NCBI RefSeq assembly: GCF_000378225.1
Contig: NZ_KB905141.1
Location: 697,326 to 761,325 of the forward strand
Source: Methylophilus methylotrophus DSM 46235 = ATCC 53528
GTDB lineage: Bacteria; Pseudomonadota; Gammaproteobacteria; Burkholderiales; Methylophilaceae
Direction: 5' to 3'
DNA length: 64,000 nucleotides
The position numbers and the translations under genes are program-made. The first letter of the stretch is position 1, and every line of letters begins with the position of its first letter. This document shows, piece by piece, positions 1-64,000 of this stretch. The notes under the pieces are model-generated. The model saw only the letters and a list, made by a program, of their open reading frames with translations, had not been told where the DNA came from and did no database searches.

Positions 1-550
1 GGTTTTTCTTTTCCAGCAAAGGATGACCGGGTGGGACCACCAGGCAGCGGTTCCATTCATAGCAGGGCAAGCAGGAAAGCCGCTCATCTTTGCTGATGTT
101 TTCAGTCGCGATGCCGATATCAGCTTCGCCCGCGGCCACTTGCTCGGTGACTTGTGAAGGGTTGCCCTGGTGTATGGTCAGCTTTACATTGGGATATTGC
201 GCCATAAATTGCTTGACCGCTGCCGGCAAGCGGTAACGTGCCTGGGTATGAGTGGTTGCAATGGTCAGCTCACCGCGGTCTTCCTGGCTATACTCATCCC
301 CTACCCGCTTGATATTTTGCATGTCCAGCATGACTCGGGCGGCCAGGTCCACGATTTTTCTCCCAGGCTCGGTGATACCGACCAATCGTTTGCCGTTGCG
401 CTGGAATATCTGCAAACCCAACTCTTCTTCCAGTAGCTGAATCTGCTTGCTGACGCCTGGCTGAGAAGTATGCAAAGCTTCAGAAGCGGCCGAAATATTC
501 AACTGCTGGCGTACCACTTCATGCACATAGCGCAACTGGTGGAATTTCAT
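1..550 (-). CDS. cysB: CysB-family LysR transcriptional regulator (3' end outside window)
   Basis: The minus strand opens with ATG at 550 and stays open to the window edge, giving about 183 residues. The N-terminus (MKFHQLRYVHEVVRQQLNIS) is a LysR winged helix-turn-helix; residues about 18-45 include the recognition segment TSQPGVSKQIQLLEEELG. Then comes the CysB-type effector domain with TTHTQARYRLP and HQGNPSQV, which in CysB contact the inducer. CysB-type regulators sense sulfur status and activate sulfate-assimilation genes. The gene is divergent from the sulfur cluster on its right, which fits that role. The C-terminal part of the effector domain lies beyond base 1. Cbl/SsuR-type paralogues are the main alternative. 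Confidence 0.9.
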   Translation of the reverse strand, partial: MKFHQLRYVHEVVRQQLNISAASEALHTSQPGVSKQIQLLEEELGLQIFQRNGKRLVGITEPGRKIVDLAARVMLDMQNIKRVGDEYSQEDRGELTIATTHTQARYRLPAAVKQFMAQYPNVKLTIHQGNPSQVTEQVAAGEADIGIATENISKDERLSCLPCYEWNRCLVVPPGHPLLEKKN

Positions 551-659
551 TGCCCATTCCCATATAACCAAATGCTATATATTAGAACAATTTATTATTA
601 AATCAACGATTAAAAATCTGTTACATTGCGCGCTCTGAACGTTTTTGAAGATACTCCAC
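551..659. promoter_or_regulatory. divergent cysB / sulfur-cluster intergenic region
   Basis: This AT-rich stretch separates the divergent cysB-like gene and the TSUP permease gene and must hold the promoters of both. It contains an AT-rich core (ctatatattagaacaattt near 573-591). LysR-type regulators usually bind such shared regions. No CysB site can be defined with confidence by eye. Confidence 0.45.
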
Positions 660-1430
660 ATGGAATTCGGATACATACTGGCAGGGTTCGCTGTCGGTTT
701 TCTGGTTGGTTTAACAGGCGTGGGTGGCGGTTCGCTCATGACGCCCATTTTATTACTGATTTACAACATCAAGCCTGCAGTTGCCGTTGGGACTGATTTG
801 CTGTACGCCTCAATTACCAAATCAGTAGGCATTTTTGCGCATGGCAAACTGGGTAATATTGATTGGCGAATTGTCAAACGTCTGGCGACAGGTAGCGTAC
901 CAGCGTCTATTCTCACACTCTGGGCCTTGCATGACATGGACCTGCAATCTGGAGATGTGGTCACTACCATTAAATTCTGGCTGGGGGTTGCACTGATCAT
1001 TACCTCTGCCGCCGTATTATTAAGAAACAAATTGATCTCACTGGTTTCAAAAGATGAATGGATTCCAGCGCGTTACGTGCCAGCGGCTACCGTTGTGTTG
1101 GGCGCCACCTTGGGCGGGCTGGTCACACTGACTTCAGTCGGTGCCGGGGCGCTGGGTGTCACGGCACTAATCATGCTCTACCCGAAAGAAAAAATCACCA
1201 CCATTGTCGGTAGTGATATCGCGCACGCGGTTCCGCTTACCCTGGTAGCGGGTTTGGGACATGCCTCCCTCGGTACCATAGATTACAGCTTACTGGGCAC
1301 ATTGCTGATCGGCTCCATTCCCGGCATCTATCTTGGCAGCCACATGAGCTCACGCGTCGCTGAACACTGGGTGCGCATTGCGCTGGCTATGATATTGATT
1401 TATGTAGGCTTTAAGCTCGTTTTCCATTAA
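660..1430 (+). CDS. TSUP (TauE/SafE) family sulfur-compound permease
   Basis: A 256-residue polytopic membrane protein of the TSUP family. The signature GLTGVGGGSLMTP lies near the N-terminus, and the internal-repeat counterpart (TSVGAGALGVTALIMLYP) is in the second half. These proteins move sulfite, sulfonates or other sulfur anions across the inner membrane. Its position immediately before sulfite reductase and opposite a CysB-like gene suggests sulfate or sulfite transport, but the substrate and direction are inferred. ATG at 660 is preferred over an in-frame TTG at 645 because the protein then begins directly with the first membrane segment. Confidence 0.85.
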   Translation: MEFGYILAGFAVGFLVGLTGVGGGSLMTPILLLIYNIKPAVAVGTDLLYASITKSVGIFAHGKLGNIDWRIVKRLATGSVPASILTLWALHDMDLQSGDVVTTIKFWLGVALIITSAAVLLRNKLISLVSKDEWIPARYVPAATVVLGATLGGLVTLTSVGAGALGVTALIMLYPKEKITTIVGSDIAHAVPLTLVAGLGHASLGTIDYSLLGTLLIGSIPGIYLGSHMSSRVAEHWVRIALAMILIYVGFKLVFH

Positions 1431-1471
1431 AATACTGCCTCTTCGCTTTTTGCGAATAAAGTGACTCAAGC

Positions 1472-3136
1472 ATGTACAAATACGACCCGATAGACCAACA
1501 AATTGTTAACGAACGCGTCGCGCAGTATCGCGACCAGACTAGACGCTACCTGGCAGGCGAGCTCACCGATGAGGAGTTCCGTCCATTGCGCCTGCAAAAT
1601 GGCCTGTATATTCAACGCCATGCGCCCATGCTACGTATTGCGGTACCCTACGGATTGCTGTCCAGCAAACAATTGCGCAAACTGGCGGATATTACAAAAA
1701 AATATGACCGTGGCTATGGCCACTTCAGCACCCGCCAAAACTTGCAATTAAACTGGCCCAAACTGGAAGATACACCAGATATCCTGGCGGAACTGGCGAC
1801 GGTAGAAATGCACGCCATCCAGACCTCGGGCAACTGCATCCGTAACATTACGACTGACCAATTTGCCGGGATTGCACCGGATGAAATTATTGACCCACGC
1901 GCAATCGCAGAAATCATGCGCCAATGGAGCACCTTCCACCCGGAATTTGCCCTGTTGCCACGCAAATTCAAGATTGCGGTATCCGGCACAGAAAAAGACC
2001 GCGCCATTGTGCAGGCGCACGATATCGGCCTAGAGTTTTATAAAGACACAGAGGGCCAGATGGCGATTAAAGTCTGGGTCGGTGGCGGCCTGGGCCGTAC
2101 GCCTATCCTGGGCACCGTGATCCGTGAGCACCTCGAATGGCAACACGTGTTGTCTTACTGCGAAGCGATTATCCGCGTTTATAACATCCACGGTCGCCGC
2201 GATAACATTTACAAGGCACGAATCAAGATTCTGGTCAAAGCACTGGGCATTGAAGAATTCAAACGTCAGGTGGAAGAAGAATGGGCGCATTTAAAAGATG
2301 GCCCGCTGACCATCACCCAACACGAACTGGATCGCGTAGCCAAATATTTTGAGCCCATGCCATATAAAACGCTGCCAGCGCATGATGCTGCGTTTGACGC
2401 TGCCGTTGCCAGCAATCCGGCGTTTGCTGCATGGGTAAAACGTTGTGTACACGCCCATCGCGTCTCTGGCTATCGCGCCGTGACTTTGTCACTCAAGCCC
2501 CATGGCAAAGCTCCTGGCGATATCACTAGCGAGCAAATGCATGTTGTCGCCGATCTGGCAGACGCTTACAGCTTTGGGGAGTTGCGTTCATCACACGAAC
2601 AAAACCTGATCCTGGCCGATGTGCAATTGTCAGATTTATTTGCCGTGTGGGAAAAAGCCCGTGCCGCTGGATTGGCCACCCCTAACATTGGCTTGCTGAC
2701 TGACATTATCTGCTGCCCGGGTGGTGACTTCTGCAGCCTGGCCAATGCCAAGTCCATCCCGATTGCCGAAGCCATCCAGATGCAATTTGACAATCTGGAT
2801 TACCTCTATGAAATCGGCGACCTGGAACTCAACATTTCCGGCTGCATGAACGCTTGCGGTCACCACCATGTTGGCCACATCGGCATCCTGGGTGTGGATA
2901 AAGATGGTTCTGAATGGTATCAGGTCACGATTGGCGGCAAACAAGGCAATGACGCCAGCATAGGCACCGTCATTGGCCCTTCATTCTCAGCTGAGGAAAT
3001 GCCAGACGTGGTTAAACGCCTGATTGAAGTCTATGTGCGCGAGCGCCAGGATGAAGAGCGCTTTATTGATACTGTACGTCGTTTAGGTGTGGCACCGTTC
3101 AAGGCCCATGTCTATGCTGAAAAGGAAACTGCATAA
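1472..3136 (+). CDS. cysI: Assimilatory sulfite reductase hemoprotein (nitrite/sulfite reductase family)
   Basis: A 554-residue siroheme/[4Fe-4S] reductase that reduces sulfite to sulfide with six electrons. The C-terminal half has the metal-binding cysteines as CCPGGDFC and, about 45 residues later, GCMNACGHHHVGH. The N-terminal half carries GHFSTRQNLQLNW, typical of the ferredoxin-like repeat and siroheme region. Its stop codon overlaps the next start (TAATG), so it is translationally coupled to the DUF934 gene, an arrangement common in proteobacteria that use this CysI type without a CysJ flavoprotein. Nitrite reductase is the family alternative, but the sulfur neighbours favour sulfite. 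Confidence 0.9.
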   Translation: MYKYDPIDQQIVNERVAQYRDQTRRYLAGELTDEEFRPLRLQNGLYIQRHAPMLRIAVPYGLLSSKQLRKLADITKKYDRGYGHFSTRQNLQLNWPKLEDTPDILAELATVEMHAIQTSGNCIRNITTDQFAGIAPDEIIDPRAIAEIMRQWSTFHPEFALLPRKFKIAVSGTEKDRAIVQAHDIGLEFYKDTEGQMAIKVWVGGGLGRTPILGTVIREHLEWQHVLSYCEAIIRVYNIHGRRDNIYKARIKILVKALGIEEFKRQVEEEWAHLKDGPLTITQHELDRVAKYFEPMPYKTLPAHDAAFDAAVASNPAFAAWVKRCVHAHRVSGYRAVTLSLKPHGKAPGDITSEQMHVVADLADAYSFGELRSSHEQNLILADVQLSDLFAVWEKARAAGLATPNIGLLTDIICCPGGDFCSLANAKSIPIAEAIQMQFDNLDYLYEIGDLELNISGCMNACGHHHVGHIGILGVDKDGSEWYQVTIGGKQGNDASIGTVIGPSFSAEEMPDVVKRLIEVYVRERQDEERFIDTVRRLGVAPFKAHVYAEKETA

Positions 3137-3753
3137 TGAGTCAACTGATTCAATTGTCTGCCAATGGCCAGGCCAGCATTGTGGCTGATGAATGGACACG
3201 TGTTGTTCCACCTGCGCCGGCTGAAGAGTCTGTGCGCAAACAGGCAGGTAAAGTCGTACTTTTTAAACTGACAGGTGAACTTACTTTTACCCCAGAACAG
3301 ATCGCCAATACGCAAATTCCGGCCAGCGGCAAGATTCTGGTACCGCTGACTGTCTGGCAAGCGCGCAAGGCCGAATTAGAGCCTCGCCTCGCAGCTGGCG
3401 AGTTAGGGATTGTTTTAGCCACACACGAAACGGCTGAAGCCTTGCAGGCAGAGTTTGCCGACCTCAACAGCCTGCCTATTATTGCAATTTTTGTCGAGCG
3501 CTTTGCCGATGGTCGCATTTTCACATTAGGCGCCTGGCTGCGTACACGTTTTGGTTATAAAAACGAGTTGCGTGCGATTGGTGACGTATTGCGTGACCAA
3601 TTGTTTTTCCACAAACGTGCCGGTTTTAACAGCTTCCTGATCCGGGCAGACCGCTCCGCCGAAGATGCACTGGCCAGCCTGAATGATTTCAGCCAGCCTT
3701 ACCAGGGCGGGGTTGCTGATGTCCCAGTCTGGCGCAGGGTGAACCGCGCATGA
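3136..3753 (+). CDS. DUF934 protein, sulfite-reductase accessory
   Basis: A 205-residue soluble protein matching the DUF934 family. It shows the conserved stretch RFADGRIFTLGAWLRTRFGY and, further on, ELRAIGDVLRDQLFFHKRAGF. The family is almost always found next to a siroheme sulfite reductase gene and lacks a proven biochemical role; it may supply or organise electron transfer to CysI. It overlaps cysI by one base upstream and cysH by four bases downstream (ATGA), so the three are clearly one operon. Confidence 0.85.
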   Translation: MSQLIQLSANGQASIVADEWTRVVPPAPAEESVRKQAGKVVLFKLTGELTFTPEQIANTQIPASGKILVPLTVWQARKAELEPRLAAGELGIVLATHETAEALQAEFADLNSLPIIAIFVERFADGRIFTLGAWLRTRFGYKNELRAIGDVLRDQLFFHKRAGFNSFLIRADRSAEDALASLNDFSQPYQGGVADVPVWRRVNRA

Positions 3754-4505
3754 ACTCCAGCGTCAGCATGCTCAAACCGGCCGCCAACAACCCGGCCACG
3801 CGTCCTACACTGACAGATGAACTGGTCGCCAGCGTACACGCCAAGCGTGCGCAGGCGCTCGGCTTGCTGCGTGCTGCAGCGGCTGAATTTCCAGCCATTA
3901 CGTTTGCCAATAGCTATGGCGCCGAAGATATGGTCTTAACGGACCTGATTGCCAAAGAAAAGCTGCCTATCGAGATTTTCTCGCTGGATACTGGCCGCCT
4001 GCCTGCTGAAACCTACACGTTGATGGGTGATGTTGAACAAACTTACAGCATTAAGCCGCTGGTATTTTTCCCCAAGCATGAAGCCGTGGAAAATTATGTT
4101 CGTACCCAAGGTATCAATGCCTTCTATGAAAGCATTGAGCTGCGCAAAGCCTGCTGCCATATGCGCAAAGTGGAACCCTTGCAACGCGCACTCGCAGGCA
4201 AGCAAGCCTGGGTCACCGGTATGCGTGCCGAACAGGCGGCGACCCGCAGCAATTTGCCTACGCGTGAATATGACGCAGGCAACCAGCTGGAAAAATTCAA
4301 TCCGCTGAGTGACTGGACTGAAAAAGAAGTCTGGGCCTATATCCGCCTGTTTGAAGTACCGTATAACGCCCTGCACGACCAGTTTTACCCCAGCATTGGT
4401 TGCGCGCCCTGTACGCGCGCCGTGGCTATGGGTGAAGATATCCGCGCCGGTCGCTGGTGGTGGGAAAATCCAGAATCTAAAGAGTGTGGACTTCATGTTA
4501 AATGA
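3750..4505 (+). CDS. cysH: Adenylyl-sulfate (APS) reductase, CysH family
   Basis: A 251-residue PP-loop protein with SYGAEDMVLTDLI near the nucleotide site and SLDTGRLP after it. Two cysteine pairs are visible, KACCHMRK and IGCAPCTRA, the [4Fe-4S] ligands of thioredoxin-dependent APS reductases; PAPS-specific enzymes lack them. The tail ECGLH carries the catalytic cysteine. APS reduction to sulfite fits the lack of an APS kinase gene (cysC) in the cluster. Anomaly: the last 11 codons are AT-rich compared with the gene body, and a host-like version of the same tail lies 103 bp downstream (see the separate entry). Confidence 0.92.
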   Translation: MNSSVSMLKPAANNPATRPTLTDELVASVHAKRAQALGLLRAAAAEFPAITFANSYGAEDMVLTDLIAKEKLPIEIFSLDTGRLPAETYTLMGDVEQTYSIKPLVFFPKHEAVENYVRTQGINAFYESIELRKACCHMRKVEPLQRALAGKQAWVTGMRAEQAATRSNLPTREYDAGNQLEKFNPLSDWTEKEVWAYIRLFEVPYNALHDQFYPSIGCAPCTRAVAMGEDIRAGRWWWENPESKECGLHVK

Positions 4506-4611
4506 AGTCAAACGAGGATGATGGATTTCTGCGTAGCATGGCAAAATATTACATTGCCATGCGAAGCTAAAACCCGACAGCAAAGAGTGCGGTTTGCACG
4601 TCAAAAAATAA
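4470..4611 (+). repeat. Duplicated cysH 3' end (recoded copy plus remnant of the original)
   Basis: Bases 4470-4505 encode PESKECGLHVK-stop, the end of the current cysH. Bases 4573-4611 read in one frame encode PDSKECGLHVKK-stop. The protein is the same apart from a D/E change and one extra lysine, but the codons differ throughout: the first copy uses tct, tgt, gga, ctt, cat, gtt, the second agc, tgc, ggt, ttg, cac, gtc. The second copy has the codon style of the gene body and looks ancestral. The simplest reading is insertion of about 103 bp that carried its own synonymous tail. Confidence 0.75.
4536..4562. repeat. Perfect inverted repeat inside the cysH-tail insert
   Basis: GCATGGCAA (4536-4544) and TTGCCATGC (4554-4562) are exact reverse complements separated by nine AT-rich bases. 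The hairpin lies between the two copies of the cysH tail. It could be the core of a small REP-like or remnant mobile insert, or an mRNA hairpin between cysH and cysD. It lacks a following T-run, so it is not a standard terminator. Confidence 0.7.
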
Positions 4612-4632
4612 ATTCGTAACGATTGAAAACTC

Positions 4633-5562
4633 ATGTCTACAAAACAACCTTTAAGTCATTTGGACTGGCTGGAAGCTGAAGCCATTCATATCCTGCGTGA
4701 AGTCGCTGGTCAGTGCGCTAACCCGGTGCTACTGTTCTCCGGCGGTAAAGACTCGCTGTGCATTTTGCGCCTGGCTGAAAAGGCATTTCGCCCTGGCCGT
4801 TTCCCCTTCCCACTCATGCATATCGACACTGGCCACAACTATCAGGAAGTGATCAACTTTCGCGATCAGCGCGCAGCAGAGCTCGGTGAACGCCTGATTG
4901 TGCGTTCGGTAGAAGACTCCATGAAACGCGGTACGGTCGTGTTGAAAACGCCTGATGAACCGCGTAACAAACACCAGTCTGTGACCTTGCTGGAAGCGAT
5001 TGAAGAATTCGGATTTGACTGCTGCATCGGCGGCGCCCGCCGTGATGAAGAAAAAGCTCGCGCCAAAGAGCGCATCATGAGTTTCCGTGACGAGTTTGGT
5101 CAATGGGATCCGAAAAACCAGCGCCCGGAATTATGGAACCTGTATAACGCGCGTGTACACAAGGGCGAAAATATCCGTGCCTTCCCGATTTCCAACTGGA
5201 CAGAAATGGACGTCTGGCAATATATCGAGCGCGAAAAACTCGAATTGCCCAGCATTTATTTTGCCCATCAGCGTGACATCGTCATGCGCAATGGCGCCAT
5301 TTTCCCGGTCAACGTGCCGTTGACGTCCGGTGAGGTCATCAACCAGCCTAAGGCAGGTGAAGAAGTGATTAACATGCAAGTGCGTTTCCGTACTGTGGGT
5401 GACGTGACATGTACCGCGCCTGTGCTCTCTGACGCCGACGATGTCAGCAAGATTGTGGTAGAAACTGCCACCACCACCATTACCGAACGTGGCGCGACCC
5501 GTCTGGATGATCAAACTTCCGAGGCTTCGATGGAGCAGCGTAAGAAAGAAGGTTACTTTTAA
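4633..5562 (+). CDS. cysD: Sulfate adenylyltransferase subunit 2
   Basis: A 309-residue PP-loop ATP pyrophosphatase family protein with the P-loop motif LFSGGKDSLCILRLAEKAF near residue 35 and MHIDTGHNY after it. With CysN it adenylates sulfate to APS, using CysN GTP hydrolysis to drive the reaction. Other conserved segments are GGARRDEEKARAKER and FPISNWTEMDVWQYI. The length matches CysD. The start is ATG at 4633, 22 bp after the remnant cysH tail; cysN follows after a single base. Confidence 0.95.
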   Translation: MSTKQPLSHLDWLEAEAIHILREVAGQCANPVLLFSGGKDSLCILRLAEKAFRPGRFPFPLMHIDTGHNYQEVINFRDQRAAELGERLIVRSVEDSMKRGTVVLKTPDEPRNKHQSVTLLEAIEEFGFDCCIGGARRDEEKARAKERIMSFRDEFGQWDPKNQRPELWNLYNARVHKGENIRAFPISNWTEMDVWQYIEREKLELPSIYFAHQRDIVMRNGAIFPVNVPLTSGEVINQPKAGEEVINMQVRFRTVGDVTCTAPVLSDADDVSKIVVETATTTITERGATRLDDQTSEASMEQRKKEGYF

Positions 5563-5563
5563 T

Positions 5564-6838
5564 ATGACAACTCAACATAACGACTCTTTGCTGCGCTTTA
5601 TGACCTGCGGCAGCGTGGATGATGGTAAAAGTACCTTGATTGGCCGCTTGCTGTATGACACAAAAACCATTCTGGCAGATACGCTCAATAATATTGCACG
5701 CACATCGCAAAAACGCGGCATGGAAGCAGTGGATCTGTCATTGCTGACCGACGGCCTGCAGGCTGAGCGCGAACAAGGCATTACGATTGACGTCGCCTAC
5801 CGTTACTTTAGTACTGGTACGCGTAAATACATCATTGCCGATGCCCCCGGCCATGAGCAATACACGCGTAACATGGTCACTGCCGCCTCTACCGCTAATC
5901 TGGCGATTATCCTGATTGATGCGCGTAAAGGGGTGCTGACACAAACCCGTCGTCACAGTTACCTGGCGCACCTGGTGGGGATTCCACATATTGTGGTTGC
6001 CGTGAATAAGATGGACCTGGTCAACTACGACCAGGCCACTTATGAAAAAATCAAGGCTGACTACATCACCTTTGCCAGCGAAATTGGCCTGGCACAAGCA
6101 CGTGACATCAAGTTTATTCCGATGTCTGCCCTCAATGGCGACATGTTGGTAGACCGCCTGGACAATATGAACTGGTACCAGGGCGAAACCTTGCTCGAGC
6201 TCCTGGAAGCGGCTCCAGCCGCACATAGCGATCAGGCAGAAAAATTCCGTTTCCCAGTGCAGTTTGTGTGCCGTCCACATGATTCAGCGAATCCAGAGTT
6301 GCACGACTTCCGTGGCTTTATGGGCCGCGTTGAATCAGGTTCGATTGCTGTTGGCGATTCGGTGACAGTATTGCCTAACGGTTATCAATCCAAAGTCAAA
6401 GCCATCCAGCTGGGTAACGAGCAATTGCAAAGTGCGCAAACGGAGCAAAGTATCACGCTGTTACTCGAAGACGAAATCGATACCTCCCGCGGTGACATGA
6501 TCGTTAAAACCAGTGAAGCACCGGAAGCCGTCAAGCAGATTGAAGCACACGTCTGCTGGCTGTCCGAGACGCCACTTTCCCCCGCCAGGACTTATATCGT
6601 GCGCCACACCACACGTGAGTCCAAAGCCAAGATTGGCAGTATTCAATACAAGGTGGATGTAAATACCCTGGAACAACAAGCGACCTCTGACCTCAAAATG
6701 AATGATATTGCACGCGTCAGCTTCAAACTGGCACAGCCGCTCATGGTAGACAGCTACGACAAAAACCGAGCCACAGGGGCATTTATTGTCATTGACGAGA
6801 GCAGTAATAACACTGTTGGTGCGGGCATGATTGTTTGA
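5564..6838 (+). CDS. cysN: Sulfate adenylyltransferase subunit 1 (GTPase)
   Basis: A 424-residue EF-Tu-like GTPase with G1 GSVDDGKST, G3 DAPGHEQYTRNM and G4 NKMD, followed by beta-barrel domains. It partners CysD in APS synthesis. The ATG at 5564 is chosen because the protein then starts with the usual CysN N-terminus (MTTQHNDSLLRFMTCGSVDD); the frame is open further upstream only across the end of cysD. There is no C-terminal CysC kinase domain, in line with direct use of APS by CysH. Confidence 0.95.
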   Translation: MTTQHNDSLLRFMTCGSVDDGKSTLIGRLLYDTKTILADTLNNIARTSQKRGMEAVDLSLLTDGLQAEREQGITIDVAYRYFSTGTRKYIIADAPGHEQYTRNMVTAASTANLAIILIDARKGVLTQTRRHSYLAHLVGIPHIVVAVNKMDLVNYDQATYEKIKADYITFASEIGLAQARDIKFIPMSALNGDMLVDRLDNMNWYQGETLLELLEAAPAAHSDQAEKFRFPVQFVCRPHDSANPELHDFRGFMGRVESGSIAVGDSVTVLPNGYQSKVKAIQLGNEQLQSAQTEQSITLLLEDEIDTSRGDMIVKTSEAPEAVKQIEAHVCWLSETPLSPARTYIVRHTTRESKAKIGSIQYKVDVNTLEQQATSDLKMNDIARVSFKLAQPLMVDSYDKNRATGAFIVIDESSNNTVGAGMIV

Positions 6839-6924
6839 TGAATGACAACACAACACATCGTCATTTAAGCTAAATTGCAATAAAATATCGTTTTGGCTGA
6901 AATAGCCGGCAAAGGATTTAAAAC

Positions 6925-7248
6925 ATGACTTATGTAGTAACCGAAAATTGTATTCAGTGCAAATATACCGACTGCGTAGATGTGTGCCCGGTGGATTGCT
7001 TTGTTGAAGGCCCAAACTTCCTGGCGATCAATCCAGACGAATGCATTGACTGTACGCTGTGCGTCGCTGAATGCCCGGCAGAAGCCATTTTCTCGGAAGA
7101 CGATGTGCCAGCGGACCAGCAGCACTTTATCGCGCTCAATGCGCGCCTAGCCACCGTATGGCCTACGATTACTGCGCGTAAAGAACCACTGCCCAATGCA
7201 GATGAAATGAATGGTAAACCAGGGAAAACTGAGTTGCTGGTTGAATGA
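6925..7248 (+). CDS. fdxA: 7Fe-8S ferredoxin
   Basis: A 107-residue ferredoxin with [17 protein letters not shown] and [12 protein letters not shown], the cysteines for one [3Fe-4S] and one [4Fe-4S] cluster, and the long C-terminal extension typical of FdxA. It is separated from cysN by 86 bp, so it may have its own promoter. It is a plausible electron donor to the neighbouring siroheme sulfite reductase because no CysJ flavoprotein is encoded here; that link is inference. A strong shared terminator follows. Confidence 0.93.
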
Positions 7249-7270
7249 GCACACACTGCTACACTAACAA

Positions 7271-7298
7271 TAAAAAAGCCGCTTTAAGCGGCTTTTTT
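7271..7298. terminator. Bidirectional rho-independent terminator
   Basis: A GC-rich stem AAAGCCGCT/AGCGGCTTT with a three-base loop, flanked by an A-run on the left and a T-run on the right. It sits between the convergent fdxA and rnhB genes and can end transcription in both directions. Confidence 0.92.
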
Positions 7299-7318
7299 GT
7301 TTTAGGCAGATCAAGTAG

Positions 7319-7906
7319 CTACTCAATCATGATACTGATCAATTTTTTCACAGGTGCATAGCTGCGTCTATGCTCTGGCGTGACGCCATACTTTTCCAAT
7401 CGTTCCAGATGTAAAGCGGTGGGATAGCCTTTATGCTGCGCGAATCCGTACTGCGGATATTGTGCATCCAGTTCAAGTAATGACGCATCTCTGGCCGTTT
7501 TAGCCAGAATAGAAGCCGCTGAAATTTCAGCGACGAGGCTATCGCCTTGCACAATCGCTTCACACGGCAAATGAAATTTAGGCGTGCGATTACCATCGAC
7601 CTGAATCAGCGTCGCATGCAGTCCAAACTGGTCCGCCATCGCCTGATAGGCACGTTGCATGGCGAGCATGCTGGCTTGCAGGATGTTGATGGTATCAATT
7701 TCCTTTGCGCTGGCACTGGCAATGCCCCAAGCAAGCGCATGCGATTTGATTTCAATGGCCAATGAATCGCGTTTGGCTTCAGATAGTTTCTTTGAATCAG
7801 CCAGGCCTTTAATGGGTCTGGAAGGATTCAAGATGACGGCGGCGGCGTACACAGCTCCAGCCAATGGCCCCCTGCCCGCTTCATCAATCCCACACAGTAC
7901 ATGCAT
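7319..7906 (-). CDS. rnhB: Ribonuclease HII
   Basis: A 195-residue protein with the RNase HII start [20 protein letters not shown], whose D and E are catalytic, and the later segment SILAKTARD. It cleaves RNA in RNA-DNA hybrids, including single ribonucleotides embedded in DNA. It is the last gene of the long minus-strand run, four bases after lpxB, and is followed by the shared terminator. The order lpxA-lpxB-rnhB is standard in proteobacteria. Confidence 0.96.
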
Positions 7907-7910
7907 ACGA

Positions 7911-9074
7911 TCAGGCCCTTAAGAATTGTTTAACCACCGCTGCCGCTTTCTGCGCGCTGTTTTGCTTGAGTTGGGTATGAATGCTGCGGTATTTTTCTTG
8001 CAAGATCGTTAAACCCGCTTTATCTGCCAACAAGTTATACAAGGTTTGTGCAATGCTTTCAGGCGTCGCTTCATTTTGCAACAATTCAGGCACAATAAAT
8101 TCACCAGCCAGTATATTAGGCAGTCCCACATAAGGCTGCAACCGCATCCGTTTTAATAATTGCCAGCTCATATTGGACATTTTATAGGTAATGACCATCG
8201 GCTTTTTCAGTAAGGCAGCTTCCAGTGTCGCCGTACCTGATGCCACCAATACCGCATCCGCCGCCGTCATGGCATCATGTGCGTGACCAAACATGATTTG
8301 CAAATCTATGTTGGTCTCTGGCTGCTGCGTCAGCAATTGGTGCCAGGCATTCTGGAAAATATCTCGAGTCTCGCGTGTCACCAATGGCACGAGGAATTGC
8401 ACTTTCTTGCCATTCTCACGCATCAGACGGTCAAAAACAATCGCGGTTTCAAGCACCAGTGCCGCATGGAAATTCACTTCGGATTGCCGGCTACCAGGTA
8501 ACATGGCAATCACCACGCTGTCTTTTTTCAATTTGAGTTTTTCCCTGGTCTGCCCCGCATTCGGCTCCATAGGCAACGCATCCGCGAGAGGATGGCCAAT
8601 ATAGGTCACGGGCACACCGACTTGCTGATACAACGGTGGTTCAAATGGAAACAGTGCCAGCATATGTGAAACCGACCGTTTGATCTTGTGGATGCGATTT
8701 TTACGCCAGGCCCATATTGATGGGCTGACATAATGAATGGTGGCAATGCCCTTGGCTTTAAGTTTGCGTTCCAGCCAGAAATTAAAGTCTGGCGCATCTA
8801 TGCCTATAAAAACATCGGGCTTTGCTTCGAGTATCTGTTTGTAAAGCTGCTTTCGTAGCTTTAACAGCCCCCACAAATGCCTGAGCACTTCAAGATAGCC
8901 ACGCACGGAAAGCCGCTCGATCGGAAATAGAGATTTAGCCCCCAAACTCATCATTTTGGGGCCTGCGATGCCGAAAATCTCCACATCAGGATGGAGTGAT
9001 TTCAGTTCCTGGATGAGGTGATAGCCCAGCAAGTCTCCGGAGGCCTCTCCCGCCACCATTGCAATCTTTGCCAT
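7911..9074 (-). CDS. lpxB: Lipid-A-disaccharide synthase
   Basis: A 387-residue GT-B glycosyltransferase that joins UDP-2,3-diacylglucosamine and lipid X to make the lipid A disaccharide at the inner membrane. It begins [20 protein letters not shown], the LpxB signature, and contains [16 protein letters not shown] and [11 protein letters not shown]. The length is normal for the family. It lies between lpxA and rnhB in the lipid A block. Confidence 0.96.
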
Positions 9075-9086
9075 ATGATTTTTTAT

Positions 9087-9866
9087 TTAACGCACAATGC
9101 CGCGCGTAGTTTGCGCGAGAAAACGGGTCATCAGGCCAATTTCCGGGCATGATTTCTCCATATCCGCCAAGGTCACTTTGGCCTCTTCAAGCGACAAGCC
9201 CTGACGATAAAGCACTTTATAAGCACGCTTAATCTGCTGTATGGTTTCGGCACTGAAGCCACGGCGCTTAAGCCCTTCAGCATTGATGCCATGTGGCTGG
9301 GCATCATATCCTGCTGCCGTCACGTAAGGCGGGATGTCTTTAAAAACCACAGACCCAACAGCAGTAATAATATGCTCGCCAATCTGGCAGAACTGGTGAA
9401 TCAGGGTAAATCCACCCAAAATGGCATGATCGTAAATCGTCACATGTCCAGCCAGTGAAGAGTTATTGGCCATGATGATATGGTTACCGACGATGCAATC
9501 ATGCGCAATATGCACGTACGCCATGATCCAGTTGTGGTTGCCAATTTTGGTCGTGCCTTTATCTTGTACTGTCCCACGGTTGAAGGTACAAAATTCACGG
9601 ATAGTATTGTGATCACCTATCTCGAGCAAGGTAGGTTCATCCTTGAACTTTTTATCCTGTGGCTTGGCACCTAGTGAAGAGAACTGGAAGATCTCGTTAT
9701 GTTTGCCTATGGTGGTAGGCCCTTCAATCACGACATGTGAGGCTATCTTGGTGCCGGCATCAATTCGTACGCCAGCTCCTATGGTGGTATAAGGGCCCAC
9801 TTCTACCGAGCTATCCAGCTCGGCTTTAGGATCTATGATTGCGGTAGGATGAATCAGGTTTTGCAT
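9087..9866 (-). CDS. lpxA: UDP-N-acetylglucosamine acyltransferase
   Basis: A 259-residue left-handed beta-helix protein with hexapeptide repeats from about residue 5 to 190 (for example HPTAIIDPKAELDSSVEVGP) and a C-terminal helical region. It performs the first step of lipid A synthesis, transfer of a hydroxyacyl chain from ACP to UDP-GlcNAc. The active-site histidine region MAYVHIAHDCIVGNH is present. The gene sits between fabZ and lpxB. Confidence 0.96.
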   Translation of the reverse strand: MQNLIHPTAIIDPKAELDSSVEVGPYTTIGAGVRIDAGTKIASHVVIEGPTTIGKHNEIFQFSSLGAKPQDKKFKDEPTLLEIGDHNTIREFCTFNRGTVQDKGTTKIGNHNWIMAYVHIAHDCIVGNHIIMANNSSLAGHVTIYDHAILGGFTLIHQFCQIGEHIITAVGSVVFKDIPPYVTAAGYDAQPHGINAEGLKRRGFSAETIQQIKRAYKVLYRQGLSLEEAKVTLADMEKSCPEIGLMTRFLAQTTRGIVR

Positions 9867-9909
9867 GTTCAGGCGTCCCAGGTGTCTTTCAGGACACGCT
9901 AGTCAAAAA

Positions 9910-10374
9910 TTATTTTTCAATGGCTTTGAGGATACACATCATATTGGCTTCTGCCACGATTTCGTCACCCACTTTGGCAACGGCGATGTATTTCCAGATC
10001 CCCTTCAGGATACGGTCTATCTTGACGTGCAGAATAATCTGGTCGCCAGGAGAGACGGGTTTTTTAAAGCGCACATTGTCGATACCGGCAAAATAATAAA
10101 CCGAATCATTGGTGGGCTTGGTACCCATGGTTTTAAACGACAGCAAGGCTGCCGCCTGTGCCATTGCCTCAACAATCAGTACACCGGGCATCACCGGGTG
10201 GTATGGAAAATGGCCGGGAAAATAAGGCTCATTGACCGATACGTTTTTCACGGCAGTAATCTCTTTGCCTAGCTCCATAGACAGGACACGGTCAACCAGT
10301 ACAAATGGATAGCGGTGCGGCAGGTGTTCCAGAATCTCATGAATATCCATGCTATTCATTGTGTTTTCAGCCAT
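9910..10374 (-). CDS. fabZ: 3-hydroxyacyl-ACP dehydratase FabZ
   Basis: A 154-residue hot-dog fold dehydratase. It contains [14 protein letters not shown] and the catalytic stretch [20 protein letters not shown], with the active-site His and Glu. It dehydrates hydroxyacyl-ACP in fatty acid synthesis and shares the hydroxyacyl-ACP pool with LpxA and LpxD. ATG at 10374 is preferred because GAGAGAA stands just before it; an in-frame TTG at 10386 and an ATG at 10359 are alternatives. It follows lpxD closely. Confidence 0.94.
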
Positions 10375-10382
10375 AAATTCTC

Positions 10383-11441
10383 TCAATCTTCCGAATATTT
10401 TTGTATATTGCTTAGTGCTTGCTCAAGTTGCTTGAGTCTCAGCTGATATTGTTCCAAATGCCGGATATTTGCTGCTGTCCGTAACCAGTCTTCATGTTTC
10501 TGGAATGGCATCAGTGCCGTATAGGTGCCTGCTTGCTGTATCGAACGCATAATCATTGAACCCGGCGAAATGGTGACACCATCCACGATCTGCAAATGGC
10601 CGAGAATCATGGCCGCACCGCCTATTTTGCAATGTGCGCCAATCTCGGCACTGCCAGCAATGCCCACACATCCGGCAATGACCGTATGCGCACCGATGCG
10701 GACATTATGGGCGACCTGTATTAAATTGTCCAACTTAACCCCATCCTCGATGACGGTATCATCAAGCGCCCCTCGGTCCACGGTGGTGTTGGCACCGATA
10801 TCCACATGGTTACCAATCACGACGCGGCCAACTTGTGGTATTTTAACCCATTGCCCCTGCTCTTCGGCATAACCAAAACCATCATTTCCAATGATACAGC
10901 CAGAAAATAAATGGCAATGGCTACCAATGATTGTCCCATGCTTGATGACAACACGCGGCTCCAATACTGTATTTGGTCCAATCGTGACATCATCTTCAAT
11001 CACACAGCCAGCACCAATGCGCACACCATGACCCAATTTGACACGGTCACCGATACTCGTCATGGCATCAATCGTCCGTTCGGATGGCAAATGCGTATCA
11101 AAACCGATCACAGCGCTAGGATGCACATGATTGATATATTGCCTGGGTGGGTTCATCAAGGCTGACAGTTTGGCGAAATAGGCGTAGGGATTATCCGTGA
11201 GGATACATGGCAATCCAGTCAAGGCACGATGCTCTGGACGCAAAATCACGACAGAAGCCTGCGTCTCCTGTAATAATTGCGTATATTTTGTATCATTAAA
11301 AAAACTGATCATGCCAGGTTTGGCCTGCTTTAAAGAGGCCAACCGTGAAATTTTCAGCGACTTTGCTTGCTCAGGCTGACCAAGATCAACCTGCCCTCCC
11401 AGAGACGCAACTATCTCATGTAATGTAAAGTGTTGCGCCAT
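10383..11441 (-). CDS. lpxD: UDP-3-O-acylglucosamine N-acyltransferase
   Basis: A 352-residue protein with an N-terminal uridine-binding domain, then hexapeptide repeats ([20 protein letters not shown] and onward) and a C-terminal helix. It adds the second hydroxyacyl chain in lipid A synthesis. The active-site histidine lies in [17 protein letters not shown]. Gene order skp-lpxD-fabZ-lpxA is conserved across Gram-negative bacteria. Confidence 0.96.
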
Positions 11442-11489
11442 AAAAAAGACTGTCCTTGAGAATAAAACTTGACGTGAAAAGATGACTGG

Positions 11490-11990
11490 TTATTTTTTAC
11501 CCAGCAATTTGAGGACTTTATCCGTAATATCAATACGCTTGCTGGCATAGGCCACGCCGCTGTAAGCAACCAGATCATAACCTTCACTTTCGGCCACTGT
11601 CTGTACAGCCTTGTTGATACGCTCTTGCAACAAGGCAAGTTCTTCATTTTTGCGCAGGTTGATATCCTCGCGTAACTCACGCTGCTTACTCTGGAATTCA
11701 AGGCGTGAATTATTCAATTGGCGCTCTTTTTGACGGCGTTCAGCTTCACTCATACTCGTTGCACGGTCATGGTCCAGTTGTGATTCCAAGTCACGGATCT
11801 GTTTTTGCAACTTGTCCAGTTCCAAGGATCGCGGACTGAATTCTTTCTCTAGCTTTTTGCCTGTCTCAGCAGTTTGGGGAGCCTCTTGTAGCAACTTGTC
11901 CACTTGCACATAACCAACCTTGAAGTCAGCAGCAGTCGCTTGGCTACCATATAGTAACAAGCAGAAAAATCCTAACCATATACTTCTCAT
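11490..11990 (-). CDS. skp: Periplasmic chaperone OmpH/Skp
   Basis: A 166-residue protein with a signal peptide (MRSIWLGFFCLLLYGSQATA, likely cleaved near residue 21). A long charged coiled-coil region from about 50 to 125 forms the tentacles of the Skp trimer. It escorts unfolded outer-membrane proteins through the periplasm. It lies directly downstream of bamA, as usual, so the chaperone and the insertion machine are made together. Confidence 0.93.
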   Translation of the reverse strand: MRSIWLGFFCLLLYGSQATAADFKVGYVQVDKLLQEAPQTAETGKKLEKEFSPRSLELDKLQKQIRDLESQLDHDRATSMSEAERRQKERQLNNSRLEFQSKQRELREDINLRKNEELALLQERINKAVQTVAESEGYDLVAYSGVAYASKRIDITDKVLKLLGKK

Positions 11991-12030
11991 GCAATGACTC
12001 CCTTCACACCAGTTTTAGCTTCTCGCAGCA

Positions 12031-14352
12031 TTAGAACTGTTGCCCGAACTGGAATTGCAGCACTTGCGTGTCATCATAATCTTTCTCATTCAGTGGTTTG
12101 GCCAAGACCAGTTTCAATGGTCCAAATGGTGAGACCCAAGTCACGCCCACACCGGTGGAGAATCTCAAATATTCGGAGTTAATTGAATCATCTTTACCAT
12201 ATACACCACCACCATCCACAAACGCACTCAAACGGAACTGATTGGATTGCGAGACAAATGGCACAGGCATAAATAATTCGACATTACCAACAAAACGCTT
12301 CGTACCACCGACAGCAAAGTCAGAACCTGAACTTGGATTGATATCACGCGGGCCTAAAGAAGAGTTCAGGAAACCACGGACACTATTCACGCCACCGGCA
12401 TAGAAGTTTTTGAAGAACGGATAGTTTTTACCGCCGTAGCTATTAGCATAGCCAGCTTCCCCATTGAGCATCAGCGTGAAGTCTTTGCCCATGTCTTTAT
12501 ACCAGCTGTGCTGATAACTGACTTTGTAATATTGCAGATCAAGACCAGGAATGGATACATCGCCAGACAGCCGCTGTAAAACACCCCTGCGCGGGAACAG
12601 GATATTATCCCTTGAATCGAAGGTCCAGCCAGCATTGAATACGATGGAATTACTGCTACAGCCACTGCTGTTTTCACAGAATCTCAGGTATTGAATCGGA
12701 CTACTGTCGGAAAGTTCAACTTCAGTCAGGTCCAGCGTCAAACCAGCACTGATAAAGTCCATTTCGGACATCGGCATGCCAAAACGTACGCCAAGACCGT
12801 AAGACTGACTGTTATAGGTACCCACATTCAGCTGGGTTGAATTTCTACGGCTAGTATCCACATCACGACGATAAATATCAAAGCCACGGCTGATACCATC
12901 TGGTGTGTAATAAGGGTCTGTATACGACAACGAATAAATCGTATTGAAGCTACTTGTATTGACTTGCAAGGCTACACGGTTACCCGTGCCGAGGAAGTTA
13001 GGCTGGTTCACATTGAACCCCAGAACGACACCATCACTACTCGACAAACCCGCACCAAACTGCACACTACCCGTCGCTTTTTCAGCCACAGTCACATTCA
13101 TATCCACCTGGTCATTGATCCCAGGCACTGATGGCGTTTCCAGCTCAACACTATCAAAAAAGTTGAGGCGCTGGATACGTTCTTTGGAACGCTTGATCTT
13201 ATCCCCTGCGTACCAGGCAGATTCCATCTGGCGCATTTCACGCCTGACCACGGAGTCACGTGTGCGGGTGTTGCCCTGCACGTTAATCCGTCTGACATAG
13301 ACTTTACGGCCAGGATCAATAAAGAAGGTAAACGCAACCGTATGCTCCTGCTTGTTGATTTCAGGGACTGCATTCACGTTGGCAAACGCATAACCTTCTT
13401 CACCCAGCTTGTCGTTAATGATCTTGCTGGCATCTGTCACCTTCTGGCGATTGAATACTTCACCATCCTGGATATTGATCAGCTTGCGCAAGTCCTCCTC
13501 TGGCAGCAACATATCGCCAGCCAGCTTGGTCTTGCTGATATTGTATTTTTCACCTTCAGTCAGGTTGATGGTGATATAGACATCACGCTTGTCAGGAGAA
13601 ATGGACACTTGTGTGGAGTCGATGGAAAACTCCAGATAACCCTGGTTCATGTAAAAAGAACGCAATGCTTCCAGATCGGCCGTCAGTTTTTGTTTGGAAT
13701 ACTGGTCATCTTTGTTCCACCAGCTCATCCAGTTTGGCGTCGTGAGCAAAAAGTTGGCGCGCAAATCTTCTGTGGTAAACAAATGGTTGCCAACGATATT
13801 GATATCGCGGATTTTTGCTGCGGGACCTTCTGTAATCTCGAAGCGTATGGCAACACGGTTACGTTCCAGCGGACTGGCGGTGGCCTTGACCTCAGCGCTG
13901 TATTTACCCTGAGACAGGTATTGTCGCTTGATTTCTTGCTCTGCCCTGTCCAGTTGCGATTTATCAAAAATCTGGCCTTCGGCAATACCAATCTGTTTCA
14001 AGCCTTCCTTGATTTTGTCTGTCTGAAAGGACTTGTTACCGCTGAAATCAATTTGCGTGACAGAAGGACGCTCCTGCACAGTCACGACCAGTACATCGCC
14101 TTCATTTTCAATCCGTACATCCTTGAAAAAGCCAGTTGCATAGAGAGACTTAATCGCCTGTGCGGCTTTTTCATCGCTCATGACATCGCCTACCTGCATG
14201 GGCAGGTAATTGAAGACAGTACCGGGCTCTGTACGTTGCAAACCTTCAACACGGATATCGGTAATGACAAATGGTTCTGTCGCATGTGCGTTCAGGTGCA
14301 TCACCCCCGCCAACAAACACAACCACAACTTGGAACTGGATTTTATTCTCAT
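12031..14352 (-). CDS. bamA: Outer-membrane protein assembly factor BamA
   Basis: A 773-residue Omp85 protein: signal peptide (residues 1-24), five POTRA domains to about residue 425, then a 16-strand barrel. The barrel has the conserved VRGF motif (GVNSVRGFLNSSLGPRD) and the chain ends in a C-terminal phenylalanine, as expected for an outer-membrane barrel. It folds and inserts outer-membrane proteins. It sits between rseP and skp. A long opposite-strand reading frame across it is only a shadow. Confidence 0.97.
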   Translation of the reverse strand: MRIKSSSKLWLCLLAGVMHLNAHATEPFVITDIRVEGLQRTEPGTVFNYLPMQVGDVMSDEKAAQAIKSLYATGFFKDVRIENEGDVLVVTVQERPSVTQIDFSGNKSFQTDKIKEGLKQIGIAEGQIFDKSQLDRAEQEIKRQYLSQGKYSAEVKATASPLERNRVAIRFEITEGPAAKIRDINIVGNHLFTTEDLRANFLLTTPNWMSWWNKDDQYSKQKLTADLEALRSFYMNQGYLEFSIDSTQVSISPDKRDVYITINLTEGEKYNISKTKLAGDMLLPEEDLRKLINIQDGEVFNRQKVTDASKIINDKLGEEGYAFANVNAVPEINKQEHTVAFTFFIDPGRKVYVRRINVQGNTRTRDSVVRREMRQMESAWYAGDKIKRSKERIQRLNFFDSVELETPSVPGINDQVDMNVTVAEKATGSVQFGAGLSSSDGVVLGFNVNQPNFLGTGNRVALQVNTSSFNTIYSLSYTDPYYTPDGISRGFDIYRRDVDTSRRNSTQLNVGTYNSQSYGLGVRFGMPMSEMDFISAGLTLDLTEVELSDSSPIQYLRFCENSSGCSSNSIVFNAGWTFDSRDNILFPRRGVLQRLSGDVSIPGLDLQYYKVSYQHSWYKDMGKDFTLMLNGEAGYANSYGGKNYPFFKNFYAGGVNSVRGFLNSSLGPRDINPSSGSDFAVGGTKRFVGNVELFMPVPFVSQSNQFRLSAFVDGGGVYGKDDSINSEYLRFSTGVGVTWVSPFGPLKLVLAKPLNEKDYDDTQVLQFQFGQQF

Positions 14353-14363
14353 TAACTATACTT

Positions 14364-15722
14364 TCAACCAATCAGGTAACGATTGATGTCATTAAAAAAA
14401 GCAATAAACATCAATGCCCCCAAAATACCCAGGCCCAAACGCTGTCCTATTGCCAGCACCTTGTCGGGTAATGGTTCTCCTCGAATCAATTCCGCCATAT
14501 GATACAACAAATGGCCGCCATCCAATACTGGAATCGGCAGCAGGTTCATGACTGCAATACTGATGCTGAGTAAGGCAATAAACCCAATATAAGGCTTGAT
14601 ACCCATCCCAGCAGATTCACCCGCAGCATCTGCAATACTGACGGGGCCACTGATGGCTTTAAGCGAAGCCTCACCCGTGATCATTTTCCCCAGCATATTA
14701 AGGGTGAAAGCAATCGTTTCATGCATTTTATCTACTGCACGTAGTGCTGCTTGTGACGCACTGTAATGACGGATCACCTGATATGGTGTGAGATCGACTG
14801 CATCCATATTGACCGCAGCACCTAGGCGCCCGACCTTCTGGCCACCTTGCTGGACTGTTTCAGGCAGCAGTTTTACCTGGTACAAATTCTCAGCGCGTTG
14901 GTATTCTATTTTTAACGGCTGACCTGGATTACCCCGCACCACTTTAACAAACTGTTGCCAGTCAGAAATTGTTTTTTGATTTACCTTAAGGATACGGTCA
15001 CCGGTCTGGAGACCGCTTTTCTCAGCAACTGAACCAGGGATGACTTCACCAATCACTGCCGGGACAACAGGCATTAATACAGTCAGACCAGCTTTTTGCA
15101 TGACTTCGCCATCAGGGTCACCTGGCAAGCGATTTAAAGGCAGCACATGCTGATGTACATCGCCTTGTGCAGTTTTGGTCAACACAAGCACTGATCGATG
15201 GGCAACCCAGTTCTCCAACATATGCCATTGGGCTTCCTGCCAGGTTTCGAGCGGCTTGCCATCCAGCGAAACAATCAGATCACCCTGGCGTAATTTTGCC
15301 TGGGCCGCCAATGAGCCTGGCTCTACCGGGCCAATATAGGGTTTCAGTCCCACCTCGCCCTGGGCAATCAAGCCCCAGTAGCAGACAAATGCCAGTAATA
15401 AATTAGCGAATGGCCCGGCAAAGACCACCCACATTTTGGCAGCGATGCTTTGGCGGTCAAATGCCTGCGACCAATCCACCTGCGCGGACACAGATTCATG
15501 TTCACGGCTATCCAGCATTTTGACGTACCCACCCAGCGGGATCCAGGATAATATCCACTGCGTGGATTGAGGGTTCGCCTGATATTTGAATATCGGCTTG
15601 CCGAAGCCGATAGAGAACTTGAGGACGCGTATACCGCAACTGCGTGCAGCCAGGTAATGGCCAAATTCATGGATAGTGACCAGGACACCTATAGCAACAA
15701 TAAACGCCAGGACTGATGTCAT
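14364..15722 (-). CDS. rseP: Site-2 intramembrane metalloprotease RseP
   Basis: A 452-residue membrane protease with the zinc motif HEFGH at residues 18-22 and the second active-site segment PVLDGGHLL near the C-terminus. Two PDZ domains lie between (about 110-180 and 205-280). It cleaves anti-sigma factors such as RseA and remnant signal peptides. The start overlaps the dxr stop by four bases (ATGA), implying translational coupling. Confidence 0.95.
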   Translation of the reverse strand: MTSVLAFIVAIGVLVTIHEFGHYLAARSCGIRVLKFSIGFGKPIFKYQANPQSTQWILSWIPLGGYVKMLDSREHESVSAQVDWSQAFDRQSIAAKMWVVFAGPFANLLLAFVCYWGLIAQGEVGLKPYIGPVEPGSLAAQAKLRQGDLIVSLDGKPLETWQEAQWHMLENWVAHRSVLVLTKTAQGDVHQHVLPLNRLPGDPDGEVMQKAGLTVLMPVVPAVIGEVIPGSVAEKSGLQTGDRILKVNQKTISDWQQFVKVVRGNPGQPLKIEYQRAENLYQVKLLPETVQQGGQKVGRLGAAVNMDAVDLTPYQVIRHYSASQAALRAVDKMHETIAFTLNMLGKMITGEASLKAISGPVSIADAAGESAGMGIKPYIGFIALLSISIAVMNLLPIPVLDGGHLLYHMAELIRGEPLPDKVLAIGQRLGLGILGALMFIAFFNDINRYLIG

Positions 15723-16927
15723 ACGCTGGCAACCTTGCGTACAGGTTTAACAGTCATTTTTGAGATGAGTGCTTGCACATAAGCCCTGGCCTGGCTATCC
15801 ACAAGCAGCAGTTGCTCAATCGACTGCACGGTTTCGATGGACAATTTCTGCAGAGTGGCATTGATCAGTGCCGGAATATCCAAATACTGGATTTGTTCGC
15901 GTAAAAATGCGGCGACGGCCACTTCATTTGCTGCATTGAGCATCGCGGGTCCAGTGCCTCCAGCAGCCAATGCATCATAAGCCAATTTCAGGCATGGAAA
16001 ACGTTGCGTATCTGGCGCTTCAAACTCCAACCTGGCCACCTCTATCAAGCTCAGCGGTTTCACGCCAGAAGCGATGCGCTCAGGATAAGCCAAGCCATAA
16101 GCAATCGGGGTACGCATATCAGGATTACCCAGCTGCGCAAGAATACTGCCATCAACGTATGACACCATGGAATGAATCACACTTTGCGGATGCACGACCA
16201 CATCAATCTGGTCTGGGCGTGCATCAAACAACCAATGTGCTTCAATCACTTCCAGCCCCTTATTCATGAGCGTAGAAGAGTCGATAGTAATTTTTGCACC
16301 CATCACCCAGTTAGGGTGTTTTAACGCGAGGGCTGGGGTCACCTGTTGCAGCTGTAGCTGACTATAAGTGCGGAAAGGCCCGCCAGAAGCAGTGAGGATA
16401 ATCTGATTAACACCGACATCAGCCAACTCATCATAGGGTAATTTTGGCATCACCTGGAAAATGGCATTATGCTCGCTATCTATCGGTAGCAAAGTAGCTT
16501 GCCCCTGTTTCACAGCATCCATAAACAACTGACCGGCCATCACCAGGGTTTCTTTATTAGCCAGCAGGATTTTTTTACCCGCTTTTGCAGCAGCCAGCGC
16601 AGGTAACAAGCCTGCAGCACCCACAATGGCTGCCATGACAATAGTTACTTCGGCATGGGCAGACACCAAGGTTAATCCCTCAACGCCGGCCAGTACTTCG
16701 ACTTTCAATTGTTCGGCCTGTACGCGCTGACGCAATAGCTGCGCGGCATCCTTGTCCTGCATCACGGCATAGCGAGGTTTGTATGTTGCACACTGCTGCA
16801 ACATAGCATCCACATTACTGTGCGCAGCCAACGCGAACACGCCATAGCGCCCTGGATGCTGTGAAATCACATCCAGCGTCTGCTGACCGATGGTGCCAGT
16901 GCTGCCAAGTATGGTGACGTATTGCAA
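15719..16927 (-). CDS. dxr: 1-deoxy-D-xylulose 5-phosphate reductoisomerase
   Basis: A 402-residue enzyme of the MEP isoprenoid pathway with the NADPH-binding start QYVTILGSTGTIGQQTLDVI and the substrate/metal motifs PIDSEHNAIFQ, LTASGGPFR and STLMNKGLEVIEAHWLF. The start appears to be TTG at 16927: AGAGG lies about six bases before it and no upstream ATG fits before the cdsA stop. It supplies isoprenoids, including the undecaprenyl chain made by the neighbouring UppS. Confidence 0.95.
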   Translation of the reverse strand: MQYVTILGSTGTIGQQTLDVISQHPGRYGVFALAAHSNVDAMLQQCATYKPRYAVMQDKDAAQLLRQRVQAEQLKVEVLAGVEGLTLVSAHAEVTIVMAAIVGAAGLLPALAAAKAGKKILLANKETLVMAGQLFMDAVKQGQATLLPIDSEHNAIFQVMPKLPYDELADVGVNQIILTASGGPFRTYSQLQLQQVTPALALKHPNWVMGAKITIDSSTLMNKGLEVIEAHWLFDARPDQIDVVVHPQSVIHSMVSYVDGSILAQLGNPDMRTPIAYGLAYPERIASGVKPLSLIEVARLEFEAPDTQRFPCLKLAYDALAAGGTGPAMLNAANEVAVAAFLREQIQYLDIPALINATLQKLSIETVQSIEQLLLVDSQARAYVQALISKMTVKPVRKVASV

Positions 16928-16936
16928 AATAACCTC

Positions 16937-17764
16937 TTAAAACGAATAAGCCTGTTGCCAGTAATGAAACCAGAACAGAAGGCACATGCCAATAGGTAAG
17001 GCTGGAATCACGCCATCAACGCGATCCAGCAATCCACCATGTCCGGGCAGAAATTGCCCGCTGTCTTTCAGGTTGGCGCGACGTTTGAAAAATGACTCAA
17101 ACAAATCGCCATAGATACCAGCAACTGTCACCAGCCACAAACCAGGCAATATCCACCAAGTTGACACCGCACCCGTTATCTTGAGTACGGCGGCATAAAT
17201 GGCCACTGCCAGCAAGGCGCCGAATACGCCTTCCCAGGTTTTACCAGGACTGATGGCTGGCGCCAGCTTATGTCGTCCAAACTGCTTGCCAGCAAAATAG
17301 GCTGCACTATCGGCCAGCCAGATCGTGGAAATAATCACTAGCAACACATAAGGGTTAACCTCTTTGGCCGCCACCAATGCCAGCCACAAAGACATCATCA
17401 ACCCCCAGCCGATGATTGCATTCATTCCTTTATTTTTTGAGAACACATGAAAGAACAAACTGACAGGCACGACAATCAACCAGAACGCGGTTGCGAACGC
17501 AAACACCTGCAAGGCATGATAAAAAAACCAGTGAAAGCCCAGCTGCGGCAATAAAAATAACATCGCCAGCCCCAGCAAAGCAGAGACAGCCAGGTAAACA
17601 TGGGTCTGCGACTTACTCAACTGCAGGAACCCTGCCCACTCACTCAAGCAAATCAGCGTGAGACCTAACATGATTGAGGCCCACGCCAGCAAAGGTAGCC
17701 AAAACAAAGCGGGTAAAAATAATCCCAACAGTACTATGGCAGTAAGAATTCGGGTTTTTAGCAT
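16937..17764 (-). CDS. cdsA: Phosphatidate cytidylyltransferase
   Basis: A 275-residue polytopic membrane enzyme that makes CDP-diacylglycerol for phospholipid synthesis. The CDS signature is split between SPGKTWEGVFGALLA and GDLFESFFKRRANLKDSG, followed by PGHGGLLDRVDG. Several hydrophobic helices precede it. It overlaps neither neighbour; only a few bases separate it from uppS and dxr. Confidence 0.95.
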   Translation of the reverse strand: MLKTRILTAIVLLGLFLPALFWLPLLAWASIMLGLTLICLSEWAGFLQLSKSQTHVYLAVSALLGLAMLFLLPQLGFHWFFYHALQVFAFATAFWLIVVPVSLFFHVFSKNKGMNAIIGWGLMMSLWLALVAAKEVNPYVLLVIISTIWLADSAAYFAGKQFGRHKLAPAISPGKTWEGVFGALLAVAIYAAVLKITGAVSTWWILPGLWLVTVAGIYGDLFESFFKRRANLKDSGQFLPGHGGLLDRVDGVIPALPIGMCLLFWFHYWQQAYSF

Positions 17765-17766
17765 AA

Positions 17767-18525
17767 TCAGGAAGCGTTTGGCTCAACCAGTTGCTCACTG
17801 GTGCGCCCAAAACGGCGTTCACGCTGACGGTAAGAACTTAATGCCGCTTCAAATGCTGCATCATCAAAGTCCGGCCATAAGGTGGATGTGAAATAAAGCT
17901 CGGTATAGGCCAGTTGCCACAACAGAAAGTTACTGATACGTGTCTCGCCACCGGTGCGGATGAATAGATCAGGCTCAGGCGCATAAGGCATGGAAAGATA
18001 TGGCGTTAAATCTGATTCTTGTATCTGTTTGAGGTCTGGTTGCGCCTGCAATAACTGGTTAACCGCATGCACTACATCCCAGCGCCCGCCATAATTGACA
18101 GCAATCGTCAGGGTCAATCCTGTGTTCGCTGCTGTTTTCTGCTCCGCTTCAAGCATCTTTTGCTGCAAGGTGGCATTAAAAGCTGAACGATCGCCAATCA
18201 GCTTCAAAATCACGTTGGCTTCATGCAGTTTTTTGACTTCGCGGTCCAGCGCCTCCAGAAACAAGCTCATCAGGAAAGTAACCTCCTCGGGAGGTCGGCG
18301 CCAGTTCTCACTGCTAAATGCAAACAGCGTCAGGTACTTGATATCCAGGCGGACACAAGCCTTCACCATGGCACGCACCGACTCTAAACCGCGTTGATGA
18401 CCTGCCACGCGCGGTAAAAAGCGTTTTTTGGCCCAACGCCCGTTGCCATCCATAATGACAGCCACATGTTGTGGCACCTCTTGAATTGGCGGGACCTCTT
18501 TGGTAGAACTGGAGAATAAACCCAA
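17767..18525 (-). CDS. uppS: Isoprenyl (undecaprenyl) diphosphate synthase
   Basis: A 252-residue cis-prenyltransferase with the signature VAVIMDGNGRWAKKR, then RVAGHQRGLESVR and LTLFAFSSENWRRP. The C-terminal RTGGETRISNFLLWQLAYTE is also conserved. It makes the C55 lipid carrier for peptidoglycan and LPS. The predicted start is TTG at 18525, supported by GGAAG about five bases upstream; a later start would cut into the conserved region. Confidence 0.94.
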   Translation of the reverse strand: MGLFSSSTKEVPPIQEVPQHVAVIMDGNGRWAKKRFLPRVAGHQRGLESVRAMVKACVRLDIKYLTLFAFSSENWRRPPEEVTFLMSLFLEALDREVKKLHEANVILKLIGDRSAFNATLQQKMLEAEQKTAANTGLTLTIAVNYGGRWDVVHAVNQLLQAQPDLKQIQESDLTPYLSMPYAPEPDLFIRTGGETRISNFLLWQLAYTELYFTSTLWPDFDDAAFEAALSSYRQRERRFGRTSEQLVEPNAS

Positions 18526-18552
18526 AACAGCTTCCGTTCGCGTTGATGGCTG

Positions 18553-19110
18553 TTACACAGCCATCAAGTCAGCTTCTTTTTGTTGCAGGATTTTGTCAAC
18601 TTCAGCCACGGCCTTGTCGGTCATCTTTTGAACCTCATCCTGGGCACGGCGCTCATCATCTTCAGAAATCGCTTTATCCTTGATGAGTTTTTTCAAGGCA
18701 TCGTTGGCATCACGACGCACATTGCGGATCGCCACTTTAGCGCCTTCACCTTCATTACGCACAATTTTGGTCAGGTCACGCCTACGCTCTTCAGTCAGCA
18801 TAGGCATAGGGACACGGATCAAGTCACCATTTGTGGCTGGGTTCAGGCCCAAATCACTATCGCGGATAGCTTTTTCAACTTTCGCAATCATGTTTTTTTC
18901 ATAGGGCTGAACGTTAATCGTACGCGCATCGCCAAGGTTGACGTTAGCCACTTGGTTAATCGCCACCATGGAACCGTAATACTCGACCATCACGTGGTCG
19001 AGCAAACCAGCATGCGCACGTCCTGTACGGACTTTAGCCAAATCAGTTTTCAAAGCCTCCAGGGACTTTTGCATTTTCTGCTCAGCAGATTTTTTAATAT
19101 CTTCAACCAT
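18553..19110 (-). CDS. frr: Ribosome recycling factor
   Basis: A 185-residue protein of the usual RRF length. It shows [21 protein letters not shown] and [20 protein letters not shown]. With EF-G it splits the post-termination ribosome. It lies between pyrH and uppS, its standard position. Confidence 0.97.
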
Positions 19111-19140
19111 TATTGTTTCTCCATAACGCCAGCGTCCGGC

Positions 19141-19857
19141 TTAAGCCCTGACGCGTGTTCCTTCATTCTCACCTAAGATGACGCTCTTGAGTGCCCCTTC
19201 TTTAAAAATGCTGAAGACAGCAATCGGCATTTTCTGGTCACGACAAAGCGTAAAAGCTGTCGCATCCATCACCTTTAAGTTTTTATTAATTGCCTCGTCA
19301 TACGAGACCTGATCATACCGCGTCGCTGACGGATCTTTTTTCGGATCAGCCGTATAGATGCCATCAACCTTGGTGGCTTTCAACACGATTTCGGCATCGA
19401 TTTCAACGCCACGCAAAGCCGCTGCAGTATCGGTGGTGAAAAATGGATTACCCGTACCAGCACCAAAAATGACTACTTTACCTTCTTCAAGGTAGCGAAT
19501 AGCCTTGCCACGGATATAAGGCTCTGCGACTGCTTCAATATTCAACGCACTTTGCACACGCGCTGGCACGCCGGCATGCTTCATGGCATCCTGCAGTGCC
19601 ATCGCATTCATGACTGTGGCTAGCATGCCCATGTAATCGGCATTTGCCCTATCCATGCCTTCGGCAGCAGGTGCGACACCACGAAAAATGTTACCTCCAC
19701 CAATCACGATACCGACTTGCACGCCCATATCGACAATTTCTTTGATCTGCCCAACTATCGCATTGACTGTTTCGCGATTGATTCCATATGCATCATCACC
19801 CATCAGCGCCTCACCGGATAATTTAAGGAGAACGCGCTTGAAAACAGGTTGTGCCAT
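19141..19857 (-). CDS. pyrH: UMP kinase
   Basis: A 238-residue amino-acid-kinase-fold enzyme that phosphorylates UMP to UDP. It begins with [21 protein letters not shown] and has [10 protein letters not shown] and [18 protein letters not shown]. It lies between tsf and frr. A strong terminator lies between tsf and pyrH, so pyrH may depend partly on its own promoter in the 78 bp after that terminator. Confidence 0.97.
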
Positions 19858-19935
19858 CGTTATTTTCCCAAACTCAAAATGTGCTTATTTAATCACAAAA
19901 CAAGGTTTTTTGGGCCGTAAACCGACCCGTGAGCC

Positions 19936-19968
19936 ATAAAAAAAGTGGAATCCTTGGATTCCACTTTT
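19936..19968 (-). terminator. Rho-independent terminator after tsf
   Basis: AAAAGTGGAATCC and GGATTCCACTTTT are perfect reverse complements with a two-base centre. On the minus strand the stem is followed by a T-run. It separates the rpsB-tsf transcript from pyrH-frr and later genes. Confidence 0.9.
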
Positions 19969-19990
19969 CCTGTCCATCGTTTAATAACGA

Positions 19991-20866
19991 TTAAACTTTG
20001 GCAGCAGCAGCCACTTCAGCAGCATAGTCAACCACTGCTTTTTCAATGCCTTCACCAACGGTATACATGGTGAACGAAGCAACGGAAGCACCTTTAGATT
20101 TCAACAACTGCTCGATAGTCACTTTGTCATCTTTGACAAAAGCCTGGCTCAGCAACGTGACTTCTTTCAGGAACTTCTGCACGGTACCTTCAGCAATTTT
20201 TTCCAGCATGGCATCAGGCTTGCCCGCTTCTTTTGCTTTCTCAATCGCAACGCGGCGCTCAGCTTCAATCAATGCAGCGTCTACACCGCTGGCATCCAGT
20301 GATTTAGGTTTAGCAGCGGCAATGTGCATCGCAATATCTTTACCCAAAGCCTCATCACCACCCACCAGGTCAACCAACACACCAATTTTGCTGCCGTGTA
20401 CGTAGCTATAAAGTTTGCCTTGTGCTTGTGCACGTACAAAACGTCGCGGAGTGATGTTTTCACCGATTTTACCAACCAGCTGTGCGCGCACTGCTTCAGC
20501 AGTTTCGCCACGCATAGGTGCATTAGCAACCGCTTCGATGTTGGCTGGATTGTTTTCGTTGACCACTTGTGCCAACTCACCAACGAACTTCAGGAACTCT
20601 TCGTTTTTGGCACAGAAGTCAGTTTCTGAGTTCACTTCAATCAAGGTACCCAGTTTGCCATCAGCAGTGATGCTGATACCAACAGTCCCTTCAGCGGCCA
20701 CGCGGCCAGCAGCTTTGCTTGCTTTGTTACCAAAACGCACACGCAAAATTTCTTCCGCACGGGTCATATCGCCTTCGGCTTCTGTCAGTGCTTTTTTACA
20801 GTCCATCATTGGAGCATCAGTGCGCTCACGTAAGTCTTTCACCATGCTTGCGGTAATTTCAGCCAT
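19991..20866 (-). CDS. tsf: Elongation factor Ts
   Basis: A 291-residue EF-Tu nucleotide exchange factor. The N-terminus [20 protein letters not shown] with [13 protein letters not shown] is the EF-Ts signature, and [12 protein letters not shown] follows. It is preceded by rpsB and followed by a perfect terminator hairpin, giving the usual rpsB-tsf unit. Confidence 0.97.
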
Positions 20867-20971
20867 TTATTACTCCTTTTATTAGGATTCCTGCTATTAG
20901 AGGATTTATCTAAGAATTCTTTTCTCTACAATACACCGACTGTGTGTCAGTCATATTGCATGCCATGCAAT

Positions 20972-20997
20972 AGAAAAAAGGGGCGCAGCGCCCCTTT
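20972..20997 (-). terminator. Hairpin terminator/attenuator between rpsB and tsf
   Basis: AAAGGGGCGC and GCGCCCCTTT flank a single A, giving a very stable GC stem followed on the minus strand by a T-run. It lies in the 146-bp gap between rpsB and tsf. It probably terminates part of the rpsB transcripts and lowers tsf expression relative to rpsB. Confidence 0.88.
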
Positions 20998-21012
20998 GTC
21001 AGCAGCGAGTGA

Positions 21013-21759
21013 TTACTCGGCAGTCGCCTCAGCCACTGGTGCTGTTTCTTCCTGGGCAGCTTTCACGATTTCAGAAATCGCATTCGCACGACCTTCCAGT
21101 ACTGCGTCTGCCATACCACGTGCATACAGACGAATTGCGCGTGATGAGTCATCGTTACCAGGAATCACATAAGTGATGCCGTCTGGAGAGTTGTTAGTAT
21201 CGACGATACCAATCACTGGGATACCCAGTTTGCGAGCTTCAGTGATCGCACCGCTTTCATGACCAACGTCAATCACGAAAATAGCATCTGGCAAGCCACC
21301 CATCTCTTTAATACCACCAATTGAACGCTCAAGCTTTTCGATTTCGCGCTTGATGCCCAATGCTTCTTTTTTACCGAACTTGTCGATACTGCCATCAATC
21401 ATCATGGCTTCAAAGTCTTGCAGACGCTTGATAGACTGTTTAACAGTTTTGAAGTTAGTCAACATACCACCCAACCAGCGGTGATTGACGTATGCACAAC
21501 CAGCGCGTTGAGCTTCTTCTTTGACGATGTCGCGGGCTTGGCGCTTGGTGCCCACAAACAGAATACGACCTTTGTTGGCTGCCAGTGTGCGCACGTATTT
21601 CTGTGCTTCTTCAAACAGTGGCAGGGTCTTTTCCAGGTTTACAATATGAATTTTGTTACGATCACCAAAAATGAACTCGGCCATTTTTGGGTTCCAGTAA
21701 CGGGTTTGGTGGCCAAAGTGAACACCGGCCTCCAGCATTTGACGCATAGTCACGGACAT
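21013..21759 (-). CDS. rpsB: 30S ribosomal protein S2
   Basis: A 248-residue S2 protein. It begins [22 protein letters not shown] and has [32 protein letters not shown] and [14 protein letters not shown]. It is the first gene of the minus-strand block. A near-consensus promoter sits 113-141 bp upstream, leaving a leader of about 105 nt that could hold the S2 autoregulatory site. Confidence 0.97.
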
Positions 21760-21871
21760 GATTTTATCTTTCCATTCAAAGGGTTATTCATAAACACGTA
21801 CTCAATAACACCCTTAAAGGGCACCCTATGTGAGTACATGCAAAGTTAATTGACAAAAAAGTCAATCCGCA

Positions 21872-21900
21872 ATTATATGGTAGAAAACGCTTGTTTTCAA
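21872..21900 (-). promoter_or_regulatory. Near-consensus sigma-70 promoter of rpsB
   Basis: On the minus strand TTGAAA (21900-21895) and TATAAT (21877-21872) are separated by exactly 17 bases. The predicted start is near 21865, inside a small inverted repeat (ATTGAC/GTCAAT, 21849-21866) at the start of the leader. The promoter lies 28 bp from the 3' end of the interrupted tRNA-Arg gene, so the integrated element did not disturb it. Confidence 0.85.
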
Positions 21901-21927
21901 GCACTTAACTAACTTTCCATTGCGGAC

Positions 21928-21973
21928 TGGCGTCCCCGTCAGGACTCGAACCTGAAACTAGCCCTTAGGAGGG
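21928..21973 (-). pseudogene. 3' part of the host tRNA-Arg(CCU) gene, cut off by the element
   Basis: Read on the minus strand this gives the anticodon loop and 3' anticodon stem (CTCCTAAGGGCT), variable loop, T arm (TCAGG-TTCGAGT-CCTGA), acceptor strand CGGGGAC and encoded CCA. No matching 5' half is adjacent; the sequence on the element side does not form a D arm. The missing 5' half lies 12.7 kb away at 34651-34697. The two halves share the 17-bp core, and joined they form a perfect 76-nt tRNA. As it stands the fragment cannot be a functional tRNA. Confidence 0.9.
21957..21973. repeat. attL: left 17-bp direct repeat of the element
   Basis: ACTAGCCCTTAGGAGGG here is identical to 34651-34667 and in the same orientation. 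The core covers the anticodon loop and the 3' anticodon stem of tRNA-Arg(CCU), a usual target of tyrosine recombinases. Bases beyond the repeat differ on both sides. Confidence 0.9.
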
Positions 21974-22033
21974 TTTGGTTCAAAAATCGCCAACCATTTG
22001 TTTTAAAACATTAATTCAAATTCAATCTTTGTT

Positions 22034-22096
22034 TTTTTGTCAAATTTTTGTCAAATAAATTAGAAAGTTTCTGATTTTTTTGTCAAATTTGTCAAA
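22034..22096. repeat. Left arm-type repeats (TTTTTGTCAAA), probable integrase binding sites
   Basis: The 11-bp unit TTTTTGTCAAA occurs at 22034, 22045 and 22077, with a shortened copy at 22088. They form two tandem pairs with 11-bp spacing. The same unit is present as a tandem pair at the right end of the element. Paired direct repeats a short distance inside each att core are what arm-type sites of lambda-like integrases look like. Confidence 0.65.
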
Positions 22097-22097
22097 T

Positions 22098-22174
22098 TGG
22101 CGTCCTCGACACGAATCGAACGTGCGACCTATTCCTTAGGAGGGAATCGCTCTATCCTACTGAGCTACGAGGAC
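22098..22174 (-). tRNA. tRNA-Arg(CCU) carried by the element
   Basis: A complete 77-nt cloverleaf on the minus strand: acceptor GTCCTCG/CGAGGAC, D arm GCTC...GAGC, anticodon stem ATTCC/GGAAT around CTCCTAA (anticodon CCU, codon AGG), T arm with TTCGATT and encoded CCA. It lies inside the att boundaries and differs from the split host tRNA in the D, anticodon and T stems. It is therefore an independent gene, not a rebuilt host copy. It probably supplies the tRNA function destroyed by integration. It starts 42 nt after the restriction endonuclease gene. Confidence 0.95.
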
Positions 22175-22186
22175 ACAGAAAGCGAG

Positions 22187-22213
22187 ATTTTACACTACTG
22201 AGTAATTAATCAA
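22187..22213 (-). promoter_or_regulatory. Possible promoter of the element-borne tRNA
   Basis: On the minus strand TTGATT (22213-22208) and TAAAAT (22192-22187) are 15 bases apart, about 12 bases before the tRNA. The spacing is short for sigma-70, so this is tentative; read-through from the restriction gene is an alternative. Confidence 0.3.
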
Positions 22214-22216
22214 TGA

Positions 22217-23497
22217 CTATTCTTCTATTTGATTAATTATCCAGTTTGTCCAGCCCAATACAGTAGAAGCTCTTCTGCTGTATGTTTCTTCGGAAGTTAC
22301 TTTATTTAGTTTTGACTCTTTCATTATCAATACAACTTCGTCTTTGGTGGGCATGCTGGCTTTATTGAAATATAACTCTAATGTTTTTCTAAATACGGTT
22401 TTAGCCAATATCAGCTTAATAAAATCAAGTCTACGAGAGCTAATATCCTTTTTAAATATCGCTTTTCCTTTGCTACTGAGACAGGCAGCTATACCACCGT
22501 CTTTAAATGCCTTTTCTGTTAAGCCTAGATATTTGCAAGCATTCAAATAGTAATCAGTTTGCCGAGAGTCAAAGTCGTAGTTTTCTGTAATTTCGTCTTT
22601 GCTCAATATTTCGGAAGTGTTAATCAATTCACATAAATTGATTACTCTTTCAAAAGAGTCGGCTTGTGGGAAAGGTGTATCTAATGGCTCTGGCTCTATG
22701 GCAGTAGCTAAAATTAATTGCTGTATTATTTCAACATTGATCACAATATTGTAAATAGCATACCTCTTACTTTTAACGAGATAGATAGAGTTATAGCCTT
22801 CAATATCTGTAAAAGCATACTCTCTTAATTCAAATACTCCATTTGAATAAGTGAGGTAAACATTTTTTACCTCTTTTTGAATTGTTTCTTTCCATTTTCT
22901 AAATGGATAATAAAGCTGTCTAATAATGAAATCGTCGGATATGTAGTTTTTAGCTTCAATCAATACAAAAGATTTTTCGCCTTCATATCCTCCGTCAATT
23001 TCAATTTGTGCTTTTTCAACTGTGATTTTTTTAGTATGAAATTTATCTAAACTGAATTCAAAAGTGCTTGTTCCCATTCTGCCTGAAACAGTTGAAACTA
23101 ATTCTTCACCAATAAAATCGTCTAATATTTTTGATATAGAAGCGCAGCTTATAGCTGTTGACTCCGAACTAATATTATTGAAATCTAGGCTTTCATAAAT
23201 ATTGCAAAATCTATAATGCTCTACTTCTTCTGGTATTTCTTCAAATTTATGGAAAATATTAAATTTTCCTAATGTGTAAGAGCCACGAGAGGTTGGCAAT
23301 ATTCCAATACCATTTTTAGAAAAAATATTAGGAAGTTGACTAGTATTATCAAACTTAGTCATTAACCTTGCTTCACGAAATTGGTTTATTTGTGTAGAGG
23401 TGATATTAAAGAAATTATGTGTTTCTAATTGATTGAAAATATCGTATTTTTCAAATAACGATGTCCAAGCTAATTGATTAAGATTAGTTTCACTCAT
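22217..23497 (-). CDS. Predicted type II restriction endonuclease
   Basis: A 426-residue protein with a PD-(D/E)XK-like site: D168 in AQIEIDGGYEGE, then E181 and K183 in FVLIEAKN. After it comes DDFIIRQLYYPFRKW, a segment I associate with a family of type II restriction enzymes. The C-terminal third may be a winged-helix DNA-reading part. Its start overlaps the stop of the upstream adenine methylase by eight bases, the classic arrangement for a methylase-restriction pair. Recognition sequence unknown. The tRNA-Arg gene follows 42 nt downstream. AT-rich codon use matches the element, not the host. Confidence 0.8.
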   Translation of the reverse strand: MSETNLNQLAWTSLFEKYDIFNQLETHNFFNITSTQINQFREARLMTKFDNTSQLPNIFSKNGIGILPTSRGSYTLGKFNIFHKFEEIPEEVEHYRFCNIYESLDFNNISSESTAISCASISKILDDFIGEELVSTVSGRMGTSTFEFSLDKFHTKKITVEKAQIEIDGGYEGEKSFVLIEAKNYISDDFIIRQLYYPFRKWKETIQKEVKNVYLTYSNGVFELREYAFTDIEGYNSIYLVKSKRYAIYNIVINVEIIQQLILATAIEPEPLDTPFPQADSFERVINLCELINTSEILSKDEITENYDFDSRQTDYYLNACKYLGLTEKAFKDGGIAACLSSKGKAIFKKDISSRRLDFIKLILAKTVFRKTLELYFNKASMPTKDEVVLIMKESKLNKVTSEETYSRRASTVLGWTNWIINQIEE

Positions 23498-24329
23498 AGT
23501 TTCTAATTAAAACTTCGTCAACCGCACCTCGTTTATCTGCTACTGAATTAATTGCACGATTAGCTTGAATTATGTCAATTGTGTAATCTTTGTAGAGATC
23601 TTTAATAAACTGAGTGCTTGAATTAGACAGCAAAAATTTAACATTTCTTTTTGTTAAATCGTCACACACTTCTTTCAATCGTATTTGATCAGCTTCTTGC
23701 CAGCCACCTTGAACATATCCAGTAAAGTTTGAGCTTTCGGATACTGGGTGATATGGCGGGTCAAAATAAACAAAAGATTTTTCGTCAGCAGATTTAACAG
23801 CTTCGGCATAATCACCATTGAGTATTGTTATATCCTGCTCAGCTAAAAACTTGCTAACAGCCTTTAATACAGGCTCATTCACAATATTAGGGTTTTTATA
23901 GTTGCCGAATGGACTATTAAACTCACCTGAATTATTAACCCGATACAATCCATTGAAACAGGTTTTATTGAGGTAAATTAATCTTGAAGCTTTCTCTACT
24001 GCTGAAAGGTCAGCAAAACTTTTATCTCGGTCTAGCTCACGAATTTTATAGAAGTATGTAGAAGTGTTCTCGTGCTTCTTCAAGCTTTCTATAAGGTCGT
24101 CTAAGTTGTTTTTAACAACATTGTAGGCATTAACCAGGTCAGCATTAAAATCGTTGATTATGGAGTGTTTATTTTGCAGGTGGAAAAACACTGCTCCCCC
24201 ACCAATAAATGGCTCAAAATATTTAAGCTTAGCTATGTCTTTGGGTAAGACAGGCTTGATTTGATCAATCAACTGTCTTTTACCTCCCACCCATTTAACA
24301 AATGGGGTTATAAGCTTGTTTTTCGCCAT
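23490..24329 (-). CDS. Dam-family DNA adenine-N6 methyltransferase
   Basis: A 279-residue alpha-class methyltransferase. The AdoMet site is KYFEPFIGGGAVFFHL (residues 37-51) and the catalytic DPPY motif is at 190-193. The segment LIYLNKTCFNGLYRVN is typical of the Dam/DpnM group. The protein would protect host DNA from the adjacent endonuclease. Family members methylate GATC or related sites, but the target here is not proven. An inverted repeat stands 25-47 bases before the ATG and could be its operator. Confidence 0.9.
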   Translation of the reverse strand: MAKNKLITPFVKWVGGKRQLIDQIKPVLPKDIAKLKYFEPFIGGGAVFFHLQNKHSIINDFNADLVNAYNVVKNNLDDLIESLKKHENTSTYFYKIRELDRDKSFADLSAVEKASRLIYLNKTCFNGLYRVNNSGEFNSPFGNYKNPNIVNEPVLKAVSKFLAEQDITILNGDYAEAVKSADEKSFVYFDPPYHPVSESSNFTGYVQGGWQEADQIRLKEVCDDLTKRNVKFLLSNSSTQFIKDLYKDYTIDIIQANRAINSVADKRGAVDEVLIRNYE

Positions 24330-24353
24330 TTTATCACTCTCAATTTACAGGCG

Positions 24354-24376
24354 AAACTGTAACACAATTACAGTTT
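24354..24376. promoter_or_regulatory. Perfect palindrome upstream of the restriction-modification genes
   Basis: AAACTGTAA (24354-24362) and TTACAGTTT (24368-24376) are exact reverse complements separated by CACAA. It lies just upstream of the methylase start. The half-site TTACAG recurs several times upstream of the RepL-like gene in the same element. It is a good candidate operator for methylase timing control. There is no T-run, so it is unlikely to be a terminator. Confidence 0.6.
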
Positions 24377-24499
24377 TTACAAGCGCTCTGGTAGCACCTG
24401 AACAACAAAAAATTATGACTTAAAACTCAATGTTTACAAGGCTTTTGTCGTAAATTGCTTATACAAGAATAGCTTACAGCTTATCCAGCATATCCATAA

Positions 24500-24543
24500 T
24501 AAAAAACCACACTGAGAAGCCAACAAGCTATCTCAAAGTGTGG
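24500..24543 (-). terminator. Terminator downstream of the two small unknown genes
   Basis: On the minus strand CCACACTTTGAGA and TCTCAGTGTGG pair with a two-base bulge, and the stem is followed by a run of six T. It closes the transcript of the genes at 24593-25257 and separates it from the restriction-modification unit. Confidence 0.75.
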
Positions 24544-24592
24544 GGTGTGTTGTGGGTATGTGGTTAAGGTTATTTCTCCACACTAAACAACA

Positions 24593-24856
24593 TTAATGAT
24601 AATAATCAAACTTATAATTGAAAACATTATTCAATTCGTCAAATTTCATTTTGAACTCAAATTGATTTTGATAAATCATTTCTAAATTATCTTTCGTTGT
24701 TGCCCTTAGGTAATTAATCAATACCTCACTAATCATAGGACCATAATTTAATAACAAGTAATCTTGCTCATATGGAACTTTAAGAATAATGTTTTTAGCA
24801 CAACACATTAAGAATTGCTGCTTTGAATAACCATGATATTTTTTATTTTTATTCAT
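24593..24856 (-). CDS. Hypothetical protein, 87 aa
   Basis: A small basic protein without a family I can recognise. The ATG at 24856 has GGAAGGGAA upstream; an in-frame TTG lies two codons earlier. The sequence is rich in K, N and Y, has no signal peptide or membrane segment, and matches the AT-rich element style. It directly follows the gene at 24859-25257 and is closed by a terminator. Confidence 0.6.
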   Translation of the reverse strand: MNKNKKYHGYSKQQFLMCCAKNIILKVPYEQDYLLLNYGPMISEVLINYLRATTKDNLEMIYQNQFEFKMKFDELNNVFNYKFDYYH

Positions 24857-24858
24857 TA

Positions 24859-25257
24859 TCAATTCCCTTCCGAAACTTCAACAAGCAAAGGAAAAGGAAT
24901 ATCATTTAAAGCTGAGTTAACAATGTCATTAACTAAGCTAGGAATGAATACGAAAGGGAGATTGATATCTAAGAACCTATCAACTCTTGCAGGGGAATTG
25001 CTGTGGATTTTGCTTTCAATCTCATAAACTAATTGATATTTATCAGTTTCGGAGTTGAAGCCAATACTGAAATGTATAAGCTTTAATTTTAAGTCTTTTA
25101 GTTTTTTCTGGAATTTTAGAAATTTATCTAAGGTCTCACTATTAACAAGAGCTTTTAATATATGATTGTTATTACTAGCTAAGTTAATTCCTTTATTACT
25201 TCTTAAAACATCTCTAAATAAATCACCATAGATCGGGTGTTTTGTAATTGCTTGCAT
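24859..25257 (-). CDS. Hypothetical protein, 132 aa
   Basis: A soluble 132-residue protein with a lysine-rich central stretch (LDKFLKFQKKLKDLKLK) and a hydrophobic C-terminal part. No family is recognised. It has a good Shine-Dalgarno (AAAGGAAAT) before the ATG and sits downstream of the relaxase gene across a 131-bp gap, so it may belong to the mobilization transcript. Confidence 0.6.
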   Translation of the reverse strand: MQAITKHPIYGDLFRDVLRSNKGINLASNNNHILKALVNSETLDKFLKFQKKLKDLKLKLIHFSIGFNSETDKYQLVYEIESKIHSNSPARVDRFLDINLPFVFIPSLVNDIVNSALNDIPFPLLVEVSEGN

Positions 25258-25388
25258 AATTATTTCCTTTATTTCAAGTTTAGTTTTGTTTCTCCTTTAC
25301 CCGATTGGTGGGTTCTTCGCTAAAGAAATAATGTTAACACATTTTAAAAATGTTTACAACATATATTTAATATAAATTAAAGTTTTAT

Positions 25389-27089
25389 TTATTTTCCTAT
25401 TACAATTTCATTACTAACTGATTTAGAATTATTTATAAATTTTTCATTTAGTTTTTTATTTATTGAATTATGAAACTCAATTATTTCATTAAGTTTTTTA
25501 TTAATCTGTCCTTCTGTTAATTCAGTTTTATCTTCAAGCTCTAATAATTTATTGTTTAGCTCAATTTCATTTGCTTGGCTTAAACTCTCAATGTAATCAT
25601 TACTAGTTAAATCATTGTTGCTTGTAGTGCCTGATTTCTCGCTGTGGCTTAATTCCTCTTTAAGTTGTGCTATCTGTTCTTCAATAGCTCCCTTGTGTTT
25701 CATATAGTCAGGATCAAGAGGGTCTAGGCTCAATAAACTGAGCTCTAATCGCTTTATATCCCCTATTGTGGCTGTCTTATTACTATCACCAGATCTTGAA
25801 GTGGTTACAGGTGTGCTAGCTGGCTTGCGTGGTGTTGCAGATTGGCTAGGTTGTGCTTTTGTTGCTGCTTGGCTTGGTTGTGCCTGTGGCTTGCTCTGGC
25901 TAAGTGTAGAAGTACCAGGACTTCTATTAGAAAGCTTTGCAAAGGTCTTAGATTGACTAGATTTATTGAATGTATTTAATGATTTTGTTATGAATGCATT
26001 TTTTGAATAAACAAAATTGTTTTTGGTGAATTTGCTTAATTTGTTATCTTTTTTAAATTCTTCTAATTTTTCAGTGTTTGTTTTATTAGAAAATTTTGCA
26101 TTACTTAAAGATAATGTTTTAAGCTTCTTCATTGAAACAGTCGCTTTTCTATCCTTCATTAATTCATTAAGGGTTTTGTCTTGACTAGTTTGCTTTTCTT
26201 TTATGCTCTCTAATTTATTTTTATCAAAACCTAATGCCTTAGCATTCCCTTGCCAGTAAGATCTCAAATCTTCTAAATTATGACTGTCCTTTTTAGCTCT
26301 TACTTTTAAGCTGACTTCTTGTTTTTTTGAATAGTCTGCATTTTCCCCAGCTAATTTATTAATTTGTTCACTTCTTTTTGAGAAGTTATCTCTTAACTCG
26401 TCTGTAATACCTTTTACTGCAAAGTTTCCGTGTTTATCAGCTTCATAAAGATTGAAGCCTAATTCTTGCAAACCTTTTGCTAATTCATATTGCCCGACTT
26501 GATCAAAGTATCTAATCGTTTCGTGTCCGTTATGCTTTTCATACTTAGCCTGCAATAAAGTATGAGAATGGTATTTATTATCTTTGCCTAGAACCTTAGG
26601 GAAAACTGTAAAGTGTGTGTGCTCCTGGGCATCAACTACGCCTAAGGGGTTAATGATTTTGTCGTTAACCTCTCGGCTTGTGTGGTGATTGAATGTAGCT
26701 ATTCCAACGGCTTTGGCTAATTCAAAAGTGGTTTTATTGTTCTCTGTTTTTCTTATGTATGTGTTTTGCTCAATGGCTCTACATATCGCATTTACTGCCT
26801 TATCTCTATAAACGTCCATTTTCAAACGTGTTTCTTCGTCCGATAGGTTATAAATCAAGGTCCAGTCCTTAGGAGGTGAGAAACAAATATCAATGCCTTT
26901 ATTGTTTTCGCCTCCGAAGTCTATTTGCTTCAAGTATTGTTTTTCTGTAACTGGCTTATTTTCTAAGCCTTGATATCTCATTAAAGTGCCTTTAAAAATA
27001 CCTTGCTCGTTGTCGTTCTCACTGTAATAGTCGTGTTGAGAATGGTCTAAGTGATAACTTACATTATTGATTTTTCCGATTGAGATCAT
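25389..27089 (-). CDS. MobF-type (TrwC/TraI N-terminal) conjugative relaxase
   Basis: A 566-residue protein. The N-terminus has the tyrosine pair Y21-Y22, the TrwC-type segment GIDICFSPPKDWTLIY (about 65-80), and the metal-binding histidines in FNHHTSRE and HTHFTVFPKV (H135/H136, H157, H159). Next come ELAKGLQELGFNLYEAD and NFSKRSEQIN, also typical of TrwC. It would nick oriT and lead the strand during transfer. The helicase domain of full-length TrwC/TraI is absent; the C-terminal 250 residues are low-complexity and S/T/Q/K-rich. Its start overlaps the coupling-protein stop by four bases. Confidence 0.82.
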   Translation of the reverse strand: MISIGKINNVSYHLDHSQHDYYSENDNEQGIFKGTLMRYQGLENKPVTEKQYLKQIDFGGENNKGIDICFSPPKDWTLIYNLSDEETRLKMDVYRDKAVNAICRAIEQNTYIRKTENNKTTFELAKAVGIATFNHHTSREVNDKIINPLGVVDAQEHTHFTVFPKVLGKDNKYHSHTLLQAKYEKHNGHETIRYFDQVGQYELAKGLQELGFNLYEADKHGNFAVKGITDELRDNFSKRSEQINKLAGENADYSKKQEVSLKVRAKKDSHNLEDLRSYWQGNAKALGFDKNKLESIKEKQTSQDKTLNELMKDRKATVSMKKLKTLSLSNAKFSNKTNTEKLEEFKKDNKLSKFTKNNFVYSKNAFITKSLNTFNKSSQSKTFAKLSNRSPGTSTLSQSKPQAQPSQAATKAQPSQSATPRKPASTPVTTSRSGDSNKTATIGDIKRLELSLLSLDPLDPDYMKHKGAIEEQIAQLKEELSHSEKSGTTSNNDLTSNDYIESLSQANEIELNNKLLELEDKTELTEGQINKKLNEIIEFHNSINKKLNEKFINNSKSVSNEIVIGK

Positions 27090-29269
27090 ATTTCTAACTC
27101 CTTTTTATTTTTGTTTTTAGTTAGCAAGCTTCTAATTTCGTCTATCTCAGTGATATTGTTGTTTTTGCTTTCTGTTGTTAAGTTTTCTACTATGTCGCCA
27201 GCAAGATTGATAGTTGCTAATGCTCCGGTGGTATCAATAGAGTGAGCTATAACCTCCTTAATGGCTCCTTCCAATGGGTTTGTATCAATCTCAGTTTTTG
27301 AAGGCTCTAAATGAGTTGTTACAATGCTTTCATTTATAACAATCTCTTGATTGGTCGTAATAATCTCTTGTTGCTTATCTTCTAATGCTGAATTAATTTT
27401 ATTGATTGGCTTAGAGCTAGCAGCGCTTGAACTTGATTTGAAGCTAGGTTTAAATTTCTTAGGAAATTTAACAGGGGGCATAATCACAACAGGCATAACC
27501 TTATCTTGTGAGTATTTGAATAAAACTCTTACTCCAATGAAGTTAAGGTTTTTGTCAGTTTGTGGTCCAAGAATATTATTGAGCTCATTAATGTTGTAGG
27601 CAGGTTGTTTTTTCTCAGTAGTTTTATTTGAAAATGTTTGACCTTGGGCTGTGAAGTTTGTAGTTGTTGAATATTCAATTATGTCCTGTTCGCCTATCAA
27701 TTCCTTAATGTATTCAACTTCGTCACTAGCAAAACGGCAGACAATTTTGTTTTGAAAACTTGCCATAAATGATTTGTGATCAGCTGGCTTATTGTTAGAT
27801 TGAAATTTCTCTTTGATTTGTGAGCTTCTTTGAAGAATTACAGTTGTTCTAATATTCTTACTTCTGCCAACGTCTGGAAGCTTCATAAAATTATCTAAAT
27901 CAATGCTAGATAATTGGGGGAATTCGTCAAGTATGAAATGTATTTGAGAGGTTGGCTTATATGAGTTATCTATAAGCTCTGGCACGATTAAATTAATAAA
28001 TGCACCAATATATGAGTTTGCTATATCACTATATTTATTAGAGTTAGATAGCATTATTACTTGTCTATCTTTTTTATTAGCTATCCACTCTCTAATATTA
28101 AGAGACTTTTCTTTTTCTTTCTTATTCCAAAAACTGCTTAAAGTTTCAAACTTTCTTATTATCTCAATGCAACTAGCAAGAACACATAATGAAGTTTTAG
28201 CATTTTCACTATTAATGTATATGCTCGCAGTTGGGTTGTATTTTGTAATGAATTTATTGATTTCATCCAATTGCCCCTGATTTTTCTTTAACTCTTCTTT
28301 TAGCTTTGATAAATCGTCACTTGTAACAGTGTTTATATCTACTGGCTGAATGTTAAAGCTATTCCATTGTTTAACAATGTCGCCTAATGTGCCTTTAACT
28401 ACTCCGTTTTCTTTGGTGGTTCTAACGACACTTCTTACAAAGCTATCAATCACAGAGATTGAGCCGACGTCAAAAAAGTCCTTCTTGTTAGCCCCTTCGG
28501 TAAATGCCATTACAAATGTTCTAATTCTGGAATTTTCGTTTTCTAGCTCGTCACTTGCTACTAGATTAAGAAAATCTATTGCATAGCCTGCTTTCTTGTT
28601 CCAGGGCTCTATAAGATAAAGGCTTGTATATCCGTCTAGCTTCTCTAATTCGTCACCTTTAACATTGTGAACAATGGCTTTGTGGTCATTGTCTATAACT
28701 TCCTTTAATAGCCTATCTGTGTAAAGCGTCTTACCCGATCCAGCTTCTCCGGTGATCACTGTTGAGAGCTCTAAAACTGGCTTAGGCAAGTAAATAGTTT
28801 TTTTGAGTGGTTTGTATTTGTGGCTGTTTAAATCAAGTTCACCAGCTCTTAAAAATGCTATTGTTTGATCGGTAGACTTATGAGCAAAGTTTTTGCTTAA
28901 ATTAGTTAAAACTTCTTCTGTATCGTCTACTATATTTCCAGCTTTTATTACTTGTCTATTTTGTGCTTTTGTAAATTGGTTAGTTAAAAAGTGAGAAACT
29001 AAACAAGAAGGAATGAAAAAAAATAGTATCGTGAATTGAAATAAAACTGAGTTTATTTTCATATACTCATAGTCTTTATTCAAAAACAATTTGAATTGTT
29101 TTATAAAATCTAAACCCAAATACTTATTGAAAAATAAATATGTGAGTGAGAAAAAGACAGCAGAGAATAAGACGATATTGAAAACAATTATGTGATTTGT
29201 GTATCTTCTAAACTCGGACGGTGCTAAAAATGCGTCTTGCTTTGGACTTGATATATACCTAATTTTCAT
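27086..29269 (-). CDS. Type IV coupling protein (TraD/TrwB/VirD4 family)
   Basis: A 727-residue ATPase. Two membrane segments (about 28-48 and 75-96) precede the motor domain. Walker A is GEAGSGKT (174-181) and Walker B lies in SQIHFILDEFPQL (441-453). The segment between them matches the all-alpha domain of TrwB-like proteins. It would bring the relaxase-DNA complex to a mating channel. The C-terminal 130 residues look disordered. It is coupled to the relaxase gene by ATGA overlap. A channel-forming system is not encoded here. Confidence 0.88.
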   Translation of the reverse strand: MKIRYISSPKQDAFLAPSEFRRYTNHIIVFNIVLFSAVFFSLTYLFFNKYLGLDFIKQFKLFLNKDYEYMKINSVLFQFTILFFFIPSCLVSHFLTNQFTKAQNRQVIKAGNIVDDTEEVLTNLSKNFAHKSTDQTIAFLRAGELDLNSHKYKPLKKTIYLPKPVLELSTVITGEAGSGKTLYTDRLLKEVIDNDHKAIVHNVKGDELEKLDGYTSLYLIEPWNKKAGYAIDFLNLVASDELENENSRIRTFVMAFTEGANKKDFFDVGSISVIDSFVRSVVRTTKENGVVKGTLGDIVKQWNSFNIQPVDINTVTSDDLSKLKEELKKNQGQLDEINKFITKYNPTASIYINSENAKTSLCVLASCIEIIRKFETLSSFWNKKEKEKSLNIREWIANKKDRQVIMLSNSNKYSDIANSYIGAFINLIVPELIDNSYKPTSQIHFILDEFPQLSSIDLDNFMKLPDVGRSKNIRTTVILQRSSQIKEKFQSNNKPADHKSFMASFQNKIVCRFASDEVEYIKELIGEQDIIEYSTTTNFTAQGQTFSNKTTEKKQPAYNINELNNILGPQTDKNLNFIGVRVLFKYSQDKVMPVVIMPPVKFPKKFKPSFKSSSSAASSKPINKINSALEDKQQEIITTNQEIVINESIVTTHLEPSKTEIDTNPLEGAIKEVIAHSIDTTGALATINLAGDIVENLTTESKNNNITEIDEIRSLLTKNKNKKELEI

Positions 29270-29317
29270 TTTTTAATTACTCCTTATTGTTATTTTTATC
29301 AGTAATTTTTTTGTATT

Positions 29318-29557
29318 TTATTTGTTGCTCATAACTTCTAAAATCTTTCCTAACACTAAATTTATGTTTTCAATTTCTTCATTTGTGTGATTAACTTTTT
29401 CTAATACTTTGCTTTCTTCTTCCTTTTTTAAAATATATTTTTCTAAAATATCATTGATAAAATCGTTTAAATTATTGAATTTTTCTTCTTGTGATTTCTT
29501 TGTTAAAACTATTTTTACCAACGGTTTTAATCTTATTGTCATTTGTTCTTTTTTCAT
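29318..29557 (-). CDS. Small ribbon-helix-helix-like protein, possible relaxosome accessory
   Basis: A 79-residue protein starting MKKEQMTIRLKPLVKIVLTKKSQEEKFNNLNDFINDILEK in outline: a beta strand, two helices, then a charged tail. This is the pattern of Arc/MetJ-type DNA-binding proteins. It lies 48 bp before the coupling protein and relaxase genes, where TrwA/MobC-type accessory proteins are usually encoded. Function inferred from position and fold pattern. Confidence 0.6.
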   Translation of the reverse strand: MKKEQMTIRLKPLVKIVLTKKSQEEKFNNLNDFINDILEKYILKKEEESKVLEKVNHTNEEIENINLVLGKILEVMSNK

Positions 29558-29865
29558 TTTTATTATCCTTTTGTTGTTGTTTTTATACTTCTAGTTATAA
29601 GTCATTTTTATTCAATGTCAAGATTTAGAATTAGACTTTTTTATTAATGGCTTTAAATAAGGATTTTGATTAAGTCTTGCCTTTGATTTTTGGGTTTATA
29701 GAATTAAGTCTCACTTCATAGGTTTTAACCTATATATCTATATCCCATAAGGGATATAGCAGAATCGCGACACGGAAGTGTTGCACTATGTTTGAAAGAA
29801 TTAGTTATAATTCTTGGGGTAGCTAGCTAGCTCTTTTGATTTTGGCTTTTGTTCTTAGTTTTTGA
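29558..29865. other. Non-coding gap with inverted repeats, candidate oriT
   Basis: No convincing gene in about 310 bp. It contains a perfect inverted repeat, CTATATCCC (29738-29746) and GGGATATAG (29751-29759) around ATAA, then a small stem ACAC/GTGT about 10 bp further. It sits directly upstream of the ribbon-helix-helix, coupling protein and relaxase genes, which is where oriT lies in MobF plasmids such as R388. No nic sequence can be identified with certainty. Confidence 0.35.
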
Positions 29866-29890
29866 ATAAAAAAAATCCCCTTTCGGGGAA
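29866..29890 (-). terminator. Rho-independent terminator
   Basis: CCCC and GGGG around GAAA, followed on the minus strand by ATTTTTTTT. It ends the transcript of the 59-residue protein gene just upstream. Confidence 0.8.
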
Positions 29891-29898
29891 ATTTTAAT

Positions 29899-30078
29899 TT
29901 ACAAATCACTGGTTAATTTTTCAATATGTTTATTTGTTTTACTGTCTTTATCTTGTGAAGTTCTAAACATTAGCTCTATGAATTTACTTAATGATAGGTT
30001 GTAGTAACTTGAAACTTCTATCATTTCTTTTTTTAACTCCTCACTAACTCTCATTGATATTTTTTTGGTCTTTTTCAT
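29899..30078 (-). CDS. 59-aa ribbon-helix-helix DNA-binding protein
   Basis: A short gene on the minus strand: ATG at 30078 preceded by AAAGGAGACATTGAA, a strong ribosome site, and TAA at 29899. The protein begins MKKTKKISMRVSEELKKEMI and continues with SSYYNLSLSKFIELMF, a clear strand-helix-helix pattern of small plasmid repressors and relaxosome proteins. A terminator follows immediately. It may regulate the mobilization or copy-control genes. Confidence 0.72.
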   Translation of the reverse strand: MKKTKKISMRVSEELKKEMIEVSSYYNLSLSKFIELMFRTSQDKDSKTNKHIEKLTSDL

Positions 30079-30091
30079 TTCAATGTCTCCT

Positions 30092-30418
30092 TTATTTTAT
30101 TGTTATAGACTTGTGAAAATGAAGAATGATAAATTTTTCTATGTCTTTATGTCCTGCGTATGTATCCCACAGCTCTAAAAATTCTTCAATTTGTTGCTCT
30201 GCAAACTCATTGAAATAGATATCTAACTTATTGAAATTGTTTAGACCTGTTCTCTCATAGATTGAAAAAATCATTTGATTTCTGTTGTAAGCAATAAATT
30301 GATTATTCCAGCCTCCGAAAATTTGAGTGTCCTTGTATCTCAAAATCTCTTTTACTAGTGGAATTTTCTCTTTCTTTGATACATATAAATTGTTTTTTAG
30401 TTTTATTAAAGCTTCCAT
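30092..30418 (-). CDS. Hypothetical protein, 108 aa
   Basis: No family recognised. The protein is soluble, with an aromatic-rich middle (FGGWNNQFIAYNRNQMIF) and an acidic helix (FNEFAEQQIEEFLELW). AAAGGAGA precedes the ATG. It is the last of three consecutive unknown genes on the minus strand; the gap to the upstream gene is zero bases. Confidence 0.6.
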   Translation of the reverse strand: MEALIKLKNNLYVSKKEKIPLVKEILRYKDTQIFGGWNNQFIAYNRNQMIFSIYERTGLNNFNKLDIYFNEFAEQQIEEFLELWDTYAGHKDIEKFIILHFHKSITIK

Positions 30419-30829
30419 TTAGTTGTCTCCTTTATTATTATCTGGGTGCTTATTGGTTTTTATTGTGTCAAACAATTCATTAACTATCTTGTCTGCAACT
30501 TCTTCGTCTGTGAATAAATCTTCTACTTCATTGAGGAATAAACCTCTTTCACTGGAAAAATTGTCATTTGCAAAAATATCAAAATCTTGCTTTTCTCTTA
30601 CGGGTTCTGCTAATCTCTTTTTTTCTCTCTCAACTCTTTCTATATCTTGAATGTGTTGCATTTCAATGCTTGCTAAAACAAAAGCCATTGTTAAATTTAT
30701 GTTTTCGTATAAGTTTTTTTTGATATCATTCAAATACATTAATTCAAGATGTAACATATTTTCTTTTTCTTTCTCAATTTCATTGATTAGCTTTAAATCA
30801 TTGAAATAACTTTTTAATGTGCTATCCAT
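30419..30829 (-). CDS. Hypothetical protein, 136 aa
   Basis: No family recognised. The N-terminal half is helical and charged, with coiled-coil character around residues 10-70. The C-terminal half is acidic (VEDLFTDEEVADKIVNELFD). The gene has an AAAGGAGA ribosome site and lies between two other unknown element genes in one apparent operon. Confidence 0.6.
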   Translation of the reverse strand: MDSTLKSYFNDLKLINEIEKEKENMLHLELMYLNDIKKNLYENINLTMAFVLASIEMQHIQDIERVEREKKRLAEPVREKQDFDIFANDNFSSERGLFLNEVEDLFTDEEVADKIVNELFDTIKTNKHPDNNKGDN

Positions 30830-30854
30830 TTTATTATCTCCTTTATTTTTTTTA

Positions 30855-31436
30855 TTATTGGATCGGTGCCTTACATTGAAATCTATATGTAATGTATAGT
30901 TTTTTCTCTACCTCTTTTACAATCTCTTTCAATACTTTTTCAAGCTCTTCTTTATCATTGATTCTTTCATATGCTTGCATTCTTCTATCATTTAGATCTT
31001 TAAGAATTTCATATAAAAGATTGCAGTTCTTAATCATTCCAATTTTTTTAAATCGTGTTGGCTTGAAAATCTTAAACTCATACTGATTGAAGAAATGACT
31101 GTATGCATATTCTTTCTTGATTGTTCTATATACATAGAAATCTCTATCTTTAAGCTTTTCGTAAAATATTGAAGCTATACAAGATAAAACTGATTTAGCT
31201 ACACAAAGCTGTGGAATATCTATAAAATAATCTTTTGAGCTATCTAAAAAGTTAATTGAACCTGTTTTGCAAACTAGATTATTAATTATTGCAGTATCGC
31301 CAAAATCGAATGGTGTGATATGAATGTAATAGTCTCTTGAATAGCTAGGATAATTATTAACTTGTTCTTTGTAATATTTGTAATAAGTATTTATGTATTT
31401 TAGTTCTAATAAGTAATTTTTTATTTTTTTTATCAT
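30855..31436 (-). CDS. Hypothetical protein, 193 aa
   Basis: No family recognised. It is tyrosine- and lysine-rich (YINTYYKYYKEQ near the N-terminus) with a C-terminal helix EELEKVLKEIVKEVEKKLY. There is no signal peptide. It is the first gene of a three-gene minus-strand group and abuts the origin-like non-coding region, so it could relate to replication or stability, but nothing in the sequence proves this. Confidence 0.6.
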   Translation of the reverse strand: MIKKIKNYLLELKYINTYYKYYKEQVNNYPSYSRDYYIHITPFDFGDTAIINNLVCKTGSINFLDSSKDYFIDIPQLCVAKSVLSCIASIFYEKLKDRDFYVYRTIKKEYAYSHFFNQYEFKIFKPTRFKKIGMIKNCNLLYEILKDLNDRRMQAYERINDKEELEKVLKEIVKEVEKKLYITYRFQCKAPIQ

Positions 31437-31611
31437 TATTAAACCTCTCCTTTATTATTGTTATTCTTTAAATTTAATAAATGAATTCCAATTGTCAATA
31501 CATCGTCATTACATTTTAAAAATATATTTATTGAGTTCTATAAAAAAACAGGTCGCTCGCAAGCTCGCTTTTTGAAAGTAGGTTGTGCATTCGCACAAGA
31601 TCTTGATAGGT

Positions 31612-31643
31612 CTTAATAAACCCTCTAATGAGTGTTTATTAAG
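31612..31643. repeat. 10-bp perfect inverted repeat
   Basis: CTTAATAAAC (31612-31621) and GTTTATTAAG (31634-31643) are exact reverse complements with a 12-base centre. They are part of the origin-like region; no T-run follows. Confidence 0.75.
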
Positions 31644-31885
31644 GCTTATTGATAATGAGATATAGAAATTTGATTTAAAAGGCTTGTAGGCTCTTAAAAT
31701 GTGACTGAGCTCGTAGAGTTTCTTAACTTATCTGTTCTTCTTGATTTAGCTTGACCTTGCTTCGCAGAAGCTACTTTCCAGGAGCGAAGCGACCAGGGTT
31801 GTTAAGACCTAGCAGGTTTTAGCTTAACTAGTTTTGTTGTGAGCCATAGCGAACACAAACAAAACGGCTCTTATTAAGATTTCTC

Positions 31886-31917
31886 TTTATCTATATCTAT
31901 TTATAGATATAGATAAA
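31886..31917. repeat. 15-bp perfect inverted repeat
   Basis: TTTATCTATATCTAT (31886-31900) and ATAGATATAGATAAA (31903-31917) are exact reverse complements with a two-base centre. This is the longest palindrome in the element and could extrude as a cruciform, act as an origin hairpin, or bind a dimeric protein. Confidence 0.8.
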
Positions 31918-31984
31918 TCTATATCTGTCTAGCTGACTTTTTTAGTCAATTCTCTATAAGCCTTTTAGAATAAGGCTTAATTCA

Positions 31985-32141
31985 CTGTAAAAGCATTTTT
32001 AATTTAGTCCACTTTATTACAGTATTTTCTGTATATTTTTGGACTAACTGTATTTATTCACTTTCAAATTACAGAATATTCTTTATTAAATTACAGTTTT
32101 TTGAGACTATAAAATAGAATTTTTTTCTTGAAAATCTGTAA
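31985..32141. repeat. TTACAG/CTGTA box cluster upstream of the RepL-like gene
   Basis: Copies of TTACAG or its reverse complement (some as CTGTAT) lie at 31985, 32017, 32029, 32048, 32069, 32091 and 32136. Two of them form TACAG/CTGTA (32018-32033) nested inside TTAGTCCA/TGGACTAA (32004-32047). The last box ends about 60 bp before the gene. They look like iterons or operator sites. The same box forms the palindrome before the restriction-modification genes. Confidence 0.55.
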
Positions 32142-32208
32142 TTATGTTATTGACTTTTACCTTTTAGTTGCTTTAATTAAATTAGAACAACAATAAAGGG
32201 TGGAATTA

Positions 32209-32775
32209 ATGAAAGAGAATAAATTTATTAAGCAGTATTTAGATAATAATAATATTGAAGTTAAAAACGGAAAGTTTTATAGCAAGAATACTAGATCAAT
32301 TAAAAATACTGTTGAGCTTGCAGACGATAAGCAGTTTATTAAAGTTTTTATTAGTGCTAACGGTGTATTGAGCAATTTAAAGAATAGTTCTAAATTAGTC
32401 TTTGAGTATGTTTTTAAATGTTTACAAGACAGTGCCAGCTTTAATAAGACTGAAATAGAAGTTAATTTTAAGCATTACACAAGGTTTTGCAGATACAGCA
32501 AAATAAAGCCTTTGTGTGAAAAAAGCTTTTATTTAGCTAGAAAACAATTGATTGAATTAGATATTATTGACGAGACAGAAGAAAAGGGAATATTCTTTTT
32601 TAATCTAAACTATTTTTTTAATGGCAATAGAATTACTGTTATTACCGAGTATGTGAGAGTAAACAGTGAGTCTACAAGCGATAATATTATTGTTCTTGAT
32701 ACTGTCATACCAATTAGAGAAGATAATGAGCTAGAAGGCTATAAACAATCTAAAAGGTCAGCATTTCAAAGCTAA
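32209..32775 (+). CDS. RepL-like winged-helix replication/maintenance protein
   Basis: A 188-residue protein and the only plus-strand gene in the element. The central part (about residues 45-150) has the pattern of a winged helix: FIKVFISANGVLSNLKNSSK, a recognition-type helix LCEKSFYLARKQLIELDII, then a beta wing. This resembles RepL-type plasmid initiators, but the match is by pattern only. ATG at 32209 with AAAGGG eight bases upstream is preferred to GTG at 32200. The iteron-like boxes upstream support a replication role; a repressor is the alternative. Confidence 0.55.
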   Translation: MKENKFIKQYLDNNNIEVKNGKFYSKNTRSIKNTVELADDKQFIKVFISANGVLSNLKNSSKLVFEYVFKCLQDSASFNKTEIEVNFKHYTRFCRYSKIKPLCEKSFYLARKQLIELDIIDETEEKGIFFFNLNYFFNGNRITVITEYVRVNSESTSDNIIVLDTVIPIREDNELEGYKQSKRSAFQS

Positions 32776-32798
32776 TAAAAAAACCCCAAATTTTGGGG
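32776..32798 (-). terminator. Terminator between the RepL-like and H-NS-like genes
   Basis: CCCCAAA/TTTGGGG hairpin with an A-run on its left, so it has a T-run on the minus strand. It mainly serves the H-NS-like gene and may also act on the convergent RepL-like gene. Confidence 0.7.
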
Positions 32799-32825
32799 CT
32801 TAGTTATTTACTGTCATTTTAGTTA

Positions 32826-33119
32826 TTACTTAATCAATGCTTTATCAAGTGAACCGTGCAAGTCAATAAAACCTTTCACCCAAGCAGGCTGTCTTCCTAT
32901 TCCTGACCAAGTTTGTTCTGGAAAATCTGGATTAGCATACATAGCTTTCTTTTTTTCTGTGTTGTTAGTTTTAAACAACTCTTCTGTTGTAATGCCATAT
33001 TGAGAAATAGTTTTTTTCAATTCTTTGATTATGTCTTTTCTTGACTCTTTTAAAACCTTTTGTTTTTCAACTTCTAATGCCTTAATTTCTTTTTCAATCT
33101 CTGTTAGTGTTTTAGCCAT
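32826..33119 (-). CDS. H-NS-family nucleoid protein
   Basis: A 97-residue protein of normal H-NS length. An N-terminal coiled coil (about 5-40) for oligomerization is followed by a linker and the C-terminal DNA-binding motif TWSGIGRQPAWVKGF (residues 70-84), the H-NS AT-hook-like loop region. Element-borne H-NS proteins usually bind AT-rich DNA and silence the element's own genes to lower their cost. It sits beside the integrase gene and could control excision; that is inference. Confidence 0.88.
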   Translation of the reverse strand: MAKTLTEIEKEIKALEVEKQKVLKESRKDIIKELKKTISQYGITTEELFKTNNTEKKKAMYANPDFPEQTWSGIGRQPAWVKGFIDLHGSLDKALIK

Positions 33120-33195
33120 TTTTATTATTCTCCAATTCGTTTAATTAAATATAACAAAACCGATGATATTCACGTTTTATTCAAAAGTAAACTTT

Positions 33196-34497
33196 TTATT
33201 CAATCTTTTTAGTTATATTGTCAATTAAATTTCTTGTGTAGTGTTTTGTCATTCCCTTGGTTAAATGACCAACTTGTCTTTGTGTGTCTCTTTCATTCAA
33301 TTTATTATCACTATTAACTCTTAAATTTTCTTCGTGATTAAATAAGTGAGTTTTCTCAAAGTATGCAATGTCATTAATGTTTGCAAGCTCACTAACAGAC
33401 ATAGGGTTTAAATGTTCTTCTAATGCTCTACTAATAAACTCACTTCGTAAGTCCTGAAATTTAAAATCTTCAATGCCTGTCGACTTCTTAATTCTCTGCC
33501 ATTGTGAATTGAAACCTTCAATTGTCAGCTTAAAGACTTTATCAGTAAGCTTTTTATGCTCATTATCTTTAATTAGCTTACTTACGATAATTTGAGCCTC
33601 TGGAAGCAATTTAACCTTGCGGGGCAAGCCGTTTTTTGTTTTATATAGCTGTATGTAGTTATCTTTCAAATCACCTTTTTTAAGTAGCATAATTTCACTT
33701 TTTCGCATTCCGGTGAGTAAGGCTAACACTGTGATAATGACTAAACTTTTATTGTCATTGCTTTGTAATGCTGTTAAAAGTTTTGTTTCTTCTTCTTCAC
33801 TTAGTCTACGATCTCTTTTAATGAATGCATTTTTTAAAGCCTTCTTATTGACTTTGCGAACTGGGTTAATGTCTTTCAATACTTCATATTTACTATAATA
33901 ATTCGAGAAGTTATTAAAAAAACTACTTATATAGTTCAGCTCTCTCTTAACAGTAGCTTTTGCAACTGTTTCTAACCTTTTATCAATATAGCTGGCTATA
34001 TCTGCGCTTGTCATTTTTAAAGGGTTTAGCTCCCCGAATTTAATCGTATACTCGTCTGCAAAGGCATTAGCTACTGCAACAGGGGAAGTTAAGAACATTG
34101 AATTATCAGTTATTTCTAATGCAGAAATATTTTTAATGAGCTTTCTATATTTACGATTACTCATTTTGTCTAATTCGTTTAAATCATTATGTTTTCTAAT
34201 GAAATGCTTTTCATTGAAAGCTTCTAACAATGCTTCTAAGCTATCATTTAATTGATATTGACTTCTTTCATACTCGTCAAAAGCTTGTTGTTCTTCTTGT
34301 GTAAGGAAGTTATTTAAAGCATTTTTTCCGATAATCGTTTTTGAGTTGTTAATGATTTCATTAGCAATGTCCAGGCTATCAACTAACTTATTTAATTTGA
34401 GTTCTTTTTTATTAATTCTAACTCTGTATTTAGTTATGACTGTTCCGTCTTTTTGCTTATAGCTGACTTCTTGTATACCTTTTTGAATGTGTGCCAT
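33196..34497 (-). CDS. int: Tyrosine recombinase / integrase of the element
   Basis: A 433-residue site-specific recombinase next to the right attachment site. Catalytic positions: R265 in LLTGMRKSEIMLL, R351 in FKFQDLRSEFISR, H411 in QVGHLTKGMTKHY, nucleophile Y420. The usual His of the HxxR motif is replaced by Gln (Q348), a tolerated but less common variant. The N-terminal 230 residues contain an arm-binding and a core-binding SAM-like domain. It would join the 17-bp cores in the tRNA-Arg(CCU) anticodon region. Confidence 0.92.
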   Translation of the reverse strand: MAHIQKGIQEVSYKQKDGTVITKYRVRINKKELKLNKLVDSLDIANEIINNSKTIIGKNALNNFLTQEEQQAFDEYERSQYQLNDSLEALLEAFNEKHFIRKHNDLNELDKMSNRKYRKLIKNISALEITDNSMFLTSPVAVANAFADEYTIKFGELNPLKMTSADIASYIDKRLETVAKATVKRELNYISSFFNNFSNYYSKYEVLKDINPVRKVNKKALKNAFIKRDRRLSEEEETKLLTALQSNDNKSLVIITVLALLTGMRKSEIMLLKKGDLKDNYIQLYKTKNGLPRKVKLLPEAQIIVSKLIKDNEHKKLTDKVFKLTIEGFNSQWQRIKKSTGIEDFKFQDLRSEFISRALEEHLNPMSVSELANINDIAYFEKTHLFNHEENLRVNSDNKLNERDTQRQVGHLTKGMTKHYTRNLIDNITKKIE

Positions 34498-34512
34498 TTC
34501 TAACCCTTATTT

Positions 34513-34566
34513 TTGACAAAATCGATTAGAACAGCCCCCTCTTTTTTTGTCAACTTTTTGTCAAAA
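34513..34566. repeat. Right arm-type repeats (TTTTTGTCAA), probable integrase binding sites
   Basis: TTTTTGTCAAC at 34544 and TTTTTGTCAAA at 34555 form a tandem pair with 11-bp spacing, and an inverted copy (TTGACAAAA) lies at 34513. They match the repeats at 22034-22096 and lie between the integrase start and the right att core. Confidence 0.65.
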
Positions 34567-34650
34567 TAATGAGGGAAAACGAATTTTTTGAAGATACTTA
34601 AAAATATAAGTAATTGATATTTATATATATAATTTTAACTTAATAAAATT

Positions 34651-34667
34651 ACTAGCCCTTAGGAGGG
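34651..34667. repeat. attR: right 17-bp direct repeat of the element
   Basis: ACTAGCCCTTAGGAGGG, identical in sequence and orientation to 21957-21973. To its right the host tRNA-Arg sequence continues; to its left the sequence is AT-rich element DNA. Confidence 0.9.
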
Positions 34668-34697
34668 GCTGGTGATATCCTGTTTCACCACGAGGAC
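34651..34697 (-). pseudogene. 5' part of the host tRNA-Arg(CCU) gene, cut off by the element
   Basis: On the minus strand this reads acceptor GTCCTCG, D arm GTGA...TCAC, anticodon stem AGCCC, loop CTCCTAA and GGGCT, then stops at the element edge. The next bases are AT-rich and cannot form a T arm. Joined to 21956-21928 it gives a full 76-nt tRNA with a seven-base-pair acceptor stem. The host promoter lies to its right, so a truncated transcript may still be made. Confidence 0.9.
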
Positions 34698-34823
34698 AGC
34701 GCCGCGCTATTTTAAACGCTTACAGGTAAAACGCCTACCCCACAAAGCACAAAATCAGGCTTGCCGAGGTACAAGACTTGTGAGTAACATGCTGCTTTAA
34801 GTCTTTAATTCAAGCCATCCGTG

Positions 34824-35453
34824 ATGAACAGCCACACTATTAGCCTATATGCCGCCGCCATCCGCCACGCCATTCTTGACCATGAAGCAGATATAGAATG
34901 CCTGGACCGCGAAATTGGCGACGGTGACCACTACATCAACATGAAACGTGGTTGCGAGGTGATTGCTAGCATGACAGATGAACTCACTGCCTTGTCCGCT
35001 GCAGATGCCCTCAATAAAATCGGCATGAAATTGCTAAGCACGATCGGCGGTGCTTCAGGACCCTTGTTTGCCAGCTTTTTCATGAGCATGAGTAAAACGC
35101 TCAAGGGCAGCGAAACGTTGAACACACTTCAGATGGCCCTTGCTTTTGAAGCAGGTGTGCAAGCCATCATGCAGCGTGGTAAAGCACAAGCCGGAGAAAA
35201 AACCATGCTGGATGTCCTGATTCCGGTTGCAAATACATTTAAGCAAATGGCGGAACAAGACAAATCCAGCCAGGAAATTGCCACCGCCCTCAAACAAGTG
35301 GCAAGCACAGGATTAGAATCTACCCGCAATATGCTGGCCACCAAAGGCCGCGCATCGGGGCTAGGGGAACGTGCGATTGGTCATCTGGATGCAGGAGCAA
35401 AAAGCTGCGAGGTCATGATACATGCAGTCTGTGACGCTGTTTTAATCAGCTAG
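34824..35453 (+). CDS. dhaL: Dihydroxyacetone kinase ADP-binding subunit DhaL
   Basis: A 209-residue protein with the DhaL nucleotide motif EIGDGDHYINMKRG (the aspartates bind Mg-ADP), IGGASGPLFASFF and the C-terminal GRASGLGERAIGHLDAGA. It phosphorylates dihydroxyacetone held by DhaK. ATG at 34824 follows an in-frame GTG at 34821. dhaK follows after 36 bp. No dhaM phosphotransferase subunit is seen nearby. Confidence 0.92.
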   Translation: MNSHTISLYAAAIRHAILDHEADIECLDREIGDGDHYINMKRGCEVIASMTDELTALSAADALNKIGMKLLSTIGGASGPLFASFFMSMSKTLKGSETLNTLQMALAFEAGVQAIMQRGKAQAGEKTMLDVLIPVANTFKQMAEQDKSSQEIATALKQVASTGLESTRNMLATKGRASGLGERAIGHLDAGAKSCEVMIHAVCDAVLIS

Positions 35454-35489
35454 ACAACCTTCAAACGCATTTATCACTCCGGAGTGAAT

Positions 35490-36488
35490 ATGAAAAAATT
35501 CTTGAACAACGTAGACCAGATGCTTGTTGAAAGCCTGAGTGGGTTTGCCGCTGCGCATTCAGATCTGGTCGACATTCAATTTGATCCTACCTTTGTAGCC
35601 CGCAAGCAAAAGTCGGATAACAAAGTCGTATTGATTTCAGGTGGGGGTTCTGGTCACGAACCATTGCATGCTGGCTATGTAGGCAGAGGTATGCTGGACG
35701 CTGCCTGCCCAGGCCAGGTGTTCACCTCACCGACACCAGACCAGATGCTGGCGGCCGCTGAAGCAGTGCACGCTGGCAAAGGTGTGCTGTTTATCGTCAA
35801 GAATTATGCGGGCGATGTCATGAATTTTGAAATGACCACTGAAATGCTGCCGTTTGAGCATGCCACCGTGCTGACTTCTGATGACTGTGCGGTCGTTAAT
35901 AGCACTTACACCACTGGCAGACGCGGCGTGGCAGGGACGGTGATTGTCGAAAAATGTGTAGGAAGTCTGGCAGAAACAGGTGCTGATCTGGCAAGCTGCA
36001 AGGCACTGGGCGATAAAATCAATGTGCGCACTTCCAGCATTGGCGCCGCCCTTACCAGCTGTACTGTGCCAGCGGCCGGTCGCCCCACATTTGATATCAG
36101 TGAGGATGAGATAGAGATGGGCGTCGGCATACACGGTGAGCCAGGCCGCCGTCGTGAGGCTATGCGAGAGGCTGATGCGATTGTGGGTGATATGGTCGCA
36201 GCCATCGTGCAGGATATTGAAGCCAAACAATTACCCACCCATGGGGATATTTTGTTGCTGGTCAACGGCCTTGGCGCAACACCGCTGATGGAGTTGTATT
36301 TAATCTACAATACGGCCGCCAAGTTGCTAACTGAAAAAGGCTTTCATATTACCCGCAGCCTGGTGGGTAACTACACAACCGCGATTGATATGGCCGGTGC
36401 TTCGCTCACCGTTTGCTTGCTGGACAATGAAATTACCCAACACTGGGATAGTCCCGTGCATACTGCCGGGTTGCGTTGGGGCTGCTAA
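35490..36488 (+). CDS. dhaK: Dihydroxyacetone kinase substrate-binding subunit DhaK
   Basis: A 332-residue protein with GGGSGHEPLHAGYVGRGMLDAA and GQVFTSPTPDQM. The active-site histidine that binds dihydroxyacetone covalently is in GIHGEPGRRREAM. ATG at 35490 has GGAG five bases upstream. With DhaL it forms the kinase; the phosphate donor in PTS-type enzymes is DhaM, which is not encoded here. In a methylotroph, dihydroxyacetone or a related sugar is a plausible substrate. Confidence 0.93.
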   Translation: MKKFLNNVDQMLVESLSGFAAAHSDLVDIQFDPTFVARKQKSDNKVVLISGGGSGHEPLHAGYVGRGMLDAACPGQVFTSPTPDQMLAAAEAVHAGKGVLFIVKNYAGDVMNFEMTTEMLPFEHATVLTSDDCAVVNSTYTTGRRGVAGTVIVEKCVGSLAETGADLASCKALGDKINVRTSSIGAALTSCTVPAAGRPTFDISEDEIEMGVGIHGEPGRRREAMREADAIVGDMVAAIVQDIEAKQLPTHGDILLLVNGLGATPLMELYLIYNTAAKLLTEKGFHITRSLVGNYTTAIDMAGASLTVCLLDNEITQHWDSPVHTAGLRWGC

Positions 36489-36796
36489 GTCCAGGGACTG
36501 GTCAGCATGTCTGCGACCTGCCATGCGGGCGGCTTGCGTTAGGCTATGCTGGCTGCTTGCTCACTGCCAAATGGGGATATGGCGTGTTGTTTGCCGCATT
36601 TTGCCATTGCATCCGCGCCTGAGCAGTAGTATGTTAGCAATTGGGGATACTTCGACTCAGCCAATGCTGTTGACGTAGATTAATACAACATCACAATAAG
36701 AATTTATCGCGTGCACTGCCGCAATATCATCACTGATCATTCCTTTAGCCCTATCCAGCCCACGGGGTCTGCTTGCCGCAGCTTTAGCTAGCTTTA
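36489..36796. other. 308-bp gap between dhaK and the GGDEF gene
   Basis: No supported gene, RNA or terminator is visible. It has a GC-rich left half and an AT-rich right half, which probably carries the promoter of the following diguanylate cyclase gene. Confidence 0.5.
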
Positions 36797-38761
36797 ATGA
36801 TCATGCGTTTCCTGAATTACAAACAATCCCTCACCATGGAAGTCATGCTGCAAATGGCATTAAGGGTCAGCATCGTGATTATTGTCGTGAGTGCGCTGAC
36901 GTATTGGCATATCTACAAAACCCTGGTCAATTCAACCATAGATGGCCTGAAACATTACATACATGAGCGCGGCCAGCGAGAAAGCGTCATTTTCAGGCTG
37001 GCTGAATCAAACCACCAGATTTTCAGGGCGAGCTTCCTGGCCCACTGGCAACAGGACTTTTTTTATAATGACCGCTATTTCTGGCAGGTCTTTGAAAAAA
37101 GGCCAGACCACACCATTCATTTACAAAAAAAAGCCTACGATGGCTTTTTTAACCCGTCTGGCCTGATCAGCAAAGACATTACTGCCTATGTAGGGGCGAA
37201 TGCACCGGCAGATGATCATGATTTCAGAAAAAAACTCCTACTGGCCTACACGCTTGTGGATCACTTCGGCGTGGCCTGGACGCAACAATTCGCCAACCTC
37301 TATGTCTCCATGCCCGAAAACGTCAACATCGTATATTGGCCCGGGGTCAGGTGGGCCGATAACGCAAGCAGCAAACTGAATGTGGTGTCGGAAGAATGGG
37401 TCTATATCACCACCCCTAAAAATAATCCTGAGCGAAAAAGCGTCTGGACTGGCCTTTATTATGACCCGACCGCACTCGAATGGATGGTGTCACTGGAAAC
37501 ACCCGTCGACATTACGCCCACCAACACCTTGAATATCGGCCATGATATTTTACTTAATGCCTTGTTTGACCGCGTTTTTAATGACCACTTGTCTGGCACT
37601 TATAACTTCATTTTCCGAGAAGATGGCCGCCTGATTGCACATCCGGCAAAAATAAAAGAGATGAACCGCACGCACGGTATGTTGATGATTTCACAACTGA
37701 AAGATGCTCAACTCAGCCATTATTTCCAGACTTTGCGGGCGACGATCCAGAAAAAACAGGCAGATTATTTTATCGTCGAAGCAGAAGACGAGTTCCTGGC
37801 AACCACCAAGATTGAAGGCCCAGGCTGGTGGTTCGTCACTGTCTATCCCAAATCCTTGCTCTCCTCTCCTTCACTCAAAGCTGCCAAATTTATCTTGATC
37901 ATCAGCCTATTAGCCTTGATTATCGAGCTGATCATGCTGTATCTGGTGATGAAGAAAAAAGTCATTGAACCCCTGGAAACCTTTATAGATGCTTCTAGTG
38001 CAATTGAGGCCCAGCATTACGACAAAATTACCGGCAATGTACTGCCACTTCCAGACCAGCTGGATAATGAAATCGGCAAACTGGCCAAGCTGTTTAAAAG
38101 CATGTCCAGCAGCCTGCAACAATTCCGAGGTGATATGCAGCACCTCACGCATACGCTTGAAGATCAGGTCAAGATCAGGACACGCGAACTGCAAAAGGCA
38201 AAAGAAAAGGCTGAAAAAGAAGCAACCATTGACAGCCTCACACAGATTATTCCTAACCGGCATTCTTTTTACAACCGGGCCAAAGCCTTGCTACAACAGG
38301 CAGATCACGCTGGTTCTACAGTCTGTTTCCTGATGCTGGATATCGATTTCTTTAAAATCATCAATGACTCCTATGGCCACCCACAAGGTGACCAGGTATT
38401 GATTGCCTGCGCCCGTACTATAGAAAAAACCATCCGTGACAATGACCTGCTCGGCAGACTAGGCGGTGAAGAATTTGCAGTGTTATTGCCGGATACCAGG
38501 CTGGAAGAAGCACAAGTTATCGCAGAACGTATCCGTGCAAGGATTGCTGATCTATCATTCCACACGGCACAACATACACTTCGCTTCCACACCACTATCA
38601 GCATAGGCATTTCCAGCTCATCGGAGACTATTTACGCTTATGAGCTACTCTACAAACACGCAGACCTTGCCTTGTACGAAGCCAAGCAATCTGGACGCAA
38701 CCGCGTGGTCAGTTATTCTGGCAACTGGACTACCGCACAGGAAGACATCTCCGCACCCTGA
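36797..38761 (+). CDS. Membrane diguanylate cyclase with periplasmic sensor domain
   Basis: A 654-residue protein. Transmembrane segment 1 spans about residues 19-40, a large periplasmic (Cache-like) region about 41-360, and transmembrane segment 2 about 361-384. A HAMP-like linker and short coiled coil come next, then a GGDEF domain with GRLGGEEFAVLLPDT near residue 553. RDND five residues before it is an intact RxxD inhibitory site. It should make c-di-GMP in response to an unknown periplasmic signal. The usual LTGLPNR is LTQIIPNR here. Confidence 0.9.
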   Translation: MIMRFLNYKQSLTMEVMLQMALRVSIVIIVVSALTYWHIYKTLVNSTIDGLKHYIHERGQRESVIFRLAESNHQIFRASFLAHWQQDFFYNDRYFWQVFEKRPDHTIHLQKKAYDGFFNPSGLISKDITAYVGANAPADDHDFRKKLLLAYTLVDHFGVAWTQQFANLYVSMPENVNIVYWPGVRWADNASSKLNVVSEEWVYITTPKNNPERKSVWTGLYYDPTALEWMVSLETPVDITPTNTLNIGHDILLNALFDRVFNDHLSGTYNFIFREDGRLIAHPAKIKEMNRTHGMLMISQLKDAQLSHYFQTLRATIQKKQADYFIVEAEDEFLATTKIEGPGWWFVTVYPKSLLSSPSLKAAKFILIISLLALIIELIMLYLVMKKKVIEPLETFIDASSAIEAQHYDKITGNVLPLPDQLDNEIGKLAKLFKSMSSSLQQFRGDMQHLTHTLEDQVKIRTRELQKAKEKAEKEATIDSLTQIIPNRHSFYNRAKALLQQADHAGSTVCFLMLDIDFFKIINDSYGHPQGDQVLIACARTIEKTIRDNDLLGRLGGEEFAVLLPDTRLEEAQVIAERIRARIADLSFHTAQHTLRFHTTISIGISSSSETIYAYELLYKHADLALYEAKQSGRNRVVSYSGNWTTAQEDISAP

Positions 38762-38773
38762 TCAAGCAGTCAT

Positions 38774-41494
38774 TCAAGAGGGAAAAAGCATCTGCCATAA
38801 CTGGCTGACGACTTCGCGTTCAGCTTGCAGTTCTTGGCTTGGAACAACCGCCTCCGCGCCCTGTAATTTCACATGATGAATCAAGGTGCGATACTCTCGA
38901 TAGGCATCTGCCACTTGCTCCGCCAGCGCAGGCGACGTGATCAACCCTAACTGCGCGCAACGCCGCAACATGCCGATATTGCCGATATTGTCTGTGAGCT
39001 GTGGATAGCTGGTAGCATGCGCGAGAATCAGATATTGAACAATGAACTCGACATCAATGATGCCACCCACGCCCTGTTTGACGTCAAACAAACCGACTTT
39101 GGGTTTATGCGCCACACGCATTTTTTCGCGCATTTGAACAATTTGCTGCTTCAAGACGCCGATGTCACGCGATTGGCAAATAATGTCGTGGCGGATGCGC
39201 TCAAAAGCCGCACCGATTGCAGTATTCCCCGCCACAAAACGCGCACGGGTAATGGCCTGATGCTCCCATACCCAGGCCTTGTGCTGCTGGTATTCAGCAA
39301 ACGCGGTGACCGTACTCACCAGCAAGCCACTGTTACCGTCTGGTCGCAGCTGCAAATCTGTTTCGTATAGCAATCCTGCATTGGTCAGGGTGTTAAACCA
39401 GGTATTCAGGCGCTGGGCAAAACGTGCATAAACTTCCTGTGCTTTATTCGCTTCATCGTCATACAGGAAAATAATATCCAGGTCTGACAAATAACCCAAT
39501 TCCTTGCCCCCAAGCTTGCCATACCCTATCACGGCAAATTTTGGCGTTTCAAGGTGTTTGAAGGAGAGGTTCTGCCATACCGTCTGCACGCTCACTTGCA
39601 ATATCACATCAGCCAGCGCACTTAAATCATCCGAAATCGCCTCCAGCGGCAAGGCCGTCATCAAGTCCTGCGCTGCGATCTTGAGCACGTTGGCATGCTT
39701 GAAATGCCGCATGGCATCCATCTGCGCTTCGACATCGCCAGCCAGCTGCTGCATGTGCCGTGTCAGCTCAGCTTTCAACTGCACCGTATCAAGACGCTTG
39801 AACAAGGTTTGCTTGTTCAGTAACTCATCCAGCAAAATCGGGTGCGCTGAAACATATTGGGCAATCCACGGACTGGCTGCACACAGCTTCACAATCAGGG
39901 CAAGTGCATCTGGGAATTCTGCCAGTAAGGCCAGATAGCTGGCACGGCGGCAAATACTTTCGAGCAAATCCAGTGTGCGGATTAATGCAGTATCAGGCGT
40001 AGTGCTTTGCTGCTGGCTGGCCTCACGCAACAGCAAAGGCATCAGTTGATCCAGACGCCGCCGGCTTTGTTCCGGCAACTGCTGGATACGCTGGCTTTGT
40101 CGGGTCTGCTGTAATAAATGCACAATATCATTGGCGCGCGTGTAACCGTTCTGCACAAGCCATTGTTCGGCTTCTGCGGCAAAAAGAGTCCCCTGCCATA
40201 ACGCCGTTTCCTGTTGCAAATCCTCGTTTTTCGCATCTTTAAACGTATCATCAAAGAAACGCTGTACCCGGTCACGATGATCATTCAGTTCTGCCATAAA
40301 ACTGGCCCAGTCAGCATGATTGACCATTTGCAGCAGATAACCGCGGTAGGTATCAGAGTCGGGTAAATCCTGAGTCTGCTGGTCATCGATATACATCAAG
40401 CGATGTTCGAGGTTACGCAAGTAGATATAACTCTCCTTCAACGCTGCCACATCCGGCGCTGGCAACATGCCGCGGGCTGCCAGGCAATCCAAGACAGCCA
40501 GGGTCGGTTTGATCTGCAAATCAGGTACCTGGCCACCGCGGATCAACTGAAATACCTGCGCGATAAACTCCACTTCACGGATGCCGCCACGGCCCAGTTT
40601 GATGTTGTTGGATAAGCGGCGCTGGACGACATCGCGTTGAATCTGTACCTTCAGGTCACGCATGGAGGCATAGGCATTGAAATCCAGATACTTACGAAAT
40701 ACAAATGGCCTCATCACCTTGCTTAAAGCTGCGTCCGGCCCATACACCACACGCCCTTTGATCCAGGCGTAACGTTCCCACTCGCGGCCATAATTCTGGT
40801 AATAGTCTTCAAGTGCATCCAGATTGCAAACCAGCGCCCCTTCCGAACCGAAGGGCCGCAACCGCATATCCACCCTGAATACAAAACCATCTGCCGTTGC
40901 CTCATCAAGTGCAGCAATAAGCTTTTTACCCAGGCGCGTAAAAAAATCCTGGTTACTGATGGACTTCTCGCCATCAGTGACACCTTCATTTTCGTAAGCA
41001 AAAATGAGGTCAATATCTGACGAAACATTGAGCTCACGCCCGCCCAGCTTACCCATACCCACCACGATTAGTTGCTGGGACTGGCCCCTGGCGTCGCACG
41101 GTACACCGTAGGTTGCCACCAGGCGTTCATGATAAAAATCGACCGCCGCTGCAATCGCCGATTCTGCGAGGGCACTGGTGATTTCCGCCACTTCGGCAAA
41201 ATCAGCCAGCCCATTGAGATCGCGCAAGATCATATGCGCCATCAAACGCTGCCTTAACAGCCTGAGATGTTGTAAAAAAACCGTTTCTTCAATATTTTTT
41301 TCAAATACAAACAGAGCGTTAACATCTTTAGTCTTATATGTCTTATATAAGTTATCTAACAAATCAGTTATAAAATCTGTATGTTTCGTAACGAATCTGG
41401 CAAAAAAAGGGCTGCAGGCTGCCGCATGCAGTAAATAAGCCGCTTCTGTAGACGCGACCTGCTTTTCTGTTAGAATTTGGGCAAGCTGTTGCAT
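38774..41494 (-). CDS. glnE: Bifunctional glutamine synthetase adenylyltransferase/deadenylase
   Basis: A 906-residue protein with two nucleotidyltransferase domains: NVSSDIDLIFAYENEG in the N-terminal (deadenylylating) half and GYLSDLDIIFLYDDE in the C-terminal (adenylylating) half. It switches glutamine synthetase activity by AMP addition or removal under PII control. GGIREVEFIAQVFQLIRGGQ is also typical. It converges with the diguanylate cyclase gene and diverges from acs. Confidence 0.97.
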   Translation of the reverse strand: MQQLAQILTEKQVASTEAAYLLHAAACSPFFARFVTKHTDFITDLLDNLYKTYKTKDVNALFVFEKNIEETVFLQHLRLLRQRLMAHMILRDLNGLADFAEVAEITSALAESAIAAAVDFYHERLVATYGVPCDARGQSQQLIVVGMGKLGGRELNVSSDIDLIFAYENEGVTDGEKSISNQDFFTRLGKKLIAALDEATADGFVFRVDMRLRPFGSEGALVCNLDALEDYYQNYGREWERYAWIKGRVVYGPDAALSKVMRPFVFRKYLDFNAYASMRDLKVQIQRDVVQRRLSNNIKLGRGGIREVEFIAQVFQLIRGGQVPDLQIKPTLAVLDCLAARGMLPAPDVAALKESYIYLRNLEHRLMYIDDQQTQDLPDSDTYRGYLLQMVNHADWASFMAELNDHRDRVQRFFDDTFKDAKNEDLQQETALWQGTLFAAEAEQWLVQNGYTRANDIVHLLQQTRQSQRIQQLPEQSRRRLDQLMPLLLREASQQQSTTPDTALIRTLDLLESICRRASYLALLAEFPDALALIVKLCAASPWIAQYVSAHPILLDELLNKQTLFKRLDTVQLKAELTRHMQQLAGDVEAQMDAMRHFKHANVLKIAAQDLMTALPLEAISDDLSALADVILQVSVQTVWQNLSFKHLETPKFAVIGYGKLGGKELGYLSDLDIIFLYDDEANKAQEVYARFAQRLNTWFNTLTNAGLLYETDLQLRPDGNSGLLVSTVTAFAEYQQHKAWVWEHQAITRARFVAGNTAIGAAFERIRHDIICQSRDIGVLKQQIVQMREKMRVAHKPKVGLFDVKQGVGGIIDVEFIVQYLILAHATSYPQLTDNIGNIGMLRRCAQLGLITSPALAEQVADAYREYRTLIHHVKLQGAEAVVPSQELQAEREVVSQLWQMLFPS

Positions 41495-41613
41495 GAGATT
41501 TCTGCTCTTGTGATGGAATGTGTGCTCGGAGAGTTCGTTAATCAGAACCAGAATAATAATACCTGAGGTTCAACCACACTTTCATTTTTTGACACTGATT
41601 TTTGGGGGACGCT

Positions 41614-43590
41614 ATGTCTATCGAATCTGTACTTCATGAACACCGCGTATTTGCACCAGGCAAAGCTTTCTCGAGCCAGGCAGCGGTCGGCAGCATGGAG
41701 GAATATCAGCGCCTGCATACAGAAGCTTTGCAGGATTACGAAGGATTCTGGGCCAAACTGGCACGCGAATTGTTGATTTGGCACAAGCCATTCACTAAGA
41801 CGCTGAATCAGGATAATGCGCCCTTTTATAAATGGTTTGAAGATGGCGAGCTGAACGTTTCGGCTAACTGCCTGGACAAGCACCTGCAAACCATCCCTAA
41901 CAAAACTGCCATTATTTTTGAAGCTGACAATGGTGATGTCAAAAATGTCACTTACAAAGAGTTGTACCATCAGGTTTGCCAGTTTGCCAATGGCTTGAAA
42001 TCCCTGAACCTTGTCAAAGGTGACCGGGTGATTATTTACCTGCCTATGGGTATTGAAGCCATCGTCGCCATGCAAGCCTGTGCACGCCTGGGCATTATCC
42101 ATTCTGTGGTGTTTGGTGGCTTTTCGGCAAAAAGCCTGAATGAGCGCATTATTGATGCAGGAGCGGTCGCTGTCATCACTTCTGATGGCCAATACCGTGG
42201 CGGCAAAACCTTGCCACTGAAACAAGCGGTAGATGAAGGCATTGCCATGGGTGGCTGTGACAGCATCCGCAATATCGTGGTGTTCAAAAAAACGGGACAG
42301 GATGTCAGCTGGGACAACAAATGTATCTGGTGGCATGACCTGATTGCCGGTAAACCAGATACCTGCGAACCAGTCATGGTCGATGCCGAGCATCCATTAT
42401 TCCTGCTCTACACCTCTGGCTCCACCGGTAAACCCAAAGGTGTACAACACAGCTCGGCAGGCTATCTGTTGCATGCGATGAACACCATGCGCTGGACCTT
42501 CGATATCAAACCGGAGGATATTTACTGGTGTACGGCCGACGTGGGTTGGATCACTGGCCATAGCTATGTCACCTACGGCCCCTTGGCTATGGGGGCGACA
42601 CAAATCGTGTTTGAAGGGATCCCAACCTTCCCTAACGCTGGCCGTTTCTGGGAGATGATACAGCGCCATAAGGTCAGCGTGTTCTATACCGCGCCAACGG
42701 CGATTCGCTCCCTGATCAAAGCCGGTGAGACCGATTTCACCACACATCCCAACCACTTCGATTTGTCCAGCTTGCGCCTGCTGGGCACCGTAGGCGAACC
42801 CATCAACCCGGAAGCCTGGATGTGGTACTACGAACAGGTAGGCGGCAACCGCTGCCCGATTGTGGACACCTTCTGGCAGACTGAAACCGGTGGCCACGTG
42901 ATTACGCCACTACCTGGCGCGACGCCACTGGTACCGGGATCCTGTACCCTACCCTTCCCCGGCATTGATATCGATGTCGTCGATGAAACCGGTAAAGATA
43001 TTCCATGGGGCAGTGGCGGCCTGCTGGTCATTAAAAAACCCTGGCCCTCCATGATTCGTACTATTTACAACGATCCTGAGCGTTACAAAGCCAGCTATTT
43101 CCCTGCGGAGTTAGGCGGCAACCTGTATCTGGCGGGCGATGGCGCCGTGCGTGATGCCGATACCGGCAACTTCACCATCATGGGTCGTATCGACGATGTA
43201 CTGAATGTCTCTGGTCACCGTCTGGGCACCATGGAAATCGAGTCGGCGCTGGTGGCGAATCACCTGGTGGCAGAGTCTGCTGTGGTCGGCAAACCGCATC
43301 CGATAAAAGGCGAGTCTGTGGTGGCTTATGTAGTACTCAAAGGCAAACGGCCGGAGGGTGATGAAGCCAAAAAGATTGTGGCTGAATTGCGTGACTGGGT
43401 AGGCAAAGAAATCGGCCCAATTGCCAAACCGGACGAAATCCGCTTTGGGGACAACTTGCCAAAAACCCGTTCAGGCAAGATCATGCGTCGTTTGTTGCGC
43501 AGCCTGGCGAAGGGTGAGGAAATCACTTCTGACATCTCCACCTTGGACAATCCGGCCATTCTTGACCAATTGAAACAAGCCGTCAATTAA
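41614..43590 (+). CDS. acs: Acetyl-coenzyme A synthetase
   Basis: A 658-residue AMP-forming ligase. It has the P-loop-like motif [34 protein letters not shown], and the C-terminal [14 protein letters not shown], whose lysine is the acetylation-controlled catalytic residue. It converts acetate, ATP and CoA to acetyl-CoA. ATG at 41614 has GGGGGA seven bases upstream. Confidence 0.96.
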
Positions 43591-43603
43591 CCCTCTACCA
43601 ATC

Positions 43604-43666
43604 ATGGAAGGTTTAATCATTCTGATTATTTTCGCAGCGGTTGCTATTTTCCTGATGCGAAAATAA
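43604..43666 (+). CDS. 20-aa single-span membrane peptide (candidate)
   Basis: ATG at 43604 to TAA at 43666 encodes MEGLIILIIFAAVAIFLMRK: an acidic start, 14 hydrophobic residues and a basic end, the layout of a single membrane helix. It is 13 bp after acs and upstream of a hairpin. No clear ribosome site is visible. It may be a small protein overlooked in annotation, or chance. Confidence 0.4.
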   Translation: MEGLIILIIFAAVAIFLMRK

Positions 43667-43690
43667 TCCGGCCAAGTCTTTGATTAGGTT

Positions 43691-43721
43691 AAAATAGCGC
43701 TTTTTTCCAAAGCGCTATTTT
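43691..43721. terminator. Strong hairpin with T-run directly before prfC
   Basis: AAATAGCGCTTT and AAAGCGCTATTT pair around TTTCC, followed by a T-run. It ends three bases before the prfC ATG, so it covers the place where a Shine-Dalgarno would be. It is a good terminator for acs transcripts but may also control prfC expression. Confidence 0.8.
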
Positions 43722-43724
43722 TTC

Positions 43725-45299
43725 ATGTCCAGTTTGCAGCAAGAAGTCGAACGCCGCCGTACCTTTGCCATTATTTCGCACCCGGATGCGGGTAAAACCA
43801 CGCTGACCGAAAAGCTGTTGTGGTTTGGTGGCGCGATCCAGGTCGCCGGTGAAGTACGAGGCCGTAAAGCGGCCCGCCACGCCACCTCAGACTGGATGGA
43901 ACTGGAAAAGCAACGTGGTATTTCAGTGACCTCCTCGGTTATGCAGTTTCCGTATCGTGAGCATATGGTCAACCTGCTCGACACTCCCGGCCACGATGAC
44001 TTCTCTGAAGACACCTACCGCACCCTGACCGCGGTCGACTCTGCCGTGATGGTGATTGACTCAGTCAATGGCGTGGAAGCGCAAACCATCAAACTGCTTA
44101 ACGTGTGCCGCATGCGTGACACACCCATCATCACTTTTATCAACAAACTGGACCGCGAAAGCCGTGCGCCGATTGAGTTGCTGGACGAAATCGAAACTAC
44201 GCTCGGCATGGAATGCGCGCCCATGACCTGGCCTATCGGTATGGGCAAGACCTTCCGTGGCGTGTATAACCTGGTGACGGATAGTATTTTGTTCTTTGAC
44301 CCACGTGCCGAGAAAGGCACTTCTGAAACCATCCAGGGGATAGACAATCCGCGCCTGGACGAATTGATAGGCTACCAGGCTGAAGAATTGCGCGTAGATA
44401 TCGAACTGGTACGTGGCGCCTCTAACGAATTTAATAAAGAACGCTATTTAAGCGGCAAGCAAACGCCTGTATTTTTCGGCTCTGCCGTGAACAACTTTGG
44501 TGTGCAATCCTTGCTGGATGCCGTGGTTGATCTATCCCCACCACCGCAATCGCGCAATACCGCGACACGCGTGGTTGCCGCAAACGAAGAAAAGTTTGCC
44601 GGCTTTGTGTTCAAGATCCAGGCTAACATGGACCCCAAGCACCGTGACCGCATTGCCTTTTTGCGCGTGTGCTCGGGGCGTTTTGAACGCGGCATGAAAA
44701 TCAAGCAAGTCGCCACGGGCAAGATGCTCAACGTCAACAACGCCATCACCTTCATGGCGCAAGACCGCACCATCATGGATGAAGCCTACTCTGGCGACAT
44801 TATCGGCATCCCCAACCACGGCACCATCAAGCTGGGCGATACCTTTACCGAAAACGAAGCACTTAAATTTATCGGCATCCCTTCTTTTGCACCGGAATTT
44901 TTCCGCCGTGCACGCATCAAGAATCCGATGAAAATGAAGCAATTGCAAATCGGCCTCAAGCAATTGTCCGAAGAAGGTGCGGCACAATTGTTCCGTCCAC
45001 TACTTTCAAACGACCTGATTCTGGGTGCCGTCGGTATGCTGCAGTTTGATGTGGTGGCACACCGCCTGGAGCATGAGTATGGCGTCGACATGGTGTTTGA
45101 GCCTTACGACTGTTACACCGCGCGCTGGCTCAAGGGCTCGGATGCTGACTTGAAGGCCATTGCAGATAAATATGGTTTTAACGTCGGCCTGGATAGCGCA
45201 GATGATTACGTCTACCTGGCGCCTAACCGCGTTAACCTGCAAATGGCACAAGAGCGTTACCCGGATATCCAGTTTATGGAAACCCGCGAGATCGCCTAA
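43725..45299 (+). CDS. prfC: Peptide chain release factor 3
   Basis: A 524-residue translational GTPase with G1 [15 protein letters not shown], switch segment [10 protein letters not shown]3 [14 protein letters not shown] and G4 NKLDRE. RF3 removes RF1/RF2 from the ribosome after termination. ATG at 43725 gives the normal N-terminus; there is no Shine-Dalgarno, because a hairpin occupies the upstream bases. Confidence 0.96.
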
Positions 45300-45353
45300 C
45301 CATATGATTGAGGGCCTGGACTTGAATGTTCAGCCTCTTTTACCAGATCAATC

Positions 45354-45818
45354 ATGTCAGCATTTACGCCATCAGGCGTGCTCAAGGCACTCTCCCTCAA
45401 GCAACCGTTTGCATGGCTGATTGCCAACGGCTATTTACAGGTAGATGACCGCAGTTGGGGCACACAATATCGCGGTCCTATCCTGATTCATGCCAGCAAA
45501 GGCCTCTATGAGGAGTATTACCAGTACATCAAATCGCATACTGATATCCCTATTCCAGACCGGGATAAACTGGAATATGGCGGTGTCATGGGGATTGCCA
45601 ATCTGGTGTTATGTTGTAAACCTGGAGAGCTGCCGACGAGCCTGAGCCGCGAACAACGGGCGCACTTTGGCGGTGTGCATGCAGAGTATTACGGCTTCTT
45701 GTTTGCTGAGGCGCACCCCTTACCGTTGATACCTTGTGCGGGCAAGCTAGGTATTTTCGAGATTGATGTCGATATGTTGCTGGCCGCCCCACCTCCTGCA
45801 CAGACAGAGTTATTTTGA
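45354..45818 (+). CDS. ASCH-domain protein
   Basis: A 154-residue protein with the ASCH pattern: LSLKQPFAWLIANG near the N-terminus, RSWGTQYRGPILIHASKG, then a beta-barrel region. ASCH proteins are PUA-like and predicted to bind RNA or modified nucleotides; some are amidohydrolases of N4-acetylcytidine. The function here is unknown. Confidence 0.8.
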   Translation: MSAFTPSGVLKALSLKQPFAWLIANGYLQVDDRSWGTQYRGPILIHASKGLYEEYYQYIKSHTDIPIPDRDKLEYGGVMGIANLVLCCKPGELPTSLSREQRAHFGGVHAEYYGFLFAEAHPLPLIPCAGKLGIFEIDVDMLLAAPPPAQTELF

Positions 45819-45883
45819 GGTGTGAGGCCCTTGGTCAGCAATGGCATCAGGTCCCGATTGAAGCGCTTTTTTAAGGATACATT

Positions 45884-46276
45884 ATGAAAAAACCTTGCCC
45901 ATGCCATAGTGGCAAAGCGTACACTGAATGTTGCCAGCCTTTACATTCAGGAGAAGCTGCTCCGGATGCAGAGCGCCTGATGCGCTCACGATACAGTGCG
46001 TACGCATTAAAACTACCCGACTATATTCTGCAAACCTGGCATACTGATACCCGCCCTGCCAGCTTGAGCATGGAAGATTTGAATGGCATTACGTGGCTCA
46101 AATTAGAGGTAGTGTCACATCAAGTTGTGGATGACACGCATGCAGAAGTCGTGTTTGTTGCCACTTACCAGAGCGGCAAACAGAAAAAATCACGGCTTAC
46201 CGAGCATAGCCAGTTTGTGCGTATAAATGATCGCTGGCTGTATGTCGGCGAGCATTCGAAGTCTTTTTCAGAATAG
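45884..46276 (+). CDS. YchJ-like (UPF0225) SEC-C protein
   Basis: A 130-residue protein starting with the zinc-binding SEC-C-like motif PCPCHSGKAYTECCQPLH, followed by RLMRSRYSAYAL and the SnoaL-like fold that ends DRWLYVGE. The family has no proven role. AAGGATA precedes the ATG. Its 3' end overlaps the opposite-strand EF-hand gene by 80 bp. Confidence 0.88.
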   Translation: MKKPCPCHSGKAYTECCQPLHSGEAAPDAERLMRSRYSAYALKLPDYILQTWHTDTRPASLSMEDLNGITWLKLEVVSHQVVDDTHAEVVFVATYQSGKQKKSRLTEHSQFVRINDRWLYVGEHSKSFSE

Positions 46277-46571
46277 GCTCATCACTCTCCAAACCATACA
46301 GGACAATCAGACTGGTAAATGCGGTAGGCATTGGCATCATGTTAGCCTCACTCAACCAATCCAGAATGGCGAGATTAAGCTCATAAGGAGAGATGCGCTC
46401 GTCACCATCCTGATCCAAGGTGAACAAAAGCTGCCTGACCTCTTGCTGACCCAGCCCGACCAAGGCTCGCTCTAGCATGGGCTGATCCAAATAGCCACGC
46501 TGATGCGCATCCAGTCGTAAAAAAACATTCTGAGTAAACTGCGCACTCACCCTGCAAATAATACTTGCCAT
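46197..46571 (-). CDS. EF-hand domain protein
   Basis: A 124-residue protein with a canonical calcium loop DQDGDERISPYE (about residues 53-64) preceded by a degenerate partner (LDAHQRGYLDQPML), giving one EF-hand pair. There is no clear signal peptide. It is convergent with and overlaps the YchJ-like gene. The target is unknown. The C-terminal 30 residues lie in the overlap and could be shorter in a homologue. Confidence 0.65.
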   Translation of the reverse strand: MASIICRVSAQFTQNVFLRLDAHQRGYLDQPMLERALVGLGQQEVRQLLFTLDQDGDERISPYELNLAILDWLSEANMMPMPTAFTSLIVLYGLESDEPILKKTSNARRHTASDHLYAQTGYAR

Positions 46572-46671
46572 CTATTCCGCCTTGCCTTCACCATGTGATG
46601 TTAGGCTATTCTAGGCACCTCAATAGGCAAATGGTGTATCGCTCAGTAACACTTTGTATCGCGTTAAAACA

Positions 46672-46697
46672 ATAAAAAACCCGCCAAGAAGGCGGGC
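46672..46697 (-). terminator. Rho-independent terminator of prfB
   Basis: CCCGCC and GGCGGG around AAGAA, followed on the minus strand by a T-run. It lies just downstream of the prfB stop. Confidence 0.88.
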
Positions 46698-46717
46698 TCA
46701 AAACTTTCATAGAAACA

Positions 46718-47822
46718 TTACAACCCCTGTTTCAGGCTTTCCATAATAAACGGGTCTAGGTCACCATCAAGCACACCCTGGGTATTGCCAATTTCCACGT
46801 TCGTACGCAAGTCCTTGATCCTGCCTTGATCCAGCACATAGCTACGAATCTGGTGTCCCCAACCGATATCGGTTTTGGCATCTTCCAGAGCCTGCTTTTC
46901 TTCGTTGCGTTTGCTGAGTTCCAGGTTGTACAAAGCGCCTTTCAGCATGTTCATCGCTTCTTCTTTGTTGCGATGTTGCGAACGGTCATTCTGGCACTGT
47001 ACGACGACACCCGTCGGCAAGTGGGTGATACGCACCGCAGAATCAGTTTTGTTAATATGCTGGCCACCGGCACCACTGGCGCGGTAGGTATCGATACGCA
47101 AATCCGCCGGATTGATTTCAATTTCAATGGAATCATCCACTTCAGGGAAGATCTGCACACTAGCAAAACTGGTATGACGCTTGGAGTTGGCATCAAATGG
47201 AGATTTGCGTACCAGGCGATGCACGCCGCTTTCGGTACGCAAGGTGCCGAAGGCATAATCACCAGTCACTTTAATCGATGCGCCTTTAATCCCGGCAATA
47301 TCGCCTTCAGACTCCTCTAGCACCTCGACTTTGAAACCTTTACGCTCCACGTATCGCAAGTACATACGCAGTAACATACCAGCCCAGTCCTGTGCTTCAG
47401 TGCCACCACTGCCAGACTGAAACTCAATAAAGCAATTGTTGGCGTCCATCGGCTGCGAGAACATGCGCTTGAACTCCATCTCGGCAACAATTTTCTCTAT
47501 CTTTTGGGCGTCAGCTTCTACACTCAACAATGTGTCATCGTCATTTTCCTCTCGCGCCATGTCAAATAATTCACGGCTATCGGACAATGACTGGTACACA
47601 TCATCGAGCGTCATGACGACGCTTTCTAGCATGCGTTTTTCCTTGCCCAGATTTTGCGCTTTTTCTGCGTTATCCCAGACTTTGGGATCCTCAAGCAGGC
47701 CGTTAACTTCGGCTAGGCGTTGTTGCTTGTTCTCGTAGTCAAAGATACCCCCGAAGCGCTTGGTGGCGTTGGGTCAGGTCGCTTAATGCATTGGCAATAC
47801 TATTGAGGTGTTCAGCTTCCAT
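46718..47822 (-). CDS. prfB: Peptide chain release factor 2 (programmed +1 frameshift)
   Basis: Release factor for UGA and UAA. The first part starts with ATG at 47822 ([16 protein letters not shown]) and ends at an in-frame UGA, codon 28 (47741-47739). After a +1 shift the frame continues as [12 protein letters not shown] and runs to 46718, about 367 residues in total. The SPF recognition tripeptide is in [12 protein letters not shown] and the catalytic GGQ is in [13 protein letters not shown]. The frameshift lets RF2 control its own synthesis. Confidence 0.95.
47738..47755 (-). other. prfB programmed frameshift site
   Basis: On the minus strand the sequence GGGGGTATCTTTGAC contains the SD-like G-run, the slippery CTT codon and the UGA stop followed by C. 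This is the conserved prfB recoding signal. Confidence 0.93.
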
Positions 47823-47921
47823 CTTAGTGAATTTAAATATGTAAAAGCCAGCATTATACCGCAGCTGGAGAAGGGATTTAGAACCACATTCGAGGGCAGT
47901 CCAAGTAAAGAATTCATATTT

Positions 47922-47962
47922 TTGTCACAAAACATGTCACAAAATAGTAAAATTGCCGTCAC
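47922..47962 (+). promoter_or_regulatory. Direct repeats resembling a PHO box before DUF47-pit
   Basis: TTGTCAC (47922), ATGTCAC (47934) and a third CGTCAC (47957) are followed by A-runs. The first two are 12 bp apart, one more than the classical 11-bp PhoB spacing; the third fits two further 11-bp turns. They suggest PhoB control of the transporter, more weakly than at pstS. Confidence 0.5.
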
Positions 47963-47991
47963 AAAACTTTGAAGCGATTAGGGAGTTCTCA

Positions 47992-48648
47992 ATGGCGAAT
48001 GCCACTTTTGGCCGCATCATGGCTGCAATCAGCCCCAGAAATGACAACTATTTCGTGCTGTTTAACCGTTTGGCAGATTGTGCTGTACGTGGTTCCAAAG
48101 TGCTGGCCCTAATGGCAGCCGTTGTAGACCAGGCCGATTTTCAGAAGCATTTTGCAGAAATCCGCAAAATTGAATCCGAAGCAGACGAGTACACCAAGGA
48201 AATCCTGCTCTCCCTGCACAAAACCTTTATTACCCCATTTGACCGCCGCGAGATCCGTGAACTGGCCATGGCACTCGACGACATCATCGACTATATGGAA
48301 GCGATTCCACAAAGTGCCGAGATTTATGGTCACTCAAAATTCACCCCTGAAATGGTCGCACTGGCTCAAATCCTGTTACGTGCTGCCGAAAAAGTAAAAG
48401 ACGCAGTAAACATGCTGTCTGACATGAAAAATGCAGAGCGTATTTTGCGCACCTGTGAAGAAATCAGCACGATTGAAGGGGAAGCCGACCATATTATGCG
48501 TTCTGGCATGCACAGATTGTTTGAAGAAGACCATGATGCGCGCACATTGATCCGCTCCAAACAATTGTATGACTTGTTTGAGGAGGCCGTTGATAGCTGT
48601 GAAGACGTAGCCGACGTAATTCATGGCGTGGTATTGGAACGCATCTAA
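47992..48648 (+). CDS. DUF47/PhoU-like protein, Pit accessory
   Basis: A 218-residue helical protein with the DUF47 pattern (RKIESEADEYTKEILLSLHKTFITPFDRREI and ALDDIIDYMEA, given here only as landmarks). Members act with Pit transporters and resemble PhoU. ATG at 47992 has GGGAG six bases upstream. The pit gene follows after 9 bp. Confidence 0.9.
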   Translation: MANATFGRIMAAISPRNDNYFVLFNRLADCAVRGSKVLALMAAVVDQADFQKHFAEIRKIESEADEYTKEILLSLHKTFITPFDRREIRELAMALDDIIDYMEAIPQSAEIYGHSKFTPEMVALAQILLRAAEKVKDAVNMLSDMKNAERILRTCEEISTIEGEADHIMRSGMHRLFEEDHDARTLIRSKQLYDLFEEAVDSCEDVADVIHGVVLERI

Positions 48649-48657
48649 GGACTCGTG

Positions 48658-49659
48658 ATGGATCATGTGATAATCGTTATGGCTGTGCTGGTCATCGTCG
48701 CCTTGATTTTCGACTTTATGAATGGGTTCCACGATGCCGCTAACTCGATTGCGCTCATGGTTTCGACCCGTCTGTTAACCCCGCAGGCCGCTGTGATCTG
48801 GGCCGCTTTCTTCAACTTTGTCGCTTTTCTGTTTTTTGGCCTGCATGTGGCCGACACCGTCGGCAAAGGCATTATTGATCCTAATATCGTCAACAACACA
48901 GTTGTGTTTGGTGCTCTTTTTGGCGCGATTGCCTGGAACGTCATCACCTGGTGGTTCGGCATTCCCTCCTCTTCCTCACATGCATTGATCGGCGGGCTGA
49001 TTGGTGCAGGCATGGCACATTCAGGCACAAAAGGGGTCATTTTAGGCGCAAAACTGATCAGCACCGGGATTGCGATTATCCTCTCACCTTTATTTGGCAT
49101 GATGCTGGCACTACTACTATCCATCGGCATTATGTGGGCTTTCCAGAAATCCTCACCGTATAAAATTGAGAGTCGGTTTAACAAACTGCAGTTTATTTCC
49201 TCTTCCTTATTCAGCCTGGGCCATGGCGCCAACGATGCGCAAAAAACCATGGGAATCATCACTGTATTATTATTTGCCAATGGTTACCTGCAAGGCGATT
49301 TCCATGTCCCATTCTGGGTGGTCATCTCCTGCCAGTTGGCCATGGGCCTTGGCACCCTGTTTGGTGGCTGGCGCATTGTGCGCACCATGGGTATGGGTAT
49401 TACCAAAATTCGTCCCACAGGTGGCTTTTCGGCACAGACTTCAGGTTCTATTGCCTTGTTCCTCGCCACCAGCCTGGGTATTCCGGTCTCGACCACACAT
49501 ACTATTACAGGCGCCATTGTTGGCGTGGGCTTGTCACGCCGCATGACCGCTGTGCGCTGGGGCCTGGCTTCACGTATTGTCTGGGCCTGGGTACTGACCA
49601 TTCCCTGCGCAGCGATCATGGCGGCGATTGCCTACCATATTGGTGAAAGCGTTTTGTAA
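48658..49659 (+). CDS. pit: Inorganic phosphate transporter, Pit family
   Basis: A 333-residue membrane protein with the two family repeats: GFHDAANSIALMVSTR near the start and GHGANDAQKTMGI in the middle. It is a low-affinity transporter of metal-phosphate complexes driven by protons. ATG at 48658 follows an in-frame GTG; AAGGA lies upstream. It pairs with the DUF47 gene before it and is followed by a terminator. Confidence 0.93.
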   Translation: MDHVIIVMAVLVIVALIFDFMNGFHDAANSIALMVSTRLLTPQAAVIWAAFFNFVAFLFFGLHVADTVGKGIIDPNIVNNTVVFGALFGAIAWNVITWWFGIPSSSSHALIGGLIGAGMAHSGTKGVILGAKLISTGIAIILSPLFGMMLALLLSIGIMWAFQKSSPYKIESRFNKLQFISSSLFSLGHGANDAQKTMGIITVLLFANGYLQGDFHVPFWVVISCQLAMGLGTLFGGWRIVRTMGMGITKIRPTGGFSAQTSGSIALFLATSLGIPVSTTHTITGAIVGVGLSRRMTAVRWGLASRIVWAWVLTIPCAAIMAAIAYHIGESVL

Positions 49660-49679
49660 GGCAGAAGTAATATTAAAAG

Positions 49680-49701
49680 AGGCGCTACATGCGCCTTTTT
49701 T
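49680..49701 (+). terminator. Rho-independent terminator after pit
   Basis: AGGCGC and GCGCCT around TACAT, followed by a T-run. It directly precedes the pst PHO box. Confidence 0.85.
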
Positions 49702-49706
49702 CCTTT

Positions 49707-49740
49707 TTGTCACATTTCTGTCATATTAAGTTTTTATGAT
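49707..49740 (+). promoter_or_regulatory. PHO box and -10 element of pstSCAB
   Basis: TTGTCAC, ATTT, CTGTCAT at 49707-49724 match the PhoB box (two 7-bp repeats with a 4-bp AT spacer). A -10 element TATGAT lies at 49735-49740, about ten bases downstream, as in classical Pho promoters where the box replaces the -35. The pst genes should be induced by phosphate starvation. Confidence 0.88.
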
Positions 49741-49783
49741 TTCGTGCATCACAACAGTCAACACCAAACACAGGAGTGTATAG

Positions 49784-50779
49784 ATGAAAACCAGTTTGTT
49801 CCGCAACACTTTGATGGCCGCCCTGATCGCTCAGGCATTCACCTTTGCGCATACCGCAGCGGCTGCGGACAAAATCATCAAAATCGATGGCTCCAGTACG
49901 GTTTACCCCATTACCGAAGCTGTGGCAGAAGAGTTTCAACGTGCCAAAGGCGTGAAAGTGACTGTTGGTGAATCCGGGACTGGCGGCGGCTTTAAAAAAT
50001 TCTGCCGCGGCGAAACGGACATTTCAGATGCTTCCCGCCCTATCTCTCAGAAAGAAATGGATGCATGTAAAGAAGGCGGCGTACAGTTCATTGAACTGCC
50101 TATCGCTTACGATGCCTTGACTGTTGTCGTGAACGGTAAAAATGACTGGGTAAAACAAATTACCGTCGCCGAATTGAAAAAAATCTGGGAGCCAGGCTCA
50201 AAAGTGAAGAACTGGAAAGAAGTGAATGCCACTTATCCAGATAAACCATTGAACCTGTATGGTCCAGGGACTGCCTCTGGTACCTTTGACTACTTTACCG
50301 AAGCGGTAAACGGCAAAGCCAAGGCCAGCCGTACAGACTACACCCCTTCAGAAGATGATAACGTACTGGTACAAGGTGTATCAGGCAACACAGGTGGCTT
50401 GGCTTACTTCGGCCTGGCATACTACCTGGAAAACACAGACAAGCTGAAAGCGGTCCCTATCGTTGCTAAAGAAGGTGCAAAACCAGTGCTGCCATCCGAA
50501 GCGACGGTGATGGATGGTACCTATCAACCGCTCTCCCGCCCTCTGTTCATTTACGTCAACGCAACAGCGGCTGCTTTCAGACCAGAAGTGAAAGCGTTTG
50601 TGAATTACTACCTGGAAAACGCGCCAGAACTGGTTAAGGAAGTGAAATACGTGCCACTGCCAAAAGCGGATTACACAGCAGTGAAAGAGCATTTCAAAGC
50701 CATGAAACCGGGCACAGGCTTCAACGGTACCTCAGAAGTCGGCATCAAGATCACCGACTTGTTGTCCCGAATCAAGTAA
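49784..50779 (+). CDS. pstS: Phosphate ABC transporter substrate-binding protein
   Basis: A 331-residue periplasmic protein. Signal peptide residues 1-27 end in HTAAAA, with no lipobox. The mature part starts [22 protein letters not shown] and has [21 protein letters not shown], which bind phosphate. First gene of pstSCAB and directly under a PHO box; a terminator follows, so pstS should be made in excess over the transporter core. Confidence 0.95.
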
Positions 50780-50784
50780 TCTTG

Positions 50785-50811
50785 AAAAAGGGGCAGCGAT
50801 GCCCCTTTTTT
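50785..50811 (+). terminator. Hairpin terminator after pstS
   Basis: AAAAAGGGGC and GCCCCTTTTT flank AGCGAT, followed by T. Partial read-through would give less pstCAB than pstS mRNA. Confidence 0.85.
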
Positions 50812-50873
50812 AGTGGTGATTCGGCCTGAACCGCGGATAATCCGTTAAAATTCCTCCCTGACAAATAAACACT

Positions 50874-51815
50874 ATGGCGACCCAAGCAATGCAAGCACCT
50901 GTGCAACTGACCATCAGCCCCAGACTGGCGAAAAATATTCGTCGGAATGTGAAAGAACGGATGATTGAACTGATACTGATGTTAGCAGCCTTGGTGGCCG
51001 TGGCGACCACTTTTGCGATTGTCGGCGTATTGTTATATGAATCGCTGAGCTTTTTCAAAACGGTTTCTGTCGTGGAGTTTTTCACAGATACGCAATGGAC
51101 ACCCTTGTTTGAGGAGGCGCATTACGGCATCATGCCGCTGGTTTCTGGCACCTTAACCACCTCTGCGATTGCGCTGGCAGTAGCTGTCCCCATTGGGACC
51201 ATTGCAGCGATCTTTCTCTCGGAATTTGCGTCACACAAAACACGTGAAACCATCAAACCTATCCTGGAATTGCTGGTGGGTGTGCCAACGGTGGTCTTTG
51301 GTTATTTCGCATTGTTTTTTGTCACCCCTTTGCTGCAATCCATCTATCCTGAGTTGCCTAGCTTCAATATGCTTGGTGCGGGCATTGTGATGGGCATCAT
51401 GATTATTCCATACATCGCCTCCATGTCAGAAGATGCCATGCGTGCTGTGCCCATGAGCATGCGCGAAGGTTCTTACGCTATGGGCGCTACCCGCTTTCAA
51501 ACGGCGATTAAAGTGGTGACTCCGGCCGCTGTTTCAGGGATTGTCGCTGCGTATATCCTGGCGATTTCACGTGCCGTAGGTGAAACCATGGTGGTGGCGA
51601 TTGCTGCTGGCCAGCAACCCAACCTGACCTTTAATCCGTTGGAAAGCGCAGCCACCATCACTGCATACATTGTCCAAGTAGCGATGGGTGACTTGCCTCA
51701 CGGTAGCATCGGTTACCAAAGTATTTTTGCCGCAGGCCTGGTATTAATGGCGATGACGTTGTCATTCAATATTATTGGCCACTGGGTCCGTAAAAAATAC
51801 CGTGAAAGCTACTAA
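50874..51815 (+). CDS. pstC: Phosphate ABC transporter permease PstC
   Basis: A 313-residue permease with six predicted membrane segments. The ABC-permease loop is REGSYAMGATRFQTAIKVV, and the segment ISRAVGETMVVAIAAG follows. It forms the membrane channel with PstA. It is preceded by the pstS terminator, so it relies on read-through or a weak promoter of its own. Confidence 0.94.
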   Translation: MATQAMQAPVQLTISPRLAKNIRRNVKERMIELILMLAALVAVATTFAIVGVLLYESLSFFKTVSVVEFFTDTQWTPLFEEAHYGIMPLVSGTLTTSAIALAVAVPIGTIAAIFLSEFASHKTRETIKPILELLVGVPTVVFGYFALFFVTPLLQSIYPELPSFNMLGAGIVMGIMIIPYIASMSEDAMRAVPMSMREGSYAMGATRFQTAIKVVTPAAVSGIVAAYILAISRAVGETMVVAIAAGQQPNLTFNPLESAATITAYIVQVAMGDLPHGSIGYQSIFAAGLVLMAMTLSFNIIGHWVRKKYRESY

Positions 51816-51871
51816 AGACTGATCAAAGCTGTCGATTTGTCTCAATACTGACATATAACCACCCTACACTG

Positions 51872-51890
51872 CCGGTAGCTTGACTACCGG
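51872..51890 (+). repeat. Hairpin between pstC and pstA
   Basis: CCGGTAG and CTACCGG around CTTGA. There is no T-run after it, so it is more likely an mRNA-stability or processing hairpin than a terminator. Confidence 0.6.
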
Positions 51891-51908
51891 TCATTGGAAA
51901 CAACACAC

Positions 51909-52847
51909 ATGGAACATAAAGCTTCTGTCCTCGAAAACCTGGCCGACGTACGTGCCATGATCAAACGCCACAAGCGCAATGACACACTGTTTGCGGCGAT
52001 AGGCCTGCTGTGCCTGATGTTTGGCCTGGTCACGCTGATGTTGCTGTTTTGGCAACTGATTGCAGACGGTTACCCAAAATTCAATATCGATTTTCTGACT
52101 GAATTCCCTTCGCGCCGCGCAGGCCGTGCCGGGTTGCTGTCAGCCTGGGTAGGCTCTTTGCTTGTGATGGTGGTGACCTTCCTGACTGCGGTGCCTGTTG
52201 GCGTTGCTGCAGGGTTGTACCTTGAAGAATATGCCCCAAAAAACTGGTTTACTGACCTGATTGAAATCAACGTCTCCAACCTGGCTGGCGTACCTTCGAT
52301 TATTTATGGTTTGCTGGCGTTAGGCTTGTTCGTGTATATGCTGGATTTCGGCCAGAGCATACTGACTGCAGGTTTAACCTTAGGTCTGCTCATTCTGCCG
52401 ATTGTGATTGTGTCGACCCGCGAAGCTATCCGCTCCATTCCGGTCTCTATTCGCGAAGCCGCTTATGGCGTTGGCGCAACCAAATGGCAAGTGGTCTATG
52501 ACCACGTGTTCAAATACTCTTACGGTGGCATTTTGACCGGTATTATTATTGGTATGGCACGCGCACTGGGGGAAACAGCACCTATCATTACCATCGGCGC
52601 ATTGACGTTTATCGCCTTTTTGCCACCCAGCCCGATTACAACTGAGCCACCTTTCCTCAACTTTGAATGGTTGTCATCCGGGTTTACCGTGATGCCAATC
52701 CAGATGTTTAACTGGTTGTCCCGCCCTGACCATGCCTTTCATGTCAATGCGGCGGCCACCGGCGCCCTCATTATCATCGTTACGCTGTTAATGAACGGCA
52801 CAGCGATCTGGTTACGCTACAAAATTCGTAAAAATATTAAATGGTAA
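51909..52847 (+). CDS. pstA: Phosphate ABC transporter permease PstA
   Basis: A 312-residue permease with the loop [19 protein letters not shown] and [17 protein letters not shown]. The first hydrophobic segment is near residue 28. ATG at 51909 is chosen over an in-frame TTG at 51894. It pairs with PstC in the membrane. pstB follows after 25 bp. Confidence 0.93.
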
Positions 52848-52872
52848 TGCCACACAAGATTTAGGAAACTCC

Positions 52873-53652
52873 ATGGCCACTGTCACAACTGCAATAAAAG
52901 CCGAAGCTCGCGATTTAAACTTCTTCTACAGCAACGGCGCCCGTGCCCTCAAAGGCATTTCCATGCCCTTGTATGAAAACAAGATCACGGCTCTGATCGG
53001 CCCTTCTGGCTGCGGAAAATCTACTTTCTTGCGCTGCTTCAACCGTATGCATGACCTGTACCCAGGCAACAAATACCAGGGCCAAATTGTGATGCATCCA
53101 GACAACACCAATGTGCTGGATGCTGGCGTAGACCCGATTGAAGTACGTATGCGCATCAGCATGGTGTTCCAGAAACCTAACCCGTTTCCAAAGTCCATCT
53201 ATGAAAACGTGGCTTACGGTTTACGCGTGCGCGGTGAAAACAACAAACGCATCATGGATGACAAGGTTGAAGAAGCGCTTAAAGGCGCGGCTTTATGGAG
53301 CGAAGTCAAAGATCGTCTGCACGACCTGGCATTTAACCTCTCTGGCGGCCAGCAACAACGGTTGTGTATTGCCCGCGCACTGGCAACCGACCCAGAAATC
53401 ATGCTGTTTGATGAACCAACCTCTGCGCTGGATCCGATTGCCACCGCAAATATTGAAGAACTGATGGTGGAACTGCGCAGCAAGCTTACAATTTTAGTGG
53501 TCACCCACAACATGCAACAAGCCGCACGGGTCTCTGATTACACCGCGTATATGTACCTGGGGGAATTGATTGAGTACGATGATACTGACAAGATTTTCAC
53601 GAACCCTGGCCGTAAAGAGACTGAAGACTACATTACTGGCAAGTTTGGTTAA
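52873..53652 (+). CDS. pstB: Phosphate ABC transporter ATP-binding protein PstB
   Basis: A 259-residue ABC ATPase with Walker [10 protein letters not shown], signature LSGGQQQR, and Walker [13 protein letters not shown]. It powers phosphate import by PstCA. It ends the operon; no phoU follows, unlike the Escherichia coli layout. A terminator lies directly after it. Confidence 0.96.
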
Positions 53653-53668
53653 TGCCTGCTACTGAGAA

Positions 53669-53699
53669 TAAAAAACGCCACTGTTTGTGGCGTTTTTTT
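53669..53699. terminator. Bidirectional terminator between pstB and the ABM-fold gene
   Basis: CGCCAC and GTGGCG around TGTTT, with an A-run on the left and a T-run on the right. It can serve both convergent transcripts. Confidence 0.9.
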
Positions 53700-53719
53700 A
53701 TTTCAAGATTCAAAAATGA

Positions 53720-54085
53720 CTACTGCCGGCGTATTCCCGCCTCCAATACAAAAAACTGGGGATTCAAATCGGCCAAAGGAGCTTTGAGCTTTTCCACTTC
53801 AGCCGCTGGGGCGTGTATTTCCAAGCGGATCAGCTTGGCCAATTTCAATGCCTCACCGAGTGGTTCAGCCACATTTTCCAGATGCTTCAGGATGCCTTCT
53901 GCACTGGCATAACCTTCACGGCAATGCGCAATATTGCCGCTGAACGAAAAAGCATAATGCATACAGTCGGGCTCATTGCGGGTTTTCTCTAAAAACTTGG
54001 CACCTAAGGCCTTAAATGCGGCCAGGTTCTCGGCTGGGACTTCAAAATAAGGAACCAGCGTGCAGCAGGTGTCTGGAATAAACAT
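53720..54085 (-). CDS. ABM-fold (antibiotic biosynthesis monooxygenase-like) protein
   Basis: A 121-residue protein with the dimeric alpha/beta pattern of ABM proteins: VPYFEVPAENLAAFKALGAKF, then NEPDCMHYAFSFSG and HLENVAEPL. Members include quinol monooxygenases and detoxification enzymes; the substrate here is unknown. AGGAGA lies ahead of the ATG. Confidence 0.7.
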   Translation of the reverse strand: MFIPDTCCTLVPYFEVPAENLAAFKALGAKFLEKTRNEPDCMHYAFSFSGNIAHCREGYASAEGILKHLENVAEPLGEALKLAKLIRLEIHAPAAEVEKLKAPLADLNPQFFVLEAGIRRQ

Positions 54086-54204
54086 GTTTTGATTCTCCTG
54101 AATATCATCGCTTGCATGAGCGCAAGTCTACGCCCATGTTGACTGGCCAAAATGGAAGCGTCAAGCCTCCTGATAAAAATTCAAGATTTTAATGAAACAG
54201 CGCT

Positions 54205-55404
54205 TCAGGCAGCGGCAGAGGCGGCCATAGGCAGATGGGTTAACATCAAACGTTCGTAGCAAGCCAGTAGCTTGTTTGCCTGCGCATCGCTGGACCAGAC
54301 TTGCTCAACATAGCGTTTGCCCTGTTTACCTATCCGCTCACGCAATTGATGGTCTATCAGCAAGGTTTGCACTTGTTCGGCAAAATGGATTTCATTATCC
54401 TGCGCGATGAGTGCGCCCTGCTCCTGGCGTAAAATGGAGGCGGTTCCGAGCTCGGCAATTGCCACCACCGGTGTTGCTTGCGCCATGGCCTCAAGCAATA
54501 CCAATCCTTGTGTTTCGCTCTTAGATGCAAAAACAAAAATGTCGGCGGCCTGATAAGCCGCATTGAGGCCCACGGCACGATCCAAGTAACCGAGGAACAT
54601 GACATGTGATTGCAAGCCGTTATCACGTGCCATTTTCTTGAGCATGGCTTCGGCCGGGCCTTCTCCTGTAATCACCAGCAGCACTTCAGGATGATCCTGG
54701 ATCACCAGCGACAACATTTCCAGCAGGAACTGGATATTTTTTTCATGCGCCACGCGCCCCACAAACAATAACAAAGGACGCTGTGCCGGAATACCATATT
54801 TTTCGCGGAAAGCCGCGCCATCCCCAGGCACAAAACGTGAAGTATCCAGCCCGGTTGGAATCACTGTAATAGGCGTTGTCACGCCATATTGTTGTAAGAC
54901 ATCCCGCATTTGGGCCGATGGCGACACCACGGTATCCACCTGCTGGCATTGTTTGCGAGAAACGGTTTGTGCAATACGCACCGCCCATTTGCGTGGCACC
55001 CAGGGCAAATAGTGATGCATGTAATCTTCAAAAAACGTGTGGTAGGTTTCCACGGCAGGCACCTGCAACCGTTTGGCGATTTTAAGTCCGGCGTAATGGG
55101 CAATAAAAGGGGTGTGGATATGTACCAGGTCATAATCACCTGGATGCAGACTCTCTACATATGCCATCAAGGCAGACCATTTCATCAAATAGTCTTCGGG
55201 ATCAAACACTATCTTGCGTGCATCTATGCGCGTGATCCAGCTTTCATCAGCGGTCAGTGGCTGGCCTTCTTGCGCAGGATATAGAGGAGCAATCAAATGT
55301 ACAACATGCCCCTGTTCACGCAAGCTTTCTGCAAAGGTGCGGATGCTGGTTGAAACACCATTGACGCGGGGGAAGTACACATCTGAAATCATCAAAATTT
55401 TCAT
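54205..55404 (-). CDS. GT4 family glycosyltransferase
   Basis: A 399-residue GT-B enzyme starting MKILMISDVYFPRVNGVSTS, the signature of the MgtA/PimB-like group. The sugar-nucleotide site includes LFVGRVAHEKNIQFLLEML and SKSETQGLVLLEAMAQATP with the conserved EX7E pattern. It likely glycosylates a membrane lipid. The open frame extends 18 codons upstream, but ATG at 55404 gives the usual start. Confidence 0.88.
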   Translation of the reverse strand: MKILMISDVYFPRVNGVSTSIRTFAESLREQGHVVHLIAPLYPAQEGQPLTADESWITRIDARKIVFDPEDYLMKWSALMAYVESLHPGDYDLVHIHTPFIAHYAGLKIAKRLQVPAVETYHTFFEDYMHHYLPWVPRKWAVRIAQTVSRKQCQQVDTVVSPSAQMRDVLQQYGVTTPITVIPTGLDTSRFVPGDGAAFREKYGIPAQRPLLLFVGRVAHEKNIQFLLEMLSLVIQDHPEVLLVITGEGPAEAMLKKMARDNGLQSHVMFLGYLDRAVGLNAAYQAADIFVFASKSETQGLVLLEAMAQATPVVAIAELGTASILRQEQGALIAQDNEIHFAEQVQTLLIDHQLRERIGKQGKRYVEQVWSSDAQANKLLACYERLMLTHLPMAASAAA

Positions 55405-55550
55405 GCCATGTTCCGTAATGCCGGGTTCCGTGTTAACAATACTGACATAGCTTAACAAGCTTCCGTGATGCTTTTGTGACGAAAAAAGCTTTCACATCAA
55501 CGTCATACAGCCTTCATGTGACTGTCATTTAACAATTGCAAAGTGCGTGC

Positions 55551-56408
55551 ATGCCACTTCGCACACTGATGATCATACTGTTATTGCTGCTAGCACTACC
55601 CAGTGAGGCACATGCCTGGGGACTCTATTCGCATGTTGCGTACACACATCAGTGGCTGCAAGCGTTACCGCTCTTGCCATTGCCCTGGCTCAGCGTCATG
55701 CAGCGCTACCCCGCACTGGTCATGACTGGCGCCTGCCTACCCGATCTTGCCGTCGTCTCGCGCACGTTTAACCATAGTCACGGCTGGGGCATGGGCCAGC
55801 AGCTATTACAGACCAAGAATGAACGCCAATTGGCCTTAGGCATAGGCTACAACATACACTTGCTGACAGATGTTGTTGCGCACCAGCATTTTGTGCCCAC
55901 GTTTGAAGCCAAATGGCAACATCACAGTGTGCTCACACATGCTGCTGCCGAATGGGCCATGGATGCGTATCTGCACCAGCCTGGAATGCCTTCGCCTGGC
56001 AAGCTGTTGCGCATACACCGTAAAACCATTGTCGAGACCTTGTCGCCCGCCTGGCAATGTGATGCCAATATTGTGCACCAAGCGGTTTCAAGACTGGCCG
56101 GTGCCGATCAGGCCTTGCGCCTGTCACGCATCCCGCAATACCTGCTTCACCGCTACCGCAGGCTGGATAACGAGTTTGAACACAAATTGGCTTATTACCG
56201 CGACCAGGTCACCTTGGCGCTGCAAGACTTGCCCCAGCTGATCAATGGCAGTTTCCCGTCCCTGCATGCCGAACATATCAACCTGGGCATGGAGCAACTG
56301 GACGACTGGCGGCGTAAATGCCTGCAAGATGCGCGTCTGCGGCCGACGCGCGCCATCAGTGCATTTGAACAGTATCAGCACCAATGGTTTAACCAGCCAG
56401 ACTGTTAG
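55551..56408 (+). CDS. Secreted zinc-dependent phospholipase C-like protein
   Basis: A 285-residue protein with a signal peptide ending in EAHA. The mature protein then begins with WGLYSHVAYTHQW; an N-terminal tryptophan is a zinc ligand in this family. Further motifs are GACLPDLAVV, YNIHLLTDVVAHQHFVP and HAAAEWAMDAYL. It is expected in the periplasm. The substrate may be phospholipid. It lies opposite the GT4 gene and upstream of the metallophosphoesterase. Confidence 0.75.
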   Translation: MPLRTLMIILLLLLALPSEAHAWGLYSHVAYTHQWLQALPLLPLPWLSVMQRYPALVMTGACLPDLAVVSRTFNHSHGWGMGQQLLQTKNERQLALGIGYNIHLLTDVVAHQHFVPTFEAKWQHHSVLTHAAAEWAMDAYLHQPGMPSPGKLLRIHRKTIVETLSPAWQCDANIVHQAVSRLAGADQALRLSRIPQYLLHRYRRLDNEFEHKLAYYRDQVTLALQDLPQLINGSFPSLHAEHINLGMEQLDDWRRKCLQDARLRPTRAISAFEQYQHQWFNQPDC

Positions 56409-56564
56409 TTTTTTACGCATGAGCGCTTGGGGTTGCCAAGTTTTATACCTCACTAGAAAGGCCTGCTATGCCTCACTCAGCGCGATCAAACTTGAATCTA
56501 TGGGTATCGTCTCCATCTAACGGACATCGCCTGGCAAAATGCCATCCCCCTGGATAAAAACCAT

Positions 56565-57719
56565 ATGCGGCCTCTTCGCTTCTTAATCATCAGCACTTCT
56601 CTGGTGAGCCTTCTACATTATTACATTGGTGCCCGCCTGCTCAACCATATGCCATGGCCACAAGCTGTATACTGGTCAGGATGGAGTTTGTTGGCCTTAT
56701 CTGCGCTCCTACAGCCCGTCGCCTTGCTCGCTCGAGGCTTCCGCAACGCGTGGCTAAGGGATACGGTTAGCTGGATTGCGATGACCGTGATGGGACTCTT
56801 TTCATCGCTACTGGTCTTTACGCTTTTGCGTGATGTATTACTGCTGGTGGCGGCTGGTATGCATGCCATGCAGCTCATGGCCATCGATTTCTCAGCGTTG
56901 GAAAAGAATAGTGCCTTGCTAGTGCTCGCAGCAACATTGCTGATTACGGTGGCCGGCTTTGTTCAAGCTCGTAAACTGGCAAAAGTGGTCAACGTGACGG
57001 TTCCGCTACACAATCTGCCTCAAAGTCTGCATGGATTCCGTATTGTGCAAATCAGCGATATTCACGTCGGACCTACTATTAAGCAAGGATACCTGTCGCG
57101 GATAGTGCAGCAGGTAAACTCTCTGGAAGCTGACCTGGTTGCCATTACCGGAGACTTGGTCGATGGCCGTGTACACGAACTGTCACAACATACCCTGCCA
57201 CTCGCCGAGCTCAATGCACGCCACGGCAGTTTTTTTGTCACTGGCAATCATGAGTATTATTCGGGCGCACTCGACTGGATACGCGAACTGGATCGCCTAG
57301 GTGTGCGGGTACTATTGAATGAGCATGTACAACTTACACATGATGGTGCCACCTTGGTGGTGGCAGGCGTGACAGATTACAGTGCGGGCAGTTTCTACGC
57401 TGATCACCTCAGCGACCCCAGCGCTGCCATTGCAGGCGCCCCGAGTGATGCGCCCAAAATCCTGCTGGCACACCAGCCACGCAGTGCAGAAGCGGCCCAG
57501 TCTGCCGGGTTCGACTTGCAGCTGTCAGGCCATACCCACGGCGGCCAGTTCTGGCCATGGAAATACTTTGTGCCCTTGCAGCAACCCTATGTGGCTGGCT
57601 TGCATAAACTGCAAGACCTGTGGATTTATGTTAGCCGTGGCACGGGTTACTGGGGACCACCTCTCCGCTTCGGCGCCCCCTCAGAGATTACGTGTTTAAC
57701 CTTGGTCCCTTTTGATTAA
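56565..57719 (+). CDS. Membrane-anchored metallophosphoesterase
   Basis: A 384-residue protein with three or four N-terminal membrane segments (about 1-145), then a calcineurin-like domain: QISDIHVGP near 165, AITGDLVDG, FVTGNHEYYSG, and SGHTHGGQFWPW near 320. These bind two metal ions. Relatives such as YkuE/LpxG-type proteins act on phospholipids or nucleotides; the substrate here is unknown. Confidence 0.88.
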   Translation: MRPLRFLIISTSLVSLLHYYIGARLLNHMPWPQAVYWSGWSLLALSALLQPVALLARGFRNAWLRDTVSWIAMTVMGLFSSLLVFTLLRDVLLLVAAGMHAMQLMAIDFSALEKNSALLVLAATLLITVAGFVQARKLAKVVNVTVPLHNLPQSLHGFRIVQISDIHVGPTIKQGYLSRIVQQVNSLEADLVAITGDLVDGRVHELSQHTLPLAELNARHGSFFVTGNHEYYSGALDWIRELDRLGVRVLLNEHVQLTHDGATLVVAGVTDYSAGSFYADHLSDPSAAIAGAPSDAPKILLAHQPRSAEAAQSAGFDLQLSGHTHGGQFWPWKYFVPLQQPYVAGLHKLQDLWIYVSRGTGYWGPPLRFGAPSEITCLTLVPFD

Positions 57720-57751
57720 GTAGAATCTGTGATTAACCAGCACCTAGGAAT

Positions 57752-58708
57752 TTAAGCTTCTTCTGCCATACGGCGGAAACGGATATCCGGCACATAGGTC
57801 GCCAGGATCAACAACAAGGCCGCCACCAGATAGATAGCTCGCAACGGATAGTCTGTGACAAAACTCGCCGTGCGCGGTTTGTCTGACAACGTGCGGTAAA
57901 ACGCTTCGGTGTCAGCTCCTTTTAGGTAACTACCCTTAAATTCGTCTGCCAACGACTTCAGGTAGTCTTCCTCTAATTGCGATAACATACGATCATATTC
58001 GGCGTAGGCGACAGGTGGGTCAGGTTCGTCCTGGCTAGGATCTGCATAAGTCACGCCAACCGCACCTGCATTGTTATTGTCGCTGACCGGCCAATACCCC
58101 ACAGGTTTATTCGCTGAGTTATAGCGCGGAATCGCTATTTTTTGTGGGCCGCCAACACCAATAAAGGTGAAAAACTCACCAATCTGCACGCCACTTAGGT
58201 CCTGCTTGATAGTGACATTCACGCGAGGCGCTTCGTCACCATCGGTAAAAAACAGCATCTGTGCTGGCTGGTTAAGCGCATCGTACACATGCGTGGCTGC
58301 ATGCACGGCAAAACTCAGGCGGCTATTTCCCTTCCACGCCATGCGCCATTCCAGGTGATCGATGCCATCACTGATCACATCCAGGTTTTTGCAGACTTCC
58401 AGCGGCGTTTGCAGCATGGCGATATTATCCGAGGCAAAAATCCCGAGACTGAAATAGGTGCCGCAAGGCGATTTGTGTACTAGTTGTTTCATCAAATGCT
58501 GGCTGTAGGCTAAACGGCTGACCGCTTTCTGGTTCAGAGTTTCATCTTCAGCATTCATGCTCTGTGAAATATCGGCAATCAGCAAATAATGCTGCACCTG
58601 TTGCCTGAGCTGGATTTCAGGTTTCACCAGCGCCAACAACAGCAGGACCAAGGCAAGCCCATAGCACACCGGTTCGTAGTGTTGCTTTAACCATGTCATC
58701 CACTTCAT
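57752..58708 (-). CDS. mxaL: MxaL, VWA-domain methanol dehydrogenase maturation protein
   Basis: A 318-residue protein with an N-terminal membrane segment, a von Willebrand A domain with the MIDAS motif DISQS (LLIADISQSMN) and a C-terminal membrane segment (IYLVAALLLILATYV). It is part of the mxaRSACKL group needed to insert calcium into, or assemble, methanol dehydrogenase. It overlaps mxaK by one base and is the last gene of the operon. Confidence 0.9.
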   Translation of the reverse strand: MKWMTWLKQHYEPVCYGLALVLLLLALVKPEIQLRQQVQHYLLIADISQSMNAEDETLNQKAVSRLAYSQHLMKQLVHKSPCGTYFSLGIFASDNIAMLQTPLEVCKNLDVISDGIDHLEWRMAWKGNSRLSFAVHAATHVYDALNQPAQMLFFTDGDEAPRVNVTIKQDLSGVQIGEFFTFIGVGGPQKIAIPRYNSANKPVGYWPVSDNNNAGAVGVTYADPSQDEPDPPVAYAEYDRMLSQLEEDYLKSLADEFKGSYLKGADTEAFYRTLSDKPRTASFVTDYPLRAIYLVAALLLILATYVPDIRFRRMAEEA

Positions 58709-59244
58709 TATGGCAATCCTATCGGCAAGTTACTGAGTTCCATATGCGACTGATCTTTGCTGGCGGCCTGCATACCGCGTGCCATCACCGAATGCAGCAA
58801 GGCCAGGTTGAATTTAGCGGCCTTGTCATCAGGCTGCAAACGCAATGCTTGCTCATAGGAAATTTTGGCCTGGGTAAAGGCATACCTTGCTTCATCCTGG
58901 AAGGTGCCATCTTCATTAATCGTACGCACCAGGCCAGACAAAAACAGGTTATTGCCAATATTGAAATGGATATGCGGCAACTCTGCAGCGGGCGGGGCCA
59001 ACTCCAGCGCCTGACCATAAGTTTGCACCGCATGCTTGAAATCGCCATGCTGGCCCTGATCATAAGCGGCCGTAAACTTCTGCAAGTAGGGTTCCGCGCC
59101 CTCCTTGATGACTTGACCGGTGCGAATCTGCTGATTTAAGTCACGCAGCATATACAGCTGCCAACCAAAATAGAGCGTCCCGACAATCCCGATGAATGTC
59201 ATACTGCCCCAAAACCAATTGGCATGTTTTCGATAAACTGTCAT
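58708..59244 (-). CDS. mxaK: MxaK, methanol dehydrogenase maturation protein
   Basis: A 178-residue protein with one N-terminal membrane anchor (FWGSMTFIGIVGTLYFGWQLY) and a periplasmic TPR-like part (FNIGNNLFLSG, AKISYEQALRLQPDDKAAKFNLALLH). It is coupled to mxaC upstream and mxaL downstream by one-base overlaps. Its role is tied to the maturation group; the biochemical function is not proven. Confidence 0.88.
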   Translation of the reverse strand: MTVYRKHANWFWGSMTFIGIVGTLYFGWQLYMLRDLNQQIRTGQVIKEGAEPYLQKFTAAYDQGQHGDFKHAVQTYGQALELAPPAAELPHIHFNIGNNLFLSGLVRTINEDGTFQDEARYAFTQAKISYEQALRLQPDDKAAKFNLALLHSVMARGMQAASKDQSHMELSNLPIGLP

Positions 59245-60209
59245 TAGTACACCTTTATCTGTTTAATTAATATCAGGCCCAACCCTAGCAACAAAGCGAC
59301 GATGATCAGGTCATTGGCGTAGTCGTGACCAGGAATGATGACGCCATACTGGATCACATTCTTTTCCTTGGCATCAATTTCGCGCAACGCAGACTCCAGT
59401 GCAGTCGCATTATCTGCTTCAAATGCCTTGTACTTAATATTGAGAGATTGAAAAAATCGATCCAGCGCAATCGCTTCAGGCAAGTGGTCATCGTCATATT
59501 CATTGCCGGTAAAAATACTGATGTCATCCGGCTCACGCAGCACAATCCAGTACAAATTCAGTTTTTTACCCACCAGCTGTTTGCGGATTTGGTATTTGAC
59601 TCGTGGGCTTAATTTACCGGCGCCATCCGACAACAATACAATCGCCCGCGATCCGGTACTTGGAATGTTTTCAAACAAGGTGACAGCGTTAGTAATGCCC
59701 GCGCCAATATTGGTCTGGTTCAATGCGGGTCCAGTTGCCGCCTGGATGGCGGCATGGATACCCTCTCGATTAGTCGTGATTTTCATGCCATATAAGGCTG
59801 AGTTGGTGAAACCAACCACGCCCATCATGTCATCTGGGCGCGAATCAATAAATGCAGTAATCAATCGCCTTGCCGCAGCTGACTTGATTTCTGCTGCATG
59901 GCCGCCTGTGGCTTGCCCGGCAAACGGATGATCCATACTGACACTGCGATCAATCACAAACACGCTTTGTGCGCCCTTACCAACTTTCTGCTCCTCATGG
60001 CTATCGCCTTGCGGGCTAGCCAGCGCCAGTACCAGGCACAATAGCAATAAGGCCGTCGCGGCTTTTACCAGTACATGGATACGCTCAGAAAATGGATCGT
60101 CAGGCACCATCTCCAGCCAAGAATAGGCTTGCGCATGCCGGCTTTTCAACAGGAAAGGAACGGCTGCCACGGGGAGTAACAGCAAAAACCAGGGGTGTAA
60201 CCAATGCAT
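59244..60209 (-). CDS. mxaC: MxaC, VWA-domain methanol dehydrogenase maturation protein
   Basis: A 321-residue protein with two N-terminal membrane segments (MHWLHPWFLLLLPVAAVPFL and LVKAATALLLLCLVLALA), a VWA domain with MIDAS motif DRSVSM, and a C-terminal membrane segment. ATG at 60209 is inside the mxaA stop (TGATG), so the two are coupled; an in-frame GTG lies one codon earlier. Confidence 0.9.
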   Translation of the reverse strand: MHWLHPWFLLLLPVAAVPFLLKSRHAQAYSWLEMVPDDPFSERIHVLVKAATALLLLCLVLALASPQGDSHEEQKVGKGAQSVFVIDRSVSMDHPFAGQATGGHAAEIKSAAARRLITAFIDSRPDDMMGVVGFTNSALYGMKITTNREGIHAAIQAATGPALNQTNIGAGITNAVTLFENIPSTGSRAIVLLSDGAGKLSPRVKYQIRKQLVGKKLNLYWIVLREPDDISIFTGNEYDDDHLPEAIALDRFFQSLNIKYKAFEADNATALESALREIDAKEKNVIQYGVIIPGHDYANDLIIVALLLGLGLILIKQIKVY

Positions 60210-61117
60210 CACACCCTCCGTTCACAGTCACGTAACTGGCGTGCGAGTGTCTTGTATTGCTGCAAATATTCAGCAGTCGGTAACTGGCCGCCATACAACA
60301 CTGCATTTGCCTGCACAAAAAAGGTTTTTATTTGCGATTCCAATGGTTGGAAAACCGGCTGTTGTGCCACAAACGCTGGCACATGGCTGGCCAGCATTTG
60401 TTGTCCAAAGCAATCGTTAAACGCCTGCTGCATGATCAACGCTGCCTGTTTGTGTCCACCTGATGTGGCTGGCAAACGCTTGAGTCGGCGATAAGCGCGT
60501 GCAAAATCGCCATTCATCATTGGTAACCAACCCCAATCAGCATTGCGATAAAGCAGAATCAGGGCACCCACCACTGCCAGCAACAGGCTCACTGCCAGCC
60601 AGCGCTGTATCATGTCAGTTTTCTTCAACAGGGGGTGGTATTGCGCAATCACGGTAGGTTGGGCTGGCTGCAAACGATCCGGCAATTGCGACATCAGCCA
60701 GAAACGCCACGCGGGTATTTCGGCGACCGCCCCACTATTAAAAACAATACGCTCGGCAGGCAATTGCAATTGCACCGGTTTGCCGCTGCTGGCAAACACC
60801 TGGTATTCAAATACCAATGTATACCTCTTTTCGCCAGCCTGTGACTCGTTACTGACCTGAACCTGCCTGAGCTCTACGCCGTGCCGTTGCAAACCCTTCA
60901 AAGGCAACTCATTTTCGTTGAGCTGGTCCTGCTCAGAGACTGAGAGCCTGACTGTGCGCTGCAATACATCACCCAGCTGTATACCCGCATAAGTAGTTGG
61001 GTTCTGCACACTCAATACCTTGACCCCTACTGGCTGCGTTTTTGTAACCTGCGTCTCGGCGAATGCTGGCATTGCAACCAGGCAAATGGCCAACCACCCT
61101 AAAAAAATCTGTTTCAT
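60209..61117 (-). CDS. mxaA: MxaA, methanol dehydrogenase maturation protein
   Basis: A 302-residue protein with a signal peptide (MKQIFLGWLAICLVAMPAFA), a periplasmic beta-rich domain, and one membrane segment (about 169-186, WLAVSLLLAVVGALILLY). In methylotrophs MxaA is required for calcium insertion into methanol dehydrogenase. A GTG one codon earlier is the alternative start. Confidence 0.9.
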   Translation of the reverse strand: MKQIFLGWLAICLVAMPAFAETQVTKTQPVGVKVLSVQNPTTYAGIQLGDVLQRTVRLSVSEQDQLNENELPLKGLQRHGVELRQVQVSNESQAGEKRYTLVFEYQVFASSGKPVQLQLPAERIVFNSGAVAEIPAWRFWLMSQLPDRLQPAQPTVIAQYHPLLKKTDMIQRWLAVSLLLAVVGALILLYRNADWGWLPMMNGDFARAYRRLKRLPATSGGHKQAALIMQQAFNDCFGQQMLASHVPAFVAQQPVFQPLESQIKTFFVQANAVLYGGQLPTAEYLQQYKTLARQLRDCERRV

Positions 61118-61146
61118 CACGATACTTTCGGTTTCACTACGGGACG

Positions 61147-62007
61147 CTAGTGAATAAGTTGTTCAAAATAATCCGACAGCAAGCCAGCCTCAAAATGGCC
61201 GGTGACATACAAAGGCCGGATATCAAAGCGTGCAAACAATTGATCCAGTGCCTGTTTGCGCTGTTCAAACTGCTCAGCAAACTGGCTACGGATCGCCTGG
61301 CGGAAAAAAATAGTTCTTTGCAGGCCGGTTTCCGGATCTTGCAAATTGCCAAACCCGAAGCGTGGCAAGCGCTGATACTCCTGCGGATCCCATAACACCA
61401 CCGGGATCACCTGGTGATTCGACATGCCGTTGAGGCCACGCTCGATTAAACTCAGTGGCAAATGAAAATCCGATATCCAGAACACCAGGCCTTTTTGCTG
61501 CCCCAACCATCCGGTGGCTTCTACTATGCCCTGACCATCCTTGCACGTGTTATGAAATGCGGCCAGCTGGGCAATGGTGTCAAATGACTGATGCGCATGA
61601 TGCCCAGGTGCCTGGCTCAAGTGCGGAATCACGGCATGGTCATAGCTCACCATGCCAAAGAGGTCGCTGTTTTCATGCGCAGAGCAGGCAATCGAAGCTG
61701 CAACGGCCTGCACGGTCTCGAGCTTGCTGGCCTGCCCCTGAAACTGCATGGAGCTGGATAAATCACAAACGGCATACAGCGGCGTTGAGGCTTCTTGCTT
61801 GAACACACGTACCTGCACCTGCTCATAGGGGTCACGTAACGTCTGGCGCAAATCCAGGCGCCTGGCATCCGGGTAATCCACCAGCGACACATGCTTGCTG
61901 AATTCATCGCCCGGACCACGCTGCAACCCCAAATGTTCGCCCGCATGCACGCTACCGGATCGCCACGGGACCTGGTAGAAAAATGGCTGTGCGCTGGCCG
62001 GAATCAT
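61147..62007 (-). CDS. mxaS: MxaS, DUF58 family protein
   Basis: A 286-residue DUF58 protein with a VWA-like fold; YPDARRLDLRQTLRDPYEQVQ and the degenerate MIDAS-like DLSSSMQF are visible. DUF58 proteins work with MoxR ATPases as chaperone pairs. Its start overlaps the mxaR stop by four bases. Confidence 0.9.
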   Translation of the reverse strand: MIPASAQPFFYQVPWRSGSVHAGEHLGLQRGPGDEFSKHVSLVDYPDARRLDLRQTLRDPYEQVQVRVFKQEASTPLYAVCDLSSSMQFQGQASKLETVQAVAASIACSAHENSDLFGMVSYDHAVIPHLSQAPGHHAHQSFDTIAQLAAFHNTCKDGQGIVEATGWLGQQKGLVFWISDFHLPLSLIERGLNGMSNHQVIPVVLWDPQEYQRLPRFGFGNLQDPETGLQRTIFFRQAIRSQFAEQFEQRKQALDQLFARFDIRPLYVTGHFEAGLLSDYFEQLIH

Positions 62008-63050
62008 GCTGCTTTTGCCTTGGACGGCACGCTGACTGTCGCCAGGATCTGGTTGGTCAGTTCACGTGACAACTCTGTACGACGGCTCTCAAACATGGGA
62101 TTCAACACCAGGCGGTGCGCGATGATCTCGTGAAACACGGCATGAATATCTTCAGGGTACAAGCTGTCTCGCTCCATCAGCCAGGCATGGACGCGCGCTG
62201 CCTTGAGCAACATGCCCATGCCGCGCGGGCTGGCACCGGTGTGTATCAGGCGATTGACATCCACGCTGTCGAGCTGGATACCAAATGCCGCCGGGGATTG
62301 TGTGGCCTGCCATAAATCAAGGGCATAATCTTCCAGCACATCACTGGCACTGATGTGGTTTTGCAACACATCGGAGAACGCATTGAGCTGGTCGTAAGCC
62401 AGTACGCCACTCTGGACCTGCTGTGTCAGGCGTTCGGCATGCTGGAACTTCACATCAAACATGAGCGCCTTGCGCAGATTCCTGTCATCAGGAATCTCAA
62501 TCGGGATTTCCATCATAAACCGGTCACGGGCGGCAGATGGGATTTCAAAGGTTTCATTTTTTTCGACCTGGTTACGGTCAGCAAATACCAGCATATGTGG
62601 CAAACGGTATTCTTTTTTGAAGGCATGTACATGACGCTCTGCCATCACGCGTAACATCAGCGCATGCACTTGTGGCCGTGCGCGGTTAATCTCGTTAAAG
62701 AAGAAGACCGAGAGCTGTTCACCCGCCCTAAGCAAAGGTCCCTCATCCACTTTCGGACGACCATCCTCACCGAGGAAAGTATGGTAAATCAAGTCGTTAG
62801 GCATTAAGTCTACCGTGCCTTCGATACGCTCATACGCGCCACCCAGGCCCCGGGCAATAGATTGCAACAAGGTGGTTTTACCCACGCCCACGCCACCTTC
62901 AAGCAGCACATGGCCGCGGGCGAAAATAGCAATATTGATGGCGCGTATGGCCTTGTCCTGGCCAACAACGACCTTTTTCACTTCATTTTCAAGCGTGAGC
63001 GCATGAGCGCGCCAGTCCGCCAGTTGTGTTGCAATGGAGACAGATGTCAT
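62004..63050 (-). CDS. mxaR: MxaR, MoxR-family AAA+ ATPase
   Basis: A 348-residue ATPase with Walker A GGVGVGKTTLLQSIARGLGG, Walker B FFFNEINRARPQ and a sensor region after it. It is the first gene of the operon. MoxR ATPases with VWA/DUF58 partners remodel or load cofactors onto target proteins. The structural genes mxaF, mxaJ, mxaG, mxaI are not in this window. Confidence 0.93.
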   Translation of the reverse strand: MTSVSIATQLADWRAHALTLENEVKKVVVGQDKAIRAINIAIFARGHVLLEGGVGVGKTTLLQSIARGLGGAYERIEGTVDLMPNDLIYHTFLGEDGRPKVDEGPLLRAGEQLSVFFFNEINRARPQVHALMLRVMAERHVHAFKKEYRLPHMLVFADRNQVEKNETFEIPSAARDRFMMEIPIEIPDDRNLRKALMFDVKFQHAERLTQQVQSGVLAYDQLNAFSDVLQNHISASDVLEDYALDLWQATQSPAAFGIQLDSVDVNRLIHTGASPRGMGMLLKAARVHAWLMERDSLYPEDIHAVFHEIIAHRLVLNPMFESRRTELSRELTNQILATVSVPSKAKAA

Positions 63051-63234
63051 GGTGATCCCTTGTTTACAAATTCAGCCGGAGCTATGATGCCAAAGTAGCT
63101 TTTGGAAAACAGTGTGACATCCACTGATTGCATTTTGCGTGAAGCCACGATAATATGCAGACAGGTCTGTTCACTTCTTTCTAGTCTACTGCAGCCATTG
63201 AAAAAAAAGCAAGAGGATTTTAGGGGTTATTGGC

Positions 63235-63996
63235 GTGAATCTATTAACGATCGTGAATCAGACCAGACAACGATACGGCCGCCTGTGCAAGGCATATGCC
63301 ACGCATGGCTTATGGAAGCTGGGGTTTAAACAATGGGGTAAGCATGCGCCTTTTTACATGCTGAGCGATGAATTGCTGGGCTGGAATATGCTCAGGATTC
63401 GGCAAAGTGGGAACGGAGTCCTTGATGTGCAGGATATTTCCACCATTCGCCAGATGCTGGAAACTGCGCAACAACGGTCCATGGCCAAGTTGCACCCTGC
63501 CCTGCTGGATCAATGGTTTTTCCTGGCGGTAGGTGCCATACAGGTACAGTCGCAAACAGGCAGCAGTCAGGCCTGGCAACTGTTTGACCAGTCCGTGCAT
63601 AGCCAGCTGGCGCCGACTGTTTTTTACCGCTCACTGTCATTTGGCCTGCTAGTGAGTTTGTGTGTGATGTGGATGACTTTTGCCCCAGTGAAGCAAAAAC
63701 CGTTGGAAGCTGAGCCTTTGGAGAGCCCGCTCAGCCAGAATGTGGGTACCGCTGATCCGGTCACACTGAGTCTGCTCAACCTGGCCTACCAGAAAATGCA
63801 AAATGGCAGCTGCCAGCTGCCGCAGGCAGCCATGTTGCCAGAAGTACAGCGCCGTGCCTTTATCATGTTTGTGACAGAAGGCAAGGTCGATACAGACCAG
63901 GTGGAACCGTTACGGCAAGCGCTAGGCTATGTTAGCTGCCTTTACCCGCAAGAACTGATGCGGCCACAAGGGCGGGATCGTATCCCTAGAGAATAA
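63235..63996 (+). CDS. Hypothetical protein with one membrane segment, 253 aa
   Basis: A protein divergent from mxaR, starting with GTG at 63235 preceded by AGGGGTT. One membrane segment is clear (FYRSLSFGLLVSLCVMWMTF, about 130-149). After it, a 100-residue periplasmic part contains three cysteines (two in the mature region as NGSCQLP and YVSCLYP), which could form a disulfide. No family recognised. Position beside the mxa operon is suggestive, nothing more. Confidence 0.65.
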   Translation: MNLLTIVNQTRQRYGRLCKAYATHGLWKLGFKQWGKHAPFYMLSDELLGWNMLRIRQSGNGVLDVQDISTIRQMLETAQQRSMAKLHPALLDQWFFLAVGAIQVQSQTGSSQAWQLFDQSVHSQLAPTVFYRSLSFGLLVSLCVMWMTFAPVKQKPLEAEPLESPLSQNVGTADPVTLSLLNLAYQKMQNGSCQLPQAAMLPEVQRRAFIMFVTEGKVDTDQVEPLRQALGYVSCLYPQELMRPQGRDRIPRE

Positions 63997-64000
63997 GCGC

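Follow-up and report, generated by a model that had tools for sequence, protein, structure and literature searches.

Known systems in which a tRNA gene is targeted

Integrative and mobilizable elements that target tRNA genes usually restore the target gene, and tycheposons reportedly combine a tRNA gene with a tyrosine recombinase at tRNA-Met. The replacement island fGI-1 of Methylophilaceae ends at tRNA-Arg(CCU). By their description in the available text, tycheposons and fGI-1 differ from the locus presented here, with no report of a tRNA that is broken and for which a substitute is carried (PMC10872708).

The available text on tRNA-dependent lysogeny in actinobacteriophages (Guerrero-Bustamante and Hatfull 2024, PMC10865867) describes a tyrosine integrase, an attB within a host tRNA gene and a carried tRNA of the same isotype, all of which recur at the present locus. 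The phage cores span 8-17 bp and the tRNA is not rebuilt, as with the 17-bp core found here. The actinobacteriophages are temperate phages that involve other tRNAs, and the need for the carried tRNA has been shown by experiment (PMC10865867); the present element, unlike them, bears a relaxase and has no recognised phage genes, and a need for its tRNA would be a prediction. Prophage Lj965 of Lactobacillus johnsonii, as cited in PMC10865867, also leaves the tRNA unrestored and carries the cognate tRNA, but differs from the element in being a prophage. The Lo5R7ANS-like cases (tRNA-Leu(UAG), Sinorhizobium meliloti), as far as the source at hand describes them, differ in being prophages of two strains of an alphaproteobacterium (PMC11476347). 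At the Caldiarchaeum tRNA-Thr(GGU) locus, a 5' fragment of one tRNA gene is followed by a recombinase-encoding stretch and then by another, intact tRNA that has the same anticodon, an order closely resembling the G029 locus and the fossils described below; that stretch, however, is archaeal and 1.8 kb long, and in the available text its authors chiefly see in it a way for tRNA introns and scattered fragments to arise (PMC3293823). No relaxase-bearing element of this kind appears among the literature matches listed, which consist of titles and abstract openings and include few subscription journals.

The arrangement described below is tRNA-dependent integration, following the logic of tRNA-dependent lysogeny on a non-phage element. 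Relative to the phage systems, the non-phage carrier, the conserved tRNA-attP-int layout and the use of two isoacceptors are new.

A host tRNA-Arg(CCU) gene split in its anticodon arm

The window (the whole 64-kb stretch of DNA that was analysed) contains a 12.7-kb element bounded by a direct-repeat core at both ends, with a GC content of 0.306 compared to 0.49 and 0.50 in the two flanks. The element splits the host tRNA-Arg(CCU) gene within its anticodon arm, at the 17-bp core ACTAGCCCTTAGGAGGG.

21957-34650, no strand: probable integrated mobilizable element, 12,694 bp (direct-repeat cores, GC contrast, empty site in congeners)
34651-34697, minus: host tRNA-Arg(CCU) 5' half, including core copy 34651-34667 (47/47 identical in congeners)
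21928-21956, minus: host tRNA-Arg(CCU) 3' half, outside core copy 21957-21973 (rejoining, congener comparison)
21957-21973, no strand: att core copy, 17 bp, 3'-half side (direct repeat)
34651-34667, no strand: att core copy, 17 bp, 5'-half side (direct repeat)

Joined on the minus strand, 34697-34651 and 21956-21928 give a 76-nt tRNA-Arg(CCU). ARAGORN accepts this gene, in which every stem is paired, with one G-U pair in the acceptor. ARAGORN finds no complete tRNA at either element junction in the window; a canonical tRNA-restoring island would have one at one of them. The original prediction, which placed the core at the anticodon region and the halves outside opposite ends, with the host gene destroyed and a CCU cloverleaf upon joining, thus holds in all its coordinates. 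The uninterrupted site that it proposed to seek in relatives is present in 11 of 21 congeneric genomes; five of these match letter for letter (76/76), and six are 93-100% identical over 72-76 nt. In 10 of these 11 congeners the 5' half matches the corresponding portion of the intact gene at 47 of 47 positions, and in 10 of 11 the intact gene sits between the same two flanking genes as the element does here, which we take to be rpsB and dhaL. Given these uninterrupted copies and their shared position, the rejoined gene is not a product of chance.

The carried tRNA and the host tRNA set

22098-22174, minus: the element's own intact tRNA-Arg(CCU), 77 nt, CCA encoded (ARAGORN)

This gene is the sole tRNA called by ARAGORN in the window. 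It lies 124 bp inside the integrase-distal end of the element and is 71% identical to the broken host gene. The assembly, a draft of 13 contigs, contains 38 tRNA matches, all of which are read by ARAGORN. Their arginine anticodons are UCU, CCG, ACG and a single CCU, that of the element; no second CCU tRNA was found among the 38 genes. tRNA-Ile(GAU) and tRNA-Ala(UGC) are absent from this set, so the draft probably has gaps at rRNA operons. Each of the six single-contig congeners has exactly one CCU tRNA. These results bear out the proposals that an intact tRNA-Arg(CCU) lies within the element and that it seems to substitute a foreign isoacceptor for the broken host gene; within this draft it is also the only CCU tRNA found. 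A relative with the carried tRNA and no element, which had been looked for as counter-evidence, was not seen: the closest tRNA in 186 other family genomes is 89% identical (E ≤ 1e-18).

Genes carried by the element

Thirteen ORFs were treated as genes. Every one was compared with one or more of Pfam, NCBIfam and PHROGs, the set of ORFs differing between these databases.

33196-34497, minus: tyrosine integrase, 433 aa (PF00589, 4e-14; phrog_1, 3e-31)
32826-33119, minus: H-NS-like protein, 97 aa (PF00816, 5e-8)
32200-32775, plus: 191-aa protein without assigned function, 74% conserved in the G139 element (sequence comparison)
29318-29557, minus: small, perhaps Arc-like protein, 79 aa (weak phrog_582, E 0.004)
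27086-29269, minus: type IV coupling protein, TrwB/TraD-like, 727 aa (PF10412, PF12696)
25389-27089, minus: MobF/TrwC relaxase, 566 aa (PF08751, 7e-41; NF041492 above cut-off)
23490-24329, minus: Dam-family adenine methyltransferase, 279 aa, cargo (PF02086; TIGR00571)
22217-23497, minus: type II restriction enzyme, 426 aa, cargo (PF22518/PF23871/PF22515; PDLC03513, 1002 bits)

The integrase gene lies downstream of the host tRNA 5' half and in the same direction as the host tRNA. The integrase, MobF relaxase, coupling protein and restriction-modification pair, together with the lack of recognised mating-pore genes among the 13 ORFs (several small ones have no family), mark the element as a probable integrative mobilizable element. 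It carries its own integrase and relaxase without a complete type IV secretion apparatus, and described elements of this class likewise combine integrase, relaxase and coupling protein with no recognised mating-pore genes. A temperate-phage carrier is not indicated: a relaxase and coupling protein are present, and no phage structural family was detected among the 13 ORFs (Pfam/NCBIfam/PHROGs, coverage uneven).

Short motifs cluster at both ends.

22187-22192, minus: promoter-like -10 TAAAAT, 12 nt upstream of the carried tRNA (by eye, no background control)
22036-22095, plus: four clustered TTTGTCAA motifs, putative integrase arm sites (layout similar in G139)
34513-34564, no single strand: three copies of TTTGTCAA, one of them inverted, likewise putative arm sites of the integrase (motif search)

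None of the seven copies of TTTGTCAA in the element is more than 154 bp away from an end, where 1.5 would be expected so close, and in the G139 element six of six are within 125 bp of an end; one more copy occurs outside the present element, in the host flank at 21850. By eye, the G139 element has an identical -10-like hexamer at equal distance upstream of its tRNA. A strict promoter scan lists nothing upstream of the tRNA of the present element.

Related elements

Two full-length relatives of the integrase were found in the family, in G139 and G054, and both follow the same plan. G139 (metagenome-assembled, 6% contamination) is the closer one, with 76% identity for the integrase, 65% for the coupling protein and 71% for the relaxase over its first 383 residues. 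Its element breaks a tRNA-Arg(CCU) gene at an 11-bp core, and the two targets are 68% identical. The tRNA-Arg(CCU) that it carries is 70% identical to the gene broken there and lies 125 bp in from the integrase-distal end, on the same contig as the two halves. The rejoined gene has full-length matches (88-92%) in 35 of 51 other genomes of its genus. The G054 integrase is 37% identical to that of the element. In G054 a tRNA-Val(GAC) gene is split at a 14-bp core, and the carried tRNA-Val(GAC), 100 bp inside the integrase-distal end, is 79% identical to the broken one. G054 is metagenome-assembled and the two ends of its element are on different contigs. The rejoined tRNA-Val(GAC) is 100% identical to an uninterrupted gene in 6 of 11 other genomes searched, and in G055 the intact tRNA lies between homologues of both G054 flanks.

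Odd or multiple CCU matches led to the retrieval of 12 stretches, a 13th being the second G054 contig. One of them, G029, contains an unrelated element of the same plan with a second integrase family; a single contig spans the two tRNA halves and the tRNA that is carried. G139 and G054 were found by integrase similarity alone; G029 was chosen for its odd tRNA, and is therefore no independent test. G126, G144 and G147 probably hold fossils of such events, in which a native 5' half sits beside a foreign tRNA; the retrieved stretches showed no native 3' half.

Proposed mechanism and alternatives

The host gene is split, its empty site occurs in congeners, a foreign intact tRNA is present, no other CCU gene was found, and the same plan recurs elsewhere. 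Very probably, then, the integrase of a mobilizable element cuts the host tRNA-Arg(CCU) gene and the carried tRNA-Arg(CCU) replaces the one that is lost. Recombination by the tyrosine integrase would join a short attP to the host gene at its anticodon arm, presumably with the cut at the 7-bp anticodon loop and with the TTTGTCAA repeats serving as arm sites. As attP matches only 17 bp, the host gene would be cut in two and restored at neither junction. In the excised circle the predicted order is tRNA-attP-int, so the tRNA, likely with its own promoter, would arrive together with the integration machinery. The cell may then need the element's tRNA, only as long as the element is integrated, since precise excision would rebuild the host gene. 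The payoff would be that the element need not match the tRNA 3' half of every host it enters.

The carried tRNA could instead be a passenger, with the cell not dependent on it. tRNA-Arg(UCU), which is present in the assembly, might read AGG through wobble, so loss of CCU might be tolerated, and AGG is uncommon, making up 45 of the 14,985 codons in a mechanical selection of 44 host ORFs from the window. We consider this possible but rather unlikely. Both relatives found through their integrases (2/2, G139 and G054) carry an intact tRNA with the anticodon of the broken gene. A CCU tRNA is present in 19 of the 21 congeners; the other two, G018 and G021, gave no pattern match and are incomplete drafts (80% and 94% completeness). 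In the phage precedent, the carried tRNA is reported, in the available text, as required for lysogen survival (PMC10865867).

Islands in tRNA genes usually restore their gene, according to the accessible part of PMC4383910, and the locus could thus be an ordinary island whose restoring end has decayed near an unrelated tRNA. This is highly improbable, as the flanks are complementary halves of one gene, jointly identical to that of five congeners, and relatives with 11- and 14-bp cores follow the same plan. That unrelated contigs were joined in assembly is hardly credible even for a draft in 13 contigs: a single 1.35-Mb contig contains the entire window, the cores at the two junctions are identical, and in G139 as in G029 the halves and the carried tRNA share one contig. 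Replacement of the cut host gene by the carried tRNA remains the preferred reading.

Implications for tRNA gene replacement

These observations suggest that tRNA-dependent integration is not confined to phages, and that a mobilizable element may join the translation machinery while integrated. Because the element ships a whole tRNA, only the conserved anticodon arm need match, which would permit entry into hosts with differing tRNA bodies, such as the two Arg(CCU) targets. A concrete mechanism is thereby offered for the horizontal replacement of single-copy tRNA genes. A broader reading, for which we see the case as evenly balanced, is that conjugation-type elements of the family have been colonised by a portable tRNA-attP-int module that swaps single-copy tRNAs for its own and has switched between Arg(CCU) and Val(GAC), with the strategy arising at least twice and tRNA replacement being recurrent. 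On this reading a carried tRNA could outlive its element, as the probable fossils of G126, G144 and G147 suggest, and such elements would be a recurrent route to native tRNA loss and foreign fixation; this would explain the patchwork look of the tRNA-Arg(CCU) sequences of the family.

Other CCU loci and distant integrases

Among the remaining stretches, G023 and G081 each contain a pair of intact CCU tRNAs, the second G033 stretch has fragments only, and G064, G089, G120 and G137 have one CCU tRNA of another type, with no native half seen. The fetched G073 stretch has no CCU tRNA. G001/G009 were rejected as a second element at the same site: a foreign-type tRNA-Arg(CCU) lies beside dhaL with rpsB about 8 kb off, the GC between is host-like, the intervening ORFs look by eye like ordinary genes, and no host-gene halves were found. 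G167, whose tRNA is closest to the element's (89%), has a host-type gene followed, by eye, by an integrase-like frame, and was also set aside.

A search of genome_contigs returned the G139 and G054 contigs again and nothing further. Among plasmids, the coupling protein had no match at 1e-20 and the integrase matched 16 records, none over more than 80% of the query. A phage search with the integrase gave a single partial match, and none of 27 pattern matches in viral_contigs was confirmed. Partial integrase matches at 32-33% identity in G033 and G112 lie near intact tRNA-Arg(CCU) and tRNA-Ser(GCU), respectively, and were rejected. The distant integrases of G431, G261, G241 and G303 (26-32% identical) show no broken tRNA at the integrase end, the end examined. 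As far as seen, with distant elements traced at the integrase side, the tRNA-breaking habit is confined to the near integrase clade. One of the four distant integrases has an intact tRNA-Val(CAC) as its neighbour. No recognised site adjoins that of G303. Two adjoin the same kind of gene, presumably msrA; one of these two, G261, has internal stops.

The split tRNA gene and its intact counterparts

As the original prediction held, the two halves of one host tRNA-Arg(CCU) gene lie outside opposite ends of the element, and an intact tRNA-Arg(CCU) gene lies within it.

34697-34651, minus strand: host tRNA-Arg(CCU), 5' part
21956-21928, minus strand: host tRNA-Arg(CCU), 3' part

Joined, the two parts form a 76-nt tRNA-Arg(CCU) accepted by ARAGORN; the 12,694 bp between them have a GC content of 30.6%, versus 49-50% in the chromosome. 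The predicted 17-bp core is present at both junctions, and neither yields a tRNA by ARAGORN, whose single call in the window is the carried gene at 22098-22174. The window lies wholly inside one 1.35-Mb contig of the 2.86-Mb genome (13 contigs).

The original prediction proposed seeking an uninterrupted site in relatives, and a search of 22 genomes of the genus (window genome included) located the joined gene, uninterrupted and confirmed by ARAGORN, in 11 others: five are identical over 76/76 positions, and six match at 93-100% over 72-76 nt. Ten of these genes sit between the same two flanking genes as the element, which we take to be rpsB and dhaL; around the eleventh (G017), the rpsB side alone matched. 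Among the ten genomes without a joined-gene match, eight encode an intact tRNA-Arg(CCU) of different sequence (two adjoin dhaL; six have neither flank gene within the 1.6-3 kb seen), and no tRNA-Arg(CCU) was detected in two, both drafts. The different tRNA-Arg(CCU) of the congeners G009 (L045 13681-13757) and G001 (L047 13450-13526) is inverted and adjoins dhaL, with ∼7.5 kb of ordinary-looking genes separating it from rpsB. G009 and the window genome encode identical RpsB proteins.

Copy number and host dependence

A CCU-tRNA pattern matched the window genome twice, at the broken 3' half and at the element's gene. ARAGORN read all 38 Rfam tRNA matches, among which the Arg anticodons are UCU, CCG, ACG and one CCU; the proposed genome-wide count thus returns one tRNA-Arg(CCU), the element's, in this 13-contig draft. 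Assembly gaps are likely, since Ile(GAU) and Ala(UGC) tRNAs, whose genes commonly lie within rRNA operons, are absent from the 38. The pattern gave one ARAGORN-confirmed tRNA in each of 19 congeners and none in two drafts, and the six single-contig congeners each have one CCU gene. ARAGORN did not accept the second pattern matches seen in G008 and G016 as tRNAs.

The cell is predicted, and likely, to depend on the element's tRNA-Arg(CCU). Across 44 host ORFs of the window (14,985 codons), AGG is used 45 times, in 22 of the ORFs; tRNA-Arg(UCU) might partially cover for a missing CCU tRNA. Because precise excision would rebuild the host gene, the tie is reversible, and harm would be expected solely if the carried tRNA were lost while the element stayed integrated.

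Gene content and relation to known systems

The element encodes a 433-aa integrase, a MobF/TrwC relaxase, a TrwB/TraD-like coupling protein and an H-NS-like protein, together with a restriction enzyme and a Dam-family methyltransferase. No mating-pore or phage structural genes were recognised among the 13 ORFs taken as genes, each of which was scanned in at least one of Pfam, NCBIfam and PHROGs. On this predicted gene content, we call it an integrative mobilizable element.

22217-24329: restriction pair; the restriction enzyme matches PADLOC PDLC03513 (1002 bits, all 426 positions) and adjoins the Dam-family methyltransferase

Our guess for the recognition site of the pair is GATC.

The window element follows the same logic as tRNA-dependent lysogeny, a system whose cores measure 8-17 bp (PMC10865867), and displays the features of that system that could be tested, except one that is phage-specific. 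The authors state there that prevalence outside actinobacteriophages needs study. Similar cases are prophages in S. meliloti (PMC11476347) and Lj965, as cited in PMC10865867. The titles and abstract openings listed in the literature searches contained no relaxase-bearing element with tRNA-dependent integration. The window element thus represents tRNA-dependent integration on a relaxase-bearing carrier, with a logic already known from phages.

Related elements in the family

An integrase search at 1e-20 of 187 genomes of the host family, probably Methylophilaceae, gave matches in five, window genome included: besides its own, two are full length (G139, G054) and two partial (G033, G112). The G139 element shares with the window element its integrase (76%), relaxase (71% over 383 residues), coupling protein (65%) and a 191-aa protein (74%); the restriction pair has no match in G139. 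Its target, split with an 11-bp core, is a tRNA-Arg(CCU) 68% identical to that of the window host; the tRNA-Arg(CCU) that it brings along is 70% identical to the broken gene and lies 125 bp inside the integrase-distal end. Of the 51 other genomes in its genus, 35 contain a full-length match (88-92%) to the rejoined gene, and a presumably peroxiredoxin-like gene that flanks the element lies within 1.5 kb of the matching tRNA gene in 3 of 12 fetched loci of relatives.

The G054 integrase is 37% identical to that of the window element. On one contig its gene comes after a tRNA-Val(GAC) 5' half; a second contig has the 3' half and, 100 bp away, an intact tRNA-Val(GAC) with 79% identity to the broken gene. 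The core is 14 bp, and 6 of the 11 other genomes searched have an uninterrupted gene that matches the rejoined one at 100% identity. The two contigs represent two sides of one locus, because in the genome G055 an intact tRNA-Val gene lies between homologues of both flanks: one, which we take to be threonyl-tRNA synthetase-like, matches at 90% over the 145 residues present on its contig, and the other matches the gene flanking the first contig at 53% over 362 residues. In both G139 and G054, carried and broken tRNAs have the same anticodon. At L154 1243-2739, the G054 contig with the tRNA end encodes a helicase-like protein of the DUF5906 type (PF19263); the G054 and window elements thus differ in cargo or replication.

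An integrase profile search at 1e-40 of 399 genomes drawn from the order matched four other genomes, at 26-32% identity to the window integrase. Their sites are an intact tRNA-Val(CAC) (one), a presumably msrA-like gene (two) and no recognised site (one). The habit is thus, on present evidence, confined to near relatives.

Integration and expression of the carried tRNA

According to a review (PMC8371274), the 7-bp overlap of such integrases coincides with the anticodon loop, and the stem supplies the core sites. The motif TTTGTCAA occurs seven times in the window element and never more than 154 bp from an end (1.5 expected, maximum 6, in 100 first-order Markov simulations), and once more at 21850 in the host flank; G139 has six copies with similar spacing. 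These repeats are putative integrase arm sites, judging by their placement. In the window, G139 and G054 elements, the integrase gene lies downstream of the host 5' half and is co-directional with it, and the carried tRNA is oriented towards its att core; therefore, the order on the excised circle would be tRNA, attP, int. With the element in place, the host tRNA promoter would be directed at int. A strict promoter scan found none upstream of the window element's tRNA. A -10-like hexamer (TAAAAT, TAGAAT or TATAAT) precedes each of seven carried or foreign tRNAs by 11-15 nt, as judged by eye in AT-rich DNA with no control.

An unrelated element and probable fossils

Among the matches listed in the CCU pattern screen of 187 genomes, 12 stretches were chosen as odd, and four of them gave an element of this kind or a probable fossil of one (G029, G126, G144, G147); these cases do not amount to a census.

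L150 4409-15819: unrelated element of G029
L155 10720-11021; L156 5947-6210; L159 1684-1937: shared probable fossil (G126, G144, G147)

In G029, a 1.3-Mb genome, an 11.4-kb element splits tRNA-Arg(CCU) at a 7-bp core, CTCCTAA, which is exactly the anticodon loop. Its integrase has no significant similarity to the window integrase. The element's own tRNA-Arg(CCU) begins 8 bp past the stop codon of the integrase gene, and its cargo includes an NgoPII-type restriction pair. Another native-type copy without its 5' end (L150 17094-17161) is located 1.3 kb past the 3' half; ARAGORN makes no tRNA call for it.

The G126, G144 and G147 loci each contain the 5' half of a native gene, interrupted within the anticodon arm, along with a foreign tRNA-Arg(CCU) in inverted orientation, and their spacers are related; the native 3' half was not found in the stretches fetched. 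With less confidence, these loci are probable fossils of a third kind. They resemble an archaeal locus described in PMC3293823.
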